Shown one piece after another: positions 1-64,000 of a DNA stretch of 64,000 nt. The notes below the pieces were generated by a model. It was given only the letters and a program-made list of their open reading frames with translations, ran no database searches and was not told where the DNA came from. The translations under genes were made by a program, and so were the position numbers. Position 1 is the first letter of the stretch; the number at the start of each line of letters is the position of its first letter. Source of the stretch: Actinomycetota bacterium. Its GTDB lineage: Bacteria > Actinomycetota > Rubrobacteria > Rubrobacterales > Rubrobacteraceae. The stretch lies in the NCBI GenBank assembly GCA_902810695.1, contig CADDYV010000008.1:1-64000 (forward strand), written 5' to 3'.

Positions 1-183
1 AACTTGTTGTGGTACTTGCTCGCGAACTTCATCGGGTCGGGAATTCTGGCGGTGGTGGCTATCGTCGAGCGACAGTGGGGCTTTCTCCTGCTCGAAGGAG
101 TGTGGTCTCTGGTGGGACTGGGGGCCGCCGTAAAGCTGTCGCTTGGCGGTTCGCCTCCTGACGCCGGGCATCCCGCCCGTTGA
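1..183 (+). CDS. C-terminal end of a small membrane protein, CBU_0592-like (partial)
   Basis: The reading frame is open from the first base and stops with TGA at 181-183, so only the last 60 residues are present. They contain a helix starting YLLANFIGSG and a second helix around GVWSLVGLGAAV, then a short polar tail. A helix with N-x-x-G-S followed by a Glu and a Trp-containing helix resembles the CBU_0592-like domain of small bacterial membrane proteins, whose role is unknown. The start lies outside the window, so length and any additional domain cannot be judged. Confidence 0.6.
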   Translation, partial: NLLWYLLANFIGSGILAVVAIVERQWGFLLLEGVWSLVGLGAAVKLSLGGSPPDAGHPAR

Positions 184-254
184 ACGCTGCTCTGGAGTGC
201 ATCCGTGCGAGAATACGGGGAAGATCAGGCACATGAGTGGAGAGGAGCTTTCGG

Positions 255-983
255 ATGAAGGTGATCGGGGCCGGTTTCGGGCGTACAGGCACGGCTTCTC
301 TCAAGGCAGCCCTGGAATGGCTAGGCTTCGGTCCCTGCTACCACATGTTAGAAGTATTCGACAACCCGTCTCACTTGAAGCTGTGGGAGGCCGCCGCTGC
401 GGGCGAGCCGGTCGAGTGGGATGAGGTCTTCAAGCACTACAAGGCCGCCGTGGACTGGCCGGTAGCCGCCTTCTACGAGCAGTTGATGGAAGCCTACCCG
501 GAGGCGAAGGTGGTGCTCACGGTGCGCGACCCCGAGAAGTGGTACGAGAGTACCCGGAGTACGATCTACCATATCAGCAGGGTAACTTCCTCACCGCTAT
601 TCTCGGTTGTGGGGCTGTTCGCTCCCGGACCCAGGCGTGTTTCGAAGATGGTGAACAGGGTCGTCTGGCGGGACACCTTCGGTAACGAGTTCGAGAACAA
701 GCAGCACGCGATCGAAGTCTACGAGCGGCACAATAAAGAGGTCAAACGGAAGGTTCCACCCGAGAAGCTGCTGGTCTACGAAGTCAGCGAGGGCTGGGAG
801 CCGCTGTGCGAATTTCTGGGCGTCGAAGTACCCAAGAACGAACCATTCCCGCACCTCAACGATGCTGCGAGCTTCCAGAAGAGAGTCCAGCGCCGCATGG
901 CGTTCGCCTTCGGGACCGCGGTAGTCGTCATGCTGGTTGCTTCCCTGGCGCTAGTCCGCCTGCTGCGCAGAGCCTCGACCTGA
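255..983 (+). CDS. Sulfotransferase-like family protein with C-terminal membrane helix
   Basis: The 242-residue protein begins MKVIGAGFGRTGTASL, where G-x-x-R-T-G-T-x-S-L is the 5'-phosphosulfate loop of the P-loop sulfotransferase fold. The loop VVLTVRDPEKWYES matches the 3'-phosphate-binding part of PAPS enzymes. This pattern is typical of the Sulfotransferase_4 family common in bacteria, whose acceptors are mostly unknown. Residues from about 215 form one hydrophobic helix (AFAFGTAVVVMLVASLAL) followed by Arg residues, so the enzyme is probably anchored with its domain in the cytoplasm. The ATG at 255 was preferred over 237 because it is preceded by AGGAGC and begins directly at the beta strand of the P-loop. 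The family call is firm and the substrate is unknown. Confidence 0.8.
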   Translation: MKVIGAGFGRTGTASLKAALEWLGFGPCYHMLEVFDNPSHLKLWEAAAAGEPVEWDEVFKHYKAAVDWPVAAFYEQLMEAYPEAKVVLTVRDPEKWYESTRSTIYHISRVTSSPLFSVVGLFAPGPRRVSKMVNRVVWRDTFGNEFENKQHAIEVYERHNKEVKRKVPPEKLLVYEVSEGWEPLCEFLGVEVPKNEPFPHLNDAASFQKRVQRRMAFAFGTAVVVMLVASLALVRLLRRAST

Positions 984-1056
984 CATCCTAGACGCAAAAC
1001 CCGAAAAATATGTTACAGAAAACAATAGGTCGAACCAATCAGGCGGAGGTCGGAAG

Positions 1057-1539
1057 ATGAGCGAGAGCGCGCGGGCCCGAGCGGAAGAGCCCACGGGGGA
1101 AGACAGGCAGGAGAGAACGGCGCGGGAGTTGATCGAACTCCTCAACGAGTTGAGGGTGATACTGCCCGGAATACAGGTGCTGTTCGCTTTTTTACTCACG
1201 GTGCCTTTCAACGGGCGGTTCACGCAGCTAGATACCCTGCAAAAAGACGTATTCTTCGCGACGCTTCTGTGCACCGCTGCCTCGGCGGCGCTCCTGATAG
1301 CGCCCTCAGCTCACCACCGGCTGCTGTGGCGGCAGGGCAAGAGGGAGAGGAGGCTAGAGATGGGAAACACTCTCTCCATTATAGGGCTCATATTTCTGGT
1401 GCCCGCGATGGTCGGGGTGCTGTTCGTGGTGACCGATTTGATCTTCGGCTCGCCCGTGGCCCTCGTGGTTACCGTCTTCCTGGTCCTCTTCTTCGGGGCG
1501 TTGTGGTTCGCCCTCCCGCTGCGATACCGCGAAGGGTGA
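1057..1539 (+). CDS. DUF6328 family membrane protein
   Basis: The 160-residue protein has a charged N-terminus rich in Glu and Arg, then the conserved stretch LLNELRVILPGIQVLFAFLL, and four predicted membrane helices (about 48-65, 70-90, 103-125 and 132-155). This layout matches the DUF6328 family, sometimes labelled as a sodium:proton antiporter without experimental support. A Shine-Dalgarno sequence (GGCGGAGG) precedes the ATG. The gene stands alone between the sulfotransferase-like gene and convergent ilvD, with only 24 bp between the two stops. Confidence 0.7.
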   Translation: MSESARARAEEPTGEDRQERTARELIELLNELRVILPGIQVLFAFLLTVPFNGRFTQLDTLQKDVFFATLLCTAASAALLIAPSAHHRLLWRQGKRERRLEMGNTLSIIGLIFLVPAMVGVLFVVTDLIFGSPVALVVTVFLVLFFGALWFALPLRYREG

Positions 1540-1563
1540 AGCCGCCTCTCTGCCTAGACCGCA

Positions 1564-3246
<1,683 letters not shown>

Positions 3247-3313
3247 CGCTTTCCTCCTTCTACTCGAAAGAGCAGGATAGCACCACCGCAGCCGACTGGC
3301 ACGGCCTAAGCTC

Positions 3314-4288
3314 TCAGTCTCCCTCGGAGAGGGATCCGGCCTGTCTTGGAGGATGAAGCTCCAGGAAGGTCTGGGTGATCTCGGGCAGTTCGTCGTGGAT
3401 AGCGCGCGTGATCCTCTCCAGGAGGTCCTCGATCTGGTCGGTCGTAAGCCCGTCTGAGACGTGGATCTCGGCGTTGACGAGCACCGAATCCGGCCCCAGA
3501 TGCATCGTGAGCAGGCGCAGGACCTGGGTAACTTCTGGGAATGAGGTCATGGCCTCGCGCAGGCGCTTTTGGTCCTCCGGGAGCACCGCCTCGCCGATGA
3601 GCAGCGCGCGGGAGTCGGTCCCCAGTTCCCAGGCGACCACGATCAGCACCAACCCGATAACAATAGAGGCGATTCCGTCGAAGATAACGCTGCCGGTTAT
3701 CTGGGTGAGGACAATCCCCGCCGCTGCGACGAAGAGCCCGATAAGCGCCGCCGTATCCTCGTAGAGCGGAACCTTTATCGTGGTGTTGCGCGTGGTTTTG
3801 AAGTGCTGCCGGAACGAGATCCCCTTCTGTCTCGCAGACCGCCGGAACTCGCGGCTGGTGATGAAAAGCGAGGAGCCCTCGAAGATAAAAGCCGCACCCA
3901 GAACGATGTAACTCGCTAGAAACGACTCGCCGCCTTCGGAGCCGCTGGCTATCTTGGAGATACCCTCGTAGATCGAGAATACCGCCCCGGCGACGAACAG
4001 CCCGACTGCCACGAGAAACGTCCAGAAGAAACGGTCCTGTCCGTAGCCGTAGGGGTGCTTCTGGTCCGGCGGACTCTTGGATGAGCGCAGGCTGACCAGC
4101 AGGAAGACCTGGTTCGTCGTGTCGGCCACCGAGTGCGCTCCCTCGGCGAGCAGCGCCGCGCTCCCCGAGATGAACCCGGCGACGAACTTGGCGATGGCGA
4201 TCAAGATGTTGGCTGTGAAAGCCGCGTAGACGCTCTTCTTCGTCCCCTGCTCTTCGCCGCCCTGGTTCTGGTTCGTCGCCAACTTCAC
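3314..4288 (-). CDS. Cation diffusion facilitator, SLC30A9-like subgroup
   Basis: The 324-residue protein has about six membrane helices and a cytoplasmic C-terminal ferredoxin-like domain (about 215-315), the usual CDF plan for proton-driven export of divalent metals such as Zn, Mn or Fe. Helix 2 carries [13 protein letters not shown] with the metal-binding His and Asp; the following loop has the [11 protein letters not shown] signature, and helix 5 has EDTAALIGL instead of HxxxD. These are features of the bacterial relatives of SLC30A9. The start is uncertain: GTG at 4288 overlaps the GGGGGAG ribosome site, and TTG at 4282 would give better spacing. Metal specificity cannot be read from the sequence. 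Confidence 0.85.
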
Positions 4289-4412
4289 TCCCCCGATACG
4301 CCGCCATATGCCTTAGGCTTGTTACCCTGATATTAGCCGATTCGCGCATCGAGAGGTACGCAATCAGCAGCTTCGCCGGGACCTTGCCAGAGCAATTATG
4401 GGTTAGGATTGG

Positions 4413-5297
4413 GTGGTGAAGCGGTTGCGGATGGAAGGCCGGGTCGTTGTTGCGCTTGCGGTTACGATCTTCTTCTGGGCTGCGGCGTTCGCCGCGATAC
4501 GCGCCGGGCTTGAGTCCTACGGGCCGGGGCAGGTCGCGCTTCTCAGGCTCCTTATCGCCTCCGTGATCCTGGCAGCCTACGCCCTCGTAACCCGGATGCG
4601 GATGCCGGAGTTGCGGGATGTTCCGGTGATCTTCGTCGCGGGTTTTCTCGGATTCCCCGTCTACCACGTAGGGCTCAACTTCGGGGAGAGAACGGTGGAG
4701 GCGGGTTCGGCGAGCCTGCTCATCGCCACGGCCCCGATCTTCATCGCCCTGCTCGCTACCATATTTCTGGGAGAGCGGCTGAGGGTCCTCGGGTGGGTCG
4801 GGATGGTCCTGAGCTTCGCGGGAGCCGCAATCATCTCCTTCGGAGAGGGCGGTGGCTACAGCTTCGACCCGAACGCGGTGCCAATCCTGCTCGCCGCCCT
4901 CGGCGAGAGCGGGTATCTGATCATCCAGCGTCCCTACGTGCGGAAGTACGGGTCTCTGGCCTTTACCACCTACGCCATCTGGGCCGGAACGATCCCGACA
5001 CTCTTCTTCCTGCCCGGAGCGATCTCCGAGTTTCCCTCGGCCTCTTTGCAGGCGACGCTGGCCGTGATCTTCCTCGGTATCTTCCCGACGGCCATCTCGT
5101 ACGCCACCTACGCCTACGCCGCCTCGCGTATGCCCGCCGCAGTCTCCGCGAGCTTTCTATACCTCATCCCGGCCCTGGCTTTCCTCGTGGCCTGGGTCTG
5201 GCTCGGCGAGGTTCCTACCCTGATCTCCATCGTCGGTGGCGTCGTGGTGATATCCGGCATCCTGATCGTCAACGCCAAAAGCTCCGAGCAGATATGA
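4413..5297 (+). CDS. EamA/DMT-superfamily transporter
   Basis: The 294-residue protein is built of two EamA repeats of five helices each (about 10-140 and 150-290). The repeats are marked by FFWAAAFAAIRAGLESYGPGQ in the first and ERLRVLGWVGMVLSFAGAAI and GEVPTLISIVGGVVVISGIL at the ends. The family exports or exchanges small metabolites, but the substrate cannot be predicted. The start is GTG at 4413; the in-frame ATG six codons later is an alternative. It is followed after 56 bp by the DUF2905-queA operon, which seems to have its own promoter. Confidence 0.85.
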   Translation: MVKRLRMEGRVVVALAVTIFFWAAAFAAIRAGLESYGPGQVALLRLLIASVILAAYALVTRMRMPELRDVPVIFVAGFLGFPVYHVGLNFGERTVEAGSASLLIATAPIFIALLATIFLGERLRVLGWVGMVLSFAGAAIISFGEGGGYSFDPNAVPILLAALGESGYLIIQRPYVRKYGSLAFTTYAIWAGTIPTLFFLPGAISEFPSASLQATLAVIFLGIFPTAISYATYAYAASRMPAAVSASFLYLIPALAFLVAWVWLGEVPTLISIVGGVVVISGILIVNAKSSEQI

Positions 5298-5318
5298 CCG
5301 GGCGCGCGGGCACCAGCT

Positions 5319-5347
5319 TTGGATATTGTCTCTCCGGCGCATAAAAT
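5319..5347 (+). promoter_or_regulatory. Housekeeping-type promoter for DUF2905-queA-tgt, leaderless
   Basis: TTGGAT (5319-5324), a 17-nt spacer and TAAAAT (5342-5347) resemble a main-sigma promoter. Transcription would start about 6-7 nt downstream, at or next to the ATG at 5354, and no ribosome binding site lies in that gap. The mRNA is therefore predicted to be leaderless. Confidence 0.5.
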
Positions 5348-5353
5348 ATCGGT

Positions 5354-5572
5354 ATGGGTCTGGAAGGCATAGGAAAGCTTTTGATCGGCGGCGCGATAGT
5401 GCTGCTCGTTCTCGGCGGGTTGTTCTTGCTCCTCGGGCGGTTAGGGCTGGACCGTTTGCCGGGGGATCTGGTCTTCAGGCGCGGCAGTTTCACGGTCTAC
5501 TTCCCGATAGGGCTCATGATCCTGCTCTCCCTGCTCGGGACCATCGTACTCAACATCCTCTTCCGGCGCTAG
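5354..5572 (+). CDS. DUF2905 small membrane protein
   Basis: This 72-residue protein has two hydrophobic helices (about 6-30 and 48-69) separated by the loop GRLGLDRLPGDLVFRRG, which is the DUF2905 signature (L-P-G-D-I-x-x-R/K). The family is widespread next to ruvB and queA and has no known function. The TAG stop overlaps by one base the GTG start of queA, so the two are translationally coupled. Confidence 0.85.
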   Translation: MGLEGIGKLLIGGAIVLLVLGGLFLLLGRLGLDRLPGDLVFRRGSFTVYFPIGLMILLSLLGTIVLNILFRR

Positions 5573-6588
5573 TGCGTACCTCCGAACTAGATTACAAGCT
5601 GCCGGAAGAGTTGATCGCGCAGAAACCCGCCGAGCCCCGCGACGCCTCCCGCCTGATGGTCGTGGACGTGCAGAAGCAGGAGATATCGCACCACACCTTC
5701 CGTGACATCCTGCGCTTCCTGAGACGCAAGGACGTGCTGGTGCTGAACGAGACAAAGGTCCTGCCCGCGAGGGTCCTCGCGCACAAGACGAGCGGCGGCG
5801 CGGTCGAGCTTCTGTTCCTGCGGGATCTGGGTGGGGGATGGGAGGTTCTCGCCCGTCCGAGCAAACGCCTGCACGTTGGGATGACACTCAGTGTCGGCGG
5901 CGACGAGGTTAAGCTGATCAAGGAACTCGGGGACGGGCGCTGGGTCGCGCAGGCGCGCAACGTTCAGGCCGTCCTGGAGCGCAGCGGCCACGTGCCCCTG
6001 CCGCCCTACATCGAGCCTACCGCCGAGGCTGAAGCAGCCTACCAGACCGTCTACGCCAAAAATCCCGGCTCCGCCGCCGCCCCGACCGCAGGTTTCCACT
6101 TCACCGAGGAAATCCTAAAAGAGATCGCTGGCATGGGGGCGGAGACTGCCTATGTAACACTCCACGTCGGGACCGGGACCTTCACCCCCGTCAGGTCCGA
6201 GAAGATCGAGGAGCACCGGATGCACGCCGAGCAATACCGCGTGCCCCCAGAGGTCGCCCGGAAGATCGAGGACGCCGAGAGGGTCGTCGCCGTGGGCACG
6301 ACCGTCGCCCGGGCGCTGGAGAGCTGGGCGGAGAGCGGCGCGCTGGAGGGAGAGTCCGAGCTGTTTATCTATCCCGGATACCAGTGGCGGGCAGTAGACG
6401 CCCTGTTGACGAACTTCCACCTGCCGCGCTCGACGCTTCTGGCGATGGTGATGAGCTTTGCGGGGAAGGATCTCATACGCGAGGCTTACGAGACGGCCGT
6501 CAGGGAGCGATACCGCTTCTACTCCTTCGGGGATGCGATGCTGATCTTGGGCGGCGGGAGAGAGCTATCGCTGAACCCGTCTCGATAG
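5572..6588 (+). CDS. queA: S-adenosylmethionine:tRNA ribosyltransferase-isomerase
   Basis: QueA transfers the ribosyl part of SAM to preQ1 in tRNA, giving epoxyqueuosine. The 338-residue sequence contains the family motifs DYKLPEELIAQKPAEPRDASRL at the N-terminus, GGAVELLFL, PPYI near residue 144, and TAGFHFTEEIL followed by THVGTGTF-like VTLHVGTGTF. The GTG at 5572 was chosen because homology starts there and it sits on the DUF2905 stop; the open frame extends further upstream, but that part is out-of-frame DUF2905 coding sequence. The stop TAG is shared with the tgt start region. Confidence 0.95.
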   Translation: MRTSELDYKLPEELIAQKPAEPRDASRLMVVDVQKQEISHHTFRDILRFLRRKDVLVLNETKVLPARVLAHKTSGGAVELLFLRDLGGGWEVLARPSKRLHVGMTLSVGGDEVKLIKELGDGRWVAQARNVQAVLERSGHVPLPPYIEPTAEAEAAYQTVYAKNPGSAAAPTAGFHFTEEILKEIAGMGAETAYVTLHVGTGTFTPVRSEKIEEHRMHAEQYRVPPEVARKIEDAERVVAVGTTVARALESWAESGALEGESELFIYPGYQWRAVDALLTNFHLPRSTLLAMVMSFAGKDLIREAYETAVRERYRFYSFGDAMLILGGGRELSLNPSR

Positions 6589-7697
6589 AGATCCTCGCCA
6601 CAAACGGTGAGGCACGAACCGGTATCTTGCGCACCCCGCACGGGCAGGTAGAAACCCCTACCTTCATGCCCGTCGGGACCAGGGGCACGGTCAAAGGCTT
6701 GACGCCGCGGGACTTGCGAGAGACAGGCGCGGGACTGGTGCTCGGCAACACCTACCACCTGTACCTCCGTCCGGGGGTGGATGTGATCCGCGGGGCCGGG
6801 GGCTTGCACGCCTTTACCGGCTGGAATGGCCCGATGCTCACCGACTCCGGCGGCTACCAGGTCTTCTCGCTCTCGAAGATCCGGAAGCTCTCTGAAGAAG
6901 GCGTCGAGTTCGCCTCCGTCTATGACGGTTCCTCGCACTTCTTCACCCCGGAGCTGACCACCAGGGCGCAGGAAGACCTTGGAGCAGACATCGCGATGGT
7001 CCTGGACGAGTGCCCGCCCGCAGATGCTTCCCGCGAGTACCACGCAGAGTCGTTGCGCCGGACGGCCCGGTGGGCGCGGCGTTGCAAGGAGGCGCACACC
7101 CGGCAGGATCAGGCGCTGTTCGGGATCGTGCAGGGTGGACTCTTCGGGGACCTGCGCTCGGAGAGCCTGGAGCGGACCTTGGAGATCGGGTTTTCCGGTT
7201 ACGCGGTCGGCGGGCTCTCGGTGGGGGAGCCGGGGGAGAAGATGCTGGATGTGCTCTCGAAGGTCTCCCCGGAACTTCCGTCAGAGAAGCCGCGATACTT
7301 CATGGGCATCGGAGACCCGGTAGGGATTCTGGAGGTGATATCGCTCGGGGTGGATATGTTCGACTGCGTGCTTCCGACCCGGCTCGCGCGCCACGGCTCG
7401 GCGCTCACCGCAGAAGGCCGTATCAACCTGAAAAACGCCCGCTACCGCACCGACTTCGGGCCGCTCGATCCAGAATGCTCGTGCGAGGCTTGCGCGGGAT
7501 ACAGCCGGGCTTACCTCTCGCACCTCTGCCGGGAGAACGAGCTTCTCGGACACCGGCTCATCACGCTGCACAACGTAACCTTCGTGAGCGAGCTCTGCCG
7601 AATGGCGCGGGAGAACATAAAAGCGGGGAGCTACGAAAAGTGGGTGCGCGCCTGGATCGGGCGCTACGAGGGGCGCATAGCTTCAGGCACCGAGTGA
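6585..7697 (+). CDS. tgt: Queuine/preQ1 tRNA-guanine transglycosylase; start codon unusual
   Basis: Tgt exchanges G34 of GUN-anticodon tRNAs for preQ1, the step before QueA. Clear motifs are TPTFMPVGTRGTVKGL, DSGGYQVFSL with the catalytic Asp, GGLSVGEP, and the zinc-site cysteines in CSCEACAGYSRAYL. The N-terminus of the family (IEILATNGEARTG) has no in-frame ATG, GTG or TTG near it: the nearest upstream is GTG at 6384, deep inside queA, and the nearest downstream is TTG at 6627. The position given is an ATA that overlaps the queA stop as ATAG; this is a guess by homology. The identity is certain and the start is not. Confidence 0.9.
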   Translation: MEILATNGEARTGILRTPHGQVETPTFMPVGTRGTVKGLTPRDLRETGAGLVLGNTYHLYLRPGVDVIRGAGGLHAFTGWNGPMLTDSGGYQVFSLSKIRKLSEEGVEFASVYDGSSHFFTPELTTRAQEDLGADIAMVLDECPPADASREYHAESLRRTARWARRCKEAHTRQDQALFGIVQGGLFGDLRSESLERTLEIGFSGYAVGGLSVGEPGEKMLDVLSKVSPELPSEKPRYFMGIGDPVGILEVISLGVDMFDCVLPTRLARHGSALTAEGRINLKNARYRTDFGPLDPECSCEACAGYSRAYLSHLCRENELLGHRLITLHNVTFVSELCRMARENIKAGSYEKWVRAWIGRYEGRIASGTE

Positions 7698-7701
7698 TGG
7701 G

Positions 7702-7710
7702 TGCTAGAAT
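7702..7710 (+). promoter_or_regulatory. Extended -10 promoter for secD
   Basis: TGCTAGAAT is an extended -10 box (TGn-TAGAAT). It ends 13 nt before the secD ATG, leaving room for only about a 7-nt leader without a Shine-Dalgarno. The identical nine bases lie upstream of the rel gene at 14537-14545. No good -35 was found. Confidence 0.45.
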
Positions 7711-7723
7711 TATGGTCTGATCA

Positions 7724-9199
7724 ATGGGTAGCAGACGCAACAACCTCGTCGTCCTGGGCCTCGTGCTCGTCCTTATCCTGGCGGCCGTTTACGTCATATT
7801 CATCCGCCAGCCGGTTACCAAGTCCACGAAGCTCGGTCTGGACCTCAAGGGCGGCGTGGCCGTGGTGCTCAAGGGGCATCACTCCAACGGCAAGCCCGTT
7901 ACCCGCGATGAGATGGAGCAGGCCGTCCAGATCATCCAGCAGCGCATCAACAGCCTCGGCGTCAGCGAGCCGGAGGTCCAGATCCAGGGCCAGAACGAGG
8001 TCTCGGTCCAGATCCCCGGCGTAACTAACGAGCAGCGGGCGGTCAAGATCATCGGCAAGACGGCCCAGCTCGGCTTCTACCAGGTGCTCGCCGTCAACGG
8101 CCAACAGTCGGTTCCGAGCGATCAGGTCCACAAGGTAGAGAGCAAACTAGAGAAGAGCCTCAAGAAGAGCAACGCCTACAAGAAAGGCAAAACGAAAATT
8201 CTCTTTGAGGAGGATCCATCTCTGCAAGGCAGCGGCACCGACGTTTCCGCCTATGTGGTCCCCGAGCAGCCCGCGGTAACGGGCAAGGCGCTCAAGCCGG
8301 GAGCCGCCAAGATAACGTTCGATCAGCAGGGCAAGCGTCAGGTGGCCCTGCAGTTTACCTCTCAGGGTGCCGATCAGTTCGCCAAGCTCACGCAGAAGAT
8401 AGTCAGCAGATCCCAGCTCAGCGGACAGCCGGGCCAGCTTGCCATAGTTCTGGACAAGGATGTGGTGAGCGCGCCCGTGGTAAGGCAGGTACTCTCCAAC
8501 AACGTGGTCATCGAGAACAGCAGTCTTCCGCAGGGGCTCCCGGAGAACGAGGCGAAGCAGCTTGAGATCGTCCTGAACACCGGCGCGCTGCCGGTGAACA
8601 TGAAGGTGCTCTCGGTGATGCAGGTGGGCCCGACGCTCGGCGCGGACTCCTTACGGAGCGGGCTCGAAGCGGCGCTCGCGGGCTTTATTCTGGTGCTCAT
8701 CTTCCTGCTCGCGATCTACCGCGTTCTGGGACTTGTCGCGGACCTGGCGCTCGTGATCTACGCCCTGTTGCTGTGGGGGATTATCGTGGCGGTGCCCATC
8801 ACGATGACGCTGCCCGGAATAGCGGGTATCGTGCTCTCCGTCGGCGTCGCTGCTGACGCGAACATCGTCATCTTCGAGCGAATCAAGGAGGAGATCCGGC
8901 GCGGCAAGACACCCCGCTCGGCGATTCAGCTTGGCTACCAGAAGGGCTTCAGGGCGATCGTGGACGGGAACATCACGACGCTGATTACGGCCTTTATCCT
9001 ATTCGCACTCTCCAGCGCCCAGGTCAAGGGGTTTGCGTTCATGCTCGCTATCGGGGTTGTCCTCTCGATGTTCACGGCTGTGGTGGTAACGCGGGCGCTT
9101 CTGGGGCTCGTCTCGGGGCGGAGTATAAGGCTCTCGCCGCCGATGATGGGTGTCTCCAGGAAGAGCGTTGGCGAGAAGGAACCGGCGAAGGTCGGCTAG
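7724..9199 (+). CDS. secD: Protein translocase subunit SecD
   Basis: SecD with SecF forms the RND-type complex that uses the proton gradient to complete export through SecYEG. The 491-residue protein has an N-terminal helix (about 7-27), then the D1 motif GLDLKGGVAVVLKG, a periplasmic P1 region with GVSEPEVQIQG, and a C-terminal five-helix domain with VGVAADANIVIFERIKEE and the YQKGFRAIVDGNITTL segment. It is followed after 3 bp by secF. No yajC lies next to it, although yajC often precedes secD. A poorly conserved Lys-rich insertion occurs at about residues 135-180. Confidence 0.95.
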   Translation: MGSRRNNLVVLGLVLVLILAAVYVIFIRQPVTKSTKLGLDLKGGVAVVLKGHHSNGKPVTRDEMEQAVQIIQQRINSLGVSEPEVQIQGQNEVSVQIPGVTNEQRAVKIIGKTAQLGFYQVLAVNGQQSVPSDQVHKVESKLEKSLKKSNAYKKGKTKILFEEDPSLQGSGTDVSAYVVPEQPAVTGKALKPGAAKITFDQQGKRQVALQFTSQGADQFAKLTQKIVSRSQLSGQPGQLAIVLDKDVVSAPVVRQVLSNNVVIENSSLPQGLPENEAKQLEIVLNTGALPVNMKVLSVMQVGPTLGADSLRSGLEAALAGFILVLIFLLAIYRVLGLVADLALVIYALLLWGIIVAVPITMTLPGIAGIVLSVGVAADANIVIFERIKEEIRRGKTPRSAIQLGYQKGFRAIVDGNITTLITAFILFALSSAQVKGFAFMLAIGVVLSMFTAVVVTRALLGLVSGRSIRLSPPMMGVSRKSVGEKEPAKVG

Positions 9200-9202
9200 A
9201 GC

Positions 9203-10096
9203 ATGTTCGAGAAGGTAGATTTCGTCGGGAAGTGGAAGGTGTGGTTCGCCCTCTCCGGCGTGCTGCTTGTGATCGGCATGGCCGCCGTAGCCGCAGGCCG
9301 CCTGAACTTCGGGATAGACTTCCAGGGCGGGGCCAAGTTCACCGTCTCCAAGCCGAGCAAACATCTCAGCGTGGGTCAGATAAGGAGCGACGTTCTCCCC
9401 GCATACGCCGCCAAAGGCGCGGTCGTGCAGCCCCTCGGCGGCGGCGGATATGAGATCCGCACGCCGGTCCTGAACCAGCAACAGACCCAGGAAGTCCAGA
9501 ACAAGCTGAACAACGCCCTCGGTGGAGAGGTCAGCGTAACTAGCGTGAGTCCCACCTTCGGCGGGCAGGTCCGCAATCAGGCGCTGCAGGCTGTCGGGGC
9601 GGCGCTCTTGATCATCGTGATATTTATCAGCTTCCGCTTCGAGTTTTCGTTCGCCATAGCGGCGATGCTCGCGCTCGTGCACGACATCCTGATGACCGTC
9701 GGTTTCTACGCCATAGTCGGCAGGGAGGTCAGCCTGGTTACGGTGGTTGCCATACTGACGATCCTGGGGTACTCGCTCTACGACACGATCATCATTTTCG
9801 ACAGGATCCGGGAGAACTCCCCGACGGTCGGTTACAACCGCAGGCGCTTCGATCAGATGGTGAACAACTCCATCCGGCAGGTGGTGAGGCGTTCGATCTA
9901 CACTTCGGTCTCGACCGTCATCCCGGTTACGGCGCTTTTGATCTTCGGCCAGTCCACCTTGAGCGACTTCGCCTTCGCCCTCCTGGTAGGGATTATCAGC
10001 GGGACGTATAGCTCGATCTTTATCGCCTCACCGATACTCTCGCTCTACAAGGCGTGGCGTGCCGGAAAGCTCAGGACCGCCACGCGCTCGGCTTGA
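9203..10096 (+). CDS. secF: Protein translocase subunit SecF
   Basis: The 297-residue partner of SecD has the first helix, the motif NFGIDFQGGAKF, a short extracytoplasmic domain, and five C-terminal helices with LALVHDILMTVGFYA, GYSLYDTIIIFDRIREN and NNSIRQVVRRSIYTS, all diagnostic for SecF. It begins 3 bp after the secD stop, so they are co-expressed. The stop lies 3 bp from the stop of the convergent oxidoreductase gene, and no hairpin terminator separates them. Confidence 0.95.
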   Translation: MFEKVDFVGKWKVWFALSGVLLVIGMAAVAAGRLNFGIDFQGGAKFTVSKPSKHLSVGQIRSDVLPAYAAKGAVVQPLGGGGYEIRTPVLNQQQTQEVQNKLNNALGGEVSVTSVSPTFGGQVRNQALQAVGAALLIIVIFISFRFEFSFAIAAMLALVHDILMTVGFYAIVGREVSLVTVVAILTILGYSLYDTIIIFDRIRENSPTVGYNRRRFDQMVNNSIRQVVRRSIYTSVSTVIPVTALLIFGQSTLSDFAFALLVGIISGTYSSIFIASPILSLYKAWRAGKLRTATRSA

Positions 10097-10099
10097 GTG

Positions 10100-11146
10100 C
10101 TACTGCGGGGGCAACGGGGGCTCTAACCACGCTGGATCCCCGCTGACTTCCAGCTCCACCACCCATTTGACCCACGCGTAACCGCGGCGACCCGGAGCCA
10201 CCAGCCGCAAGGGAAAGCCATGTCCCGCGGAGAGCGCCTGACCCCCGACATGGGTAGCGAGCAGAAGCCTGTTTGCCTCTCCCAGCGAAAAGCGGCGGGT
10301 GTAGCCGGTGGCGGAGCAGACGATCAGGCTTCGCGCAGAACTTCTGACTCCTGATCGTTCCAGAAGAATATCCACCGGCACCCCGCTCCAGTGCTGGACG
10401 GTGTACCAGCCGCCGGTACAGTCGAGTGTAGCTCGCCGGACGCTGCCGCCCAGGGCCAGGATTTGCCCGTAGGACAGGCACTGTTCACGCTCGACCTCAC
10501 CCCGCACCCGGAGCCGCCAGCGATCACGATCAACCCGGCGAACACGGTCGGTAAGCCATTGCGTAACCGGGTAGCGATTGCCCGAGAAGCTTCCCGCCTC
10601 GCGCGAGCCGGTGAAGCGGCGGTGTGATCCGGAGAGTCCCGCGAGAATCGAGAGAACTTCCTGGGCACCCCAGAACGCGAACCCAACCGCCAGAAGACCC
10701 ATTAGCCGCAGCACCGCCCGCCTGCTCGCCAGATCCGTCCGACGCGGCCTCGACCACCGCAGGCCGACGTGCAGCAGGAAGAGCGGGATCAGGAGCAGAG
10801 AAAATGCAATGTGGAAGTTGAAACCAGCCCACCTTCCTACTCCGGGCAGCGAGACCCACGGAAGCCCCACCGTGGCCCACAGTACGCCCGTCGCCAGCGA
10901 CGCGATCAACAACAGCCCGCCGAACGCTGAGAGTAAGGTGCCAGCGGTAAGCCCACGCCGCTGATAAGACCTCGCGGCAATACCCGCCTTCCAGACCAGG
11001 AGCACGAGCAGGGCAAGGCCCCCGGCGCGGTGGAGCCAGAAAAGCCACCGTCCGTTAGACTCACCAACCAGGAAGCTGCCGATGCCGCTCGCCAGCTCGA
11101 ACATTACGAGCAGCAAGATGGCGACGTTGACATGGCGAGCTTTCAT
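10100..11146 (-). CDS. Membrane protein with molybdopterin oxidoreductase (sulfite-oxidase-fold) domain
   Basis: The 348-residue protein joins two parts. Residues 1-165 form five hydrophobic helices with histidines at 39, 112 and 126, spaced like heme ligands in diheme cytochrome b-type domains (inference). Residues 185-345 form a sulfite-oxidase-type Moco domain: LDCTGGWYT holds the Mo-ligating Cys243, followed by GVPVDILLERSG, CSATGYTRRFSL and HGFPLRLVAPGRRGYAWVKW. The arrangement resembles MsrP (YedY) and its heme partner MsrQ (YedZ) in one chain, but with the membrane part first. A role in repair or respiration of S- or N-oxides is possible; the substrate is unknown. Confidence 0.8.
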   Translation of the reverse strand: MKARHVNVAILLLVMFELASGIGSFLVGESNGRWLFWLHRAGGLALLVLLVWKAGIAARSYQRRGLTAGTLLSAFGGLLLIASLATGVLWATVGLPWVSLPGVGRWAGFNFHIAFSLLLIPLFLLHVGLRWSRPRRTDLASRRAVLRLMGLLAVGFAFWGAQEVLSILAGLSGSHRRFTGSREAGSFSGNRYPVTQWLTDRVRRVDRDRWRLRVRGEVEREQCLSYGQILALGGSVRRATLDCTGGWYTVQHWSGVPVDILLERSGVRSSARSLIVCSATGYTRRFSLGEANRLLLATHVGGQALSAGHGFPLRLVAPGRRGYAWVKWVVELEVSGDPAWLEPPLPPQ

Positions 11147-11250
11147 GTCGGGATCATCGTCGCATGGAGCGTAGATCTAGGCATTCGGGATGGTTTGACG
11201 AAAGATGACAGAGGTCGTGAGATCCAGACGGCGAAACATTTCGGTTTTTC

Positions 11251-11709
11251 TTAGTGTCCGATTGCCCATATCCTGTACCTGTCACCAAACCGCGCAACGA
11301 ACGCGATGGCTTTTTGCTTCTCTTTCGGAAACATCATGTCCACCTCGACGCTGCGGGCTACGAAGAACTTTCCAGATGAGCCCGAACAGATCTTCCAGAT
11401 CTCGTGCGCCGGGTAGTGAAATGCGCGTCGGGATGTGCCAGCGGTCAGATCGGCGGAGACCGCGTAACGGCTTTTGGTGTCAGTTTTATAGATCGTCGTG
11501 GCTTGGATGAGTGCGGCTTTGGTAGCTCCCGCCAACGAATCCGCTACTAGCTTGTCCGGGATAGCTTTCGGGCACGTTCCCTTGCGTGGGTTGATCTCGG
11601 GCTTCACCGACGATTTATCCGACGGGCGGTTGATGAGTGCGAATACCGCGATTGCCACAGTGAGTGTTGCCAGAGCAACAGGGATTAGAACTTTCCCCCT
11701 CAGAACCAT
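11251..11709 (-). CDS. Anchored extracytoplasmic protein of unknown function, copy B
   Basis: The 152-residue protein has an N-terminal hydrophobic segment (about 7-26), probably a signal anchor, and a soluble part with two cysteines. It shares INPxKxTCP...KL..D.LAGAxKAAL with the protein encoded immediately upstream, and both end in a strand with VARF and an aromatic-rich tail (YRIWAIGH here). No known domain was recognised. Its ATG lies 10 bp inside the 3' end of the upstream paralog, so the two form an operon and are probably translationally coupled. Confidence 0.65.
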   Translation of the reverse strand: MVLRGKVLIPVALATLTVAIAVFALINRPSDKSSVKPEINPRKGTCPKAIPDKLVADSLAGATKAALIQATTIYKTDTKSRYAVSADLTAGTSRRAFHYPAHEIWKICSGSSGKFFVARSVEVDMMFPKEKQKAIAFVARFGDRYRIWAIGH

Positions 11710-12287
11710 CCTTTCCCACCCGGTCCTTTGGCACTCCAGTTATCTGTCAGCCATACCTCGTATTTGCCGTGAAATCGAGCAACGACGGCATCTATCGGAA
11801 GAGCTGCAAGGTTTGTCGCACAATCCTTGTGACAGTCCACGGCTACGACCACGCTACGCTCTATAAAAAGCCTGCTGGAATGGTCGTGGCAAGTCTCCCG
11901 TATACCTTTGTCGAACAGCTTTTGCAAGGATGAGGATCGAAACGCTGCGGCCCGCCACGCAGCAGCGGCGAACCAGTCTTCGGCGTCAGGATACTGTGCC
12001 CACCGGAAAATCGGCGGGGCCTGGGCCAGGGCTGCCTTGCTGGCTCCAGCCAGCGCGTCCGGGGGCAGCTTTTCTGGCTTGATATCCGGGCAGGTGTCTT
12101 TGACAGGGTTGATCCCGAGCCTGGTCAACCGCGTCGGTACGCTCGGACGAGGGTTGCTTTTATGCGGAAGGTGAAGGCTTTCATGGTGCCCCAACCACGC
12201 GATCCCATTGAGCGCCAGGACGATGGCCGTCGTGCTGACAACCACGAACAACGCAAATTTCAGCAATTGCCTCACAAACTCTCGCAT
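11700..12287 (-). CDS. Anchored extracytoplasmic protein of unknown function, copy A
   Basis: The 195-residue protein starts at ATG 12287. Residues 8-30 are a hydrophobic anchor; the rest is extracytoplasmic with five cysteines. It aligns with the downstream 152-residue protein from GINPVKDTCPDIKPEKL through DALAGASKAALAQA to VVARFHGKYEVWL, which indicates a tandem duplication. It has an extra Cys pair (VDCHKDC) absent from copy B. The open frame continues far upstream, antisense to the UbiB-family gene, but that part is a coding shadow: the hydrophobic N-terminus and the paralog fix the real extent. Function unknown. Confidence 0.6.
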   Translation of the reverse strand: MREFVRQLLKFALFVVVSTTAIVLALNGIAWLGHHESLHLPHKSNPRPSVPTRLTRLGINPVKDTCPDIKPEKLPPDALAGASKAALAQAPPIFRWAQYPDAEDWFAAAAWRAAAFRSSSLQKLFDKGIRETCHDHSSRLFIERSVVVAVDCHKDCATNLAALPIDAVVARFHGKYEVWLTDNWSAKGPGGKGWF

Positions 12288-12446
12288 TGGCGTCCTGAAT
12301 TGTACTGTTTGTGATTTTCTGCTGCTGTATCGTACCATTGGGGCATGCGGCGCGTTTGGCATTACTCTGCTGTGCGCCCGCGTTGTTATGTTGGGCGATG
12401 ATTCAGGTAACATATAGGTGTGGAAGCGTGAGATTGGGAGGCAGAG

Positions 12447-12821
12447 ATGTTCGAGACGCTTGAGCGTTTGATCCTGCTGCAGATAGGCGCGGCGGCTGTT
12501 ACGCGCGAGCGGGTGGAGAAGGCCGTGAACGACCTGATCGAGCAGGGCCGCATCCAGCGCGAAGAGGGCAGACAGGTAGTAGACGAGGTGATGGGCCGCG
12601 CTCGCGAGCGTTCGGGTGGGGCGCGTTCGTTCGTTGACGCTTCGGTGCAGCAGGGGCTCAGGGGGGCGGGTGTGCCGACCCGTGACGACTATGAGGACCT
12701 GGTGTTCCGTATCGAGCAACTCGAGCATCGGGTTCGGATGCTCGAAGACCGCGGCTCGTCTCCGCCCGCTGGTGGCGTGGAGCAGCCGCCGGAGGGGCCG
12801 GAAACCCCACCCGGCGTCTAG
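12447..12821 (+). CDS. Phasin-like (polyhydroxyalkanoate granule regulator type) protein
   Basis: The 124-residue protein has an alpha-helical N-terminal half (MFETLERLILLQIGAAAVTR, then VEKAVNDLIEQGRI) and a second coiled-coil segment (LVFRIEQLEHRVRMLED), ending in a Pro-rich tail. This is the pattern of small phasin-family proteins that coat polyester granules or act as regulators. In many actinobacteria and cyanobacteria such genes lie next to a UbiB/AarF kinase gene, as here (21 bp apart). The preceding GGGAGG is a good ribosome binding site. Confidence 0.6.
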   Translation: MFETLERLILLQIGAAAVTRERVEKAVNDLIEQGRIQREEGRQVVDEVMGRARERSGGARSFVDASVQQGLRGAGVPTRDDYEDLVFRIEQLEHRVRMLEDRGSSPPAGGVEQPPEGPETPPGV

Positions 12822-12842
12822 CCGGAGAGGTATACACGAGCC

Positions 12843-14507
12843 TTGGCGAACGGCGTTTCGCCAGCACGTTCGGGGAACCTCGCCCGGTTCTCTCAGATAG
12901 GCCGTGTCCTCGTAAGGCATGGGTTCGGCTTCGTCTTCGACATCCGGCGCGAGAGGCGCGAGAGGAAGGGGGTTCAGGAGTTTCTCGCCCCCAACTTCGG
13001 CGTCAGGCTCAGGCGGGCGCTGGACGACCTCGGCCCAACCTTCGTAAAGTTCGGCCAGCTTCTCTCTACCCGTTCGGATATTTTTCCCGAGAGCGTCCTG
13101 GTAGAGCTTCAGAAACTCCAGGACACCGTTGCCCCGATTCCCCTGAAGACGGCGCAAGCGATAGTCGAGCGGGAACTCGGCGCTCCGATAGACGGTGTTT
13201 TCGCCAGCTTCGACCCGAATTTGCTCGGTTCGGCGAGCATCGGGCAGGTCTACCGCGCCAGGCTCACCAGCGGGGAGACGGTGGCGGTCAAGGTCCAGAG
13301 GCCCGAGGCGCGCGGGAGGGTCGCGGCGGACCTGGAGATCATGCGCGACTTCGCAGATTTCCTCGACCGGAGGCTGGGGGGGCGGATCTTTATTGACGTG
13401 CGGGCTCTGGTGGCGGAGTTCGAGGGTGTGATCCGGCGCGAGCTTGACTACTCGGTGGAGGCAGAGAACGCCCGCCGCTTCGCCCACAACTTTGCTGGAA
13501 CACCAGTCAAGATACCCGCTATCTACCGGGATCTCTCGACTTCGAGGGTCATCACGATGGAGTTTATCGAGGGGATACGCTTCAACGACATCAACCCGCT
13601 CATGCTGGCTCCGGCGGAGCGGCGGCGGGTGGCCTCGATGGGGGCGGATACGATCTTCAAGATGGCCTTCGTGGACGGATTCTTCCACGGCGACCCGCAT
13701 CCGGGCAATCTCTTCTTGACGCCCAGAGGGGAACTTGCGCTCCTGGATTTCGGGATGGTCGGCTACATGAGCCGGGACGACATCGAGGCCCTCTCCAGCC
13801 TGTTTATCGCCGTGATCCGGCAGGACGCGCCCGCGGTGCTCAGGGGCCTGGAGAAGATGGGCGTGCGCTACGCGCAGGAGGTGCGCGGGGAGCTGGTGCA
13901 GGAACTCAGGGAGTTTCTGTACAAGTATTCCGGGCTCTCCGTCGGGGAGGTTACGCTCGGACAGGCGCTCTCGGAGCTTATAACGCTCATCAGGCGCTAC
14001 CGGATGCGGGTCCCGCCGGTCTTTCCGCTCCTCACTAAAGCTCTCATAACCGCCGAGGGCATCTCGCGCTCCATAGACCCCACGCTGAATGTCTACGAGA
14101 TCGCCCAGCCCTACGCCCGGCGGTTGCTCTCCGAGCGTACGAGCCCGGCCTACGTCGCTGATACTGCCCGTGAGCGAGTGCTTGAATACGCCCGCTACGC
14201 CGGAGACTACCCGGACCAGATCCGCCAGCTCCTCGCCGAGATGGAAGATGGAGAGGTAGAAGTCCAGCTCCATCACCGGGGGTTAGATCGTCTCGGCGGG
14301 CAGGTGGACGTGCTCGCGAACCGGCTCGTCTTCGCCCTCGTTACAGGAGCGTTGCTCATCGGCTCCGCCGTGATCGGGGCTTTCGCCTCCGGAGGCCCGC
14401 AGGTTCCCTACCTCGGCGTGCCGCTCGTCGCGTTCATCGGGTTCATGCTCGCCCTCATCATGGCCGTCATAGTGCTCGCCGTTATCTTCCATTCCCGCAG
14501 GCTGTAA
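12843..14507 (+). CDS. UbiB/AarF (ABC1/ADCK) family atypical kinase
   Basis: The 554-residue protein carries the family KxGQ motif as KFGQ (69-72), the Ala/Ser-rich nucleotide loop LGSASIGQVYRARL, catalytic HGDPHPGNLFL, and DFGMVG in place of the DFG loop. Two C-terminal helices (about 495-550) anchor it in the membrane. Family members such as UbiB and COQ8 support prenyl-quinone synthesis through an ATPase activity; here menaquinone or another isoprenoid lipid is the likely target (inference). The start is TTG at 12843, preceded by GGAGAGG. Confidence 0.9.
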   Translation: MANGVSPARSGNLARFSQIGRVLVRHGFGFVFDIRRERRERKGVQEFLAPNFGVRLRRALDDLGPTFVKFGQLLSTRSDIFPESVLVELQKLQDTVAPIPLKTAQAIVERELGAPIDGVFASFDPNLLGSASIGQVYRARLTSGETVAVKVQRPEARGRVAADLEIMRDFADFLDRRLGGRIFIDVRALVAEFEGVIRRELDYSVEAENARRFAHNFAGTPVKIPAIYRDLSTSRVITMEFIEGIRFNDINPLMLAPAERRRVASMGADTIFKMAFVDGFFHGDPHPGNLFLTPRGELALLDFGMVGYMSRDDIEALSSLFIAVIRQDAPAVLRGLEKMGVRYAQEVRGELVQELREFLYKYSGLSVGEVTLGQALSELITLIRRYRMRVPPVFPLLTKALITAEGISRSIDPTLNVYEIAQPYARRLLSERTSPAYVADTARERVLEYARYAGDYPDQIRQLLAEMEDGEVEVQLHHRGLDRLGGQVDVLANRLVFALVTGALLIGSAVIGAFASGGPQVPYLGVPLVAFIGFMLALIMAVIVLAVIFHSRRL

Positions 14508-14536
14508 CAGGCTCTCACAATCGTTTCGGGCTGCAG

Positions 14537-14545
14537 TGCTAGAAT
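14537..14545 (+). promoter_or_regulatory. Extended -10 promoter for rel, near-leaderless
   Basis: TGCTAGAAT repeats exactly the nine bases found before secD. The -10 ends 10 nt before the ATG at 14556, so the predicted leader is only about 3-4 nt. No convincing -35 is present. Confidence 0.45.
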
Positions 14546-14555
14546 TTCAGGTGCT

Positions 14556-16793
14556 ATGGAAGCTGCCCGCACACAACAAGAGTATCCCAGGGCCGTCTCG
14601 CAACCGGCTGTAACCATATCTTCTCTCATAGAGAAGGTCTCCGCCTACAGCCCGGACGGTTGTGAGGAGTTAATCGCCAACGCCTACAACCTTGCGCACG
14701 CGGCCCACCGCAAACAGAGCCGCAAGAGCGGCGAGCCGTTCGTCCAGCACCCGCTCGCAACGGCGGACATCCTTGCCGATCTGCACCTGGACCCGACCAC
14801 CATCGCCGCAGCCATCCTGCACGACGTCATCGAAGACACGGGCGTTACCAAGGAGGAGCTCGCGGAGAAATTTGGGGATGATATCGCGGAGATCGTGGAC
14901 GGGGTCACCAAGCTCAAGCGGCTTCCTTCCGGGAATTTGGAAGAGGCGCAGGCCGAGTCGTTGCGGAAGATGATCGTGGCGATGAGCCGGGATGTGCGCG
15001 TGATCATCATCAAGCTCGCCGACCGGCTGCATAACATGCGCACGCTGGAATATCTCCATCGCGACACCCAGCTAAAGAAGGCCACAGAGACGCTGGAGAT
15101 CTACGCCCCGCTCGCGCACCGGTTGGGGATCTACTCGATCAAGTGGGAGCTCGAAGACCTCTCGTTCGCCACGTTGCACCCCCGGCGCTACGAGGAGATA
15201 AAGCGTCTGGTGGCCGCAAGGCGCGGAGACAGAGAAGCCTTCATAAACGAAGTAGCCGACGAACTCCGTGGGCACCTGGACGAAGCCGGCATCGAGGCCG
15301 AGGTGCGCGGCAGGGTCAAGCACTTCTACTCCATCTACAACAAGATGGTCCGCAGGAACAAAGAGTTCAACGAGATCTACGACCTCGCGGGGCTCAGAGT
15401 GGTGGTTGGCTCGGTGCGCGACTGCTACGGGGCCCTGGGTGTGATCCACTCGATCTGGAAGCCGATACCGGGTCGCTTCAAAGACTATATCGCGATGCCC
15501 AAGTTCAACATGTACCAGTCGCTTCACACGACGGTGATGTCCAAAGAGGGCAAGCTGCTGGAGATACAGATCCGGACTTACGAGATGGACATTACCGCCG
15601 AGTACGGCATCGCGGCGCACTGGATGTACAAGCAGGGCCTCTCGGACGGGCAGGTGAACCGTCTTACCTGGCTCAAGAGCATGATGGAGTGGCAGAAGGA
15701 GACCACCGACGCTGCAGAGTTCATGGATTCTCTCAAGGGTGAGCTCGGCGCGGATGAGGTCTACGTCTTCACGCCGAAGGGAGATGTGATCAGCCTTCCC
15801 TCCGGCGCCACCCCGATAGATTTCGCCTACCATGTCCACACCGAGGTGGGACACCGCTGCGTCGGGGCGAAGGTCAACGGGCGTATCGTGCCGCTCGACT
15901 CGGAGCTTGTCTCCGGCGACAGGGTCGAGGTTCTGACCGGCAAATCGGCGAGCCCGAGCCGCGACTGGCTCTCGGTGGTCCAGAGCGGACGTGCCAGGAA
16001 CAAGATCCGGCAGTTCTTCAACAGGGCCGACCGCGAGGACAACCTCTCTTCGGGCCGCGAGAAGGTCATGGAACTGCTGAAGAAGCGGCGCATCGAGAGG
16101 GTTCCCCAGGAGGTCTGGGAAGAGGTCGCGGAGAAGGTCAACCACGCCTCGATGGATGAGATGTTGATCTCGGTTGGCGCCGGTTCGCTCTCCGCGGAGA
16201 ACGTCGCCCACCGGATAGCCGAGAGGGTCCAGCCTCCGAAGGAGAAGCCTGAAGATGAGCAGCCGGAGAACGAGCGCAAGAGCCCGGCGCTCACGCCGCT
16301 TCCTCTCCCCGACGGGGAGGGAGAGACTGGTGTCCGCGTCGTGGGTTCGAGCGGCATTCTGACGCGGCTGGCCCGCTGCTGTACGCCGATGCCAGGCGAC
16401 GACATCGTGGGTTACGTCTCGCTGGGACGGGGCGTGGTGGTCCATGCTGCGGGCTGTCCGAACGCCCGGGCCTTGAGATCCCGCGACCCCGAGAGATTCG
16501 TCGAGGTCGAGTGGGTTGCAGGGCCAGGCAAGCTGTTCACCGCCGAGCTTCTGGTCGAGGCGCTGGACCGGATGCACCTCTTGAGCGACATAACCAGGAC
16601 CATCTCGGATGCAGGCGTGAGCATACTCTCCGCGAGGGTAGACACCATCGAAGAGCGGACCGCGCTCTCCCGGTTTGCGTTCAGGGCGGCGAGCGTGCAG
16701 CATGTCGAGGAGGTCATACGCAAGATCCGGGCTATCCCCGACGTCTACGACGTGTACCGGGTCTCCCGCGACGGCACTCCCATAGACCGCTAG
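14556..16793 (+). CDS. rel: Bifunctional (p)ppGpp synthetase/hydrolase
   Basis: The 745-residue Rel enzyme makes and degrades the stringent-response alarmone. Domains in order: HD hydrolase (about 45-200, with HPLATADIL, ILHDVIEDTG with His89-Asp90, and LADRLHNMRTL), synthetase (about 235-350, with YDLAGLRVVV, RFKDYIAMPKFNMYQSLHT), TGS (about 405-465, VFTPKGDVISLPSGATPIDF), a Zn-finger-like region with RLARCCTPMPGDDIVGY, and ACT (about 660-745). Hydrolase residues look intact, so it should be bifunctional. A charged insertion at about 560-590 (EKPEDEQPENERK) is not conserved in the family. It is followed after 12 bp by the MBL hydrolase gene. Confidence 0.95.
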   Translation: MEAARTQQEYPRAVSQPAVTISSLIEKVSAYSPDGCEELIANAYNLAHAAHRKQSRKSGEPFVQHPLATADILADLHLDPTTIAAAILHDVIEDTGVTKEELAEKFGDDIAEIVDGVTKLKRLPSGNLEEAQAESLRKMIVAMSRDVRVIIIKLADRLHNMRTLEYLHRDTQLKKATETLEIYAPLAHRLGIYSIKWELEDLSFATLHPRRYEEIKRLVAARRGDREAFINEVADELRGHLDEAGIEAEVRGRVKHFYSIYNKMVRRNKEFNEIYDLAGLRVVVGSVRDCYGALGVIHSIWKPIPGRFKDYIAMPKFNMYQSLHTTVMSKEGKLLEIQIRTYEMDITAEYGIAAHWMYKQGLSDGQVNRLTWLKSMMEWQKETTDAAEFMDSLKGELGADEVYVFTPKGDVISLPSGATPIDFAYHVHTEVGHRCVGAKVNGRIVPLDSELVSGDRVEVLTGKSASPSRDWLSVVQSGRARNKIRQFFNRADREDNLSSGREKVMELLKKRRIERVPQEVWEEVAEKVNHASMDEMLISVGAGSLSAENVAHRIAERVQPPKEKPEDEQPENERKSPALTPLPLPDGEGETGVRVVGSSGILTRLARCCTPMPGDDIVGYVSLGRGVVVHAAGCPNARALRSRDPERFVEVEWVAGPGKLFTAELLVEALDRMHLLSDITRTISDAGVSILSARVDTIEERTALSRFAFRAASVQHVEEVIRKIRAIPDVYDVYRVSRDGTPIDR

Positions 16794-16805
16794 AGAAGGA
16801 GGTTC

Positions 16806-17384
16806 GTGAGCGATATCGAGCAGATAACCGTGTCCATGAACGGTTTCGAAGTCAATTCCTACATCATCCACGCTCCAGAAGGCGACGTGATCGTGGACGC
16901 GGGAGCCGAGCCGGAGAAGATCCTGAGCAGAGTCCACCAGCCGGTGGCGGCGATCCTCATTACCCACGGCCATGGCGACCACGTCGGCGCGCTGGAAGAG
17001 GTCCGCCGCGAGACGGGAGCGCCGGTCTACATGCATCCTCTGGACGCCGAGAACGTCGGGGTCCGGGACTACGAGCCGCTCGAAGATGGGGAGGACCTGC
17101 TGATAGCGGGCGAGACGCTCAAAGTGCTGCACACGCCGGGCCACTCGCCGGGGTCGGTTACGTTCGTGGCCGGCAAAGACCAGATAGCAGGCGACCTCGT
17201 GCTGCCGGGGAGCGTGGGCCGTACGGATATTGCCGGGGCTTCGTGGGAGGAGATCGAGGTGTCCCTGCGCAAGGTAATGCCGCTGTGGAAAGAGGATACG
17301 CGGCTTTTCGTGGGACACGGCCCGGTGCTCTCCGCCAGTGAAGAGGTAAAGACGAACCCCTACCTGCCGCCGGGGATTACGTGA
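16806..17384 (+). CDS. Metallo-beta-lactamase fold hydrolase (glyoxalase II-like)
   Basis: The 192-residue protein carries the metal-binding motif THGHGDHVGAL (His54, His56, Asp58, His59), then HTPGHSPGSV and a final GHGP. A short glyoxalase-II-like hydrolase between rel and hisS is a frequent arrangement in Gram-positive genomes. Start is GTG at 16806 with AAGGAGG upstream. The TGA stop overlaps the GTG start of hisS, so translation is coupled. The substrate is not known; a thioester such as hydroxyacylglutathione or a bacillithiol or mycothiol analogue is possible. Confidence 0.85.
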   Translation: MSDIEQITVSMNGFEVNSYIIHAPEGDVIVDAGAEPEKILSRVHQPVAAILITHGHGDHVGALEEVRRETGAPVYMHPLDAENVGVRDYEPLEDGEDLLIAGETLKVLHTPGHSPGSVTFVAGKDQIAGDLVLPGSVGRTDIAGASWEEIEVSLRKVMPLWKEDTRLFVGHGPVLSASEEVKTNPYLPPGIT

Positions 17385-18643
17385 GCTACCGGCGTCCCAG
17401 AGGGACATACGACGTCTACCCCGGCGGGCACGAGCCGCACGAGCGTCCCGAGCTATGGCGGTGGGTTGAGGGAGTAGCGCGGGAGTTTTTCGGGCGCTAC
17501 GGCTACTCGGAGGTGCGCACGCCGGTTTTCGAGGAGGCGGAGGTATTTATCCGCAGCAGCGGCGAGGCGTCCGACATCGTCCGCAAGGAGATGTTCGTCT
17601 TCGAGGACAAGGGCGGACGCGAGATGGCCTTGAGGCCGGAGGGAACCGCTGGGGTCGCGCGCTCTTACATCGAGCACGGGTTGTACAGGCAGGCCCAGCC
17701 CCTGAAGCTGTTCTACATCGGGCCGATGTTCCGCCACGAGCGCCAGCAGAAGGGCCGCTACCGGCAGCATACCCAGATCGGGGCCGAAGCCCTGGGTTCC
17801 GCCGATCCGCTGGTGGACGCCGAGGTTATAGCCATGCTCTACAACTTTCACCTCTCATTAGGCGTTCGCGAGGAGGTCGTCTACCTGAACAGCCTCGGTG
17901 ACGAGGAGACCCGCAAAAGCTACCTGCCGGAGCTGAAGGCGTTTCTGCAGAGAAACCGCGCGGAGCTGGACCGCGACTCGCTTGCCCGCCTGGAGACGAA
18001 CCCTCTGCGCATTCTGGACTCGAAGGACGAAAACACCCAGGCCATGCTCGAAGACGCGCCGTCCATCGCAGACTTCTTCGGGGATGAGGCCACAGAGCAC
18101 TTCTCGGCTGTGAAACAGGGGCTCAAGGCGCTGGGGATTCCGTACAAAGTTGACGACCGTCTGGTGCGCGGCCTCGACTACTACACCTCGACGGTGTTCG
18201 AGCTGAAGAGCGCGACGCTGGGGGCGCAGGATACCGTTGGGGCCGGAGGACGGTACAACAGCCTGGTATTAGATCTCGGCGGGCCTGATATGCCGGGCAT
18301 CGGCTTCGGTACGGGCGTCGAGCGCATCCTGCTCGCCGCGAGCGTCCCGGAAGAGAATCCTGCTCTGGATGTGTTCTTCGTGACCCTGGTCCCCGAGGCG
18401 CGGCTGCCAGCCCTGAAGCTCGCGGACGGCCTTCGCGCCAAAGGTTTCTCCTGCGACCTCGACTACGCGAGCCGGAGCGCCAAGGGGCAGTTTAGGCAGG
18501 CCGACCGCGTGGGAGCGCGGTGGGCGGTCGTAATCGGGGACGAGGAGCTAGAGAGCGACACCTGCACCCTGCGGGACATGGCGACGGGTGAAGAGAGGAA
18601 GATTCCTGCAGGGGATATCCTGCGGGCCGTCGAGGACCGCTGA
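17381..18643 (+). CDS. hisS: Histidyl-tRNA synthetase
   Basis: This class II synthetase charges tRNA-His. The 420-residue sequence shows the N-terminal YRRPRGTYDVYP, motif 2 region LFYIGPMFRHERQQKGRYRQ, the histidine-binding signatures RGLDYYTSTVFE and GGRYNSLV, motif 3 GIGFGTGVERIL, and a C-terminal anticodon-binding domain (about 325-415). GTG at 17381 overlaps the preceding gene by 4 bp. The sirtuin gene follows after 3 bp. Confidence 0.95.
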   Translation: MSYRRPRGTYDVYPGGHEPHERPELWRWVEGVAREFFGRYGYSEVRTPVFEEAEVFIRSSGEASDIVRKEMFVFEDKGGREMALRPEGTAGVARSYIEHGLYRQAQPLKLFYIGPMFRHERQQKGRYRQHTQIGAEALGSADPLVDAEVIAMLYNFHLSLGVREEVVYLNSLGDEETRKSYLPELKAFLQRNRAELDRDSLARLETNPLRILDSKDENTQAMLEDAPSIADFFGDEATEHFSAVKQGLKALGIPYKVDDRLVRGLDYYTSTVFELKSATLGAQDTVGAGGRYNSLVLDLGGPDMPGIGFGTGVERILLAASVPEENPALDVFFVTLVPEARLPALKLADGLRAKGFSCDLDYASRSAKGQFRQADRVGARWAVVIGDEELESDTCTLRDMATGEERKIPAGDILRAVEDR

Positions 18644-18646
18644 GCC

Positions 18647-19387
18647 TTGGCGAGCATCCCGCCGGATCTCATCGAGAAAATACAAAGCGCCGGGAGTGTG
18701 GTGGTCCTGACCGGCTCCGGTGTCTCTGCCGAGAGCGGCGTCCCGACCTTCCGCGACGCCCAGACCGGACTCTGGGAGCGTTATGATCCGCAGGAGCTGG
18801 CGACCCCGGAGGCGTTCGAGCGTAACCCGCGCCTGGTCTGGGAGTGGTACTCTTGGCGGCGGGAACTGGTCGGCAAGGCGAAGCCCAACCCCGGACATCT
18901 CGCGCTCGCGGAACTCGAGCGGATGAGCGGCCTGTTCACGCTCATCACCCAGAACGTGGACGGGCTGCACCGCGCGGCAGGGAACGAAAACGTGATAGAG
19001 CTTCACGGTAACATCCGGCGCTCGAAGTGCTCTGAGGAAGGCATCGTGGTCGAGGAGCCGGAGGAGTCAGAGGATATCCCACCGCGCTGTCCTCATTGCG
19101 GTGCCAGTTTGAGGCCGGACGTGGTGTGGTTCGGGGAGGCGTTGCCGTACGAGGCTTTCGAGGCGGCTGTAGACGCGGCCCGCAACTGCGACCTCTTCTT
19201 CTCGATCGGAACTTCGAGCCTGGTGTACCCTGCGGCCTCTCTACCCTACGAGGCGCTCGACAGCGGAGCCGTGCTGGTCGAGATCAACCCGGATGAAACC
19301 CCGCTCAGCGCCCGCGCCGATTTTGTTCTGCGCGGCACGGCGGGTGAGATTCTGCCAGAGCTCGTAGAAGCCTTGCAGGAACAATAG
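18647..19387 (+). CDS. cobB: Sir2-family NAD-dependent deacylase, CobB/SIRT5-like
   Basis: The 246-residue sirtuin uses NAD to remove acyl groups from lysine. GSGVSAESGVPTFRD binds NAD, TQNVDGLH and the catalytic His120 in ELHGN are present. Tyr68 and Arg71 (WYSWRR) form the YxxR pair that marks class III enzymes preferring succinyl or malonyl groups. The zinc ribbon has Cys128, Cys148 and Cys151, but the usual second Cys (position 131) is Glu, as in E. coli CobB where the first CxxC is also broken. The start is TTG at 18647, 3 bp after hisS. Confidence 0.9.
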   Translation: MASIPPDLIEKIQSAGSVVVLTGSGVSAESGVPTFRDAQTGLWERYDPQELATPEAFERNPRLVWEWYSWRRELVGKAKPNPGHLALAELERMSGLFTLITQNVDGLHRAAGNENVIELHGNIRRSKCSEEGIVVEEPEESEDIPPRCPHCGASLRPDVVWFGEALPYEAFEAAVDAARNCDLFFSIGTSSLVYPAASLPYEALDSGAVLVEINPDETPLSARADFVLRGTAGEILPELVEALQEQ

Positions 19388-19462
19388 TTATTACTTCACT
19401 GCTTACGGCCCTGTAAGTCCCGAAAAATCCAGTATTACAAAGAATTTCTCTGAAAAATCTCT

Positions 19463-19487
19463 CGTAACGCTTGTCGTAACGGTTACG
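19463..19487 (+). promoter_or_regulatory. CGTAAC direct and inverted repeats upstream of the cupin gene
   Basis: CGTAAC occurs at 19463-19468 and again at 19475-19480, and its complement GTTACG at 19482-19487. The last two form a 13-nt inverted repeat with a single-base centre. Copies one helical turn apart in a 217-bp intergenic stretch suggest a repressor or activator site, but no -10/-35 pair could be fixed relative to it. Confidence 0.3.
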
Positions 19488-19604
19488 TACCGCCTGTCCG
19501 CTACAGTGGTCTTGAGAACGGAAGAGGAAAGGGCGAAATGGGCTCGCCAAATCTGAAAACCTTCGGGCGGTACTGAGATTATCTTCTATAGCGGTGAGAA
19601 AGCG

Positions 19605-20168
19605 ATGGCGTACGCGGGCGAAGTTATCGAAGACCCTATCACCAATCAGCGGCTAACCTTCCTGAAAACGGCCCGCGACACGGACGGCGAGTTGCTTATG
19701 TTCGAAGATCACATCGGGCCTTACGGGTTCGTGAACGGCGGGATCCCGCACGTCCATCCCATCCAGACCGAGCGCATCGAGGTTACTTCCGGCACCCTGC
19801 GATTCAAGGTCAGAGGAAGGCAGCAAGACCTGCAAGCCGGAGAGTCGGTGAGCATCCCTCCCGGCGTCTCGCATGCCTGGTGGAACGAGAGAGGAGAGGA
19901 TGCCCAGATCCTGGTGGAGCTTCGTCCGGCCCTCGATACGGAGAGCGCTTTCGAGACGGGCTTCGGGCTGTGCCGGGACGGGAAGACCAACGACAAGGGT
20001 TTCCCGAGCTTCTGGCAGATGGTTGTGTTGATGGATGCTTTTCTGGATGAGGTTTGTATGCCCTGGATCCCCCTGCGGGTGCAGAAGGCAGTCGCCTCTG
20101 TTCTCGCTCCCCTCGGCAGAAGACGCGGATACCGCGCCCGCTACCCAGAGTACAGTAATCAGGAGTAG
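19605..20168 (+). CDS. Cupin domain protein
   Basis: The 187-residue protein contains a conserved cupin barrel at about 25-110: GGIPHVHPIQTERIEVTSG fits motif 1 (two His, then Glu) and GESVSIPPGVSHAWWNER fits motif 2 with its His, so the metal site looks complete. The C-terminal third is helical, with a hydrophobic stretch (FWQMVVLMDAFLDEV) and a basic tail. Similar stand-alone cupins may be dioxygenases, isomerases or sensors; no substrate can be assigned. It precedes three paralogous membrane protein genes. Confidence 0.8.
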   Translation: MAYAGEVIEDPITNQRLTFLKTARDTDGELLMFEDHIGPYGFVNGGIPHVHPIQTERIEVTSGTLRFKVRGRQQDLQAGESVSIPPGVSHAWWNERGEDAQILVELRPALDTESAFETGFGLCRDGKTNDKGFPSFWQMVVLMDAFLDEVCMPWIPLRVQKAVASVLAPLGRRRGYRARYPEYSNQE

Positions 20169-20227
20169 CGTTTTGCCAGACGCACGGGTGGCGGGCTGGG
20201 TCGCGAGGTCCGTGTAAGGCTATCTCT

Positions 20228-21580
20228 GTGAGCGACTGTAAAGTGAACTCCCACCCCACCAGCGAGCCGAAATCCGCAGCACCTCCAGATGGCCCGCCAT
20301 CCACCAGGCTGCACCCGCGTTCGCTCCTGCTTGCCCGGGTGGTGTGGGTGGCGATAGCCCTCCTCACCGCAGGCGTCTTTATCTCCGGTCTTCCGAGCGA
20401 ATTCGCCCGGCTTGAGACTCCGTGTGCCAATGCCGTATCGTGCGTGTGGTCCCCGCGACTCACCGCGCAGAGTGCCCGACAGCTAGGGGAAATGGGTCTA
20501 TCCGTCAGGTTCTTCGCCATCTACTTCGTTGCGGTCGAGGTCGCTTTCACGGCGGTGTCGGCTGCGATCGGGACGGCCATCTTCCGGCGCAGATCCGGTG
20601 ACCGGATGGCGCTTCTGGTCTCGCTCGTGCTCGTCACCTTCGGAGCAGTCTTCACCGTTCCCTATCCGCTGTTGGACCTCTCCCTTCTCTGGACGGTCTC
20701 GGCGGAGGCGCTTAGTTTCATCGGCTCGGCGTTGTTGATCCTGTTTCTGTACCTCTTCCCCGACGGCAGATTCGTGCCCCGCTGGACGCGCTGGCTCGCG
20801 CTGATGTGGATGGGACTGATGGCGCCCAGCGTCTTCTTCCGCGGCGCCCTGATTTTCGTGTTCGGGCATCCGCTCGTCTATGGACCGCTGGGCACGGCCT
20901 TTGCCGCCACCACATTGCTGCCCCTGGCCTACCGCTACAGACATGCGTCCAGCCCAACCCAGCGCCAGCAGATCAAATGGGTCGTCTTCGGCATCGCGGC
21001 AGCGCTGGGAAGCTCGTGCGTGTTGCTCCTGCTCGATCCCATCGTCCCGAGCGGGGTGCTCGCCAGCTTGCTGGGCAATACCCTGTTCTTTCTCTTTGTC
21101 CTGCTCATCCCGATATCCATTGCCGCAGCGATTCTGCGCTACCACCTCTACGACATAGACTTTCTCATAAACCGCACCCTGGTCTACGGTTCGCTCACCG
21201 CGGTCCTGGCGCTCGTGTACTTCAGCGGGGTGACCATACTCCAGGGTGTGCTCCGTTCTCTCACCGGCCAGGAGTTCACCCTCTCGATCGTGGCTTCCAC
21301 GCTGGCCATCGCAGCCCTGTTTAATCCATTGAGACGCCGCATCCAGACGGTTATAGACCGGCGCTTCTACCGCAAGAAGTACGACGCGGCCAAAACCCTT
21401 GAAGCTTTCACCATCAGATTGAAATACAAGACGGACCTGGACGCCTTGAACGCCGAGCTTGTAGGAGTGGTCAAAGAAACGATGCACCCGGCGCACATCT
21501 CTCTGTGGCTGCGTCCCGAGAACCGTGCTAAGGCGAGCGTTCAGACTGGTGTCCCTTATTCACCGGGTAGCCGGGAGTGA
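20228..21580 (+). CDS. Polytopic membrane sensor-like protein, paralog 1 of 3
   Basis: The 450-residue protein has about eight hydrophobic helices between residues 35 and 350. Conserved landmarks shared with the next two genes are FLFPDGRF followed by RW, QRQQIKWVVFG, LRYHLYDIDFLINRTLVYG, and the cytoplasmic segment NPLRRRIQTVIDRRFYRKKYDAAKTLEAF that ends in ETMHPAHISLWLRP. This looks like the membrane-plus-linker part of sensor histidine kinases found in Rubrobacter and Chloroflexi, but no HisKA or HATPase domain follows. It may act with a separate kinase or be a structural protein. Function unknown. Confidence 0.65.
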   Translation: MSDCKVNSHPTSEPKSAAPPDGPPSTRLHPRSLLLARVVWVAIALLTAGVFISGLPSEFARLETPCANAVSCVWSPRLTAQSARQLGEMGLSVRFFAIYFVAVEVAFTAVSAAIGTAIFRRRSGDRMALLVSLVLVTFGAVFTVPYPLLDLSLLWTVSAEALSFIGSALLILFLYLFPDGRFVPRWTRWLALMWMGLMAPSVFFRGALIFVFGHPLVYGPLGTAFAATTLLPLAYRYRHASSPTQRQQIKWVVFGIAAALGSSCVLLLLDPIVPSGVLASLLGNTLFFLFVLLIPISIAAAILRYHLYDIDFLINRTLVYGSLTAVLALVYFSGVTILQGVLRSLTGQEFTLSIVASTLAIAALFNPLRRRIQTVIDRRFYRKKYDAAKTLEAFTIRLKYKTDLDALNAELVGVVKETMHPAHISLWLRPENRAKASVQTGVPYSPGSRE

Positions 21581-21703
21581 TCTTTACTGGAAATTCACTG
21601 CCTGCTTCGCTCGTGACTGTTGTGGCAACACTCGTGAAAAGTTACCTCTGTAGAATGGGGTCGTGCCGAAAGGAACAATGGAAAATAGCGTGGAGTCGGC
21701 GGG

Positions 21704-22903
21704 ATGAGTAGTCGCGGCACTGCTGGCCTTTCCGCCTGGTCCCTTAGCATCCTGGCCGCTCTCCTCGGCGTGCTCTCCTTGATACTGCTTGCTCTCAACC
21801 AGACCAGATATGAAGTGAGTCCCGATCAATACTGGGGAGCAGCCGTGGTCATCGCGGTCGTTTTCCCTGTGGTAGGGGCTCTCATCGTTTCACATCACCC
21901 GGCCAACACCCTCGGCTGGATCTTCTGCGCCGTGGGTGTCCTTACGGCGATCAGTGAATGCACGACCGAGTACGCCACGTATTCTTTGCTCAGCGGTTAC
22001 GGCGCGCCACCAGGGATAGCGGTAGCAACCTGGTTTGACTCGTGGGCCGGAAACCTCGCTTTCACCTCTTTGCTGTTCATTCCGCTGTTGTTTCCTGATG
22101 GCCGTCCACCTTCCCGACGCTGGCGCCCTGTTGTGTGGCTCACCGCGGTGGTGATCGGGGTTCAGGCAATATCCACGGCTTTCCGGCCCGGCTTATTACA
22201 GAAGCATCCTCCTCTCAGAAACCCGCTTGGCATCGAAGCAATTGCACGCCCACTCGAAGTGTTCCAGAAGGTTGCACTCCCTGTCGCTCTCTTTTGTCTT
22301 CTTGCCTGTGTGGCCGCTTCGGTGGTGCGTTTTTACAGATCGCGGGGCGAAGAGCGCCAGCAGCTCAAGTGGTTTACCTACGCGATTGGTTTGCTGCTCC
22401 TCAGCCTTCTGGCAAACGGGCTGTTTCCCAAGTTGGCGTGGTTGATCGGGGGCTTCGGAGCGGCCTCGATTCCGGTAGCCATCGGCATTGCTATCTTGCG
22501 CTACCGGCTTTACGACATAGACTTCATCATCAACCGCACGCTCGTCTACGGTCTGCTTACAGCGTCGCTGGCCGGGACATATCTTGGGTTGGTGATCACC
22601 CTGCAGTACGTATTCCGCAGGTTGATTGGAGGAGAGTCGCAACTGGCAGTTGTGGCCACTACTCTGACCATCGCGGTGCTGTTTCATCCTCTCCGGAAGC
22701 GTATCCAGGAGCTTATTGATCGGATCTTCTACCGCAGGAAGTACGATGCGGCCAAAACGCTCGCGGCTTTCTCGTCGCGGCTGCGCGAGGAGACGAGCCT
22801 GGAGAGGATCAACGAAGACGTAATAGGGATCATTCGGGAGACGATGCAGCCGGAGCATGTCTCGCTGTGGCTGTGGGAGTCGCAGCGGAGGACCTGGCAA
22901 TGA
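21704..22903 (+). CDS. Polytopic membrane sensor-like protein, paralog 2 of 3
   Basis: The 399-residue protein aligns with its neighbours over its whole length: an N-terminal membrane segment with NTLGWIFCAVG, then LLFPDGRPPSRRWRPVVWL, QQLKWFTYAIG, LRYRLYDIDFIINRTLVYG and the cytoplasmic RKRIQELIDRIFYRRKYDAAKTL, ending TMQPEHVSLWLW. It lacks any catalytic domain. Its TGA stop overlaps the ATG of the third copy as ATGA, so copies 2 and 3 are translationally coupled. Function unknown. Confidence 0.65.
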   Translation: MSSRGTAGLSAWSLSILAALLGVLSLILLALNQTRYEVSPDQYWGAAVVIAVVFPVVGALIVSHHPANTLGWIFCAVGVLTAISECTTEYATYSLLSGYGAPPGIAVATWFDSWAGNLAFTSLLFIPLLFPDGRPPSRRWRPVVWLTAVVIGVQAISTAFRPGLLQKHPPLRNPLGIEAIARPLEVFQKVALPVALFCLLACVAASVVRFYRSRGEERQQLKWFTYAIGLLLLSLLANGLFPKLAWLIGGFGAASIPVAIGIAILRYRLYDIDFIINRTLVYGLLTASLAGTYLGLVITLQYVFRRLIGGESQLAVVATTLTIAVLFHPLRKRIQELIDRIFYRRKYDAAKTLAAFSSRLREETSLERINEDVIGIIRETMQPEHVSLWLWESQRRTWQ

Positions 22904-24202
22904 GCGTCAGAACGGCGACCAGGATCTCCTGGTCAATATGGGGACTCTCGATGACACTCACGGCGCTGGGCATCTTTCTTCTGGTCCTGAACTACTCGCA
23001 CCCGCATGGGCGTGTTTTTGCGTACTGGGCGGAGAATGTCTTCATTCCACTCTCTATCTCGACATATCTCGACACTGGGGGCTGTGATATCCTCGCGCCG
23101 TCCTGGCAACCTTATCGGGTGGTTGTTCTGTGCTGTCGGACTCGGTAGTGCAGTGGTGCAGTCTGGAGGCGAATACTCTATCTATGCCCTTGTCACGAAT
23201 CCTGGATCGTTTCCGGGGGGAGAGTGGGTGGCCTGGATCTCATCCCTGGTCCTGGCTGCGGTCTTTAGCGTTGCACTAACCTTTTTGTTCCTTATCTTCC
23301 CGGATGGCAGGTTGCCCTCGCGCAGGTGGAGATCAGTGGCCTGGCTGGGGGTATGCGTGATCTCGATCTCGCTCATCTCTTTGGCCTTTGCACCGGGCAA
23401 ACTCCAGACACCCTTCCACTTCGCCAGAAATCCAGCAGGTATTGAAGAGATTGGATGGATGCTTAAAGAAATCAGTAACGCTAGCTGGCCCTTGTATGTG
23501 GTCGCACTCTACTCGCTTGCCTCTCTATTTTCTCGCTTTCGTCATTCGAAGGAACAGCGCCAGCAGATCAAATGGTTCGCCTACGCCGGAGTCTTGTCGC
23601 TATTCTCGCTCACCGTGTTTCCTGACGCTCTCCTCTTCCTGTGGGGAGATAATGTCTGGACCAGAGCCCTTGAGAATGCGGCAGTATTCCTGGCCTTCGA
23701 CGTAGGCTTGCCTGTAGCCATCGGCATCGCCGTTCTCAAGTATCGTCTGTACGACATAGACCTTATTATCAACAGGACGCTGGTCTATGGTGTTCTTACA
23801 GCCTCTCTTGCGGCGGTGTATGCGGTATGCGTGGTTTTATTCGAAAGACTATTTTACGCTCTCACCGGTGAGACTTCGCAGCTAACCGTAGTTGCCGCAA
23901 CGCTGGTAATCGCTGCGCTGTTCAATCCGATGAGGAGGTACGTCCAGTCCTTCATAGACCGGCGTTTTTATCGCAAAAAGTATGATGTGGTCAAAACGCT
24001 TGAAGATTTCTCGAGAACGCTGCGTGATGAGTTGGATCTGGAGAAGTTAACCACGGAGATGCTAACAGTTGTTGAGGATGCGCTACAGCCGGAGCATGTC
24101 TCGCTGTGGCTGCGCCCTCTCGGCTGGGGGCAGGAATATTTGCCGGATGCATCCGACGTGGAGGTCGAACCGACACCAGCCACAGGTGGAGCCTGGAGTT
24201 AA
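22900..24202 (+). pseudogene. Polytopic membrane sensor-like protein, paralog 3 of 3, frameshifted
   Basis: The ATG at 22900 overlaps the stop of copy 2 and opens a frame encoding the expected first helix (WSIWGLSMTLTALGIFLLVL). At a run of five G (23077-23081) the similarity jumps to the +1 frame, which then encodes the rest of the family (GNLIGWLFCAVG, LIFPDGRLPSRRWRS, QRQQIKWFAYAG, LKYRLYDIDLIINRTLVYG, RKKYDVVKTLEDF, PEHVSLWLRP). Removing one G restores a continuous protein of about 433 residues aligned with copy 2. It is either a real frameshift mutation, a phase-variable tract, or a sequencing error; the intact downstream frame favours a recent or artefactual event. Confidence 0.7.
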
Positions 24203-24206
24203 GGTT

Positions 24207-24255
24207 CGGCGTGATGATGTGCGGCCTGCGCCGCAGGCCGCACATCATCACGCCG
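24207..24255. repeat. 49-nt near-perfect palindrome (24-bp arms, one-base centre)
   Basis: The left arm 24207-24230 is exactly complementary to 24232-24255 around a single C at 24231; at the centre GCGGCCTGCG faces CGCAGGCCGC. It starts 4 nt after the stop of the third membrane paralog. No T-run follows, so it is not a standard intrinsic terminator, though it could protect or stop the transcript. It could also be a REP-like or miniature mobile element. No second copy was noticed in this window. Confidence 0.85.
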
Positions 24256-24317
24256 GCGGGTTCGCAGTTGGGCGGTACCATGCTGATGTGGGCTATGCAG
24301 CCTTATACGAATGTAGC

Positions 24318-24500
24318 TTAGCTGTAATCGTCCGCGCCAGAGTCTTCCTGCTCCGAACCCGCGCTCGACCACATCGAGAGCAGGCTCTCTACCCAGCCTG
24401 GATCAACGCCCATCTCGCGTGCGATATCATCCGCAGATAGCCCTTCGCACGCCAGGCGTTCGACCTTTGCTTCAAGACAAACTTCTTCTCCACCTTCCAT
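24318..24500 (-). CDS. Small helix-turn-helix-like protein
   Basis: The 60-residue acidic protein contains ACEGLSADDIAREMGVDPGW, a helix-turn-helix-like pattern (helix, turn at MGVDP, recognition helix WVESLLSMW). GAGG lies seven bases before its ATG. It resembles the short sequence-sensing segments of transposase- or sigma-type HTH modules but is too short to assign. Its own and its neighbour's unknown roles prevent a functional call. Confidence 0.45.
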   Translation of the reverse strand: MEGGEEVCLEAKVERLACEGLSADDIAREMGVDPGWVESLLSMWSSAGSEQEDSGADDYS

Positions 24501-24605
24501 GATCCAGCCTCATTTTTACACCATATCCCGCTTATCTGGATTTTTAGGATATATCCACTGCTCTACTTCCTGGCGTTATGCAGCTATGAGGTTTTTTACT
24601 GGTTC

Positions 24606-25052
24606 TTAGTGGTGGTTGCGCCTGGGGTCCAGCTCTCCGGACTCGAATACCTCTCTCAACCGCTCCTCACACGCGATGACCAGCCTGGGATCGTCTATGA
24701 GACGCTCGATCTCCGCCTGGGAGCAGTTGCGCTGAACATAATCTTCCTGCAGAACGTCGCGCAGGTGCGCCCCTTCTCGTATGCGGTGGACGATGTAGGA
24801 GAAGACCTTCTCTTTCCGGGGAGAGAGCTTCGAGCTTTCGAGAAGCCGATTCCAGAAGGTTTGCCCGGTCACGGAACACACTCCTTCTTCTACGCCTGCG
24901 AGGTTAGCTGACGGGTTCGGGCCGAAAGAGCCAAGCCCTACGCCAGATACTTCCGGCGATTCACCCCCCGAACCCCAAAGGGATTCGCTGACGGTTCCCC
25001 CGCTCTCCGGCGCCACCCGGAGATTAGGCGTTTCTGGCACTGCAGTTAACAT
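24606..25052 (-). CDS. Unknown protein with helical C-terminal domain
   Basis: From ATG 25052 the product has 148 residues: a low-complexity Ser/Gly/Glu-rich N-terminal half and a charged helical C-terminal half (KVFSYIVHRIREGAHLRDVL, then QAEIERLIDDPRLVIACEE). The C-terminal part has the periodicity of a compact helical domain, but no family was recognised. The start was chosen because a promoter with a perfect TTGACA -35 and 17-nt spacer ends exactly here; the longer frame to 25100 would lie upstream of that transcript. Confidence 0.55.
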   Translation of the reverse strand: MLTAVPETPNLRVAPESGGTVSESLWGSGGESPEVSGVGLGSFGPNPSANLAGVEEGVCSVTGQTFWNRLLESSKLSPRKEKVFSYIVHRIREGAHLRDVLQEDYVQRNCSQAEIERLIDDPRLVIACEERLREVFESGELDPRRNHH

Positions 25053-25088
25053 ATTCGGGGATATACTCCTGTCGTCGCGGGTTGTCAA
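25053..25088 (-). promoter_or_regulatory. Sigma-70-type promoter giving a leaderless transcript
   Basis: On the minus strand TTGACA (25088-25083), a 17-nt spacer and TATATC (25065-25060) form a good housekeeping promoter. Counting 7 nt from the -10 box puts the transcription start next to the ATG at 25052. An AGGAG lies inside the spacer and would not be transcribed, supporting leaderless translation. Confidence 0.55.
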
Positions 25089-25142
25089 GGCATCTCGCAA
25101 CGTTTTGTAATTCCGGTTGAATTTTTGATTAGCCTCGCTTAC

Positions 25143-26936
25143 TCAACCCTTCCGGCGCAGGCTGATGTGCAGCTCTTTTAGCTGCTCCTCAGTGACGGGG
25201 CCGGGGGCGTCCATCATCTCGTCACGAGCGGCCTGGGTCTTGGGGAAGGCCATCACTTCACGGATGTTCGGCTCGTCGCGCAGTACCATGATCAGACGGT
25301 CTATCCCCGGTGCGATCCCGCCATGCGGCGGCGCTCCGTAGCGGAAGGCCCGCAGTATCGCTCCGAAGCGGCGCTCGGCTTCTTCGGGCCCGATCCCGAT
25401 AACCGAGAAGACTTTTTGTTGCAGGTCCGGGCGGTGGATCCTGATGCTGCCAGAAGCCAGCTCCGTGCCGTTGGCGACCAGATCATAGAGCTGGCCGATG
25501 ACCCGCAACGGATCGGTGTCGAGAAGCGGGATATCCTCTTCTCGCGGCATGGTGAACATGTGGTGCATGGGCTCTATCCGCTCCTCTTCCTCGTTCCACT
25601 CGAAGAGCGGGAAGTCCGTGATCCAGCAGAAGGCAAGCTCGTCTTTGTCCGTGATATCCAACCTGTCCCGCAGATGCAGCCGCAGGCGGTTCAGGCTCTC
25701 GAAGACTACCGGGTCTTTGTCCGCAACGAAGAACATCCAGTCGCCGGGCTGCGCCTGCATCACCTCGCGCAGAGCGCCCTGCTGCTCTTCGGAGAAGAAC
25801 TTGGCGATGGGGCTTCTCAGGCCATCTTCGGTTACGTTGAAGTAGGCTAACCCGCGGGCGCCTCCCGTCGCGGCAACCTGCGTAAGCTCGTCCAGCTCGC
25901 GGCGCGAGAGGTCTCCCAGGCCGCTTGCAGCGATGCCGCGCACCGAACCGCCGGACTCGACGGCGTTACGAAAGACCTTGAACTCACTGGCGCGTGCGAT
26001 CTCCGTGACGTTTCTCAGCTCCAGCCCGAACCGGATGTCTGGCTTGTCGGTTCCGAAACGCTCCATGGCCTCTGCGTAGCTCAGGCGGGGGAAAGGTTTC
26101 GTGGCGAGCTTTTTGTCCGAGAGGTCCTCGACGATCTCCGTGTAGAGCCCTTCGATGAGGTCCAGGATCTCATCCTGCGTCGTGTAGCTCATCTCCAGGT
26201 CTAGCTGGGTGTGCTCCGGCTGCCGGTCGCCGCGCTGGTCCTCGTCGCGCAGAGCGCGGGCGATCTGGAAGTACCGCTCGAAGCCGGCGACCATCAAAAT
26301 CTGCTTGAATTGCTGAGGAGACTGGGGCAGGGCGTAGAAGTCTCCCGGGTAGAGCCGGCTCGGCACCAGGTAGTCGCGCGCTCCTTCCGGGGTAGATTTA
26401 GTCAGCAGGGGAGTCTCGATCTCCACGAAGTCCCGCGCCGAGAGGTAGTCGCGCATGCGCTTCACAACCTGGTGGCGGAAGATGATGTTGTCCCGCATCC
26501 TCTCTTTGCGCAGGTCGAGGTAGCGGTACTTGAGGCGTAAAAGCTCGTCCACCGGTCGGTCGCGGTCTATCTCGAAGGGCGGGGTTTCGGAGGGGTTGAG
26601 CACGGTGAGGTCGGTTGCTTCGACCTCGATCTCCCCGGTCGGAAGCTCGAAGTTTTCGTTTCCCTCCGGCCGCCTGACGACCTCGCCCTCGATCGTTACT
26701 GACCACTCGGGTCTCAGCTTCTCGGCGGTGGAGAATACCTCCTCGCGCTCCGGGTCGAAAGTTATCTGGGTTATACCCCAGCGGTCGCGCAGGTCTATGA
26801 AGATCAGACCGCCGTGATCCCGCCTGCGGTGCACCCACCCTGCGAGCCGCACCTGCTCTCCGACGTTTTTGGGGCGCAGTTCGCCCGCGGTGTGGGTCCT
26901 GTACGGGTTGCTTTTCTGTGCGTCGAAACCGGGCAT
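25143..26936 (-). CDS. aspS: Aspartyl-tRNA synthetase
   Basis: The 597-residue bacterial-type AspRS charges tRNA-Asp. It shows the N-terminal anticodon-binding OB fold (about 20-120, RLAGWVHRRRDHGGLIFIDLRD), catalytic motif FVEIETPLLTKSTPEGARDY, LPQSPQQFKQILMVAGFERYFQIARALRDED containing motif 2, the bacterial GAD insertion (about 290-420), and motif 3 GGIAPGIDRLIMVL. ATG at 26936 is preceded by GAGAGGAG; the frame continues 20 codons upstream without homology. Whether it also acts on tRNA-Asn cannot be decided here. Confidence 0.95.
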   Translation of the reverse strand: MPGFDAQKSNPYRTHTAGELRPKNVGEQVRLAGWVHRRRDHGGLIFIDLRDRWGITQITFDPEREEVFSTAEKLRPEWSVTIEGEVVRRPEGNENFELPTGEIEVEATDLTVLNPSETPPFEIDRDRPVDELLRLKYRYLDLRKERMRDNIIFRHQVVKRMRDYLSARDFVEIETPLLTKSTPEGARDYLVPSRLYPGDFYALPQSPQQFKQILMVAGFERYFQIARALRDEDQRGDRQPEHTQLDLEMSYTTQDEILDLIEGLYTEIVEDLSDKKLATKPFPRLSYAEAMERFGTDKPDIRFGLELRNVTEIARASEFKVFRNAVESGGSVRGIAASGLGDLSRRELDELTQVAATGGARGLAYFNVTEDGLRSPIAKFFSEEQQGALREVMQAQPGDWMFFVADKDPVVFESLNRLRLHLRDRLDITDKDELAFCWITDFPLFEWNEEEERIEPMHHMFTMPREEDIPLLDTDPLRVIGQLYDLVANGTELASGSIRIHRPDLQQKVFSVIGIGPEEAERRFGAILRAFRYGAPPHGGIAPGIDRLIMVLRDEPNIREVMAFPKTQAARDEMMDAPGPVTEEQLKELHISLRRKG

Positions 26937-27119
26937 CTCGAACTCCTCTCGCTGCGAACGTGCATCTTTTCCTGCCAATATATTGCGTGGGCACATGGTA
27001 GAACAAACCGGCGAATCTGGCGCATCCGTGGTTTTGGTGGTGCGATTGCGGCCAATTCTCCTGTGTGCTAAGTTTGCGCTGCCCGCCGCACCGGGTGATA
27101 GCGGGCTTGACCGTGGAAG

Positions 27120-28142
27120 GTGAGCGGGGAGAGGCTACTACTGAGAGGGAGATCTGAAATCTCACCGATAAGAGCGGTGCTGGTGTTGTTTTTACTCTTT
27201 GCTTGCTTCGCTCTAGCCAGTTGCGGGGGCGGAAATAGTTCGTCTGGAAATACCTCATCTCCAGCGGCAGGCGTCGCAGCCGGAGGAACGACGGCGGCAG
27301 GCGAGACCGTTACCGGCAGCGTTGCGTCGGCTGGACAACCTGCCACCTCGCAGGGGAGCACTTTCGTGCTCAACGAGGGCCAACCGGTTCCGGGAGACTT
27401 CAAAGCCGCTTACGAGAGGAAGGCCCCGATATCGGTTCTCTTCTACGAACCGAGCCAGGGTGCCCTCTATCCTCAGGGCCTGGATGTGGACACCATGGTA
27501 AGCAACTACATGAGCAACCTGCGCTCGAGGTACCCCCAGATCGAGTTTTTCTCCTACAACATAAATAATCCCGGCAGTGCGCAGTCTTCCAAGGAACTGA
27601 GGCCGGGGGAGTACGGTTCGCTGGCCGCGCAACTCGGGGTAGGCTACACGCCATACGTGGTAATGCTCGCCCCACAAGGCGGCGGATACACCGTCGAGAA
27701 TGTTTTCGAAGGTTACGTGCCGCCGCCCGTCTTGAGCCAGGCGCTTTTCAACCTCGCAGCCGTCAGCAAAGGCGGAAACACCAGCGACGCGGACGTAACG
27801 CTGGAGAAGATCAAACTCACCAAAACCGGCGGCGGCATCGAGTATGTGGCCATCAAGAATCAGAGCAAACAAACCATTGGCTTGCAGGGTTTCACCCTGA
27901 AGCCTCTCAATCCCCACACCGGACAGGTGGAGTCGAACGCGAAGGGGCTTTTGATCTCCGGGAAGCTCAAGGTCGGACCCGGACAAACCGTCGCCATCGG
28001 CCGTACGCCGAATGTGAAAGGTCCGAACGGCAAGAAAGTCGCAGGAACGTTCGAAGGCGGCGAGGAGATGAGTCTGTCGCCAGGAGATCAGGTCGCCCTC
28101 CTCGATTCAGGTGGCGCGGTAGCGTCTACCATAACCGTATAA
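27120..28142 (+). CDS. Lipoprotein with thioredoxin-like middle and C-terminal lamin-tail domain
   Basis: The 340-residue product has a hydrophobic signal ending in the lipobox ALASC (Cys about 35), then a Gly/Ser/Thr-rich linker. Residues about 90-215 look thioredoxin-like (APISVLFYEPSQ ... LGVGYTPYVVMLAPQGG) but have no CxxC, so a redox role is unlikely. Residues about 225-340 match the lamin-tail (LTD) beta sandwich: a strand IEYVAIKNQSKQTIGLQGF and the late strands AGTFEGG, LSPGDQVALLDSGGAV. LTD modules often sit at the C-terminus of secreted proteins. The start is GTG at 27120; no closer in-frame start gives a complete signal. Function unknown. Confidence 0.7.
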   Translation: MSGERLLLRGRSEISPIRAVLVLFLLFACFALASCGGGNSSSGNTSSPAAGVAAGGTTAAGETVTGSVASAGQPATSQGSTFVLNEGQPVPGDFKAAYERKAPISVLFYEPSQGALYPQGLDVDTMVSNYMSNLRSRYPQIEFFSYNINNPGSAQSSKELRPGEYGSLAAQLGVGYTPYVVMLAPQGGGYTVENVFEGYVPPPVLSQALFNLAAVSKGGNTSDADVTLEKIKLTKTGGGIEYVAIKNQSKQTIGLQGFTLKPLNPHTGQVESNAKGLLISGKLKVGPGQTVAIGRTPNVKGPNGKKVAGTFEGGEEMSLSPGDQVALLDSGGAVASTITV

Positions 28143-28206
28143 TACTAAGGTTTCTGTTCGCGAGGGATCGCTGCAAAACCGCTCTGGTAAGTTAAACTAG
28201 CGAACG

Positions 28207-29364
28207 ATGGCTGATTCTGTGTACCTGGACTACGCCGCGACTTCGCCCCTCGACGGGCGGGTGCTCGAAGCCATGCTTCCGCACCTGCAGGGGCTGCGGG
28301 GCAACGCGTCGTCGCTTCACGCTCCGGGGGCCGCTTCGCACGAGGCCATCGAGGCGGCCCGCGAGTCGGTTGCGGCTCTGATCGGGGCTTCTCCCGGGGA
28401 TATCACCTTTACCGGTGGCGGAACCGAGTCCGATAACCTGGCAGTCCTCGGCCTCGCCCGCGCGAATCCCGAAAAGCGTCACATCGTCGTTTCTCCGGTG
28501 GAGCACGCGGCTGTCCGCGAGTCTGTTCGGCATCTGGAGCAGGAAGGCTACGAGGTAACCCGTCTCGGGGTAGACGGGCACGGGATCGTAGATCCAGAAG
28601 AACTTGAAAGGGCTCTGCGCCCCGACACGGCGTTCGTGGCGGTGATGTGGGCCAACAACGAGGTCGGGACCGTGGAGCCGGTGGAAGAACTGGCGCGGAT
28701 ATGCATCGAGAAGGGCGTTCCGCTCCACGCCGACGCGGTGCAAGCGGCGGGCAGGGTTCCGCTCGATGTGGGCCGCGTGCCGGTCTCGACGCTTGCCCTT
28801 TCTTCCCACAAGATCTACGGCCCACAGGGTGTGGGGGCGCTCTACGTCCGGGAAGGCGTAAAACTCGAACCGGTCATCTTCGGCGGCGGGCAGGAGAAGG
28901 GGCTGCGCAGCGGCACGGAGAATCTGGCCGGGATCGCGGGCTTCGGGGCGGCTGCCCGGTTCGCGGCAGAGGAGTTCGAGGAGCGGACGCGGCACGAGAA
29001 GGAACTGCGGGACCGGATCGTCGAGGGTGTAACGACGATACCCGGCGTGCGGTTGAACGGGCACCCGGAGATGCGGCTTCCCAACAACGTCCACCTCACC
29101 GTCGAAGGGGTGGAGTCCGAGAGCCTCGTGCTGTTCCTCGACGCGCTCGGGTACGCCATCGGGCGCGGTTCGGCGTGCGCATCCAGCGGCCACAAGGCGT
29201 CGCCGGTTTTGCTCGCTATGGGACAGGGCGAGCGGGAAGCATTCTCGGCGGTCAGGATCACCGTCGGCAAGGACAACACCTCCGAGGAGATAGACGGATT
29301 CCTCGAAGCTTTCTCCAGAGCTGTCGAGCAACTGCGAGAGCTTTCGCCACTGCAAACAAGCTAA
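28207..29364 (+). CDS. Cysteine desulfurase (NifS/IscS class)
   Basis: This 385-residue PLP enzyme releases sulfur from cysteine as an enzyme persulfide. The PLP lysine is Lys202 in SSHKIYGPQGVGALY; His100 in SPVEHAAV and the substrate-binding SGTEN are present. The catalytic Cys324 lies in GSACASSGHKASPVL, a group I active-site loop. It is followed after 14 bp by the IscU-MnmA fusion, so its sulfur is probably destined for tRNA 2-thiouridine. TAAACT at 28193-28198 may be a -10 box giving an almost leaderless mRNA. Confidence 0.93.
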   Translation: MADSVYLDYAATSPLDGRVLEAMLPHLQGLRGNASSLHAPGAASHEAIEAARESVAALIGASPGDITFTGGGTESDNLAVLGLARANPEKRHIVVSPVEHAAVRESVRHLEQEGYEVTRLGVDGHGIVDPEELERALRPDTAFVAVMWANNEVGTVEPVEELARICIEKGVPLHADAVQAAGRVPLDVGRVPVSTLALSSHKIYGPQGVGALYVREGVKLEPVIFGGGQEKGLRSGTENLAGIAGFGAAARFAAEEFEERTRHEKELRDRIVEGVTTIPGVRLNGHPEMRLPNNVHLTVEGVESESLVLFLDALGYAIGRGSACASSGHKASPVLLAMGQGEREAFSAVRITVGKDNTSEEIDGFLEAFSRAVEQLRELSPLQTS

Positions 29365-29378
29365 AAAACTGAAGGTTA

Positions 29379-30848
29379 ATGGCAGATCACTACAAACCAC
29401 AGGTCATAGAGCATCTGGTGCGGCCCCGCAATGTGGGGGAGATAGAAGTCCCCGATGGTGCGGGGGAGTCGGGCGATGCCGCGTGCGGAGATATCGCCCG
29501 CTTCACGGTGAGCGTCAAAGACAACACGCTCGAAAAGGTGCGCTACAAGGTCTACGGCTGCGCGGCGTGTATCGCCGCGGGCTCGGCGCTCGCGGAGCTG
29601 GTGGACGGCAGGCACCTGCTCGAAGCGGCCCGGGTGTCGAAGGCGGATCTCGAAGATGCTCTCGGCGGGCCGCTGCCGGAGGGCAAAGAGCACGCCTTTA
29701 CCCTGGTTCTCGACGCGCTGCACAAGGCTTTCGAAGATTACCTGAACTGGCGGGCCGGGAATCTCCTCGTCGAGGGATATAACGGGTGTGGCCCCGGCGA
29801 GAGCAAGACCGTCGTTGCGGCGATGAGCGGCGGCGTTGATTCGGCGGTAACGGCGCTCCTTCTGAAAGAGTCCGGCTACGACGTTGCAACCGTTACCTTC
29901 CGGCTGCACGACGGGGAGCCGGGTAGCCGCTCTTGCTGCTCGCCCGATACGGTGCTCTTCGCCCGCGACACGGCGCACCGGATGGGTTTGCCGCACTTCA
30001 CGCTCAACCTCAAGAAGCTGTTCGACCGGCGCGTGATGAGCGATTTCGTCGGCTCCTACGCCAGCGGGAGCACGCCCAACCCTTGCGTGGCCTGCAACGC
30101 CCACGTCAAGTTCCACGCGGCGGCCTTCCTCGCCGACGAACTTGGCTATTACCACGTGGCCACCGGCCACTACGCCCGCGTCGTCCAAACTCCCGACGGA
30201 CCGGCGATGGTCCGCCCGGTGGACGCGAGGAAAGACCAGACCTACGTCCTCTGGCCCGTGCCAAAAAAGCTTCTCGCCCGCACGGTGTTTCCTCTGGGGG
30301 AGTACGAGAAGACCGAGGTGCGCAGGATCGCCGAAGAGCGAAACCTCGCGGTGGCTTACACTCCCGAGAGCCAGGACATCTGCTTTATCCCGGACGGCAA
30401 CTACCGCCGCTTCGTCCGCAAGAAGGTCAAGACCGAGCCCGGCAAGGTCGTGGATCGCGAGGGACGGGTGCTCGGAGAGCACCGGGGGGTGGTGGACTTC
30501 ACGGTCGGGCAGCGGCGTGGCCTCGGGGTCTCGGCTCCGCACCCGCTCTACGTAACCGAGGTGCGCCCCAGAGCGAAGCAGGTCGTCGTCGGGCGCAAGA
30601 GAGACCTGGAGATATCCGATATACGGGTTAAGAACATGAACTGGTACATGCGGCCCGAGGCGGCTTCCTCGGTGCAGATCCGCTACAACAGCACTCCGGT
30701 GCCTTGCGAGGTCGAACGGGACGGTGGCAACGAGTGGGTGGTGCGGTTCGAGAAGCCGGTTCTGGGCGTGGCGCCCGGACAGTCGGCGGTGTTCTACGAC
30801 GGTGATAAGGTGGTTGGCGGCGGCGTGGTGGCGCGCCGCGGTTCGTAG
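29379..30848 (+). CDS. mnmA: IscU-like domain fused to tRNA 2-thiouridylase MnmA
   Basis: The 489-residue protein joins an IscU/NifU-N-like domain (1-125) to complete MnmA (143-489). MnmA thiolates U34 of Lys, Glu and Gln tRNAs: the PP-loop SGGVDS (150-155) activates the uridine with ATP, Cys239 in PNPCVACN is the expected nucleophile and Cys335 in SQDICFIPDG the second cysteine. The IscU part keeps Cys36, Asp38, Cys61 and His105 (numbering nearly equals E. coli), but the third ligand Cys106 is Ala. It therefore probably relays sulfur rather than building clusters. It lies 14 bp after a cysteine desulfurase gene. Confidence 0.92.
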   Translation: MADHYKPQVIEHLVRPRNVGEIEVPDGAGESGDAACGDIARFTVSVKDNTLEKVRYKVYGCAACIAAGSALAELVDGRHLLEAARVSKADLEDALGGPLPEGKEHAFTLVLDALHKAFEDYLNWRAGNLLVEGYNGCGPGESKTVVAAMSGGVDSAVTALLLKESGYDVATVTFRLHDGEPGSRSCCSPDTVLFARDTAHRMGLPHFTLNLKKLFDRRVMSDFVGSYASGSTPNPCVACNAHVKFHAAAFLADELGYYHVATGHYARVVQTPDGPAMVRPVDARKDQTYVLWPVPKKLLARTVFPLGEYEKTEVRRIAEERNLAVAYTPESQDICFIPDGNYRRFVRKKVKTEPGKVVDREGRVLGEHRGVVDFTVGQRRGLGVSAPHPLYVTEVRPRAKQVVVGRKRDLEISDIRVKNMNWYMRPEAASSVQIRYNSTPVPCEVERDGGNEWVVRFEKPVLGVAPGQSAVFYDGDKVVGGGVVARRGS

Positions 30849-30873
30849 CCTGCGCCGGGTCTGCTGCTGCGGT

Positions 30874-30894
30874 TATAATCTCAAGACCCTTGAG
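30874..30894 (+). promoter_or_regulatory. Consensus -10 box with overlapping palindrome before the 30.9-kb cluster
   Basis: TATAAT at 30874-30879 matches the consensus exactly. Directly after it CTCAAG-ACC-CTTGAG (30880-30894) forms a 6-bp inverted repeat that would cover the transcription start, a common position for a repressor. No good -35 was seen. The alternative reading, a weak terminator hairpin of mnmA, is less likely because no T-run touches the stem. Confidence 0.4.
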
Positions 30895-30920
30895 GCTGGG
30901 TTTTGGAGGTGCGTTAGAGT

Positions 30921-31304
30921 TTGGACGTTTTCGTAAGGCTTATGGAGGGGATTCTTTTCGCGGGGATCGCGGTGGCCTTCTTTCTGCTCGCGTGGGTTTT
31001 CCTGAAGCTGGCCAGAATATTCTCCACGACGGAGCAGAGCATAAAGGACGTTATGGAGCAGGTGGTACCCCTGATCGGCAAGACGCATACTACCGTGGAC
31101 AACATCAACAGCCAGCTATCCCAGCTCGATGACGCCGTCGGTGATGTCTCGGGCATAACCGACGAGTTGGACCAGACGGCGACGGTCATAACCCGCGGCG
31201 TGCGCGGCGGGGTCATAAACCTTTCGTCGGCCACCGCCGGGCTCTCGCGTGGTCTCGGGGCCTTCTTTGGTGCTCAGAGATCCAAAGAGGGGGATAAAAA
31301 ATGA
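30921..31304 (+). CDS. DUF948 family membrane-anchored protein
   Basis: The 127-residue protein has one N-terminal membrane helix (about 9-32) and a helical region with TTEQSIKDVMEQVVPLIGKT and VDNINSQLSQLDDAVGDVSG, the DUF948 pattern of repeated amphipathic helices. DUF948 proteins are envelope proteins of unknown function, often beside YtxH-like and stress genes in Firmicutes and actinobacteria. The start is TTG at 30921 with GGAGG upstream. It overlaps the next gene by 4 bp (ATGA). Confidence 0.8.
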   Translation: MDVFVRLMEGILFAGIAVAFFLLAWVFLKLARIFSTTEQSIKDVMEQVVPLIGKTHTTVDNINSQLSQLDDAVGDVSGITDELDQTATVITRGVRGGVINLSSATAGLSRGLGAFFGAQRSKEGDKK

Positions 31305-31609
31305 AAGGCTGGGGCAAGCTGGTAGCCGGGGCCCTGATCGGGGTTGCGGGCACCGTCTACGCGACGAATGAGGAGTTCCGCAAGCGGCTGCCCGCTGCGG
31401 CGCGGGATCTGCCAGAAGCGGTGCGACGGAGATTCGAGAATGCGGTCTCCGAGGCTCGCGGCGCTTACACCGCCCGGCGGACGGAGATTATGCGGGAGCT
31501 CGCCGAGCGCGACCACAGGCACGCCCGGTTCCGGGGTGAACCGCAGCCGGTCTCAGATAAAGAGGAAGCTGCTGCGGGCAATGAAGGCGAGAGCCCGTCA
31601 ATTAATTAG
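31301..31609 (+). CDS. YtxH-like small membrane-anchored protein
   Basis: The 102-residue protein starts with MKGWGKLVAGALIGVAGTVYA, a single Gly/Ala-rich helix, followed by a basic amphipathic region (EEFRKRLPAAARDLPEAVRR) and an acidic tail. This resembles YtxH-type general-stress proteins. It overlaps the DUF948 gene by 4 bp and precedes the RsbW-like and sigma factor genes, so all four probably share one mRNA and may respond to stress. Confidence 0.6.
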   Translation: MKGWGKLVAGALIGVAGTVYATNEEFRKRLPAAARDLPEAVRRRFENAVSEARGAYTARRTEIMRELAERDHRHARFRGEPQPVSDKEEAAAGNEGESPSIN

Positions 31610-31623
31610 GAGGTGCGTGGAGG

Positions 31624-31911
31624 TTGTCTGGTAAGGAATCCGCCGAGTACACGTACCTGAGAGTACCTCCAACGCCGCAGCTTAGATCCTGCATCGGGCT
31701 GGTTCTGGCGGGGATGGCGGCGCGCGCGAAGGTTGGGGTTGGCAACCTCGATGAGGCTGCAGAGCTTCTGGAGAGCTATCATTCCAGCGACAGGCCTACC
31801 CGGTACCGCTTCCATCTGGGCGAGGAGAGTGTGATCGCCGAGGTCGAGGAGGCGGAGTCTGCGGGTAACGGAGAGCCTCGCTGGCGAACTGTGGTAGAAC
31901 TGGTTTCGTGA
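31624..31911 (+). CDS. Degenerate RsbW-like anti-sigma protein
   Basis: The 95-residue protein begins like the RsbW/SpoIIAB family: YTYLRVPPTPQLRSCIGLVL followed by AGMAARAKVGVGNLDEAAEL matches the first strand and helix of those anti-sigma kinases. After that the ATP-binding N box (E-A-x-x-N) is missing, and the chain ends in two strands (YRFHLGEESVIAEVEE and RWRTVVELV). It probably cannot bind ATP or phosphorylate a partner, but could still bind a sigma factor. Start TTG at 31624 follows a strong GGAGG. Its TGA overlaps the sigma factor GTG start, the classical arrangement of an anti-sigma and its sigma. Confidence 0.55.
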   Translation: MSGKESAEYTYLRVPPTPQLRSCIGLVLAGMAARAKVGVGNLDEAAELLESYHSSDRPTRYRFHLGEESVIAEVEEAESAGNGEPRWRTVVELVS

Positions 31912-32681
31912 GCGAGCGCAACCACAAGCCTGATAAGGCTCGTACGCGGCGGCTGCTGGTGCGCTACCACAAAGAAGGCGATGAACGTGCCCGCGAGCAG
32001 GTGATACAGGAGCAGCTTCCCCTGGTGGAGTTCCTGGCCCGCAAGTTCGCCGGGCGCGGCGAGCCGGTGGATGATCTGGTGCAGGTCGGTTCCGTGGGGC
32101 TCGTCAAGGCGGTTGATCGTTTCGACGTGGACCGCAACATAGAGTTCTCGACCTACGCCACGCCGAACATCCTCGGAGAGATCAAACGCTACTTCAGGGA
32201 TAAAGGATGGGCGATGCGCGTGCCCCGCGGTTTGCAGGAGCTCAGGCAGTCCGCCAAAGAAGCCATCCGCGAGGAGACGGTAAGGACCGGCCGCTCTCCG
32301 ACGATGCAGGAGCTGGCCGAGAACCTTGACGCAGACGTTGAGAGCGTGGCGGAGGCGCTTACCCTGGGACGCGCGTACAACACCACCAGCCTCGACGCCC
32401 CTGTCAGCCAGGATGAGTCTGAGGGCGACACCATCATGGATCTGCAGGCCGACGAAAACTCTCCGATAGAAGGTCTCGAAGACAGGATACTGCTGCAGTC
32501 GGCGATGGGCGGCCTGGACGACCAGCAGCAGAGGATCCTCAAGCTTCGCTTCAATGAGGGCAAGACCCAGACCGAGATCGCCAACGACATCGGGGTGAGC
32601 CAGATGCACGTCTCCCGGCTTTTGCGCCGGGCGATAGACAACTTGCGGCACGAGCTCGGCGAACTGGAAAAGAAAAGCTAG
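31908..32681 (+). CDS. SigB/SigF/SigG-type RNA polymerase sigma factor
   Basis: The 257-residue protein has region 2 (QLPLVEFLARKFAGRGEPVD, DDLVQVGSVGLVKAVDRFD, FSTYATPNILGEIKRYFRDK), region 3 (RSPTMQELAENLD) and region 4 with the HTH EIANDIGVSQMHVSRLL. There is no region 1.1. This is the group 3 family that controls general stress or sporulation. Its GTG start overlaps the RsbW-like gene, which points to partner control. The alaS promoter lies just behind it. Confidence 0.9.
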   Translation: MSERNHKPDKARTRRLLVRYHKEGDERAREQVIQEQLPLVEFLARKFAGRGEPVDDLVQVGSVGLVKAVDRFDVDRNIEFSTYATPNILGEIKRYFRDKGWAMRVPRGLQELRQSAKEAIREETVRTGRSPTMQELAENLDADVESVAEALTLGRAYNTTSLDAPVSQDESEGDTIMDLQADENSPIEGLEDRILLQSAMGGLDDQQQRILKLRFNEGKTQTEIANDIGVSQMHVSRLLRRAIDNLRHELGELEKKS

Positions 32682-32686
32682 AAAAG

Positions 32687-32692
32687 TACAAT
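32687..32692 (+). promoter_or_regulatory. -10 box for leaderless alaS
   Basis: TACAAT ends 7 nt before the alaS ATG at 32700. No Shine-Dalgarno is present between them, so transcription would begin at the start codon. No good -35 was found. Confidence 0.4.
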
Positions 32693-32699
32693 ATCCCGG

Positions 32700-35342
32700 A
32701 TGCAAAGTTACGAGATCCGCCAGAAATACCTTGACTTTTTCGTGGAGAGAGGACACCGGCTCTACCCGAGTTCCTCCCTGATCCCGCACAACGACCCGAC
32801 GGTCCTGCTGACAACCGCCGGGATGCAGCAGTTCATAAACTACTTCACCGGGCAGGAAAAACCGCCCACCCCACGGGCGACTAGCTCCCAAAAATGCTTC
32901 AGAACCCAGGACCTCGAAGAGGTGGGAGATGAGACCCACCTGACCTTCTTCGAGATGCTCGGCAATTTCTCCTTCGGGGACTACTTCAAGAAAGAGGCCA
33001 TCGAGTGGGCCTGGGAGTTCCTGACTGAGCAGTTGGGATTGCCCCCGGAGCGGCTCTGGATCACGATCTTCGAGGGCGACGAGAACGCTCCCGAGGACCT
33101 CGAAGCCAAAGAGCACTGGATGCGCGTGGGCGTGCCGGAGCACAAAATCTTCGGCCTTCCCAAGAGCGAGAACTGGTGGGGGCCGCCAGGAGAGACCGGA
33201 CCCTGCGGGCCGTGCTCCGAGGTCTACTACGACCACGGCGAGGAGTACGCCAGGGGCGACCCGGTCGAGGACCCCAAATACGGTCCCGGCGGCGACGAGG
33301 GCGACCCGCGGTTTTTGGAGATCTGGAACCTAGTCTTCAACCAGTACGAACAACACAGGGATGGCTCGCTCACCCCACTCGCCAAGACCGGCATAGACAC
33401 CGGGATGGGCCTCGAACGGACCACCGCCGCTGTGCAGGACGTCATCTACGTCTACGACACCGATCTCTACGCGCCGATCTTCGAGAGGGCGAAGGAGTAC
33501 TCAGGTATCTCTATCGGCGACTCCGAAACAACCGACCGCTCTTTGCGCATCCTCGCCGACCACGCGCGGGGGATGGCGTTCCTCATCGCCGACGGCGTCC
33601 GGCCCGGAAACCAGAGGCGGGAATACGTACTCAGACGCATAATACGTAGAGCGGCGCGGGAAGCCTACTCGCGTCTGGGATTGAGCCCGCAGCAGATCGC
33701 GGATATCGCCGGTGTGGTCGTGGACTACATGGGTGCTTTCTACGAGGAGTTGTCAGCCTCCCGGGATGACATCAGGCGCATAGTCGAGAGCGAGGCGGGC
33801 AGGTTCATCGAGATCTACGACTCCGGGATGGAGTTTCTGGAGGCGGAGATATCGCGCCTCTCCAGCAAGACTTTCCCGGGCGAGGTGGCCTTCGTGCTGC
33901 ATGACACCTACGGATTTCCGGTCGAGGTTACGCGGGAGGTCCTTGCCGAGCGTGGGCTCTCTCTCGATGAGGCCGGTTTCCAGCAGGCGATGGACGAACA
34001 GCGCAGGCGGGCTCGGGAAGCGGCGGAGGGCCACGAACGGGTTGTTGCCGCATTCCGGGATCAGGAGATAAAGAGCCGCTTCGTCGGTTACGAGCGGGAG
34101 CAGGTGGAGACCAGGGTCCTGGCGACGGAACCCGTGCCAGGTGTGGAGGGGGAGATATATCTGGTGCTCGCGGAAAACCCCTTCTACGCTACGGGTGGGG
34201 GCCAGATCGCGGATACCGGTTGGATCACCTCGGAGCGCGCGCAGATCGAGGTCGTTGACTCGATACCCGCCGGCGACTATCAGGTTCTGCGGGCCAAGAC
34301 CGAGCGCAGGGCGATCCGGGCCGGCGATGAGGTTACCGCCTCGATCAATCGCGTCAGGCGCCAGCAGATAGAGGCCAATCACACCGCGACGCACATCCTG
34401 CACTGGGCCTTGAGAGCCGTGCTGGGCAAGGAGGTGGTTCAGGCCGGAAGCTATGTCGGCCCGGATCGCCTCCGGTTCGACTACCGCTACTCCGGGAAGG
34501 TGACTGAGGAAGATCTACGGCGCATCCAGGAGCTGGGGCTTCTCAAGATCACCGAGAACCAGCCCGTACGCTACTACACGACTACGCTGGAGGAAGCCCG
34601 CAAGCTCGGGGCGATGATGCTCTTCGGCGAGAAGTACGGAGATCTGGTGCGCGTTGTGGAGATAGACGGCTTCTCGCGCGAGCTTTGCGGTGGGACGCAC
34701 GTGCACGACACTGCGGAGATCGGGGCGTTCAAGATCATCTCCAACCGCAAGCACGGTGCGGACCTCTACCGCATCGAGGTCATAACCGGCAGGGAGGCTC
34801 TCTACTACCTGATACGGGCTACCGAAAAAGCCGAGGCTGCTTCGGAAGCTCTCAGGGTCGAGGTTGACAAGCTGCCGGAAGCTATTAGCGAACTGCGCGA
34901 AGAGGTACAACGGGCGCGCGAGGCCATGCGCGAGCAGGCGCTCAAGGCTGGGCTGGAGAAGGTCGGGGAGCTGGTAGAGAACGCCGAGACGGTTGACGGC
35001 ACGAAGATCGTCACCGGGCAGGTGGTTGCGACGGACGTCAGGGGACTGCGTCAGATCTCCGACGACGTGAAAAACAGGATCGGGGGACCCTCGGCAGTCG
35101 TGCTCGCCGCCGCCCTCGACGGCAAAGCGGTGGTCGTCGCCAACCTGCACCCGGAGGTGTCCAAAAGGATCAAAGCCGGGGATGTGGTCAGGGAGATATC
35201 CGGTGTCCTCGGCGGCGGCGGTGGCGGCGGCCCGACGATGGCTCAGGCCGGGGGTGGCGATCTGGAAGCCATACCCGAGGCGCTTGAGAAAGTCAGGGAG
35301 ATCTTCGTCCGCGAGCTTACCGGCGGACAGGTGGGGAGCTAG
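32700..35342 (+). CDS. alaS: Alanyl-tRNA synthetase
   Basis: The 880-residue AlaRS charges tRNA-Ala and edits Ser/Gly mischarging. The catalytic domain (1-240) has YPSSSLIPHNDPTVLLTTAG, FRTQDLEEVGDETH and GDEGDPRFLEIWNLVFNQY. The editing domain (about 555-715) has both zinc motifs, HTATH and CGGTHVHDTAEIG. A helical linker and the C-Ala domain with a Gly-rich run (GGGGGGGPTMAQAGG) complete it. Length is normal. It is followed after 5 bp by ruvX. Confidence 0.97.
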   Translation: MQSYEIRQKYLDFFVERGHRLYPSSSLIPHNDPTVLLTTAGMQQFINYFTGQEKPPTPRATSSQKCFRTQDLEEVGDETHLTFFEMLGNFSFGDYFKKEAIEWAWEFLTEQLGLPPERLWITIFEGDENAPEDLEAKEHWMRVGVPEHKIFGLPKSENWWGPPGETGPCGPCSEVYYDHGEEYARGDPVEDPKYGPGGDEGDPRFLEIWNLVFNQYEQHRDGSLTPLAKTGIDTGMGLERTTAAVQDVIYVYDTDLYAPIFERAKEYSGISIGDSETTDRSLRILADHARGMAFLIADGVRPGNQRREYVLRRIIRRAAREAYSRLGLSPQQIADIAGVVVDYMGAFYEELSASRDDIRRIVESEAGRFIEIYDSGMEFLEAEISRLSSKTFPGEVAFVLHDTYGFPVEVTREVLAERGLSLDEAGFQQAMDEQRRRAREAAEGHERVVAAFRDQEIKSRFVGYEREQVETRVLATEPVPGVEGEIYLVLAENPFYATGGGQIADTGWITSERAQIEVVDSIPAGDYQVLRAKTERRAIRAGDEVTASINRVRRQQIEANHTATHILHWALRAVLGKEVVQAGSYVGPDRLRFDYRYSGKVTEEDLRRIQELGLLKITENQPVRYYTTTLEEARKLGAMMLFGEKYGDLVRVVEIDGFSRELCGGTHVHDTAEIGAFKIISNRKHGADLYRIEVITGREALYYLIRATEKAEAASEALRVEVDKLPEAISELREEVQRAREAMREQALKAGLEKVGELVENAETVDGTKIVTGQVVATDVRGLRQISDDVKNRIGGPSAVVLAAALDGKAVVVANLHPEVSKRIKAGDVVREISGVLGGGGGGGPTMAQAGGGDLEAIPEALEKVREIFVRELTGGQVGS

Positions 35343-35347
35343 GCGTA

Positions 35348-35776
35348 TTGCGTGCTGTCGAGGGCGTCGCCGGGCGGGTCGTTGCCCTGGATCTCGGAGA
35401 GGTGAGGTGCGGGGTTGCCATCTCCGATTCCACAGCCAGCATCGCCCGCCCGCTGGAAGTTGTGCCTGAAGGCGAGCTCGTCGGCTACTTAGGAAATCTT
35501 TTCGGCAGCGAAGACATCTGCGAGGTCGTGGTAGGAGTTCCGAGGACACTCGGCGGCGAGGTTGGACATCAGGCGGAGCGCGCACTGCGGCGCCTTGAAG
35601 AGTTGAGGGGTGAATTTCCTGGTGTAAAGTTCGTCGAGTGGGACGAGCGCCTCACGACGCGTCTGGCAACGTCCGGCGTCCGAATCAGAGGGCGAAAAAA
35701 GAAGCGCGGACCGGTTGACGACCTGGCCGCCGCTCACATGCTGCAGGAGTATTTGCAAGTCAGGGGGAGTGCTTGA
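35348..35776 (+). CDS. ruvX: Putative pre-16S rRNA nuclease / Holliday junction resolvase (YqgF)
   Basis: The 142-residue RNase H-fold protein shows the first acidic motif VVALDLGEVRCGVAISD, VVVGVPRTLGGEVG, DERLTTRLA and the final VDDLAAAHMLQEYL with its Asp pair, so the active site is complete. The family processes the 5' end of 16S rRNA in E. coli and was earlier proposed as a resolvase. Start TTG at 35348. The alaS-ruvX-mltG order is conserved in many Gram-positives. The TTG start of mltG overlaps the stop. Confidence 0.92.
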   Translation: MRAVEGVAGRVVALDLGEVRCGVAISDSTASIARPLEVVPEGELVGYLGNLFGSEDICEVVVGVPRTLGGEVGHQAERALRRLEELRGEFPGVKFVEWDERLTTRLATSGVRIRGRKKKRGPVDDLAAAHMLQEYLQVRGSA

Positions 35777-36879
35777 GCCGTTATCGTAGGAGCAAGCGCG
35801 GGGATACAGAGGATATAGAGTCGAGGCTAGAGGCGGTTCGCCGTTCTCCGCACAAAAACCGCCGCAAGCGGTCGAATATCGGGCCTACGATTTTCGGGAT
35901 TCTGGTCGTCGTGGGCATTATAGGTGTGATCTACCTGATCTACACCAGCGTGACCGGTGGCCAGAATGAGGCTTCACGCAAGACGGTTACCGTCACGGTG
36001 AAGCGGGGTGATACGCTCTCCAGCGTCGCGGAGAAGCTGGACAGGAGCGGGGTTATACCGAGCGCGTTCACCTTCAAGCTACAGGCTCGCTTCGAGGGAG
36101 AGAGCGCAGAGATAAAACCCGGAAGCTACAGGTTCCAGCGTGGCGAGAGTACGGGCAAAATCCTCAAGACGCTTACCGCGAACAGGCCCGCTCCCACCTT
36201 CAGTATCGTCATACCCGAGGGCCTGACCCTCAAGCAGACGGCTCAGGAGGTAGCAAGGCAGAGCGACATCTCCGAGAAGTCTTTCGAGAAGGCAGCCAGA
36301 AAGACCGACTACAGCTACGCCTTTCTGAACCATCCGCAGATCAAGACGACCGAGGGTTTTCTTTTCCCGAAGAAGTACGACTTCAAGAAGGGGGCTACGG
36401 CCCGTCAGGTGGTGGACCGACTGCTCGACCAGTACCTGATAGAGACGCAGAACCTGGATCTTCCGCAGGCTGAAAAACGCCTGAACCTGAGCGAGTATCA
36501 GATCCTGACGGTCGCGTCCCTGATCGAACGCGAGTCGGCAAACCCCAGGGAGAGGCCGATCATAGCTTCGGTCATATACAATCGTTTGCACAAGGGGATG
36601 CCGCTCCAGATAGACGCCACCGTCCAGTACGCTCTGGGCAAGCCGAAGGCCGAGCTTTCTCTCAAGGATCTCAAGGTCAACTCCCCGTACAATACCTACG
36701 AGCACAAGGGGCTCCCGCCCGGTCCTATAGATAGCCCGAGCCTGGACTCCATCAAGGCTGCCGCTAACCCCGCGAAAACCGACTACCTCTACTACGTTTT
36801 GAAGAAAAACGGCAAAGAACACTACTTTACGAGCAACTACCAGGACTTCCTGCGTGCCAAGGCGAAGGCCGGACGCTAG
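35773..36879 (+). CDS. mltG: Endolytic murein transglycosylase
   Basis: MltG cuts nascent peptidoglycan strands at the outer face of the membrane. The 368-residue protein has a basic N-terminus, one membrane helix (about 38-58), a LysM-like region (VTVTVKRGDTLSSVAEKLDR) and the YceG catalytic domain with ASLIERESANPRERPIIASV, where the Glu after LI is the catalytic acid, then YNRLHKGMPLQIDATVQYALG and GPIDSPSLDSI. It starts with TTG at 35773, 4 bp inside ruvX. A sigma-28-like promoter for aroE-pilB begins 15 nt after its stop. Confidence 0.93.
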   Translation: MSRYRRSKRGDTEDIESRLEAVRRSPHKNRRKRSNIGPTIFGILVVVGIIGVIYLIYTSVTGGQNEASRKTVTVTVKRGDTLSSVAEKLDRSGVIPSAFTFKLQARFEGESAEIKPGSYRFQRGESTGKILKTLTANRPAPTFSIVIPEGLTLKQTAQEVARQSDISEKSFEKAARKTDYSYAFLNHPQIKTTEGFLFPKKYDFKKGATARQVVDRLLDQYLIETQNLDLPQAEKRLNLSEYQILTVASLIERESANPRERPIIASVIYNRLHKGMPLQIDATVQYALGKPKAELSLKDLKVNSPYNTYEHKGLPPGPIDSPSLDSIKAAANPAKTDYLYYVLKKNGKEHYFTSNYQDFLRAKAKAGR

Positions 36880-36893
36880 AGTACGGCACTGGC

Positions 36894-36921
36894 TAAAGTT
36901 TCAGGCCATTTTTGACGATAA
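36894..36921 (+). promoter_or_regulatory. FliA/WhiG-type promoter upstream of aroE-pilB
   Basis: TAAAGTTT (36894-36901), 12 nt, GACGATAA (36914-36921) fits the sigma-28 pattern TAAA-N14 to N16-GCCGATAA. The same arrangement occurs before the 51-kb sigma factor gene and, with GCCGAATA, before pilT. A TTGACG (36912) and TACCGT (36934) overlapping it could be a second, weaker site. Confidence 0.6.
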
Positions 36922-36973
36922 CCTGTAAGACAGTACCGTGGAACGGCGGGTGCTTCCCGGATTTTTTGGAGAT

Positions 36974-37846
36974 ATGGGCTTGCGACTTACGGGAAAAACA
37001 GGGCTTCTAGGTGTGATCGGGCATCCCATAGCCCACAGCCTGAGTCCCGCGATGCACAACGCGGCCTTTGCCGCCTCTGGTCAGGACTACGTCTACGTGC
37101 CGATGGACGTGTTGCCCGAGAGGTTGCCAGAGGCGGTGCGGGGAATGATGGCTCTGGGTTTCAGAGGATTCAACGTAACCATCCCGCACAAAGAAGATAT
37201 CCTGCCGCTGCTTGATGAGCTGGACGATTCGGCCCGCATTCCCGGCGCCGTCAATACGGTGGTAATAGAGGAAGACAGGCTGCGGGGGCTCAACACCGAT
37301 GGGAGCGGGTTTCTGGAAGCCTACTACGAAGCGGGCGGCGAACTCAGAGGCAGGCGCGTCCTGATCCTGGGCGCGGGCGGGGCCGCAGCCGCGATCTCTG
37401 CCGCTGTTCTGGAACAAGGTGTTTGTGAATTGCTGCTGATCAACCGCAGCGCCGGGCGCGCCAGGCGGCTCTACGAGAAGCTTGTGAGGGCGTATCCGGA
37501 AGCGAACGTAACCTTGCGCCCTCTCGCAGATAGGGCAGACGCGGCCAAACGGGCGGAGATCCTGATAAACGCGACTTCTCTGGGGATGGAGGATGACTCT
37601 CTGGCGTTTCCCGCAGAAGCTATTAGTGCGGAGAAAACCCTCTGCGATGTGGTTTACCGTGCCGGTGGCGAGACTCCTCTCGTAAAACTGGCCTGGGAGC
37701 AGGGGGCGCGGGTGGTCTCCGGCGAGCGGATGCTGCTGTATCAGGGGGTTGAGTCGCAGCGGGTGTGGACCGGCAGGGAGCCGGATATAAGGGCGATGAG
37801 CAGCGTGCTGTTCGGAGAAATCGAGGTTGGCGAGGGACAGGTATGA
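36974..37846 (+). CDS. aroE: Shikimate dehydrogenase
   Basis: AroE reduces 3-dehydroshikimate to shikimate with NADPH. Seen are HSLSPAMHNAAF (shikimate binding), NVTIPHKEDILP with the catalytic Lys, NTDGSGF with the Asp partner, the nucleotide fold LILGAGGAAAAISAAV, and LINRSAGRA, where Asn-Arg-Ser fits NADPH. Start is uncertain: ATG 36974 was chosen because the promoter-like site upstream leaves GTG 36938 at or before the transcript start, although ATG has a short GGAG spacing. The stop overlaps the ATG of pilB (ATGA), linking aromatic synthesis to pilus motors in one transcript. Confidence 0.92.
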   Translation: MGLRLTGKTGLLGVIGHPIAHSLSPAMHNAAFAASGQDYVYVPMDVLPERLPEAVRGMMALGFRGFNVTIPHKEDILPLLDELDDSARIPGAVNTVVIEEDRLRGLNTDGSGFLEAYYEAGGELRGRRVLILGAGGAAAAISAAVLEQGVCELLLINRSAGRARRLYEKLVRAYPEANVTLRPLADRADAAKRAEILINATSLGMEDDSLAFPAEAISAEKTLCDVVYRAGGETPLVKLAWEQGARVVSGERMLLYQGVESQRVWTGREPDIRAMSSVLFGEIEVGEGQV

Positions 37847-40005
37847 AAGTATTGATAGCCGAAGACGATTCCATATCGCGCAGGATTCTGGCCAGGACCG
37901 TCGAGAAGTTCGGCTACGAATGTCTGGCTGCGGAAGACGGGTTGGAGGCGTGGAGGATCTTTCAGAACACCCCTGAGATAGACGCCGTTGTGAGCGACTG
38001 GATGATGCCTGGTATGGACGGGCTCGAACTCTGCCGCAAAATCCGGGGTACTGATCACTCTAACAACACCTTCTTCATTTTTCTGACGGCACTCAGGGGT
38101 GAGGAGCATCTGATAGAAGGCATGAAGGCGGGTGCAGATGAGTACCTTGTCAAGCCTCTCGATATCGAGCAGCTCAAGACAAAGCTGGCCGCCGCCTCGC
38201 GCCTTACATCCCTGCGGCAGCAACTCGACGGCACCGGCAAGCAATCGGGAGATGGGGCTTCTTCCGCGGAACCTAGTGTGATCCCCGGAGCCCTCGTTCC
38301 TACCAGAAAAAAGGTCGGTAGGGGAGGCAAGATCTGGGACATCCTCACCTCCCAGGGTAAGGTGAGTGAAGAGCAGCTACAGCAGGCGGTGGAGGCCCAG
38401 AAGAACGACCCCAGAGACCTGGGCAGGATCCTGGTGTCGCTCGGATTCATCTCGGAGGCGGATCTCGCGCAAGCCCAGGCCCAGCGGCTGGGCCTGGAGT
38501 ACATAGACCTCAGCGAGAACGACGTGGATCGGGGAGCGGCGACCCTCATCGAGCAGAAAATTCTGCGCAAGCACAACGTGATCCCCTTGAGGGTAGAGGA
38601 CAGGCGGCTGGTGGTTGCGATGAGCGACCCGACGAACCTCTACGCCCTCGAGGATCTGAAGATAATCTCTGGTTACCAGATAGTCCCGATGGTCGCTACC
38701 GAAACCCAGATACGCCAAGTCCAGAACAAAGTCTTCGCCATGGGCGAGGAGGTTAGCGAGATCCTCGAAGGGGCGGCAGGCGACTCTTTTATCGAGTCGG
38801 CAGACGAGCTGGAGCTTGGCGTAGATGCGGGCGCCGAGGAAGCGCCTGTGATCCGGCTCGTCAGCTCTATTTTGCAGCAGGCTGTAGGTGACGGGGCTTC
38901 GGATATCCATATAGAGCCCGGATCCAGAGGCCTTTCGGTGCGCTTCAGGGTTGATGGGGTCCTGAGAGAGATAATGAGCATCCCCCCGAAGCTGCAGAAC
39001 GGCGTGATAGCACGCCTCAAAATCCTCTCTAACCTCAATATCGCGGAGAAGAGGGTGCCGCAGGACGGGCGTTTCTCGGTAAGGCTCGGCGGGCAGAAGG
39101 TTGACCTCAGGGCGGCTTCTCTGCCAACGGTCTACGGGGAGAAAATAGTCCTGAGGTTGCTCGATAACACGAGCGTAGGGGTGGACCTGACCAAGCTCGG
39201 CTTCCCGCCGAAGATCTTCGAGAGATACGAGGAAATATTCCGCAGACCCTACGGGGCCATCCTGGTTACAGGTCCTACAGGGAGTGGCAAGTCAACGACG
39301 CTCTACGCCACCCTGAACGAACTCAACTCCCCGGAGAAGAACATCATCACCGTCGAGGATCCGGTCGAGTACAGGATGGAGGGCATAAACCAGGTGCAGG
39401 TCAATCCCAAGGTTGGGCTCACCTTTGCCTCGGGCTTGAGGAGCATTCTCCGCAGCGATCCCGACATAGTTATGATCGGGGAGATCAGGGACTTCGAAAC
39501 GGCCAAGATCAGTGTAGAGGCTGCCCTGACCGGGCACATGGTACTGGCGACTCTCCACACCAACAATGCGCCCGGAGCTATGGGACGGTTGACGGACATG
39601 GGCGTGGAACCGTTCTTGACAGCCTCTGCGGTAGACTGCGTGATCGCCCAGAGGCTCGCCAGGAGACTCTGCGAGCACTGCAAGGAGCCGGTAGAGATAG
39701 AGGAGGAGATCCTGAGGAACTTGGATTTCCCTTTTGAGATGATCTCCCAGGAAGATGGTCTGCACTTTTACAAGGCAGTCGGATGCGGACGGTGTGGGGG
39801 AGCCGGTTACAGGGGACGGGTCGGCATATACGAGCTGATGGTGGTTACCGATGAGATCAGGGATCTCGTCCTGAAGAGGGCTTCAACGGCAGAGATGGGC
39901 CGTGCCGCACGCAGAGAGGGGATGATCGCCCTGCGTGAAGATGGTCTGGCTAAAGCTGCCCAAGGTGTAACGACCATAGAAGAGGTTTTGAGAACGGTCG
40001 TCTAG
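37843..40005 (+). CDS. pilB: Type IV pilus extension ATPase PilB with N-terminal response-regulator domain
   Basis: The 720-residue protein has three parts. Residues 1-125 are a complete receiver domain: Asp8-Asp9 acidic pocket, Asp52 phosphoacceptor in VVSDWMMPGMDG, Thr82 and Lys104 (LVKPL). Residues about 160-310 are an MshEN/T4SS_E-II domain (GRILVSLGFISEADLAQAQ, RLGLEYIDL, VIPLRVEDRRLVVAMSDP). Residues 340-720 are the motor: Walker A GPTGSGKS (about 477), Asp box, Walker B IVMIGEIRD (about 540), His box LATLHTNNAPGA and a tetracysteine zinc site (CEHC...CGRC). The ATG overlaps the aroE stop. The fusion suggests direct control by phosphorylation, and perhaps by c-di-GMP. Confidence 0.93.
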   Translation: MKVLIAEDDSISRRILARTVEKFGYECLAAEDGLEAWRIFQNTPEIDAVVSDWMMPGMDGLELCRKIRGTDHSNNTFFIFLTALRGEEHLIEGMKAGADEYLVKPLDIEQLKTKLAAASRLTSLRQQLDGTGKQSGDGASSAEPSVIPGALVPTRKKVGRGGKIWDILTSQGKVSEEQLQQAVEAQKNDPRDLGRILVSLGFISEADLAQAQAQRLGLEYIDLSENDVDRGAATLIEQKILRKHNVIPLRVEDRRLVVAMSDPTNLYALEDLKIISGYQIVPMVATETQIRQVQNKVFAMGEEVSEILEGAAGDSFIESADELELGVDAGAEEAPVIRLVSSILQQAVGDGASDIHIEPGSRGLSVRFRVDGVLREIMSIPPKLQNGVIARLKILSNLNIAEKRVPQDGRFSVRLGGQKVDLRAASLPTVYGEKIVLRLLDNTSVGVDLTKLGFPPKIFERYEEIFRRPYGAILVTGPTGSGKSTTLYATLNELNSPEKNIITVEDPVEYRMEGINQVQVNPKVGLTFASGLRSILRSDPDIVMIGEIRDFETAKISVEAALTGHMVLATLHTNNAPGAMGRLTDMGVEPFLTASAVDCVIAQRLARRLCEHCKEPVEIEEEILRNLDFPFEMISQEDGLHFYKAVGCGRCGGAGYRGRVGIYELMVVTDEIRDLVLKRASTAEMGRAARREGMIALREDGLAKAAQGVTTIEEVLRTVV

Positions 40006-40027
40006 CCCGGCTTTCTCGCGAGCCCGC

Positions 40028-40055
40028 TAAAGTTTTTCGCTCCTCGTGCCGAATA
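40028..40055 (+). promoter_or_regulatory. FliA/WhiG-type promoter upstream of pilT
   Basis: TAAAGTTT (40028-40035), 12 nt, GCCGAATA (40048-40055). The spacing equals that of the sites before aroE and the sigma factor. It would produce a leader of about 33 nt before the pilT ATG, which contains AGAGGAG as ribosome site. Confidence 0.5.
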
Positions 40056-40095
40056 CATATGCGGAGCTAGAAATGATTTTTAGAGGAGTAGAAGA

Positions 40096-41199
40096 ATGAT
40101 AGAGAGCGGGCTCAACGATTACCTGTTCGACGCGATCAAACTCGGCGCGAGCGACATGCACATAACGGTGGGGGTGCCGCCGATGGTGAGGGTCAACGGC
40201 AAGGTCCAACCGCTGGATTATCCGCCGCTGACACCCAACGTGACCCGAGAGTTGATCTACGACATCCTGTCCAATGACCAGCGGCAGCGTCTGGAGAACG
40301 ACTGGGAGCTCGACTTCAGCTACAGCATACCTCGCACCGCGCGCTTCAGGGTGAACGTCTACTTCCAGCGGGGCTCGATGGGCGCGGCTTTCAGGACGAT
40401 CCCGCATGAGATCAAGAGCTTCAAGGAGCTTGGGCTACCGCCAGTTATCGAGGATATGACCGAAAAGCCACGCGGGCTGGTGCTCGTTACGGGGCCGACC
40501 GGAAGCGGCAAGTCCACCACGCTCGCCTCGATGATAGACAGGATCAACGAGACGAGATACGAGCACATAATGAGCGTCGAGGACCCGATAGAGTTCCTGC
40601 ACAAGCACAAGAAGTGCATCGTCAACCAGCGCGAAGTCAACCAGGATACCAGGAGCTTCGGTGAGGCGCTGCGGCATGTGTTGAGGCAAGACCCGGATGT
40701 GATCCTGGTCGGCGAGATGCGCGATCTGGAGACCATCTCTATAGCCCTGACCGCCGCTGAGACGGGCCACCTGGTTTTCGCCACGCTCCACACCCAGGAC
40801 GCTCCGCAGACGATAGACCGCATCATAGACGTCTTCCCCTCTCATCAGCAGGCCCAGATCCGGACGCAGCTCGCCAACGCCATGCAGGGCATCGTCACCC
40901 AGACCCTGATCCCCAGGCGCGACGGCCAGGGGCGTATCGTGGCGTGCGAGGTGCTCGTTCCAACTCCCGGCGTCAGAAACCTCATCCGCGAGGGTAAGAA
41001 CCACCAGATCTACTCCGCCATGCAGACCGGGGGCAAATTCGGGATGCAGACGATGGACGCGGCGCTTGCCGACCTCGTAAGGCGCGGTTTCATCTCGCGT
41101 GAGGAAGCCGAGAAACGCTCGAACAACCCCGAGGAGCTCAGGCGGCTCGCTGGCGGGGGAATGATCGGGGCCGGCGGGTTTGCGGCGGCTAGGAGGTAG
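40096..41199 (+). CDS. pilT: Type IV pilus retraction ATPase PilT
   Basis: PilT depolymerises the pilus and powers twitching. The 367-residue protein has the N-terminal PAS-like region (LGASDMHITVGVPPMVRVNG), Walker A GPTGSGKST, the Asp box, Walker B VILVGEMRD, the His box FATLHTQDAP and the PilT C-terminal signature GVRNLIREGKNHQIYSAMQT (AIRNLIRE in Proteobacteria). It is followed after 5 bp by pilC. Length and motifs are normal. Confidence 0.95.
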   Translation: MIESGLNDYLFDAIKLGASDMHITVGVPPMVRVNGKVQPLDYPPLTPNVTRELIYDILSNDQRQRLENDWELDFSYSIPRTARFRVNVYFQRGSMGAAFRTIPHEIKSFKELGLPPVIEDMTEKPRGLVLVTGPTGSGKSTTLASMIDRINETRYEHIMSVEDPIEFLHKHKKCIVNQREVNQDTRSFGEALRHVLRQDPDVILVGEMRDLETISIALTAAETGHLVFATLHTQDAPQTIDRIIDVFPSHQQAQIRTQLANAMQGIVTQTLIPRRDGQGRIVACEVLVPTPGVRNLIREGKNHQIYSAMQTGGKFGMQTMDAALADLVRRGFISREEAEKRSNNPEELRRLAGGGMIGAGGFAAARR

Positions 41200-41204
41200 C
41201 TCTC

Positions 41205-42416
41205 ATGGCCACTTTTACTTACAAAGTACGAAACAGGCAGGGCGATATCCTGCAAGATCAGATAGAAGGCGACAACACGATGGCGGTCGTCTCGGAACTC
41301 AGAAGGCAGGGGCTCCTCGTCATAGACATCAAGGAGCAGGGCGTCGGCCAGAAGGATATTTTGGAGCCATTCAAGTCCGTGAAGATGGCCGATCTGGTCG
41401 TCTTCACCCGGCAGTTCGCCACCATGATCAACGCCGGAATGCCGATAGTCCGGGCCCTGTACGTCCTGGGCGAGCAGACCACCAACAAAAAACTCCAGGA
41501 GACCATCGTCCAGATTCGCAAGGATGTCGAGGCTGGGCTCGCGCTCTCGGAGGCGCTCGCCAAGCACCCCAAGGTCTTCGGCCGCCTCTACGTTGAGATG
41601 GTCAAGGCTGGTGAGATCGGGGGCATCCTCGATGACATCCTGCTCAGGGTCGCCACGCAGCTTGAGAAGGACCATGATCTGCGGCGCAAGGTCAAGAGCG
41701 CGATGACCTACCCGGTAGTGGTTCTGGTGCTGGCGGTGCTTGCTGCCTCGTTCATGCTCATCTTTATCGTCCCGATCTTCGCCAAGATGTTCAAGAATCT
41801 CGGCGGGACCCTGCCGCTTCCTACCCGCATCGCGATGGGAATATCCAGCATCCTGACCAGCCCGTTCGGGGTACTCGTCTACGTGGCGATGGGGGCCGCG
41901 ATCTACGGTTTTCTCCGGTGGAAGAAGACCGAGCAGGGACGCAAAATCTGGGGACGGGTGGTGCTCAAGATACCGGCCAAGATCGGCGATGTCGTGCAAA
42001 AGGTCGCCCTCGCCCGCTTCGCCCGGACCCTGGGGACGCTCAGCGCTGCGGGCGTGCCGATCCTCCAGGCGCTGGAGATCACCGCCACCTCCTCGGGAAA
42101 CTGGGTGATAGAGCGGGCGCTCCTTCAGAGCAGAGACTCGATTCGTCAGGGAATCCCGATATACAAGCCGCTCGAAGCAGAGCCGGTCTTTCCACCGATG
42201 GTTACACGCATGATCGCCGTCGGTGAAGAAACGGGTGATGTGGACGGGATGCTCACCAAGATAGCCGAGTTCTATGAGTCTGAGGTGGACGCGGCGGTAA
42301 AAGCGCTGACCTCGATCATAGAACCCTTGATGATCGTGGTTGTGGGCGGCATCGTGGGGGGCATCATCATCTCCATGTACCTGCCCATGTTCCAGATCTA
42401 CAACCTGATCAAGTAG
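41205..42416 (+). CDS. pilC: Type IV pilus inner-membrane platform protein PilC
   Basis: PilC is the membrane platform on which PilB and PilT act. The 403-residue protein has the short N-terminal domain (FTYKVRNRQGDILQDQIEGD), two T2SSF repeats (about 70-195 and 275-400) with FTRQFATMINAGMPIVRAL and ARFARTLGTLSAAGVPILQAL, and three membrane helices. The end GGIVGGIIISMYLPMFQI is typical. In many genomes prepilin and pilM-N-O genes follow; here they do not. Confidence 0.95.
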   Translation: MATFTYKVRNRQGDILQDQIEGDNTMAVVSELRRQGLLVIDIKEQGVGQKDILEPFKSVKMADLVVFTRQFATMINAGMPIVRALYVLGEQTTNKKLQETIVQIRKDVEAGLALSEALAKHPKVFGRLYVEMVKAGEIGGILDDILLRVATQLEKDHDLRRKVKSAMTYPVVVLVLAVLAASFMLIFIVPIFAKMFKNLGGTLPLPTRIAMGISSILTSPFGVLVYVAMGAAIYGFLRWKKTEQGRKIWGRVVLKIPAKIGDVVQKVALARFARTLGTLSAAGVPILQALEITATSSGNWVIERALLQSRDSIRQGIPIYKPLEAEPVFPPMVTRMIAVGEETGDVDGMLTKIAEFYESEVDAAVKALTSIIEPLMIVVVGGIVGGIIISMYLPMFQIYNLIK

Positions 42417-42564
42417 CCCACAGGTTGCCACTGAAACCTAGCATTTTGGCGTCCGCTGGTGTCTGGCACCTGTCTGACTTGTGGTGGAACATCTCCAGTT
42501 TGATACTTTTGTCTACTGAAAAGGACTACTTAGGGACCAAAATAGTCCAGGTGGATGCTTCTAA

Positions 42565-42582
42565 ATCGTCCATATGGACGAT
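42565..42582. promoter_or_regulatory. 18-bp perfect palindrome, possible operator of the LuxR-type gene
   Basis: ATCGTCCATATGGACGAT is fully self-complementary and lies 67 bp before the GTG of the LuxR-type gene, inside a 232-bp AT-richer gap after pilC. A second inverted pair (GGACTA ... TAGTCC, 42523-42548) lies just upstream. Symmetric 18-bp sites suit dimeric regulators; LuxR-type proteins often regulate themselves. Confidence 0.45.
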
Positions 42583-42648
42583 GCCTATGATTTTCTCTGT
42601 CGTTACTCTTACTAGGGTAACGTCGCTCTGAGGAACAGGAGGTCGAGT

Positions 42649-43281
42649 GTGGCGGCGATAGCGAAAGTTATAGAAAGACCACAAGAGAGGCCGTTGGGGT
42701 TGATCTGGGTAGATTCACCGTATCCGATGTTGTCTCTTGGCTTGGAGAAGGCGCTGGCCGGTGAGGCTTACATTTACTCTGGAAGGGGTGTGCCGAAAGA
42801 GAGGCCTTCTCTGATCATCCTTTGCCAGGACGATGGAGACATCGCGTCGAGATTGCACCGTTTGCAAACTGCGGCGCCAGACACTCCTGCTCTGGTCTTC
42901 GGCTACAATGTGAGCGCCCAGGCCGTGCGGGAGGCGCTACGGGCCGGGGCCCGCGGATTTATCCACGCCCGCATGAAGCCTGAGCAGATCGCCAGGTCAA
43001 TATCACTGGTGTGTGAGAAGGGTGAGATCGTGGTTCCGAGGGAAGTCTTGACGGACCTGGTAGCCGGAGAGTCGAGAAAGACTGAGCTTCTTGATCTCCT
43101 CACCAACCGCCAGCGGGAGATACTCGAACTGGTCGAGCAGGGACTTACCAATGCCCAAATAGCCAAGCAGCTCTACCTCGCCGAGTTCACCATCAAGCAA
43201 CACCTGCGCCACGCATACAAGACCCTGGGCGTTCGCAACAGAACCGAGGCCGCCCGTCTTATCCGGAACAGTAACCACTGA
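42649..43281 (+). CDS. LuxR/NarL-type regulator with atypical receiver domain
   Basis: The 210-residue protein ends in a clear GerE HTH domain (about 145-208: LTNRQREILELVEQGLTNAQ, IAKQLYLAEFTIKQHLRHAY). Residues 15-130 keep the receiver fold of NarL-type regulators (GLEKAL, ALRAGARGFIHARMKPEQI), but the acidic pocket reads WVDSPYP, and the phosphoacceptor strand IILCQDDGD has Cys where Asp is expected. It may thus work without phosphorylation. It lies alone after pilC, so control of pilus or surface genes is an inference. Start GTG 42649 follows AGGAGG. Confidence 0.8.
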   Translation: MAAIAKVIERPQERPLGLIWVDSPYPMLSLGLEKALAGEAYIYSGRGVPKERPSLIILCQDDGDIASRLHRLQTAAPDTPALVFGYNVSAQAVREALRAGARGFIHARMKPEQIARSISLVCEKGEIVVPREVLTDLVAGESRKTELLDLLTNRQREILELVEQGLTNAQIAKQLYLAEFTIKQHLRHAYKTLGVRNRTEAARLIRNSNH

Positions 43282-43466
43282 TTCGAAGGGGATCCATCCG
43301 GCTGGGTCCCCTGTACTCCTAGAACCCGAAGTGCGTGCCCGTAACTAGCACCAAACGGCACCGAAGAATATTTAAAGTGTGTTTGGCAACAAAATCTCTC
43401 GCATATTATGTGTGTTTGAGTGTAGGATTGTAGCAAGGTACGTAGAAATGACGAAAGAAGCTCCTC

Positions 43467-43685
43467 ATGATAAAGATCATGGTCGAAGTAGAAACTCGTA
43501 ACGAGCGGTTTTCGGTGGCGGTTTCGGCTGATAGCATCTGTCAGGCTCTCGCGCTCGTAGACGAGTTTTATCCGGCCTCTCGCGCCAGAATTGTATTTCC
43601 GATTGACCCGGAGATGTTCTTTATCGGAGATCCCCTATCGTCGCTGTTGCGGGAGATGAGTACATCTGAGTTTCTAGCGGGATAG
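43467..43685 (+). CDS. Small unknown protein
   Basis: The 72-residue product (MIKIMVEVETRNERFSVAVS ... FIGDPLSSLLREM) looks like a compact alpha/beta protein with a central helix (ADSICQALALVDEFYP). A TTGGCA / TATTAT pair 15 nt apart (43383-43409) could be its promoter, and GAAAGAAG is a weak ribosome site. No family recognised. It is accepted because its codon use resembles neighbours and the fold pattern is regular. Confidence 0.5.
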   Translation: MIKIMVEVETRNERFSVAVSADSICQALALVDEFYPASRARIVFPIDPEMFFIGDPLSSLLREMSTSEFLAG

Positions 43686-44511
43686 GGAGCAGAGAAGGGT
43701 ATTTGGTGGCGCGCCTACCGTAACTCGCAAAGGGTATTTCCGCCGCCTCGTCGAATTGTAGTGCCCGTCGCCATAGACGAACGCACACTCTCCGTTGCCG
43801 ACGCGGCGTCCGCCTTATCCCTGGGGGCTAACCGGCGCAGTAGACAAAGGTAGGGCGCACGGTTATCGCTACTTGGGGAGGTGCTTCGGAGCGCACCTTC
43901 GCACCAGCACTTACAGCAGGGAGGAAATGATCCTTTAGAACGATGTTGCCGGGCGCGTTTAGTAGGAGAGTGTAGTTAGGGCGGTGGCAGAGCATCTGAT
44001 CCCCAGATGTCCGCGGAGAAGTGATCGCTGCTGGATTGCGCTGATACAAGAAGATGGGACAGTGCGGGGACAGGGCTGCGTCTAAACAAGGAGAAGAAGG
44101 ACAGATTGGGCATACGAGGAAACCGTACAAATCTCATGACAGACGTAACATTTTGCTGCGCTTTCGTCGCCGGTACTGCAACGGGGCAACCCGGAGCGCG
44201 TGACGATGGGATGCCGACCTCGTCAATGGTTGCGCAGGCTTGCGGCTGACGCCTTGAGTGGAGCGAGACCGTAGCAGAGAAAGTCTGGATACGAGCGTGA
44301 GGAAAGACGGCTCATACTTGAGTGGCCTTCGCGGCAAGAGGCGCGAGATGGCTTATCGCGCCTCGTCGTTTTGCGCTGTAAGAGCGCACCGACTCTACGC
44401 TGATCCGTGCGATCGCGGGATAGCGGAACTTTCCCGTTGCGGAAAACCCGACAACACTGGGCGCAACTTCGCGTTGTGGGACGGGGGGTGCCAGTAATCC
44501 GGGTGGAGAGG
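43686..44511. other. 826-bp stretch without a convincing gene
   Basis: No frame here has both a plausible start and protein-like composition; the 100-codon minus-strand frame (43828-44130) is Cys/Pro-rich and resembles a chance frame. Several hairpins occur: CATCTG/CAGATG (about 43993-44008), GCGCT/AGCGC (about 44374-44388), and the terminator-like stem at 44338-44364. The composition is less GC-rich than the flanks. It may hold a structured RNA or the remains of decayed genes; no riboswitch, tmRNA, RNase P or tRNA consensus was matched. Confidence 0.5.
44338..44373 (+). terminator. Terminator-like hairpin in the gene-poor stretch
   Basis: GAGGCGCGA (44338-44346) pairs with TCGCGCCTC (44356-44364) across a 9-nt loop, followed by GTCGTTTT. 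The 9-bp GC-rich stem and nearby T-run suit an intrinsic terminator. It would end a transcript coming from the left, where only the small protein gene or an unannotated RNA lies. Confidence 0.4.
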
Positions 44512-45465
44512 ATGGAAAGGGAGAGCAGGATCTACGTTGCCGGTCATCAGGGGATGGTTGGCTCGGCTATTCTCCGGTGTTTAGAGACCGCAGGTTTCGA
44601 GGACATCAGCACGCGCTCCCACGGCGAGTTGGATCTCACCGACTCCCGTGCTGTAGAGGAGTTTTTTGCTTCTGAGAGGCCAGAGTATGTCTTTCTCGCT
44701 GCGAGCAAAGTCGGAAGTGTGCCGACCTCCACCTATCCAGCGACTGTCCTGCGGGAGAACCTGGCTGTCGAGCTAAACGTATTAGAGGCAGCTTACCGCT
44801 ACGGCGTCAGGAGGCTTCTGTTTTTGGCCGGCTCGTATATCTATCCCAGGTCTGCTCCTCAGCCCGTAAAAGAGGAGTATCTGCTTACAGGAAAGCCCGA
44901 AGCCGACAGCGAAGCCTATGCTATCGCCAGGATAGCTGGTATCAAGCTCTGCCAGGCGTACAACAGGCAGTATGGCACGAACTTTATAAGCGCAGTGTCT
45001 GCTTACCTCTACGGTCCTGGAAGCGGATTTGAACCTGAGAGCAGCTACCTGCTACCTGCGCTCATCCGCGAGTTCCACGGAGCCAAAGAAGGAAGGCGCG
45101 AGCATATAGTGGTATGGGGAACAGGCAGTTCCAGGAGGGAACTTCTGCATGTGGATGACCTCGCCGACGCCTGCGTTTACCTGATGGACAATTACTCGGG
45201 AGAAGAGATCGTCAATGTGGGGTCTGGCAGAGATGTGAGCGTAGAGGAGCTTGCTCGGATGATCGGGGAGGTCGTGGGCTACGAAGGTGATATCGTCTTT
45301 GATGCCTCTAGGCCTGATGCAATACCTTCAATGTTGCTCGACGCAAGCAAGCTGAACAATATGGGATGGAGGGCGAGAATACCGCTAAGAGAAGGTATAG
45401 AGCGGGCCTACGAGTGGTTTCTGGATCAGGGGAATCGAAGCGAGTCCGCCTCATCCCTGCGCTGA
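44512..45465 (+). CDS. GDP-L-fucose-synthase-like SDR protein with altered active site
   Basis: The 317-residue protein aligns without gaps to E. coli WcaG for the first 180 residues: IYVAGHQGMVGSAIL (NADP fold), LFLAGSYIYPRS, YAIARIAGIKLC, NRQYGTNF. Enzymes of this family make GDP-fucose by two epimerisations and a reduction. Here Ser107 is Gly, Cys109 is Tyr, Lys140 is Arg and His179 is Tyr; only Tyr136 of the catalytic set remains. It may catalyse another sugar-nucleotide step or be inactive. ATG 44512 was chosen by homology; GTG 44503 is possible. No capsule genes are adjacent. Confidence 0.75.
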   Translation: MERESRIYVAGHQGMVGSAILRCLETAGFEDISTRSHGELDLTDSRAVEEFFASERPEYVFLAASKVGSVPTSTYPATVLRENLAVELNVLEAAYRYGVRRLLFLAGSYIYPRSAPQPVKEEYLLTGKPEADSEAYAIARIAGIKLCQAYNRQYGTNFISAVSAYLYGPGSGFEPESSYLLPALIREFHGAKEGRREHIVVWGTGSSRRELLHVDDLADACVYLMDNYSGEEIVNVGSGRDVSVEELARMIGEVVGYEGDIVFDASRPDAIPSMLLDASKLNNMGWRARIPLREGIERAYEWFLDQGNRSESASSLR

Positions 45466-45476
45466 AAAGCCGCTTT

Positions 45477-46502
45477 TCAGCGCATCTTGCGTATCTTTTC
45501 AAAGTGATGGTAGAGCGAGCCGTGCATGGGATGGCGGGAGAAGATCTCGTTCTCGAAACGTCGGATCACGAAGAAACCGCCGACGACGAGCGGCAGGTAG
45601 TAGGTTAGCGCGCGCCAGATCAAAACCCCGCCGAGCAGTGCTCCGTGCTGACCGGCGGCATCCGAGCCGACGAGAGCGGCAAACCCGAGCTCTGCAGCCC
45701 CGCTTCCGCCTGGTGTTGGGGAGAGCGGCAATACCAGATACAGAACGAGCAGAGCCACCCACACCTCTGCGGTGCTGCCCGACCATCCCGCTGCTTTCAA
45801 AGAGAGCGCGCCTATCAAGGGAAATACTATCCAGTAGAGTATCTGCAGGAGGCCGCAGATCAGTATCGCTTGCGGTTGGTGGGCCCAGATCCGGGTAAAA
45901 CCGCGCCTGAGCTGGCGATAAAATTTGGAGGCTTTCGTGCGCCAGTCGGAGTTTTCTTGGCTGGAGGCTTGACCCCTGATCGGCGCGGCGCTCCCGCCGC
46001 TTCTCCGCACCAGGAAGGCGACCAGAGCCCATACCAGAGCCATCCCCACCGCGATACCGAGCATAAACTTGCCCCCGACACGAACCGGTATCGGGACGAG
46101 AAAAAACCCGATCACCGCCCCGGTCACCAGGACGGTGAAGTTCAGGATGGCTTTGACTGCTATGATGGCTCCGCTCATTCCCGCGGAGAGACCGGTCCGG
46201 CTGAGCGCGAACACCTCGTAGGGAAGCTCGCCGCCCATAAATGGCGTAACATCTCCGACCGAGTTCGAGCCGAGGTAGATCCGCGTCATCTCGTAGACCC
46301 TGGAGCGTTTGATCTCCGGGTTAGCCAGAATCGCCAGCATCGAGCCTTGCAGAAACCAGCTCACCACAGTCAGCAATATCGCCAGAATCAGCGGCCACAC
46401 TTCTTCTATACGAGGGATGCCCTTGACCTGGCTCCCGACCACGAGTATTCCTACGATGCTGAAGAGCAATCCTGTAACCAGCCCGATTATGGCTTGCTTC
46501 AT
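45477..46502 (-). CDS. UPF0104 / LPG-synthase transmembrane-domain family protein
   Basis: The 341-residue protein has about eight helices and the family landmarks RIYLGSNSVGDVTPFMGGELPYEVFAL and LPLSPTPGGSGAAELGFAAL, known from the flippase half of lysyl-phosphatidylglycerol synthases (MprF) and the YbhN/AglD2 group. No aminoacyl-transferase domain is attached, so it probably moves or helps build lipid-linked molecules. Its ATG overlaps the stop of the AI-2E-family gene by 4 bp, hence one operon. Confidence 0.85.
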   Translation of the reverse strand: MKQAIIGLVTGLLFSIVGILVVGSQVKGIPRIEEVWPLILAILLTVVSWFLQGSMLAILANPEIKRSRVYEMTRIYLGSNSVGDVTPFMGGELPYEVFALSRTGLSAGMSGAIIAVKAILNFTVLVTGAVIGFFLVPIPVRVGGKFMLGIAVGMALVWALVAFLVRRSGGSAAPIRGQASSQENSDWRTKASKFYRQLRRGFTRIWAHQPQAILICGLLQILYWIVFPLIGALSLKAAGWSGSTAEVWVALLVLYLVLPLSPTPGGSGAAELGFAALVGSDAAGQHGALLGGVLIWRALTYYLPLVVGGFFVIRRFENEIFSRHPMHGSLYHHFEKIRKMR

Positions 46503-47656
46503 GTGGAGGGCTCCTTCTGTATGCCAGTTGTTTCTTCTCCTCCTTCATCCTCTTTCTGGGGGGATGGAGCTCCGGACGAGTCTTCATCAGATAGGATTTC
46601 GTCTACCAGGGTAACCATGAACGCCGCCGCCGGAACGGCCAGGAGCACGCCCACCAGCCCTAGCAGCTTGCCAAACACGAGGAAGGAGAAGATCACCACC
46701 ACGGGATGCAGCCTCACCTCACGCCCCATGACCAATGGTTGTATCAGGTGGCTGTCAAGCTGGTTCAGGGCAAAGAAGAGCACGACCACCAGGGCTGCTT
46801 TCAGTGGAGAGATGGTAAGCGCCAGGAGTGCGGGAAGGAGCCCGCCGATAATCGGGCCAAAATAGGGGACGACCTCCAGCAGCCCGGCCAGAATGCCGAG
46901 GGTGAGGGGCAGGGGAACGCCCAGGATCCAGAGCCCCACCCCGGCACCGCCGCCCACGATCAACATCGCCAGAATCAAGCCCACGATCCAGCCGCGAAGC
47001 CTCGCCTCCAGATTTTCTATGATCTCCTCGATCTCACCCTTCCTGTTTTGAGGCACGAACCGCAAGATTCCTTTGATCAGGGAACCAGGGTCGTGAGCCA
47101 TGTAGAGCGAGAGAACCAGAATTGCTATAGCGTCGATCAGGAATCCCGTGGCCGTAGTAAGAACGGTGGGGATGGAGCCGAGCAGACTTGTGAGGTAGTC
47201 TTCAAGCTTGATCAGGTATCCCGAAAGGTTTGGCGTGAGCCCCAGGTTTTGATGCAGACGCCCGAGTAGATGGTTGAGCGAGTTGGCGTAGCCGGGCAGG
47301 GAAGAGCTCAAGACGAGGACCTCGCGCACAATGTTCGGGATCAGAACCAGCCAGATGAACACCACTATTGCTGCGATTATTCCCAGGAGGATGAGGGCGG
47401 CTTCCCAGGAGCGGATTCCCAGCCTCCCCAGCCTGAGCACGAAGGTCCTCAAGATGAGAGCTAAGAGAGCGGAGATCGCCACGAGCTCCAGGACCGGAAC
47501 AAGCTTGTAGAGCAAGAACAGCCCGGCTGCAACCAGTACCGGCACTGCAAAAGGAGCGCCCCGCTTTAGCCAGCTTTGTCCACTGCCCCTGTCTGCGGCA
47601 GGGTGAGGCGCTGTGCTTTCTTTCTTAGAGCCGTCTTCGGTGTGGCCTCTGCTCAT
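46499..47656 (-). CDS. AI-2E family transporter (PerM/YdiK type)
   Basis: The roughly 385-residue membrane protein shows the family signatures ILVLSLYMAHDPGSLIKGIL and LLEVVPYFGPIIGGLLPALLAL, near the C-terminal helices with QPLVMGREVRLHPVVVIFSF. Members export autoinducer-2, ions or other small molecules; the name does not prove AI-2. The start is uncertain: ATG 47656 lies only one base after GGAGG, and ATG 47713 is an alternative that may be leaderless, with TATAAA about 14 nt upstream. It overlaps the next gene by 4 bp. Confidence 0.85.
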   Translation of the reverse strand: MSRGHTEDGSKKESTAPHPAADRGSGQSWLKRGAPFAVPVLVAAGLFLLYKLVPVLELVAISALLALILRTFVLRLGRLGIRSWEAALILLGIIAAIVVFIWLVLIPNIVREVLVLSSSLPGYANSLNHLLGRLHQNLGLTPNLSGYLIKLEDYLTSLLGSIPTVLTTATGFLIDAIAILVLSLYMAHDPGSLIKGILRFVPQNRKGEIEEIIENLEARLRGWIVGLILAMLIVGGGAGVGLWILGVPLPLTLGILAGLLEVVPYFGPIIGGLLPALLALTISPLKAALVVVLFFALNQLDSHLIQPLVMGREVRLHPVVVIFSFLVFGKLLGLVGVLLAVPAAAFMVTLVDEILSDEDSSGAPSPQKEDEGGEETTGIQKEPST

Positions 47657-47808
47657 GCCTCCGGTAAAAGTCCACGTAGATTTAAAAGCTTCGAACCTGC
47701 GAACGCGTCCCATCGCGAAGTGCGTTTATATACTAATTTTACCTCTCTGAGACCGATTAGCCGATACCGAAAAGCACCTGGCCTGGGGACGGTTTATCGG
47801 GTTCTCGC

Positions 47809-49146
47809 TCAGTCTACGAACAGCTTGGAGGTGTCGGGTCTGGCAAAGAGGTCCACGATCCAGTCGAAGAGCACCTGGGCGCGGTTGAGATTGTAACCGA
47901 GTTCGTAGAGGTAGACCCCCTTCCAGATCAGAGCTCCCAGCAACCCGCTGACTTTTACGCCCAGGATGTCCGTGAGCGCCCCCGTCTCGCCGAGGTCCAC
48001 AAGCTGGCCCAGCGAACGGTATTCGAAGGTAGCTGGCTCTTCCCCGCGCATCTCCGCCGCGAGGTTCAGCGCGGCACGCTTGCCTTCCTGCTCCGCTGCC
48101 TGGGCCAGCGCCGGGACCGGCGGTCCATCGTAGTCCAGCGTAACGCAGTCGCCTACCGCGTAGACTCCTGGCCTGCCCTTGACACGCAGGAATCCGTCCA
48201 CGACTATCCGGCCCCGACCATCCTTTTGCACGTCGAGATTTTTTACCATCGGGGCGGGTTCGATCCCTGCGGCCCAGACGGTGGTATGCGCGGGTATCGT
48301 CCGGTCGTCATCGAGGATAACCGCGTCGGGGCGGACCTCTTTTACTTTGGCGTTGTTTATGATCTCCACCCTTTGCGCGGCGAGGCGGTGGGTGGCGGCA
48401 TTTGCCAGGGAAGGGTCTATGTCTTTCAGTATCCTGTCTCCGGCGTTGACCAGAACCAGACGTACCTGATCGAAGTCAACTTTGGGATAATCCTCTTTGA
48501 GAACGTCGAAGATCAGGTCGTGAGCGTCGGCTACCCCCTCGACCCCGGTGGGGCCGCCCCCCACGAAGACGAACGTCAATAAACCTTCTGGCAGGTTGTC
48601 GCGCAACCTCTCGGCTTCCTCGAAGCGATCCAGTATGCGGTTGCGCACTTCGAGAGCGTCTCTGAGGCCCTTCAGATCAATGGCGTGTTCTTCGGCTCCG
48701 GTCGCGCCGAAGAAGGTGGTGCGGCTGCCGGGAGCCAGGATCAGGTAGTCGTATTCGAAATCTCCGAGGTCAGTCTTGACTTTCTTGTTCTCGAAGTCCA
48801 CGTCTGTAACCTCAGCCTGGCAGAACTCGGCTCCCAGCGGAGTGATCAGACGCCTGATCGGATGCGCCATGTGGCGCACCTCGATGTTTCCGGAGATGGC
48901 GGAGGGAACCATCGGCCAGAAGGTCGTGTAGTTCGTACGGTCTAGAAGCTCTACCCCTACCTCCCGGCTGCCAGCGAAAGTCTTTGCCAGCGTCTCGAGC
49001 GCGGATAGTCCGCCGAAGCCGCCCCCGACGACCAGGATTTTGGTCGGACTATCCGGGTAGGATACGCCGAGGGGAACGGGCTTTTTCCTGCGACTGTAGA
49101 GGCCCGTGCCGATCAAAAGTGCCGCTGCGAAGAGCTTGCCTTTCAC
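47809..49146 (-). CDS. Type II NADH dehydrogenase (NDH-2)
   Basis: The 445-residue flavoprotein passes electrons from NADH to quinone without pumping protons. It has the FAD-binding VVGGGFGGLSALETLA, the NADH fold FVFVGGGPTGVEGVADAHD, YAVGDC, and the quinone-site region ALAQAAEQEGKRAALNL. Unlike most NDH-2, it begins with a hydrophobic segment (KLFAAALLIGTGLYSRRKK) before the FAD fold, which may add a membrane anchor. The C-terminal part (IWKGVYLYELGYNLNRAQVL) is amphipathic, typical for membrane binding. GGAGTG lies before the ATG. Confidence 0.9.
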   Translation of the reverse strand: MKGKLFAAALLIGTGLYSRRKKPVPLGVSYPDSPTKILVVGGGFGGLSALETLAKTFAGSREVGVELLDRTNYTTFWPMVPSAISGNIEVRHMAHPIRRLITPLGAEFCQAEVTDVDFENKKVKTDLGDFEYDYLILAPGSRTTFFGATGAEEHAIDLKGLRDALEVRNRILDRFEEAERLRDNLPEGLLTFVFVGGGPTGVEGVADAHDLIFDVLKEDYPKVDFDQVRLVLVNAGDRILKDIDPSLANAATHRLAAQRVEIINNAKVKEVRPDAVILDDDRTIPAHTTVWAAGIEPAPMVKNLDVQKDGRGRIVVDGFLRVKGRPGVYAVGDCVTLDYDGPPVPALAQAAEQEGKRAALNLAAEMRGEEPATFEYRSLGQLVDLGETGALTDILGVKVSGLLGALIWKGVYLYELGYNLNRAQVLFDWIVDLFARPDTSKLFVD

Positions 49147-49287
49147 TTTCTCACTCCTTCTATCTCCGACAGGACATTCCCAGAATAGTCTACCGGTACA
49201 CGGCTTCAGGTGCTCTCTTCTGCTGACCGATCAATTCGCGGGGATGTGACGGAGGCGAAATCCGGTGTAGACTGGTTCCATAACTTC

Positions 49288-49390
49288 AAGAGACGGGGAG
49301 CTTCCGGACACAGGAAGCTGAGAGGGCGCTAAGCTGGCCGCGCCGACCCATAGAACCTGATTCGGGTAATGCCGACGGAGGGACGCTCAT
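49288..49390 (+). promoter_or_regulatory. TPP riboswitch (THI element)
   Basis: The conserved core is present: ACGGGGAGC at the 5' side, CTGAGAG (49318-49324), GACCC, then AACCTGATTCGGGTAATGCC and GGAGGGA at the 3' side. It lies 118 nt before cytX. A stem CGATCTT/AAGATCG (49453-49488) directly precedes the ribosome site AAGGAAGGGG, and no T-run is found, so translational control is more likely than termination. Confidence 0.95.
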
Positions 49391-49507
49391 AGATGACATC
49401 CGCACGAAACTCCAGCACGAATTCGGCTTCCGCGTACTTCTCTTTTCGGTGGCGATCTTATCCAGGACGATGCGACCCTGAAAGATCGTGAAGGAAGGGG
49501 ATAGATA

Positions 49508-50785
49508 GTGCTGAACAAGCCGCCGGATTGGGGTATAGAGCCTGTCCCCGAAAGAGAACGCAAGCTTGGATTCCTGGACTTCTTCGTTCTGTGGGGTAGC
49601 TACGGGGCCGGACTTCTGGTGATGCTCGCAGGCACCCTGCTGGTGCCGAGCCTGGGGTTCGGATGGGCACTCGCGGCCATCGTGGTGGGAACCGTTCTGG
49701 GGAATCTCATCTTGCTTGTGCCCTCGGTGATGGGAAGCGACCACGGCGTCCCCACGATGGTCGCCCTGCGCCAGACCCTGGGAACCTACGGTTCCTACCT
49801 TCCTTCTCTGATCAACGTGGTTCAGCTTGTGGGATGGACGGCGTTCGAGTTGGTCATCATGACCAGGGCAGCCGACGCGATCACCGATCGCCTGGTGGGA
49901 GTTTCGCCGAGATGGTTCTGGCTCATCTTCTTTACGCTCGTGTGCGTGGCCTTTGCAATCGGCGGCCCGCTGGTGGTCGTGCGCGACTGGCTGGAGAAGT
50001 TTGGCATCTGGCTCTTGCTGGCGACCACAGCCTACCTCACCTACTACCTTCTATCCCACTACAGCCTGCAGAACATAGTCTCGCGGCCAGCGGAGGGCGG
50101 ACTTGCCTTTCCGGCGGCTGTGGATCTGGTCATAGCCATGCCGCTCTCCTGGCTGCCTCTCGCCGCAGACTACAGCCGGTTCGCTCGCAGCACCCGCGCG
50201 TCGTCCTGGGGAACGTACCTCGGATTTTTCGTGACCAACGTCTGGTTCTACGCCCTGGGTGCTCTGGCGGTCCTGGCGCTTGGAACCCAGAATCTCATCT
50301 CCTCGATAATGGCGCTCGCTGCCGGGGGCATTGCCCTGCTCATCGTGCTGGTTGACGAGACGGACAATGCCTTCGCGGACCTCTACTCCTGCGCGGTCTC
50401 TGCACGAAACTTTCTGAGCGATATCTCCCACTGGAAGCTCACGGTCTTCTTCGGGGTGGTCTCGTTCGCTGCTGCGGCTGTTTTGCCGGTACGAAGTTAC
50501 GAGTCTTTCCTGCTTCTGCTCGGCTCGGTCTTCGCGCCGCTCTTCGGAGTTGTGGCTAGCGACTACTTCCTGATCCGGCGCCGCAGGCTCGATGTGGAAG
50601 CTCTCTACGATAAGCCCGGCAGTTACTACGGTGGTTTCGGCGGATACGCCATCCTCTCCTGGATCGTCGGGATAGCCGTGTACCGGATCATCACCAGCTT
50701 CTTCCCGGATGTGGGCGCTTCGTTGCCCAGCATTGTCGTGGCGGGAGGCGTTTATCTGGGACTCTCCCTAATCCGTAAGAAATAG
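49508..50785 (+). CDS. cytX: Hydroxymethylpyrimidine/cytosine permease CytX (NCS1 family)
   Basis: The 425-residue NCS1 transporter has about twelve helices, with the family region DFFVLWGSYGAGLLVMLAGTL, PTMVALRQTLG, GWTAFELVIM and SWLPLAADYSRFAR. The TPP riboswitch in front identifies it as the thiamin-related CytX branch, which takes up the pyrimidine precursor of thiamin. No thi genes are adjacent, so it acts at a distance from the rest of the pathway. GTG 49508 follows GAAGGAAGGGG. Confidence 0.92.
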   Translation: MLNKPPDWGIEPVPERERKLGFLDFFVLWGSYGAGLLVMLAGTLLVPSLGFGWALAAIVVGTVLGNLILLVPSVMGSDHGVPTMVALRQTLGTYGSYLPSLINVVQLVGWTAFELVIMTRAADAITDRLVGVSPRWFWLIFFTLVCVAFAIGGPLVVVRDWLEKFGIWLLLATTAYLTYYLLSHYSLQNIVSRPAEGGLAFPAAVDLVIAMPLSWLPLAADYSRFARSTRASSWGTYLGFFVTNVWFYALGALAVLALGTQNLISSIMALAAGGIALLIVLVDETDNAFADLYSCAVSARNFLSDISHWKLTVFFGVVSFAAAAVLPVRSYESFLLLLGSVFAPLFGVVASDYFLIRRRRLDVEALYDKPGSYYGGFGGYAILSWIVGIAVYRIITSFFPDVGASLPSIVVAGGVYLGLSLIRKK

Positions 50786-50814
50786 TTTCTCGGAGTTTTT
50801 ACGGGTACTGGAGC

Positions 50815-50842
50815 TAAAGTTCCTTTGCTTACCTGACGATAA
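50815..50842 (+). promoter_or_regulatory. FliA/WhiG-type promoter upstream of the second sigma factor
   Basis: TAAAGTTC (50815-50822), 12 nt, GACGATAA (50835-50842). The -10 is identical to that before aroE-pilB, at the same distance. Transcription would start near 50849, before the leader ORF and the sigma gene, suggesting autoregulation. Confidence 0.6.
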
Positions 50843-50888
50843 CAAGGTATAGAAGCCGCGCCGACCCACGATCCGGAAGGATGGTGAG

Positions 50889-50978
50889 ATGCCGAAACTT
50901 TTGCAAATGTTTCTTGACTGCGAAGGTGTGGAACCAGAGACCTCTCATCACGGGCACATCCGACGCGGGATACGATGA
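50889..50978 (+). CDS. 29-residue leader ORF coupled to the sigma factor gene
   Basis: ATG 50889, preceded by GGAAGG at a suitable distance, opens a 29-codon frame (MPKLLQMFLDCEGVEPETSH, ending HIRRGIR). Its TGA overlaps the sigma gene ATG as ATGA. The overlap, the ribosome site and the position downstream of a promoter suggest it is translated and couples ribosomes into the sigma gene. Chance cannot be excluded for so short a frame. Function unknown. Confidence 0.45.
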   Translation: MPKLLQMFLDCEGVEPETSHHGHIRRGIR

Positions 50979-51739
50979 CGATTACGGTTCCCAGGAGGGT
51001 TGACAACGAACAGGTTTTGCGCCTGATCAAGGCTTACCGCGACAGAGGTGACAAGCGGGCTCTCGAACGTATCTTCGCGATGCACGGAAAGATTCTGAAC
51101 CACATCGTCCGCCGCTACTCGTCCGCCGCCGAGGAGTCTTACGAGGACCTTCTGCAGATCGGGTACGTGGGTTTGATCAAGGCCGTAAACGGCTACAGAA
51201 CCGACTCTGAGGCGCAGTTTAGCTCCTACGCTTACTCGATGATAGACGGCGAGTTGCGTCATCACTTCCGGGATACGGGGATGGTTCGCAAGCCCCGGTG
51301 GGCGCGCAGCCTCTATGCGAAGGTCTCAGAGGCCACGACCCGGCTGACCTCCGAGCTGGGCCGTCCGCCACTGGTCGAGGAGATAGCGAAAGAGGTCAAC
51401 GTCAGGCCGGAAGGTGTCCTGGAGCTCATGAAGCTCTTTCTGGATACGAATATTTACTCTCTGGACGAGGAACAAGAGGACGAAGAAGGCGCCGACATCT
51501 CCGCGATCAAAAACCTCCAGTACGAGACGTTCGCGCTGCCGATCGAGGACCGCATCCACCTCGAACAAGCCCTGGAATCTCTCTCCGAGATTCAGCAGAA
51601 GGTCGTCTACCTCTTCTTCTACAAGGATCTCTCGCAGACGGAGATCGGGAAGATGCTCGGCCTGCCGCAGCGCAAGGTTTCGCGTCTGATCGCCTCTGCC
51701 GTCAAGTCTTTGAAAGATAAAGTCGGCCCTCGCCACTAG
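50975..51739 (+). CDS. SigB/SigF/FliA-like group 3 sigma factor
   Basis: The 254-residue protein has region 2 (SYEDLLQIGYVGLIKAVNGY, FSSYAYSMIDGELRHHFRDT), region 3 (GRPPLVEEIAKEVNVRPEGV) and region 4 (LSQTEIGKMLGLPQRKVSRL). An acidic insertion (EEQEDEEGADIS) separates regions 3 and 4. It lacks region 1.1. The sequence is closer to the SigB/F/G group than to main sigma factors. It probably recognises the FliA/WhiG-like sites shared with the pilus genes (inference). Confidence 0.88.
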   Translation: MTITVPRRVDNEQVLRLIKAYRDRGDKRALERIFAMHGKILNHIVRRYSSAAEESYEDLLQIGYVGLIKAVNGYRTDSEAQFSSYAYSMIDGELRHHFRDTGMVRKPRWARSLYAKVSEATTRLTSELGRPPLVEEIAKEVNVRPEGVLELMKLFLDTNIYSLDEEQEDEEGADISAIKNLQYETFALPIEDRIHLEQALESLSEIQQKVVYLFFYKDLSQTEIGKMLGLPQRKVSRLIASAVKSLKDKVGPRH

Positions 51740-51816
51740 ACCGGAGTATTCTTTCCATCTTCGCTTTTCTGTAGAATTAGCTGCCCGAAGACACATTCCC
51801 GAGGAGGCATGAACTT

Positions 51817-52488
51817 TTGGCGTTTTTCAGGGAGCTAGGGGATCGTGTGGTCGGCGCGCCGTCCATACTCTCGGCAGACTTCGCCCACCTGGCGGACGAG
51901 GTGTACCGGGCGGAGCAGGGCGGGGCGAAACTGGTTCACTTCGATGCGATGGACAACCACTTCGTCCCGAACCTCACGGTGGGACCGATGGTCGCCGCCT
52001 CGCTGGTCAGGGCGGTGAACCTGCCGATAGACGCCCACCTCATGGTGGAAAACCCGGATAACCTGATCCAACCTTTCATAGAGGCGGGGGTAACGAGCAT
52101 CTCCGTGCAGCCGGAGGTGGTCAGGCATCTGCATAGGGTTCTGGTCATGATCCAGGACGGCGGTTGCGAGGCGGGGGTCGCGCTCAACCCGACGACCCCG
52201 CCCGAAGCCATCGAGTGGGCGCTGCCCTACCTGGACTACGTGCTCGTGATGAGCGTGGATCCCGGCTTCGGCGGCCAGAGCTTCATCCCGGAGATGGCGG
52301 ATAAAGTGCGGCGGGTGAGGGAGATGTACGGCCTTCCCGTAGAGGTGGACGGCGGCATCTCGCCGGAGACCGCCCCTATCATGGTCGAGGCCGGAGCCCA
52401 GGTTCTGGTGGCGGGATCCGCGGTGTACAAAGGGGATCCCACAACCGAGATGCGCCGGATCATCGAATCCTTCCACAAAGCGCGCTAA
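51817..52488 (+). CDS. rpe: Ribulose-phosphate 3-epimerase
   Basis: Rpe interconverts ribulose-5-P and xylulose-5-P in the pentose phosphate pathway. The 223-residue TIM barrel shows APSILSADFAHLADEV, FDAMDNHFVPNLTVGP (metal-binding), DAHLMVENPDN, VMSVDPGFGGQSF and EVDGGIS. In the usual sequence HxDxMDGxFVPN the first His and MDG positions read FDAMDNHFVPN: Gly is replaced by Asn-His order but metal ligands appear kept. TTG 51817 follows GAGGAGG. It leads into the riboflavin operon, which uses ribulose-5-P. Confidence 0.93.
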   Translation: MAFFRELGDRVVGAPSILSADFAHLADEVYRAEQGGAKLVHFDAMDNHFVPNLTVGPMVAASLVRAVNLPIDAHLMVENPDNLIQPFIEAGVTSISVQPEVVRHLHRVLVMIQDGGCEAGVALNPTTPPEAIEWALPYLDYVLVMSVDPGFGGQSFIPEMADKVRRVREMYGLPVEVDGGISPETAPIMVEAGAQVLVAGSAVYKGDPTTEMRRIIESFHKAR

Positions 52489-52536
52489 GCGTTCCTTGCC
52501 TGATTAACCAGTATGTGGTATAGCTTTGTCGCATAA

Positions 52537-52701
52537 CTTTCGGGGGCGGGTGGAATTCCCGCACCGGCGGTGATCCGGGAAGAAAATGGTCTTTTCGGAG
52601 AGCCCGCGACCCCCCGGCGCAAACGGGGGTGGAGCCGGTGAAGGTTCGCGCCAGTGAGCCGTAGTCCGGCGCCGACGGTGAGAGTCCGGATGGGAGAAAG
52701 G
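52537..52701 (+). promoter_or_regulatory. FMN riboswitch (RFN element)
   Basis: The element reads GGGGGCGGGTGGAATTCCCG, CACCGGCGGT, AGCCCGCGA, GGAGCCGGTGAA and GCCGACGGTGAGAGTCCGGA, matching the conserved RFN helices. Helix P1 is CTTTC (52537-52541) with GAAAG (52696-52700). The 3' arm contains the AAAGGA ribosome site of ribD, whose GTG lies 6 nt further, so FMN binding would block translation. Confidence 0.96.
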
Positions 52702-52706
52702 ACAGC

Positions 52707-53834
52707 GTGCTGCGCGACCGCTACATGGAACGCGCCCGTGAGCTTGCGGAGCGCGGAAGATACTCGGTAGCCCCCAATCCCCTGGTGGGAGCCGTCGTGG
52801 TTCGTGACGGCGAGGTAGTTGGTGAGGGCTGGCACGTTCGGGCCGGCAGGGATCACGCGGAGACCATAGCACTCCAGAAAGCCGGAGCCGCGGCCCGGGA
52901 CGCCACGATGTACGTAACCCTGGAGCCGTGCAATTACCGCAGCAACTCCTCGGGTGAATCCTGTACAGAGGCGATTCCTCGTTCTGGCATCAGGAAGGTC
53001 GTCGTGGGGCACCTCGACCCGAACCCCAAGATGAACGGCAGGAGCATAGGCATGTTGAAAGAGGCCGGCCTGGAGGTCGAGTTGCTGAACTCTCCTGAGT
53101 TCGAGCGGCAGAACGAGCAGTGGTTCTGGACCCAGCGGGTGGGACGCCCGTTCGTGCACCTCAAGCTCGCCGCAACCCTGGACGGTAGGATCGCCACCGC
53201 AAACGGCGACAGCAAGTGGGTAACGGGAGAAGAAGCCAGGCGGAAGGCACACCTGCTTCGGGCCGAAGCCGGAGCCGTCCTGGTCGGGGTGAACACCGTC
53301 ATCGCCGACGACCCCCTTCTGATACCGCGAGATCTGCCGCAAGAGCCTTCCAGGGTTACCCGCGTCGTGCTCGACCCCCAACTCAGGACCCCCATCGAGA
53401 GCCATCTGGTGCAAACTGCCGGTGAAGCTGCGGTTTTGATCTTCACGAACGCGACGACTGATAAGGACCGCAGGCGAAAACTCGAAGCAAGCGGCGTAGA
53501 GATCATCGCCACCCCCAACTCCGCAGGAAGGTTGGATCTTTCTTTCATACTCGATGAGCTTGGCCGGAAGGGGATCAGCGGCGTGCTGATTGAAGGCGGT
53601 GGCGAGACGGCCCGTGGATTTGTCAGGGGTGGGCTGGTCAACAAACTGACGATTTTCTACGCTCCCAAGCTTCTGGGCTCCGAGGGGATACCCATGATAG
53701 GTTCTCTCAGCCTCGAGAAGATGGCCGATGCTCCCCGTTTCTCGGTCTCTAACGTCGAGCGTTTCGGCGAGGACGTCGCGATTACGCTGTATCCGTCGAA
53801 GATCAAGGAGGGATATGTTCACCGGGTTGGTTGA
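52707..53834 (+). CDS. ribD: Bifunctional riboflavin deaminase/reductase RibD
   Basis: The 375-residue enzyme deaminates and then reduces the pyrimidine intermediate of riboflavin. The deaminase half (1-145) has PNPLVGAVVV, HAETIAL (zinc His and catalytic Glu) and LEPCNYRSNSSGESC; the loop between the zinc cysteines is 10 residues instead of the usual 8 and lacks the HxGRTPPC pattern. The reductase half (about 150-370) has LKLAATLDGRIA, GVNTVIADDPLL and LIEGGGETARGF. GTG 52707 follows the FMN riboswitch at once. The 3' end overlaps ribE by 20 bp. Confidence 0.94.
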   Translation: MLRDRYMERARELAERGRYSVAPNPLVGAVVVRDGEVVGEGWHVRAGRDHAETIALQKAGAAARDATMYVTLEPCNYRSNSSGESCTEAIPRSGIRKVVVGHLDPNPKMNGRSIGMLKEAGLEVELLNSPEFERQNEQWFWTQRVGRPFVHLKLAATLDGRIATANGDSKWVTGEEARRKAHLLRAEAGAVLVGVNTVIADDPLLIPRDLPQEPSRVTRVVLDPQLRTPIESHLVQTAGEAAVLIFTNATTDKDRRRKLEASGVEIIATPNSAGRLDLSFILDELGRKGISGVLIEGGGETARGFVRGGLVNKLTIFYAPKLLGSEGIPMIGSLSLEKMADAPRFSVSNVERFGEDVAITLYPSKIKEGYVHRVG

Positions 53835-54441
53835 AGAGGTGGGACGGGTCGAAAAACTAGAGCCCGGTAGCCTGGCTCGCCTGGAGGTCTCGGCCTCGCT
53901 GGTTGCCGGGGGCACACGTGTCGGAGACTCCATCGCCGTCAACGGGGTCTGCCTGACCGTGGGCGAGAGTTCTCCGGATCGGCTTACCTTTCGCGCCATG
54001 CCGGAGACGTTGCGCAGGACCGCTCTCGGGGATCTCTCCGAAGGAAAGCCGGTCAACCTCGAGCGTGCCATGAGCCCCGAGAGCCGCTTCGGGGGACACA
54101 TCGTGCAGGGGCACGTGGACGGGATTGGGGAGGTGACCGGGGTTGAACCCGAGGGAGAGGCGGAGATCTGGGAGTTCGCGGCTCCTTCTGAGGTGTTGCG
54201 GTACGTCGTTGAGAAAGGGAGCATCTGCGTTGACGGCATCAGCCTTACCGTGGTCTCGGTAGGGGAGAGCTCGTTTACCGTATCTGTCCTGCCCCAGACC
54301 AGAGAGAATACGAACCTTCAGGAGCTCGGCGTCGGGAGCCGGGTAAATCTGGAAGCCGATGTTGTGGGCAAGTACGTCGAGCGGTTGCTCGCGCCGTGGA
54401 TGGAGAAGAGTTTCGAGAGGAGATCTAGCCATGCCCTTTAG
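53815..54441 (+). CDS. ribE: Riboflavin synthase alpha chain
   Basis: RibE dismutates two lumazine molecules to riboflavin. The 208-residue protein begins MFTGLVEEVGRVEKLE and has the two repeats typical of the family: NGVCLTV with GHIVQGHVDGIG, and DGISLTVVSVGESSFTVSV. It starts at ATG 53815 after AAGGAGGG, inside the last 20 bp of ribD, and its end overlaps ribBA by 11 bp. Confidence 0.95.
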   Translation: MFTGLVEEVGRVEKLEPGSLARLEVSASLVAGGTRVGDSIAVNGVCLTVGESSPDRLTFRAMPETLRRTALGDLSEGKPVNLERAMSPESRFGGHIVQGHVDGIGEVTGVEPEGEAEIWEFAAPSEVLRYVVEKGSICVDGISLTVVSVGESSFTVSVLPQTRENTNLQELGVGSRVNLEADVVGKYVERLLAPWMEKSFERRSSHAL

Positions 54442-55633
54442 CCCGATAGAGGAGATCATCGAGGACATCAAGGCCGGCAAGATGGTGATCGTCTGCGACG
54501 ACGAGGACCGCGAGAACGAAGGCGACCTTACAATGGCCGCAGAGCTCGTCACGGCGGATGACATCAACTTCATGGCTACTCACGGGCGGGGTTTGATCTG
54601 CTTACCTATGAGCGAGGAGATGCTGGATCGCCTGCAGATTCCCCAGATGACTACCCACAACCACCCCATGATGGGCACCGCCTTTACCGTCTCTATCGAA
54701 GCCAGAGAGGGTGTTACAACCGGAATCTCTGCGGCGGACAGGGCTCACACCTGCCGGGTTGCAGTGGATGACAAAACGGGACCGGAGGATATCGTGATGC
54801 CGGGGCACGTGTTTCCGTTGAGGGCCAAACCCGGTGGGGTGCTGCAGCGTCCGGGCCAGACGGAGGCCGCAGTGGATCTGGCGCGGCTCGCGGGATTGAG
54901 GCCCGCCGGGGTGATCTGCGAGGTGATGAAAGACGACGGCACGATGGCGCGGGTGCCGGACCTGGAGAAATTCGCGGAGGAACATGGGATAAAGCTGGTT
55001 ACGGTCGAGCAGATAATAGAGTACCGCCGCGCCCACGAGAGACAGGTGAAGTTCATCGCCGAAACGCGCCTTCCCACGCTGCACGGCGAATTCAGGCTGA
55101 GGGCCTACGAGAGCGACGTGGAGAACCTGACGCACCTGGCGCTTATCAAGGGTGAACCCGAAGGCAAGGAGGATGTTCTGGTCCGGCTGCACTCCTCCTG
55201 CCTGACAGGAGACGTTCTGCACTCGATGCGCTGTGACTGCGGCGAGCAACTCGAGTCGGCGATGGAGCACATAGATAAAGAGGGAGAGGGCGTGCTCGTC
55301 TATTTGAATCAGGAGGGTAGAGGCATCGGTCTCTCTAACAAGATAAGGGCCTACCATCTCCAGGATGAAGGTTTCGACACGGTGGAGGCCAACGAGGAAC
55401 TGGGCTTCGCGCCGGACTTGAGGGACTACGGCATAGGGGCGCAGATCCTCAAGGATCTCGGACTCAGCCGTATCCGGCTGATGACCAACAACCTGACCAA
55501 AGTCGTGGGGTTGCAGGGATTCGGACTGGAGATCTCCGAGCGGGTGCCGCTGGAGGTGAGACCCAACGGGGAGAACAACCATTACTTGCGCACCAAGCGC
55601 GAGAAGCTCAACCACGTCTTCGAGCAATACTAG
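54431..55633 (+). CDS. ribBA: Bifunctional DHBP synthase / GTP cyclohydrolase II
   Basis: The 400-residue enzyme makes both riboflavin precursors. The N-terminal DHBP synthase (1-200) has [16 protein letters not shown] and [16 protein letters not shown]. The C-terminal GTP cyclohydrolase II (about 205-400) has the zinc cysteines in [30 protein letters not shown] and GLRDYG-like [15 protein letters not shown] 54431 follows GAGAGGAG and lies 11 bp inside ribE. Confidence 0.96.
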
Positions 55634-55642
55634 GAGAGGAAC

Positions 55643-56179
55643 ATGGGAGAAGAAGGTCCCAACTATCTGGAGGGCAACCTGACGGCGGAGGGCCGCTCGT
55701 TCGGCATCGTCGCCTCACGGTTCAACGAGTTCGTCGTCAAACCTCTCGTGGAGGGTGCCCTGGATGCGATAAAACGCCACGGCGGGAGCCTGGAAGCGGT
55801 GGACGTGGCGTGGGTGCCGGGCTCCTACGAGATACCACTTGTAGCCAAACGCATGGCTCTGGCCGGGCGCTACGATGCGATCATATGCCTCGGAACGGTG
55901 ATCCGGGGTTCAACCCCGCATTTCGACTACGTGGCGGGCGGCGCTGCGAACGGTATCTCCTCAGCTTCGCTAGAGACCGGGATGCCGATTATTTTCGGCG
56001 TCCTCACAACCGAGACCATAGAGCAGGCCATCGAGCGGGCCGGAACCAAGATGGGGAACAAGGGTTTCGAGGCAGCCCAGACGGCTATCGAGATGGCAAA
56101 CTTGCTGGACCGTATACAGAAACGTTCGCCGCGGAACGAACCACAGCCGAATCTAGAAGTCGGGAGCGTCCGGCCCTAG
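55643..56179 (+). CDS. ribH: 6,7-dimethyl-8-ribityllumazine synthase
   Basis: RibH condenses the RibD-derived pyrimidine with DHBP to lumazine. The 178-residue protein shows [55 protein letters not shown] and [18 protein letters not shown], complete for the family. A C-terminal extension of about 20 polar residues is not conserved. Its stop overlaps the convergent rpmB stop by two bases. Confidence 0.96.
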
Positions 56180-56403
56180 GCGCCGGTTTGCGAGATGGTC
56201 GGGTGGTTTGAGGTGGCAACCTTCTGTACCTTAAAGGCCTTTAGGCACGAGGAGCACACCCACACGCGCCTGGTTCCGGAGCCCTCCTGGATGCGGACCT
56301 TGTGCAGGTTGGGGTTCCACCGGCGCCGCGTGGCCCGCAGGGAGTGGCTGCGGGAGTTGCCGTAACCGGGACCTTTCCCGCACGAGTAGCAGACTTTCGC
56401 CAT
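56176..56403 (-). CDS. rpmB: 50S ribosomal protein L28, zinc-binding form
   Basis: The 75-residue product begins [16 protein letters not shown] and contains [20 protein letters not shown], typical for L28. Two CxxC pairs (CYSC and CSSC) form the zinc site of the C+ type. AGGAGG precedes ATG 56403; the open frame extends 19 codons further without homology. It lies divergently from the fatty acid kinase gene and is transcribed alone. Confidence 0.95.
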
Positions 56404-56600
56404 GAAATCCTCCTGTGCTAGCATTGTGAATAACGTTGGAGTCCAGGCTTCCCGGAGCATACACCAGCTCGCGTTCGACGGGCGGGACCGGACACCGGTC
56501 AGTGATTGTACCAGACATCCAATAGGACTAGAATGCGGCGAATCATGGCAAAATTTTGCTACGAGGCGAGGCTGGAGTTTGGTGTGAGGGAGAGGAGTGA

Positions 56601-58187
56601 GTGACGATAGGAGCGGGAGACCTGGTAGCTGCTGCGCACGCCGCGCTCAAGGCTAAGACCGACAGAATCAATACGCTCAATGTCTACCCGGTTCCGGATG
56701 GCGACACGGGTACGAACATGTTGCTCACTCTGCAATCTATCCTGGAAGAGACCTCCGGGAAGACCTACGAAACCCTCGAAGAGGCCAGCAGGGCGGTGGC
56801 GCGGGCCGCGCTCATGGGGGCGCGCGGGAACTCCGGTGTGATCCTCTCGCAGATGATTCGGGGTGCCTGCGATGCGGTGGGCGAGAGCGATTCGCTTACG
56901 GCTGAGACGTTCGCGGGCGTGCTCGAAGGCGCCAGGGAGCGGGCCTACTCTTCGGTGAGGGAGCCCATCGAGGGCACGATGCTTACCGTGATCAGGGACG
57001 CGGCGGTCGCGGCGCGAAGTGCTGTTGAGGAAAACGAAGATCTTACGTCGGTCGTCCGGGCTGCGGCGCGGGAGGCTCACGCCTCGGTGCGCCGGACGCC
57101 GGAGATGCTGGATGTATTGAGGGAGGCGGGGGTGGTAGACGCCGGGGGACTGGGTGTGGCGGTCATCCTCGACGGTATTTACGCCTTCGTGAGCGGCGAG
57201 GAGATAGAGACCGAGCCCGGAACGGACGAGGAGGGCGCGACCCCGGACCTGGATTCCATATCACACGAAGAAGAGGCCTGGGGCTACTGTACCGAGTTTG
57301 TCGTTACGGGATTTAGCGGTGATACCGGAGAGTTCGAGGAGCATATACACGAGATCGGGCGTAGCGTGCTCGTCGTAGCCGATCCGGATGTCGTCAGGGT
57401 TCATCTCCATACCCAGGACCCGGGAGAGGCCCTGTCTTATGCCGGAGGTTTCGGGCGTCTGGCCGAGGTCAAGGTTGACGATATGGAGGCCCAGGTGCGG
57501 GACCGTTCCGGGGAGCAGGCTAAAAAGAAGGAAGTAAACCTCGGTGTTGTCGTGGCGAGCCGGGGTGCGGGGAACCGAAGGCTCTTCGAGTCTATGGGCG
57601 CGCTGGTTATCGAAGGGGGGCAGGGAGCGAATCCGAGCGCCGCGGACTTTGCCCGCGCAGTGGAAGAGACCGGAGCGAGAGAGGTGATCCTGCTCCCCAA
57701 CAACAAGAACATAGTGCCCACCGCAGAGCGGGTCGAGGAACTGGTGGAGGCAAAGGTCCACGTGCTGCCGACGACGAGCATCGCGAGTGGGCTCGCGACG
57801 ATGGTTGGCTTTGATCCCGAAGGGGAGCCTGGAGAAGTCGTCGAGGAGATGAGGGAGATTCTGGGTTCGATGCGGTGTGCGGAGATCACGCAGGCGGTTC
57901 GCGAAGCGAGAATCGGGGGGCGGGAGGTGCCGGAGGGCTCCTACATCGGCTTCCTGGACGGAGAGCTTGTAGTAGCCGAAGAGAATATTAAAGACGCCGC
58001 CATGGAGATCGCCCGAAAGATGGTAGAGGGTGGCGCCGACCTACTGACGCTCTTGTGGGGCGAGGATCTCGATGAGGCGCAGGTCGAGTTGATCGCCGGG
58101 AGTATCCAGGGTCTCGACGGAGGCGTGGAAGTGGAGATCCAGGACGGAGGACAGCCGATGTATCCGCTGCAGATGGTGGCCGAGTGA
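56601..58187 (+). CDS. fakA: DAK2-domain kinase, fatty acid kinase subunit A-like
   Basis: The 528-residue protein has an N-terminal DhaL-type ATP-binding domain (about 5-200) with NVYPVPDGDTGTNMLLTL, the Asp ligands for Mg-ATP, and MGARGNSGVILSQMIRGA; a middle domain with EEAWGYCTEFVV and VHLHTQDPGEAL; and a C-terminal DegV-like domain with LLPNNKNIVPTAERV. This is the FakA plan. With FakB it phosphorylates fatty acids for PlsX and PlsY. GTG 56601 follows GAGGGAGAGGAG. It overlaps the DegV gene by 4 bp. Confidence 0.88.
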   Translation: MTIGAGDLVAAAHAALKAKTDRINTLNVYPVPDGDTGTNMLLTLQSILEETSGKTYETLEEASRAVARAALMGARGNSGVILSQMIRGACDAVGESDSLTAETFAGVLEGARERAYSSVREPIEGTMLTVIRDAAVAARSAVEENEDLTSVVRAAAREAHASVRRTPEMLDVLREAGVVDAGGLGVAVILDGIYAFVSGEEIETEPGTDEEGATPDLDSISHEEEAWGYCTEFVVTGFSGDTGEFEEHIHEIGRSVLVVADPDVVRVHLHTQDPGEALSYAGGFGRLAEVKVDDMEAQVRDRSGEQAKKKEVNLGVVVASRGAGNRRLFESMGALVIEGGQGANPSAADFARAVEETGAREVILLPNNKNIVPTAERVEELVEAKVHVLPTTSIASGLATMVGFDPEGEPGEVVEEMREILGSMRCAEITQAVREARIGGREVPEGSYIGFLDGELVVAEENIKDAAMEIARKMVEGGADLLTLLWGEDLDEAQVELIAGSIQGLDGGVEVEIQDGGQPMYPLQMVAE

Positions 58188-58999
58188 CGACCGCGATCGT
58201 AACGGATTCGACTACGAGCCTGCCGCCGGGTGTACGCGAACGTCCCGATGTTCGCATGGTTCCCTTGAGCTTTCGCTTCGGCTCCGAGACCTACCGGGAC
58301 AAGGTGGACATGACCAGCGAGGAGTTCTATGAACGCCTGAAGACTACGAAGGTTTTTCCGACGACTTCCCAGCCGCCAGCCGGGGCCTTCGTCGAAACCT
58401 ACGAGGCTCTGGATGCCTACGACGACATCCTGGTCCTGACCATCTCCCGGAAACTCAGCGGAACCTACGACTCGGCGGTTTCCGCAGCAGAGATGGTGGA
58501 CAGGCCGATAGAGGTCGTGGATTCCAGGAGCGCAGAGGTGGGGGCCGGGTTGATCCTGCTGGAGGCGCTTCGTGTCGTGGATGAAGGCGGAGAATTCAAG
58601 GACGTCCGGCGGGCGGTGGAGGCTGCGATCCGGCGATCTAAAGCGTTTTTCGCGGTGGGTACGCTGGAGTATCTGCAGAGGAGCGGCCGGATCGGGCGGG
58701 CGCGGAGGCTTTTGGGGACGGCGCTCGACATCCGCCCGGTCCTGGCTATCGAAGACGGGGAGATAGTTCCTCACAAGCGCATCCGGGGGCGCAAACGCCA
58801 GATGGCGGCGATCGTCGAGCAAGTGAAGCCGGTAGCGGAAGAAGGCCGGCCGCTCTATTTCGGGCACGTGGCAGCATCCGAGGAATTGCGGAACTTGATG
58901 GATGCGATCGGGGTTGAGGGAGAGAGGCTCGTATCCGAGATAGGCGGCGTGGTCGGATGCCACGTCGGGCCGGGAACGTATGGCGTCGCCCATCTCTGA
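58184..58999 (+). CDS. DegV family fatty-acid-binding protein (FakB-like)
   Basis: The 271-residue protein has the DegV fold: VTDSTTSLPPGV at the start, PTTSQPPAGAFVETYEAL with the Thr-Ser that bind the carboxylate, ILVLTISRKLSGTYDSA, VVDSRSAEVGAGLILLEA and the end HVGPGTYGV. It follows the FakA-like kinase in one transcript with GTG start overlapping its stop, so it should present bound fatty acid to that kinase. It overlaps recG by 20 bp. Confidence 0.88.
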   Translation: MTTAIVTDSTTSLPPGVRERPDVRMVPLSFRFGSETYRDKVDMTSEEFYERLKTTKVFPTTSQPPAGAFVETYEALDAYDDILVLTISRKLSGTYDSAVSAAEMVDRPIEVVDSRSAEVGAGLILLEALRVVDEGGEFKDVRRAVEAAIRRSKAFFAVGTLEYLQRSGRIGRARRLLGTALDIRPVLAIEDGEIVPHKRIRGRKRQMAAIVEQVKPVAEEGRPLYFGHVAASEELRNLMDAIGVEGERLVSEIGGVVGCHVGPGTYGVAHL

Positions 59000-61127
59000 G
59001 GTGCGAACAGAACGACGGCTCCCGCGACGCACGACCTTCTCTGAGTTGCGCGCGCGTCCGGCTACGGATCTTCCGGGCGTGGGACCCAGGATAGAGAAGG
59101 CTCTGGAAGAGCTAGGGATATCGTCCCTCGCGGACCTCATCTCGCACTACCCCTCGCGCCACGAAGACCTCTCTAACGTGAAGAGTATCTCCGATCTGCG
59201 CGTCGGGGAGAGGGCGACGATCGTGGCGAGGGTCGTAAGCACCCGGCCCGTAGGCCGTCCGGTGAGGGGCCGTACGCCGGGTTTTTCGGTCCAGCTCTAC
59301 GACGGCACGGGCTACATTCCGGCTATCGTCTGGGGACGCAACTGGCTTCTGGGCCAGCTCGTCGAGGACACGCGGGTGATGGTTTCGGGCGAGGTGCAGC
59401 GCCGCTACGGAATACAATTGGTCGCGAAAGCCGTCGAGGTCATGGATGATGCGCCCGATGACTCTAACGGCAGCCCCCATGCGGGCCGGTTCGTGCCCGT
59501 CTACCCGGTAAACAAGGGTATCCAGGCGAGGAGGATGCGGACCCTGATCCACCGGGCCCTCGACGAAGCCGGGCGTATCCTGGACCCGCTTCCGGCGGAG
59601 ATGCTGGCGCATCTGGGGCTGCCGAGCCTGCACGACGCCATCCACGAGGTCCATTTTCCTACTGACCGCAGACATCTCAAGAGCGCCACGCGCCGGCTCG
59701 TCTTTCACGAGTTGTTCCTGATCCAGACCGGCCTCGCCGTGCGCAAGGCACGCATGGAGCGCACCGAAACCGGGCGGAGCCACGAAGGAGACGGGCGCCT
59801 GCTCAACCCTTATTTCAAGAGCCTATCTTTCTCGCTGACCGGAGCCCAGGAACGGGTGATAGAAGAGGTGCTCGCCGATATGCGCTCCGAGAGGCCGATG
59901 CGGAGGCTGGTGCAGGGCGATGTCGGGAGCGGCAAGACGGTTGTCGCGGTAGCGGCGCTGCTTACGGCGGTAGAGTCCGGGGGGCAGGGCGCGCTCATGG
60001 CTCCGACGGAGGTTCTGGCTGAGCAGCACTACCTATCGGTCTCGGCGGCGCTCGTGGAGCTTCCCGTGAAGGTAGTTTTGATCACCGGTTCGCAGAGCGC
60101 GGCGGAGCGGCGCGAGGTGCTGGAGGCAATAAAAAGCGGCGAGGCGCACGTGGTGATCGGAACGCACGCCCTGATCCAGAAGGAGGTAGAGTTTCGCGAC
60201 CTCTCGCTGGCAGTTGTAGACGAGCAGCACCGCTTCGGGGTTGCCCAGAGGGCTGTGTTCAAAGAGAAGGCGGCCACTACCCCGGACACGCTGGTGATGA
60301 CCGCAACCCCGATCCCGCGGACTCTCTCGCTGACCCTGTATGGCGACCTCGAAGTCTCGGTGATAGATGAGCTTCCGCCCGGAAGAAAGCCCGTAGACAC
60401 CCGGCTGGTGGAGCCGACGGGCCGGCAGGAGGCGTATGAAGCGGTACGTGAGGAGTTGGAAGAGGGACGGCAGGCGTTTGTGATCTGCCCCCTCGTAGAA
60501 GAGTCCGAGGCTCTGGAGGACGTGCGGGCGGTCGAGGAACTGCACGAGGAGCTTTCGGAGGATATCTTCCCGGAGCGCAGGGTCGGGCTCCTGCACGGGC
60601 GGATGAAGGCGGAGGAGAAGCGCGAGGTGATGACCGCATTCCGCGGTGGGGAGGTGGAGGTGCTCGCTTCGACGAATGTGGTCGAGGTGGGGGTGGACGT
60701 GCCCAACGCAAGCGTCATCGTGATCGAAGGTGCCGAACGTTTCGGGCTTTCGCAGCTCCACCAGCTTCGCGGCAGGGTCTGCCGGGGACTGCACCCGCCG
60801 AAGTGCTTCCTGATCGGGACCCCCAAAACCGAAGATTCCGAGAGCCGCCTCGAAGCACTCTGCGAGTACCAGGATGGCTTCAAGCTATCCGAGGTGGATC
60901 TCGCCATCCGGGGTGAGGGAACGCTCTTCGGGAGTCGCCAGAGCGGGATGCCGGACCTCAAAGTGGCCAAACTTCTCAGGGACATAGACATCCTGATTGA
61001 GGCCCGGCGGGAAGCTTTCGAACTGGCGGCGAAAGACGCCCGGCTCCGCAAGCCTGAGCACCGCCCACTGCGGCGCGAGGTCAGGGAGCTTCTGGGTGAG
61101 AACGTGGAGTGGCTCTTTAGGGAGTAG
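58980..61127 (+). CDS. recG: ATP-dependent DNA helicase RecG
   Basis: RecG remodels stalled replication forks. The 715-residue protein has the wedge domain with an OB fold (about 60-190), Walker A GDVGSGKTVVA (about 316), LMAPTEVLAEQHY, DEQHRFGVAQR (about 414), VMTATPIPRTL, and the C-terminal helicase motifs RVGLLHGRMKAEEK and LHQLRGRVCRG, then FGSRQSGMPDLKVA. Length is normal. ATG 58980 lies inside the DegV gene. It is followed after 6 bp by rsmD. Confidence 0.95.
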   Translation: MASPISEVRTERRLPRRTTFSELRARPATDLPGVGPRIEKALEELGISSLADLISHYPSRHEDLSNVKSISDLRVGERATIVARVVSTRPVGRPVRGRTPGFSVQLYDGTGYIPAIVWGRNWLLGQLVEDTRVMVSGEVQRRYGIQLVAKAVEVMDDAPDDSNGSPHAGRFVPVYPVNKGIQARRMRTLIHRALDEAGRILDPLPAEMLAHLGLPSLHDAIHEVHFPTDRRHLKSATRRLVFHELFLIQTGLAVRKARMERTETGRSHEGDGRLLNPYFKSLSFSLTGAQERVIEEVLADMRSERPMRRLVQGDVGSGKTVVAVAALLTAVESGGQGALMAPTEVLAEQHYLSVSAALVELPVKVVLITGSQSAAERREVLEAIKSGEAHVVIGTHALIQKEVEFRDLSLAVVDEQHRFGVAQRAVFKEKAATTPDTLVMTATPIPRTLSLTLYGDLEVSVIDELPPGRKPVDTRLVEPTGRQEAYEAVREELEEGRQAFVICPLVEESEALEDVRAVEELHEELSEDIFPERRVGLLHGRMKAEEKREVMTAFRGGEVEVLASTNVVEVGVDVPNASVIVIEGAERFGLSQLHQLRGRVCRGLHPPKCFLIGTPKTEDSESRLEALCEYQDGFKLSEVDLAIRGEGTLFGSRQSGMPDLKVAKLLRDIDILIEARREAFELAAKDARLRKPEHRPLRREVRELLGENVEWLFRE

Positions 61128-61133
61128 CTGGTT

Positions 61134-61682
61134 TTGAGGATCGTGGCCGGCGAAGCGCGTGGTGTACGCCTCGCCCCGGTTCCCAGAGGCGTGAGACCAA
61201 CCTCGGATCGGGTGCGGGAAGGTCTGTTCAACGCCCTGGGACAGTTCTTCGATGGGGGAGAGGTCCTGGATCTCTACGCGGGAACGGGGGCTTTGGGGAT
61301 AGAGGCCCTGAGCCGCGGCTGCGAGCGTTGCACCTTCGTAGAGCGGAGTGGCCGGGCGCTCTCCACGATCCGGGAGAACCTCAAGAGGACGCGCTTTGAG
61401 GGGAGGGCGGAGCTTGTGAGGGGAGACGTGAAGAACGTTCTGGAGAAGCTGGTTGCGAGCGGGTGGACCTACGATTTGATATTCGCCGATCCGCCATATA
61501 GAATCGCCCAAACAGAGGTAGATGAAGTTCTGGCGCAGCTTGGCGCTCTGCTCGCGTCCGGTGGCCGGGCCGTAATCGAGCGAGGCGAAACTCTGGCGGG
61601 GGAAACAGAACACAAGAAAGGCGATACGCGCCACTACGGTGGCACGGTAGTAACCATCTTCGAGAAGTCTGAGCTTTTGTGA
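61134..61682 (+). CDS. rsmD: 16S rRNA (guanine966-N2)-methyltransferase
   Basis: The 182-residue SAM-dependent enzyme shows RIVAGEARGVRL, RPTSDRVREGLFNAL, the SAM site VLDLYAGTGALGIEALSRG, FVERSGRALSTIREN and the catalytic DPPY in LIFADPPYRIA, the RsmD pattern. Start is TTG 61134. Its TGA overlaps the coaD ATG as TGATG, a common rsmD-coaD arrangement. Confidence 0.94.
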   Translation: MRIVAGEARGVRLAPVPRGVRPTSDRVREGLFNALGQFFDGGEVLDLYAGTGALGIEALSRGCERCTFVERSGRALSTIRENLKRTRFEGRAELVRGDVKNVLEKLVASGWTYDLIFADPPYRIAQTEVDEVLAQLGALLASGGRAVIERGETLAGETEHKKGDTRHYGGTVVTIFEKSELL

Positions 61683-62176
61683 TGAATGTAGCGGTTTGTC
61701 CTGGCAGCTTTGACCCTGTTACCGCAGGGCATGTGGATGTGATCCGCCGCGCCTCGAAGATCTTCGACCACGTGGTCATCGCCGTCGGCAGCAATCTACG
61801 CAAGGAACCGAGGCTCTCGGCTGCGGAGAGGGCGCGGCTCGTGGAGAAGGTAACCGCTGGGATAGAGAATGTTTCGGTGGAGGTGATGGAAGGACTGCTG
61901 GTCGAGTTTGCCCGCGAGCGGGGGGCGTGTGTGATCGTCAAGGGGCTCAGGGCGGTCTCGGACTTCGAGTCGGAGTTCGAGCAGGCGCAGCTCAACCGGA
62001 CGCTTTACCCGGAGCTCGAGACGGTTTTTATCATGTCGGCGGCGGAGCACAGCTTCCTGTCGTCAAGCGCCGTCAGGGAGATCGCGAGCTTCGGCGGGAG
62101 CCTGCGGGGGCTGGTGCCGGATGAGATACTAGAGGTAGTCCAGGAAGTGTATTGCAGAAAGGGCGACCGAGCGTAG
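61682..62176 (+). CDS. coaD: Phosphopantetheine adenylyltransferase
   Basis: CoaD makes dephospho-CoA from phosphopantetheine and ATP. The 164-residue protein shows CPGSFDPVTAGHVDVIRRA with the nucleotide-binding TxGH, KEPRLSAAERARLVEK, VKGLRAVSDFESEFEQAQLN and SAAEHSFLSSSAVREIASFGG. ATG 61682 lies on the rsmD stop; GTG 61679 is one codon upstream. CoA supply next to fatty acid and acyl-phosphate genes fits the region. Confidence 0.95.
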   Translation: MNVAVCPGSFDPVTAGHVDVIRRASKIFDHVVIAVGSNLRKEPRLSAAERARLVEKVTAGIENVSVEVMEGLLVEFARERGACVIVKGLRAVSDFESEFEQAQLNRTLYPELETVFIMSAAEHSFLSSSAVREIASFGGSLRGLVPDEILEVVQEVYCRKGDRA

Positions 62177-62204
62177 AGGCGAACGACAGAGGTAGGTTTT
62201 CAAA

Positions 62205-62660
62205 ATGGACGTACTGGTGCTCATAGACAGGTTGGAAGAACTGGTAGAGGAAGCGCGAAGCTTCCCCGGCTTCGGCAACACGGCGATGGTAGATCGGGAG
62301 GCGGCTTTCGACCTGATAGACCAGATGCGCCAGACGATCCCCGAGGAACTCAAGCAGGCGCGCTGGATCGTCAAGGAGCGCCAGGCGATGCTCGATGAGG
62401 CTCGTAACGAGAGCGACCGCATCGTCAAGCAGGCTCAGGAGGAGGCCGAGAAAATAGTCTCCGAAGAGGAAGTCCTCAAGATCGCCGAGAAGCGTAGCCA
62501 GGAGATCATGGAGGACGCCCGCCGCAGGGAGCGGGAGATTCGCTTGGGCGCCGAGGACTACGCCGACGAGGTTCTGGCGAACCTCGAAGACAACCTCTCC
62601 AAGCTCCTCGAAGCCGTCCAGCGGGGTCGCTCGAAGCTCCAGGGCGTTCAGGAAGAGTAG
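62205..62660 (+). CDS. Coiled-coil protein of the coaD-rpmF region
   Basis: The 151-residue protein is almost wholly helical: ERQAMLDEARNESDRIVKQA and QEEAEKIVSEEEVLKIAEKR form a long heptad region like ATP synthase subunit b or DivIVA, but it has no membrane segment. A protein of this kind is regularly found between coaD and the DUF177 gene in actinobacteria. A role in cell wall or ribosome assembly is only a guess. AGGTAGG lies before its ATG. Confidence 0.7.
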   Translation: MDVLVLIDRLEELVEEARSFPGFGNTAMVDREAAFDLIDQMRQTIPEELKQARWIVKERQAMLDEARNESDRIVKQAQEEAEKIVSEEEVLKIAEKRSQEIMEDARRREREIRLGAEDYADEVLANLEDNLSKLLEAVQRGRSKLQGVQEE

Positions 62661-62662
62661 AG

Positions 62663-62668
62663 TAAAAT
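62663..62668 (+). promoter_or_regulatory. -10 box for leaderless DUF177 gene
   Basis: TAAAAT ends 8 nt before ATG 62677, with no ribosome site between. It would give a one- or two-base leader for the DUF177-rpmF-plsX transcript. No clear -35 (the region is inside the preceding gene). Confidence 0.4.
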
Positions 62669-62676
62669 AGGTTTCT

Positions 62677-63135
62677 ATGGATACTTTAATACCCCTCAAG
62701 CGCCCCGGCGCGCAAGTCGGGGACTATTATGAAGTGGAAGCGAAGTTCGTGGTCGAACCTTTCGATCTCTACGGGCGTCACCACGAGGTTGCGGAGGCCA
62801 GAGCGCACGTCGGCGTGACCCGCGTCTCCGAAGGGGTGCATCTGGACGTGAGTGTGGTGGCTACCGTACAGACTACGTGCGACAGGACGCTGGAGCCGGT
62901 AGAGTTGAACCTGGAGTTCGGAGACTCGGAGTATCTTCGCGGAGCCAGGAACCGGGAGCTATCGGTCGAGGACTGGGCACTCGACCTGACGCGCTACACG
63001 CGAAGGGCTCTCCCCACCGAGGTTCCCATGCAGGTCTTTGCGCCCGGTACGGAACCCATCCAGCCGGTGAAAGATGAGGATGAGATAGATCCGCGCTGGC
63101 GAGGACTCAACGATCTGTTCGCTTCCGGTTTTTAA
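62677..63135 (+). CDS. DUF177 (YceD) family protein
   Basis: The 152-residue protein has VTRVSEGVHLDVSVVATVQT followed by TCDRTLEPVELNLEFGDSEY, where the Cys-Asp-Arg-x-L-E motif is diagnostic for DUF177. The usual second CxxC region has been reduced: the end reads DPRWRGLNDLF. YceD is linked to 23S rRNA accumulation in bacteria and plants. It precedes rpmF by 30 bp, the normal arrangement. Confidence 0.9.
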   Translation: MDTLIPLKRPGAQVGDYYEVEAKFVVEPFDLYGRHHEVAEARAHVGVTRVSEGVHLDVSVVATVQTTCDRTLEPVELNLEFGDSEYLRGARNRELSVEDWALDLTRYTRRALPTEVPMQVFAPGTEPIQPVKDEDEIDPRWRGLNDLFASGF

Positions 63136-63165
63136 GCTATCGTTGTTGGATCAGGAGGTATTCTC

Positions 63166-63351
63166 ATGGCTGTACCGAAGAAAAAGACCTCGCACGCTCG
63201 CCGGGACAGGCGGCGTGCGCACCACGCGCTAAAGAGCGCGAACCTGGTTGCCTGCCCGAACTGCGGCTCTCCGCACGTTCCGCACCGGGTGTGCCCTGAA
63301 TGCGGCTACTATAAGGGGCGCACTGCGGTTATCGTGGAGCCTACCGGGTAA
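63166..63351 (+). CDS. rpmF: 50S ribosomal protein L32
   Basis: The 61-residue protein begins [20 protein letters not shown] and has the zinc ribbon [20 protein letters not shown] with four cysteines, the C+ form of L32, matching the C+ L28 encoded at 56.3 kb. GGAGGT lies before the ATG. plsX follows after 30 bp. Confidence 0.97.
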
Positions 63352-63381
63352 GGCGGAGAGCCCCGGACACCACATACTTTC

Positions 63382-64000
63382 GTGCGGATCGCCGTAGACG
63401 CCCTCGGTGGAGATAACGCGCCCGATGAGGTGATCGCCGGGGCGCTCGCCGCTGCGAGAGAGCTTGCGCAGGATGAGATCTTTCTCGTCGGCGACCGGGA
63501 GGTTGTTGAGAACGCAGCCGCCTCTGATGCTCCCGGAAACGTTGCCTGGCGGGAAGCCAGCGGCGCTATCGGGATGGACGAAGAGCCGGCGAGCGCGTTA
63601 AGAGCCAATCCCGAGTCCAGCGTGGCCGTCTGCGCCCGGATGTTGCGCGAGGGAGAGGCAGAAGCGCTGTTCTCTGCTGGGAACACCGGGGCGACGGTAG
63701 CGGCGACGCTGATGTGGGCGGGACGTATCCGGGGATGCCGGAGGCCCGCAATCGCAACGGTCATACCCTTCCCGAAGCCGGTATTGCTCCTGGACGTGGG
63801 GGCTACCATCCACTGCAGGCCACAGGATCTCCTGAATTTCGCTATCCTTGGCGGCGTGTTCGCGGAGCGTTACTTCGACATCGGCGGGAAGGCGCGGGTT
63901 GGTCTCGTCAACGTCGGCGAGGAACCTGGCAAGGGAAGCGACCTTGCCAAAGAGGCTCACCGGATGATGTGCGAGTCGGAGGACGTGCGCTTCGTGGGAA
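63382..64000 (+). CDS. plsX: Phosphate acyltransferase PlsX (partial, runs off the window)
   Basis: PlsX converts acyl-ACP to acyl-phosphate, the acyl donor of PlsY. The visible 206 residues begin with GTG 63382 ([20 protein letters not shown]) and contain [39 protein letters not shown] and [13 protein letters not shown], the family core. It meets the FakA/FakB pathway encoded 5 kb upstream, because both routes yield acyl-phosphate. The C-terminal third is outside. Confidence 0.94.

Follow-up and report, generated by a model that had tools for sequence, protein, structure and literature searches.

A PilB-type pilus motor with an N-terminal receiver domain and a degenerate MshEN domain in Rubrobacteraceae

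The pilus locus and the fused motor

The window analysed here, a stretch of 64,000 nucleotides of a Rubrobacteraceae genome (G000; contig CADDYV010000008.1, positions 1 to 64,000), carries on its forward strand aroE (shikimate dehydrogenase, 36938..37846), a pilB fusion gene (37843-40005), pilT (retraction ATPase, 40096..41199; TIGR01420 508 bits, cut-off 319) and pilC (platform protein, 41205..42416). The pilC product matches T2SSF (1.3e-66) and is best matched in NCBIfam by PilC models, yet below their own cut-offs. Most of the relatives checked have the gene order alaS-ruvX-mltG-aroE-pilB-pilT-pilC, whether or not their PilB includes a receiver; the receiver was thus gained inside an orthologous core gene. 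Directly after pilC, a gene at 42649-43281 encodes a NarL-like regulator that has a LuxR DNA-binding domain but gave no Response_reg match; it may regulate the pilus locus as a pseudo-receiver protein.

The fusion gene encodes 720 amino acids followed by a stop, with no internal stop across the 720 codons and no stop or frameshift between its receiver and motor parts. As originally predicted, a receiver, an MshEN domain and a full PilB motor lie in one ORF, and Pfam matches all three: Response_reg at residues 3-115 (E 2.1e-25), MshEN at residues 216-302 (E 3e-21) and T2SSE at residues 331-717 (E 5.8e-140). Pfam, the translation and an AlphaFold model together delimit the receiver to residues 1-131 (37843..38235), including an extended last helix of residues 108-131. 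It is followed by a flexible linker of residues 132-161 (38236..38325), recognised by linker comparison and a pLDDT below 50, by the MshEN domain of residues about 162-300 (38326..38742), which matches 5htl, 6ejf and 6f8l, and by the PilB/GspE-type ATPase motor of residues 331-717 (38833..39993), also supported by structure matches. The AlphaFold model (mean pLDDT 89, mostly 88-98 over residues 1-120, pTM 0.63) was relied on solely for the folds of the domains and the disorder of the linker: the alignment behind it placed the MshEN N-subdomain wrongly in most receiver-less rows, and its inter-domain geometry is unusable. Among proteins of known structure, the motor is homologous to Thermus PilF and Geobacter PilB, and comparison of the model with their crystal structures gave TMt values of 0.94-0.95.

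The start codon of pilB, at 37843, shares bases with the stop codon of aroE (ATGA), and GAGGGA, which resembles a ribosome-binding site, lies a short way upstream, so the receiver is likely the true N-terminus of PilB. The same fusion is open in seven other genomes of the family, which makes a misassembly or frameshift very unlikely. The best named model for the protein is TIGR02538 (PilB), whose score of 652.2 bits falls below its cut-off of 675.65, and the GspE model likewise stays below cut-off. The PilB assignment is therefore based on domains, a T2SSE motor with an N-terminal MshEN/GSPII domain, and on gene context, with pilT and pilC adjoining. On these grounds the protein is classed as a PilB-type extension motor with a predicted pilus-extending role. 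It contains no GGDEF output domain detectable by Pfam and has only its receiver in common with PleD-type cyclases.

With type IVa PilB (TIGR02538; Geobacter PilB 5tsg/6olj), the window protein shares the MshEN and T2SSE domains, the Walker motifs, the tetracysteine region and the adjoining pilT and pilC, to which it adds the N-terminal receiver and linker. The closest solved motor structures are those of Thermus thermophilus PilF, a PilB with a triple GSPII/MshEN array, and close relatives of the window motor likewise carry two or three MshEN domains. PilF lacks a receiver and binds c-di-GMP through two of its MshEN domains (PMC11731258); the window protein has a single, degenerate one. Three T2SSE matches were found in the genome, which is 98% complete: the fusion gene, the adjoining pilT and a gene on contig 31 whose product lacks an MshEN domain. 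The whole genome contains a single MshEN domain. The fusion protein is the sole PilB of the genome; it is the principal pilus motor and not a redundant paralogue.

Residues, ancestry and distribution of the receiver

The receiver has the Response_reg fold with the acidic pair, the phospho-accepting Asp, the Thr/Ser and the Lys, and every residue named in the original prediction (D8, D9, D52, T82, K104) is present in the translation. Judged by these residues, it is complete and competent for phosphorylation. Of the fused Rubrobacteraceae receivers examined, all but that of G011 retain the five phospho-site residues, and kinase control of pilus extension would be the natural inference from this conservation. 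In the G011 receiver (L014:1474-3633), the acidic pair is replaced (D8G, D9N) and the Asp, Thr and Lys remain; by sequence this is a pseudo-receiver, sister of an intact one.

The nearest relatives of the fused receivers are stand-alone REC-GGDEF proteins and REC-GAF-PAS-kinases of Rubrobacteraceae, including two REC-GGDEF genes of the same genome. The receiver tree places them together in a supported clade (98/91), at 55-65% identity between fused receivers and those of REC-GGDEF and REC-kinase proteins, and the first helices of fused and cyclase receivers are near-identical. Homology extends into the signalling helix, whose start, xASRxTSLxxxL, is common to the fused proteins and the REC-GGDEF relatives: the window protein has ASRLTSLRQQL, G006 has DAFRAKSLHEHL and the cyclases have ASRVTSLHRQL, so that RLTSLRQQL, just before the linker, matches the beginning of the cyclase helix. 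Past this point, the fused proteins continue with a linker of some 30 residues, probably disordered, whose sequence varies between species. The receiver thus appears by descent to belong to the REC-GGDEF/REC-histidine-kinase group of the family. The PleD-type REC-GGDEF cyclases on contigs 13 and 33 of the genome are members of the same receiver clade; their output is c-di-GMP synthesis, and that of the window protein is predicted to be pilus extension. In REC-GGDEF proteins, an extended last helix of the kind seen at residues 108-131 mediates dimerisation.

No histidine kinase gene was found in the window or in the neighbouring stretches checked. On contig 13, a hybrid kinase (PAS, two REC, HPt) is encoded directly upstream of a REC-GGDEF gene, and the very similar first helices of fused and cyclase receivers make it the best lead as a candidate partner kinase. 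The same arrangement, together with the identity between the two receiver types, would also suit a receiver that is carried along almost neutrally or acts as a sink for phosphate, competing for a kinase shared with REC-GGDEF and thereby tuning c-di-GMP synthesis and not the motor, and receiver gain, loss and decay all occur in the family. We consider this quite unlikely: 6 of the 7 distinct fused receivers keep all phospho-site residues in an otherwise diverging sequence, and the neighbouring MshEN is altered in step with the receiver.

We surveyed the order by searching 40 genomes and assigning architectures by profile. The fusion whose survey had been proposed is present in eight Rubrobacteraceae genomes, six as REC-MshEN-T (the window's own genome, G011, G012, G026, G027 and G028) and two as MshEN-MshEN-REC-MshEN-T (G005 and G006), where T is the motor. 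Other PilB proteins of the family have one, two or three MshEN domains ahead of the motor. Three consecutive MshEN domains occur in L010-L013 and L015-L017 (G031, G033, G003, G029, G039, G004 and G037), a PilB layout stated to have been reported until then only for Deinococcus-Thermus (PMC11731258). Across 397 genomes of the phylum, all those with a receiver among the matches listed are Rubrobacteraceae. A fusion unique to this family was nevertheless ruled out by cases from other phyla. A Candidatus Binatia genome encodes REC-MshEN-T, receiver-motor fusions were found in at least seven of 148 sampled genomes of the Binatia-group phylum, and MshEN-T-REC is encoded on near-identical contigs of Calditrichia and Bacteroidales MAGs. 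These proteins likewise join a receiver and an extension-type motor in one ORF, but with other receiver types (L150-L152 RpfG-like, by eye) or positions. Receivers at both ends (REC-MshEN-T2SSE-REC) were seen in three genomes of the Binatia-group phylum (L139-L141 / L165, L166, L168). The earlier statement that PilB-type motors normally lack a receiver holds as a rule, although such fusions recur in several lineages; the architecture is rare but recurrent. REC had been listed among MshEN partners by Wang et al. in 2016 (PMC5013675), and a literature search yielded no functional analysis of a PilB fused to a receiver.

Within the family, a motor tree with all receiver-bearing motors as one clade, as expected from a single vertical origin, was rejected (AU p 7e-9), and the fewest receiver gain or loss changes on the motor tree are three. 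The fused receivers group together weakly (58/87), and a single origin is neither established nor rejected by the receiver tree. In the MshEN that follows the receiver of G005 and G006, the N-subdomain is nearer to those of other receiver-bearing motors and the C-subdomain nearer to their own triple-MshEN clade. These patterns would each follow from gain on several occasions, from loss, or from the transfer of a cassette made of REC and the MshEN N-terminal part.

The MshEN domain and its c-di-GMP site

The window protein has the MshEN-T2SSE layout and fold of VcMshE, which is controlled by c-di-GMP. Motif alignment located two degenerate c-di-GMP motifs on the + strand, motif I (KIWDILTSQGKVSEEQLQQAVEAQ, 38329..38400), in which G11 is replaced by W165, and motif II (DLGRILVSLGFISEADLAQAQAQR, 38416..38487), with R38->D, L58->Q and Q61->R. 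In VcMshE numbering, the full set of changes is R9K, L10I, G11W, L29V, R38D, L58Q and Q61R. A c-di-GMP-binding MshEN has two copies of (R/K/L)LGxx..G..L...L..Q, and the window protein reads KIW in motif I; the extended consensus accepts R, K or L at position 1 and still requires LG (PMC11731258). In VcMshE, substitutions of G11 (G11I/L) and of G40 abolish c-di-GMP binding and L58A weakens it about tenfold (PMC5013675), and XpsE, with comparable replacements, no longer binds c-di-GMP. The first repeat had been described as partly degenerate, and the essential glycine is indeed lost from it. The second had been said to fit well, which does not hold with Asp for R/K/L at its first position, Gln at L58 and Arg at Q61.

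With the key glycine and other contact residues replaced, direct c-di-GMP control of the window motor through its MshEN domain is unlikely from the sequence, and the tentative suggestion of such control is not supported. We thus consider it very improbable that the polypeptide has a dual input, with phosphate taken by the receiver and c-di-GMP bound by the MshEN. What speaks for it is that an MshEN is present at all, that motif II keeps LG and that motif I keeps a Lys at position 1, as allowed in Thermus GSPII-B (PMC11731258); against it are the Trp, Val, Asp, Gln and Arg at positions 11, 29, 38, 58 and 61, as well as the precedents of VcMshE and XpsE. A dual input is plausible in G005 and G006, whose MshEN domains 1 and 2, ahead of the receiver, have the Gly and Leu intact, and L151 of the Binatia-group phylum retains most of the motif.

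In 6 of the 7 distinct fused motors (the window protein, G012, G026, G027/G028, and domain 3 of both G005 and G006), the MshEN that follows the receiver has Trp at G11 and Gln or Asn at L58. The MshEN of G011 has Gly at this position and is degenerate elsewhere. Trp and the loss of L58 are also found in seven receiver-less single-MshEN motors (G001, G002, G009, G010 and G013-G015), the sister group of the G011/G012 lineage, so Trp at G11 is not strictly tied to the receiver. In 86 receiver-less motors of other groups, G11 is never Trp and is Gly in 56. The tie between the MshEN change and the receiver is a correlation built on few independent events.

Proposed inputs to pilus extension

In the reading that we favour, with a confidence slightly above even, phosphorylation through the receiver, not c-di-GMP, is the direct motor input, and the MshEN no longer has a c-di-GMP site. 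Asp52 would receive its phosphate from a histidine kinase or HPt whose gene lies elsewhere. The phosphorylated receivers, held on tethers of about 30 residues at the MshEN end of the hexamer, might then pair among themselves or against an adjacent face, which would switch hexamer assembly, ATPase rate or engagement with the pilus base. The MshEN behind the receiver, with its c-di-GMP site lost as predicted from the VcMshE mutants, would be kept as a structural docking domain, so that the motor would be regulated by phosphate instead of ligand. By analogy with PleD and PixG, phosphorylation would more likely activate than inhibit the motor. The flexible linker in the model argues against a tight mechanical coupling of receiver to motor. 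The receiver input is dispensable in places, since the acidic pair is lost in G011 and one lineage of seven motors lacks the receiver.

A phosphorylated receiver protein acting directly on the pilus motor is known from the PixG/PATAN regulators of Synechocystis, where phosphorylated PixG binds PilB1 and PilC and offers a precedent in trans (PMC12288463). PixG is a separate protein with a PATAN domain, and the receiver of the window protein is in cis and without PATAN. The fusion might accordingly be an in cis form of PixG-PilB1, with the receiver serving mainly as a tag that, under control of phosphorylation, localises the motor to a pole or recruits it to a partner and leaves the ATPase unchanged. 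The binding behaviour of PixG is consistent with such a tag, and a disordered tether of 30 residues, variable in sequence between species, suits docking better than allostery. The extended last helix, of the dimerising kind of REC-GGDEF proteins, points the other way, and we regard a tag as rather unlikely.

As to how a phosphate-regulated motor would have come about, the disagreement between motor and receiver histories suggests insertion or shuffling more than once in one family. We tentatively propose, at less than even confidence, an input swap in which the REC was inserted, the MshEN gave up c-di-GMP and its altered face became a switch surface, and which happened or was shuffled more than once. 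Switching of pilus extension is known mainly via c-di-GMP, FimX/PilZ and separate response regulators, and the way these regulators touch the motor is difficult to investigate; a built-in receiver makes a direct test of phosphorylation control possible. The receiver-bearing, receiver-less, triple-MshEN and mixed motors at one locus form a natural experiment in the change of motor input.

c-di-GMP would reach the pili indirectly. WhiG/FliA-type promoter-like sites (TAAAGTT-N13-GACGATAA or similar) precede aroE-pilB (TAAAGTTTCAGGCCATTTTTGACGATAA, 36894..36921, + strand, one mismatch) and pilT (TAAAGTTTTTCGCTCCTCGTGCCGAATA, 40028..40055, + strand, two mismatches); about 7 chance matches of such looseness are expected in 64 kb, and it is their position that argues, not their number. 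Perfect sites stand at matching positions, before aroE-pilB and pilT, in several relatives. The window's own genome has 15 strict matches, compared with 0 in a reversed control, and three of them are close to GGDEF genes. In Rubrobacter radiotolerans and R. xylanophilus, pilus genes with sigma-WhiG promoters are under a c-di-GMP-dependent RsiG switch (PMC8325347). Based on the sites before aroE-pilB and pilT, c-di-GMP probably acts on pilus transcription. There would then probably be a division in which c-di-GMP sets the amount of motor and phosphorylation its action. The genome encodes 15 GGDEF domains, and a profile search of the whole genome gave no match to PilZ. With these counts and one degenerate MshEN, its c-di-GMP receptors are mostly unaccounted for. 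The sigma factor encoded at 31908-32681 was considered as a WhiG candidate and rejected, being of the SigB/F/G type.

Three further features of the window were recorded. A WhiG/FliA-type promoter-like site at 50815-50842 precedes a gene for a SigB/F/G-like sigma factor. An ORF at 27120-28142 has a weak match to the lamin-tail domain, below cut-off. Finally, one ORF at 29379-30848 combines a NifU/IscU N-terminal scaffold domain (residues 5-123) with the tRNA 2-thiouridylase MnmA (residues 144-484), a fusion that would couple sulfur handling with tRNA thiolation.
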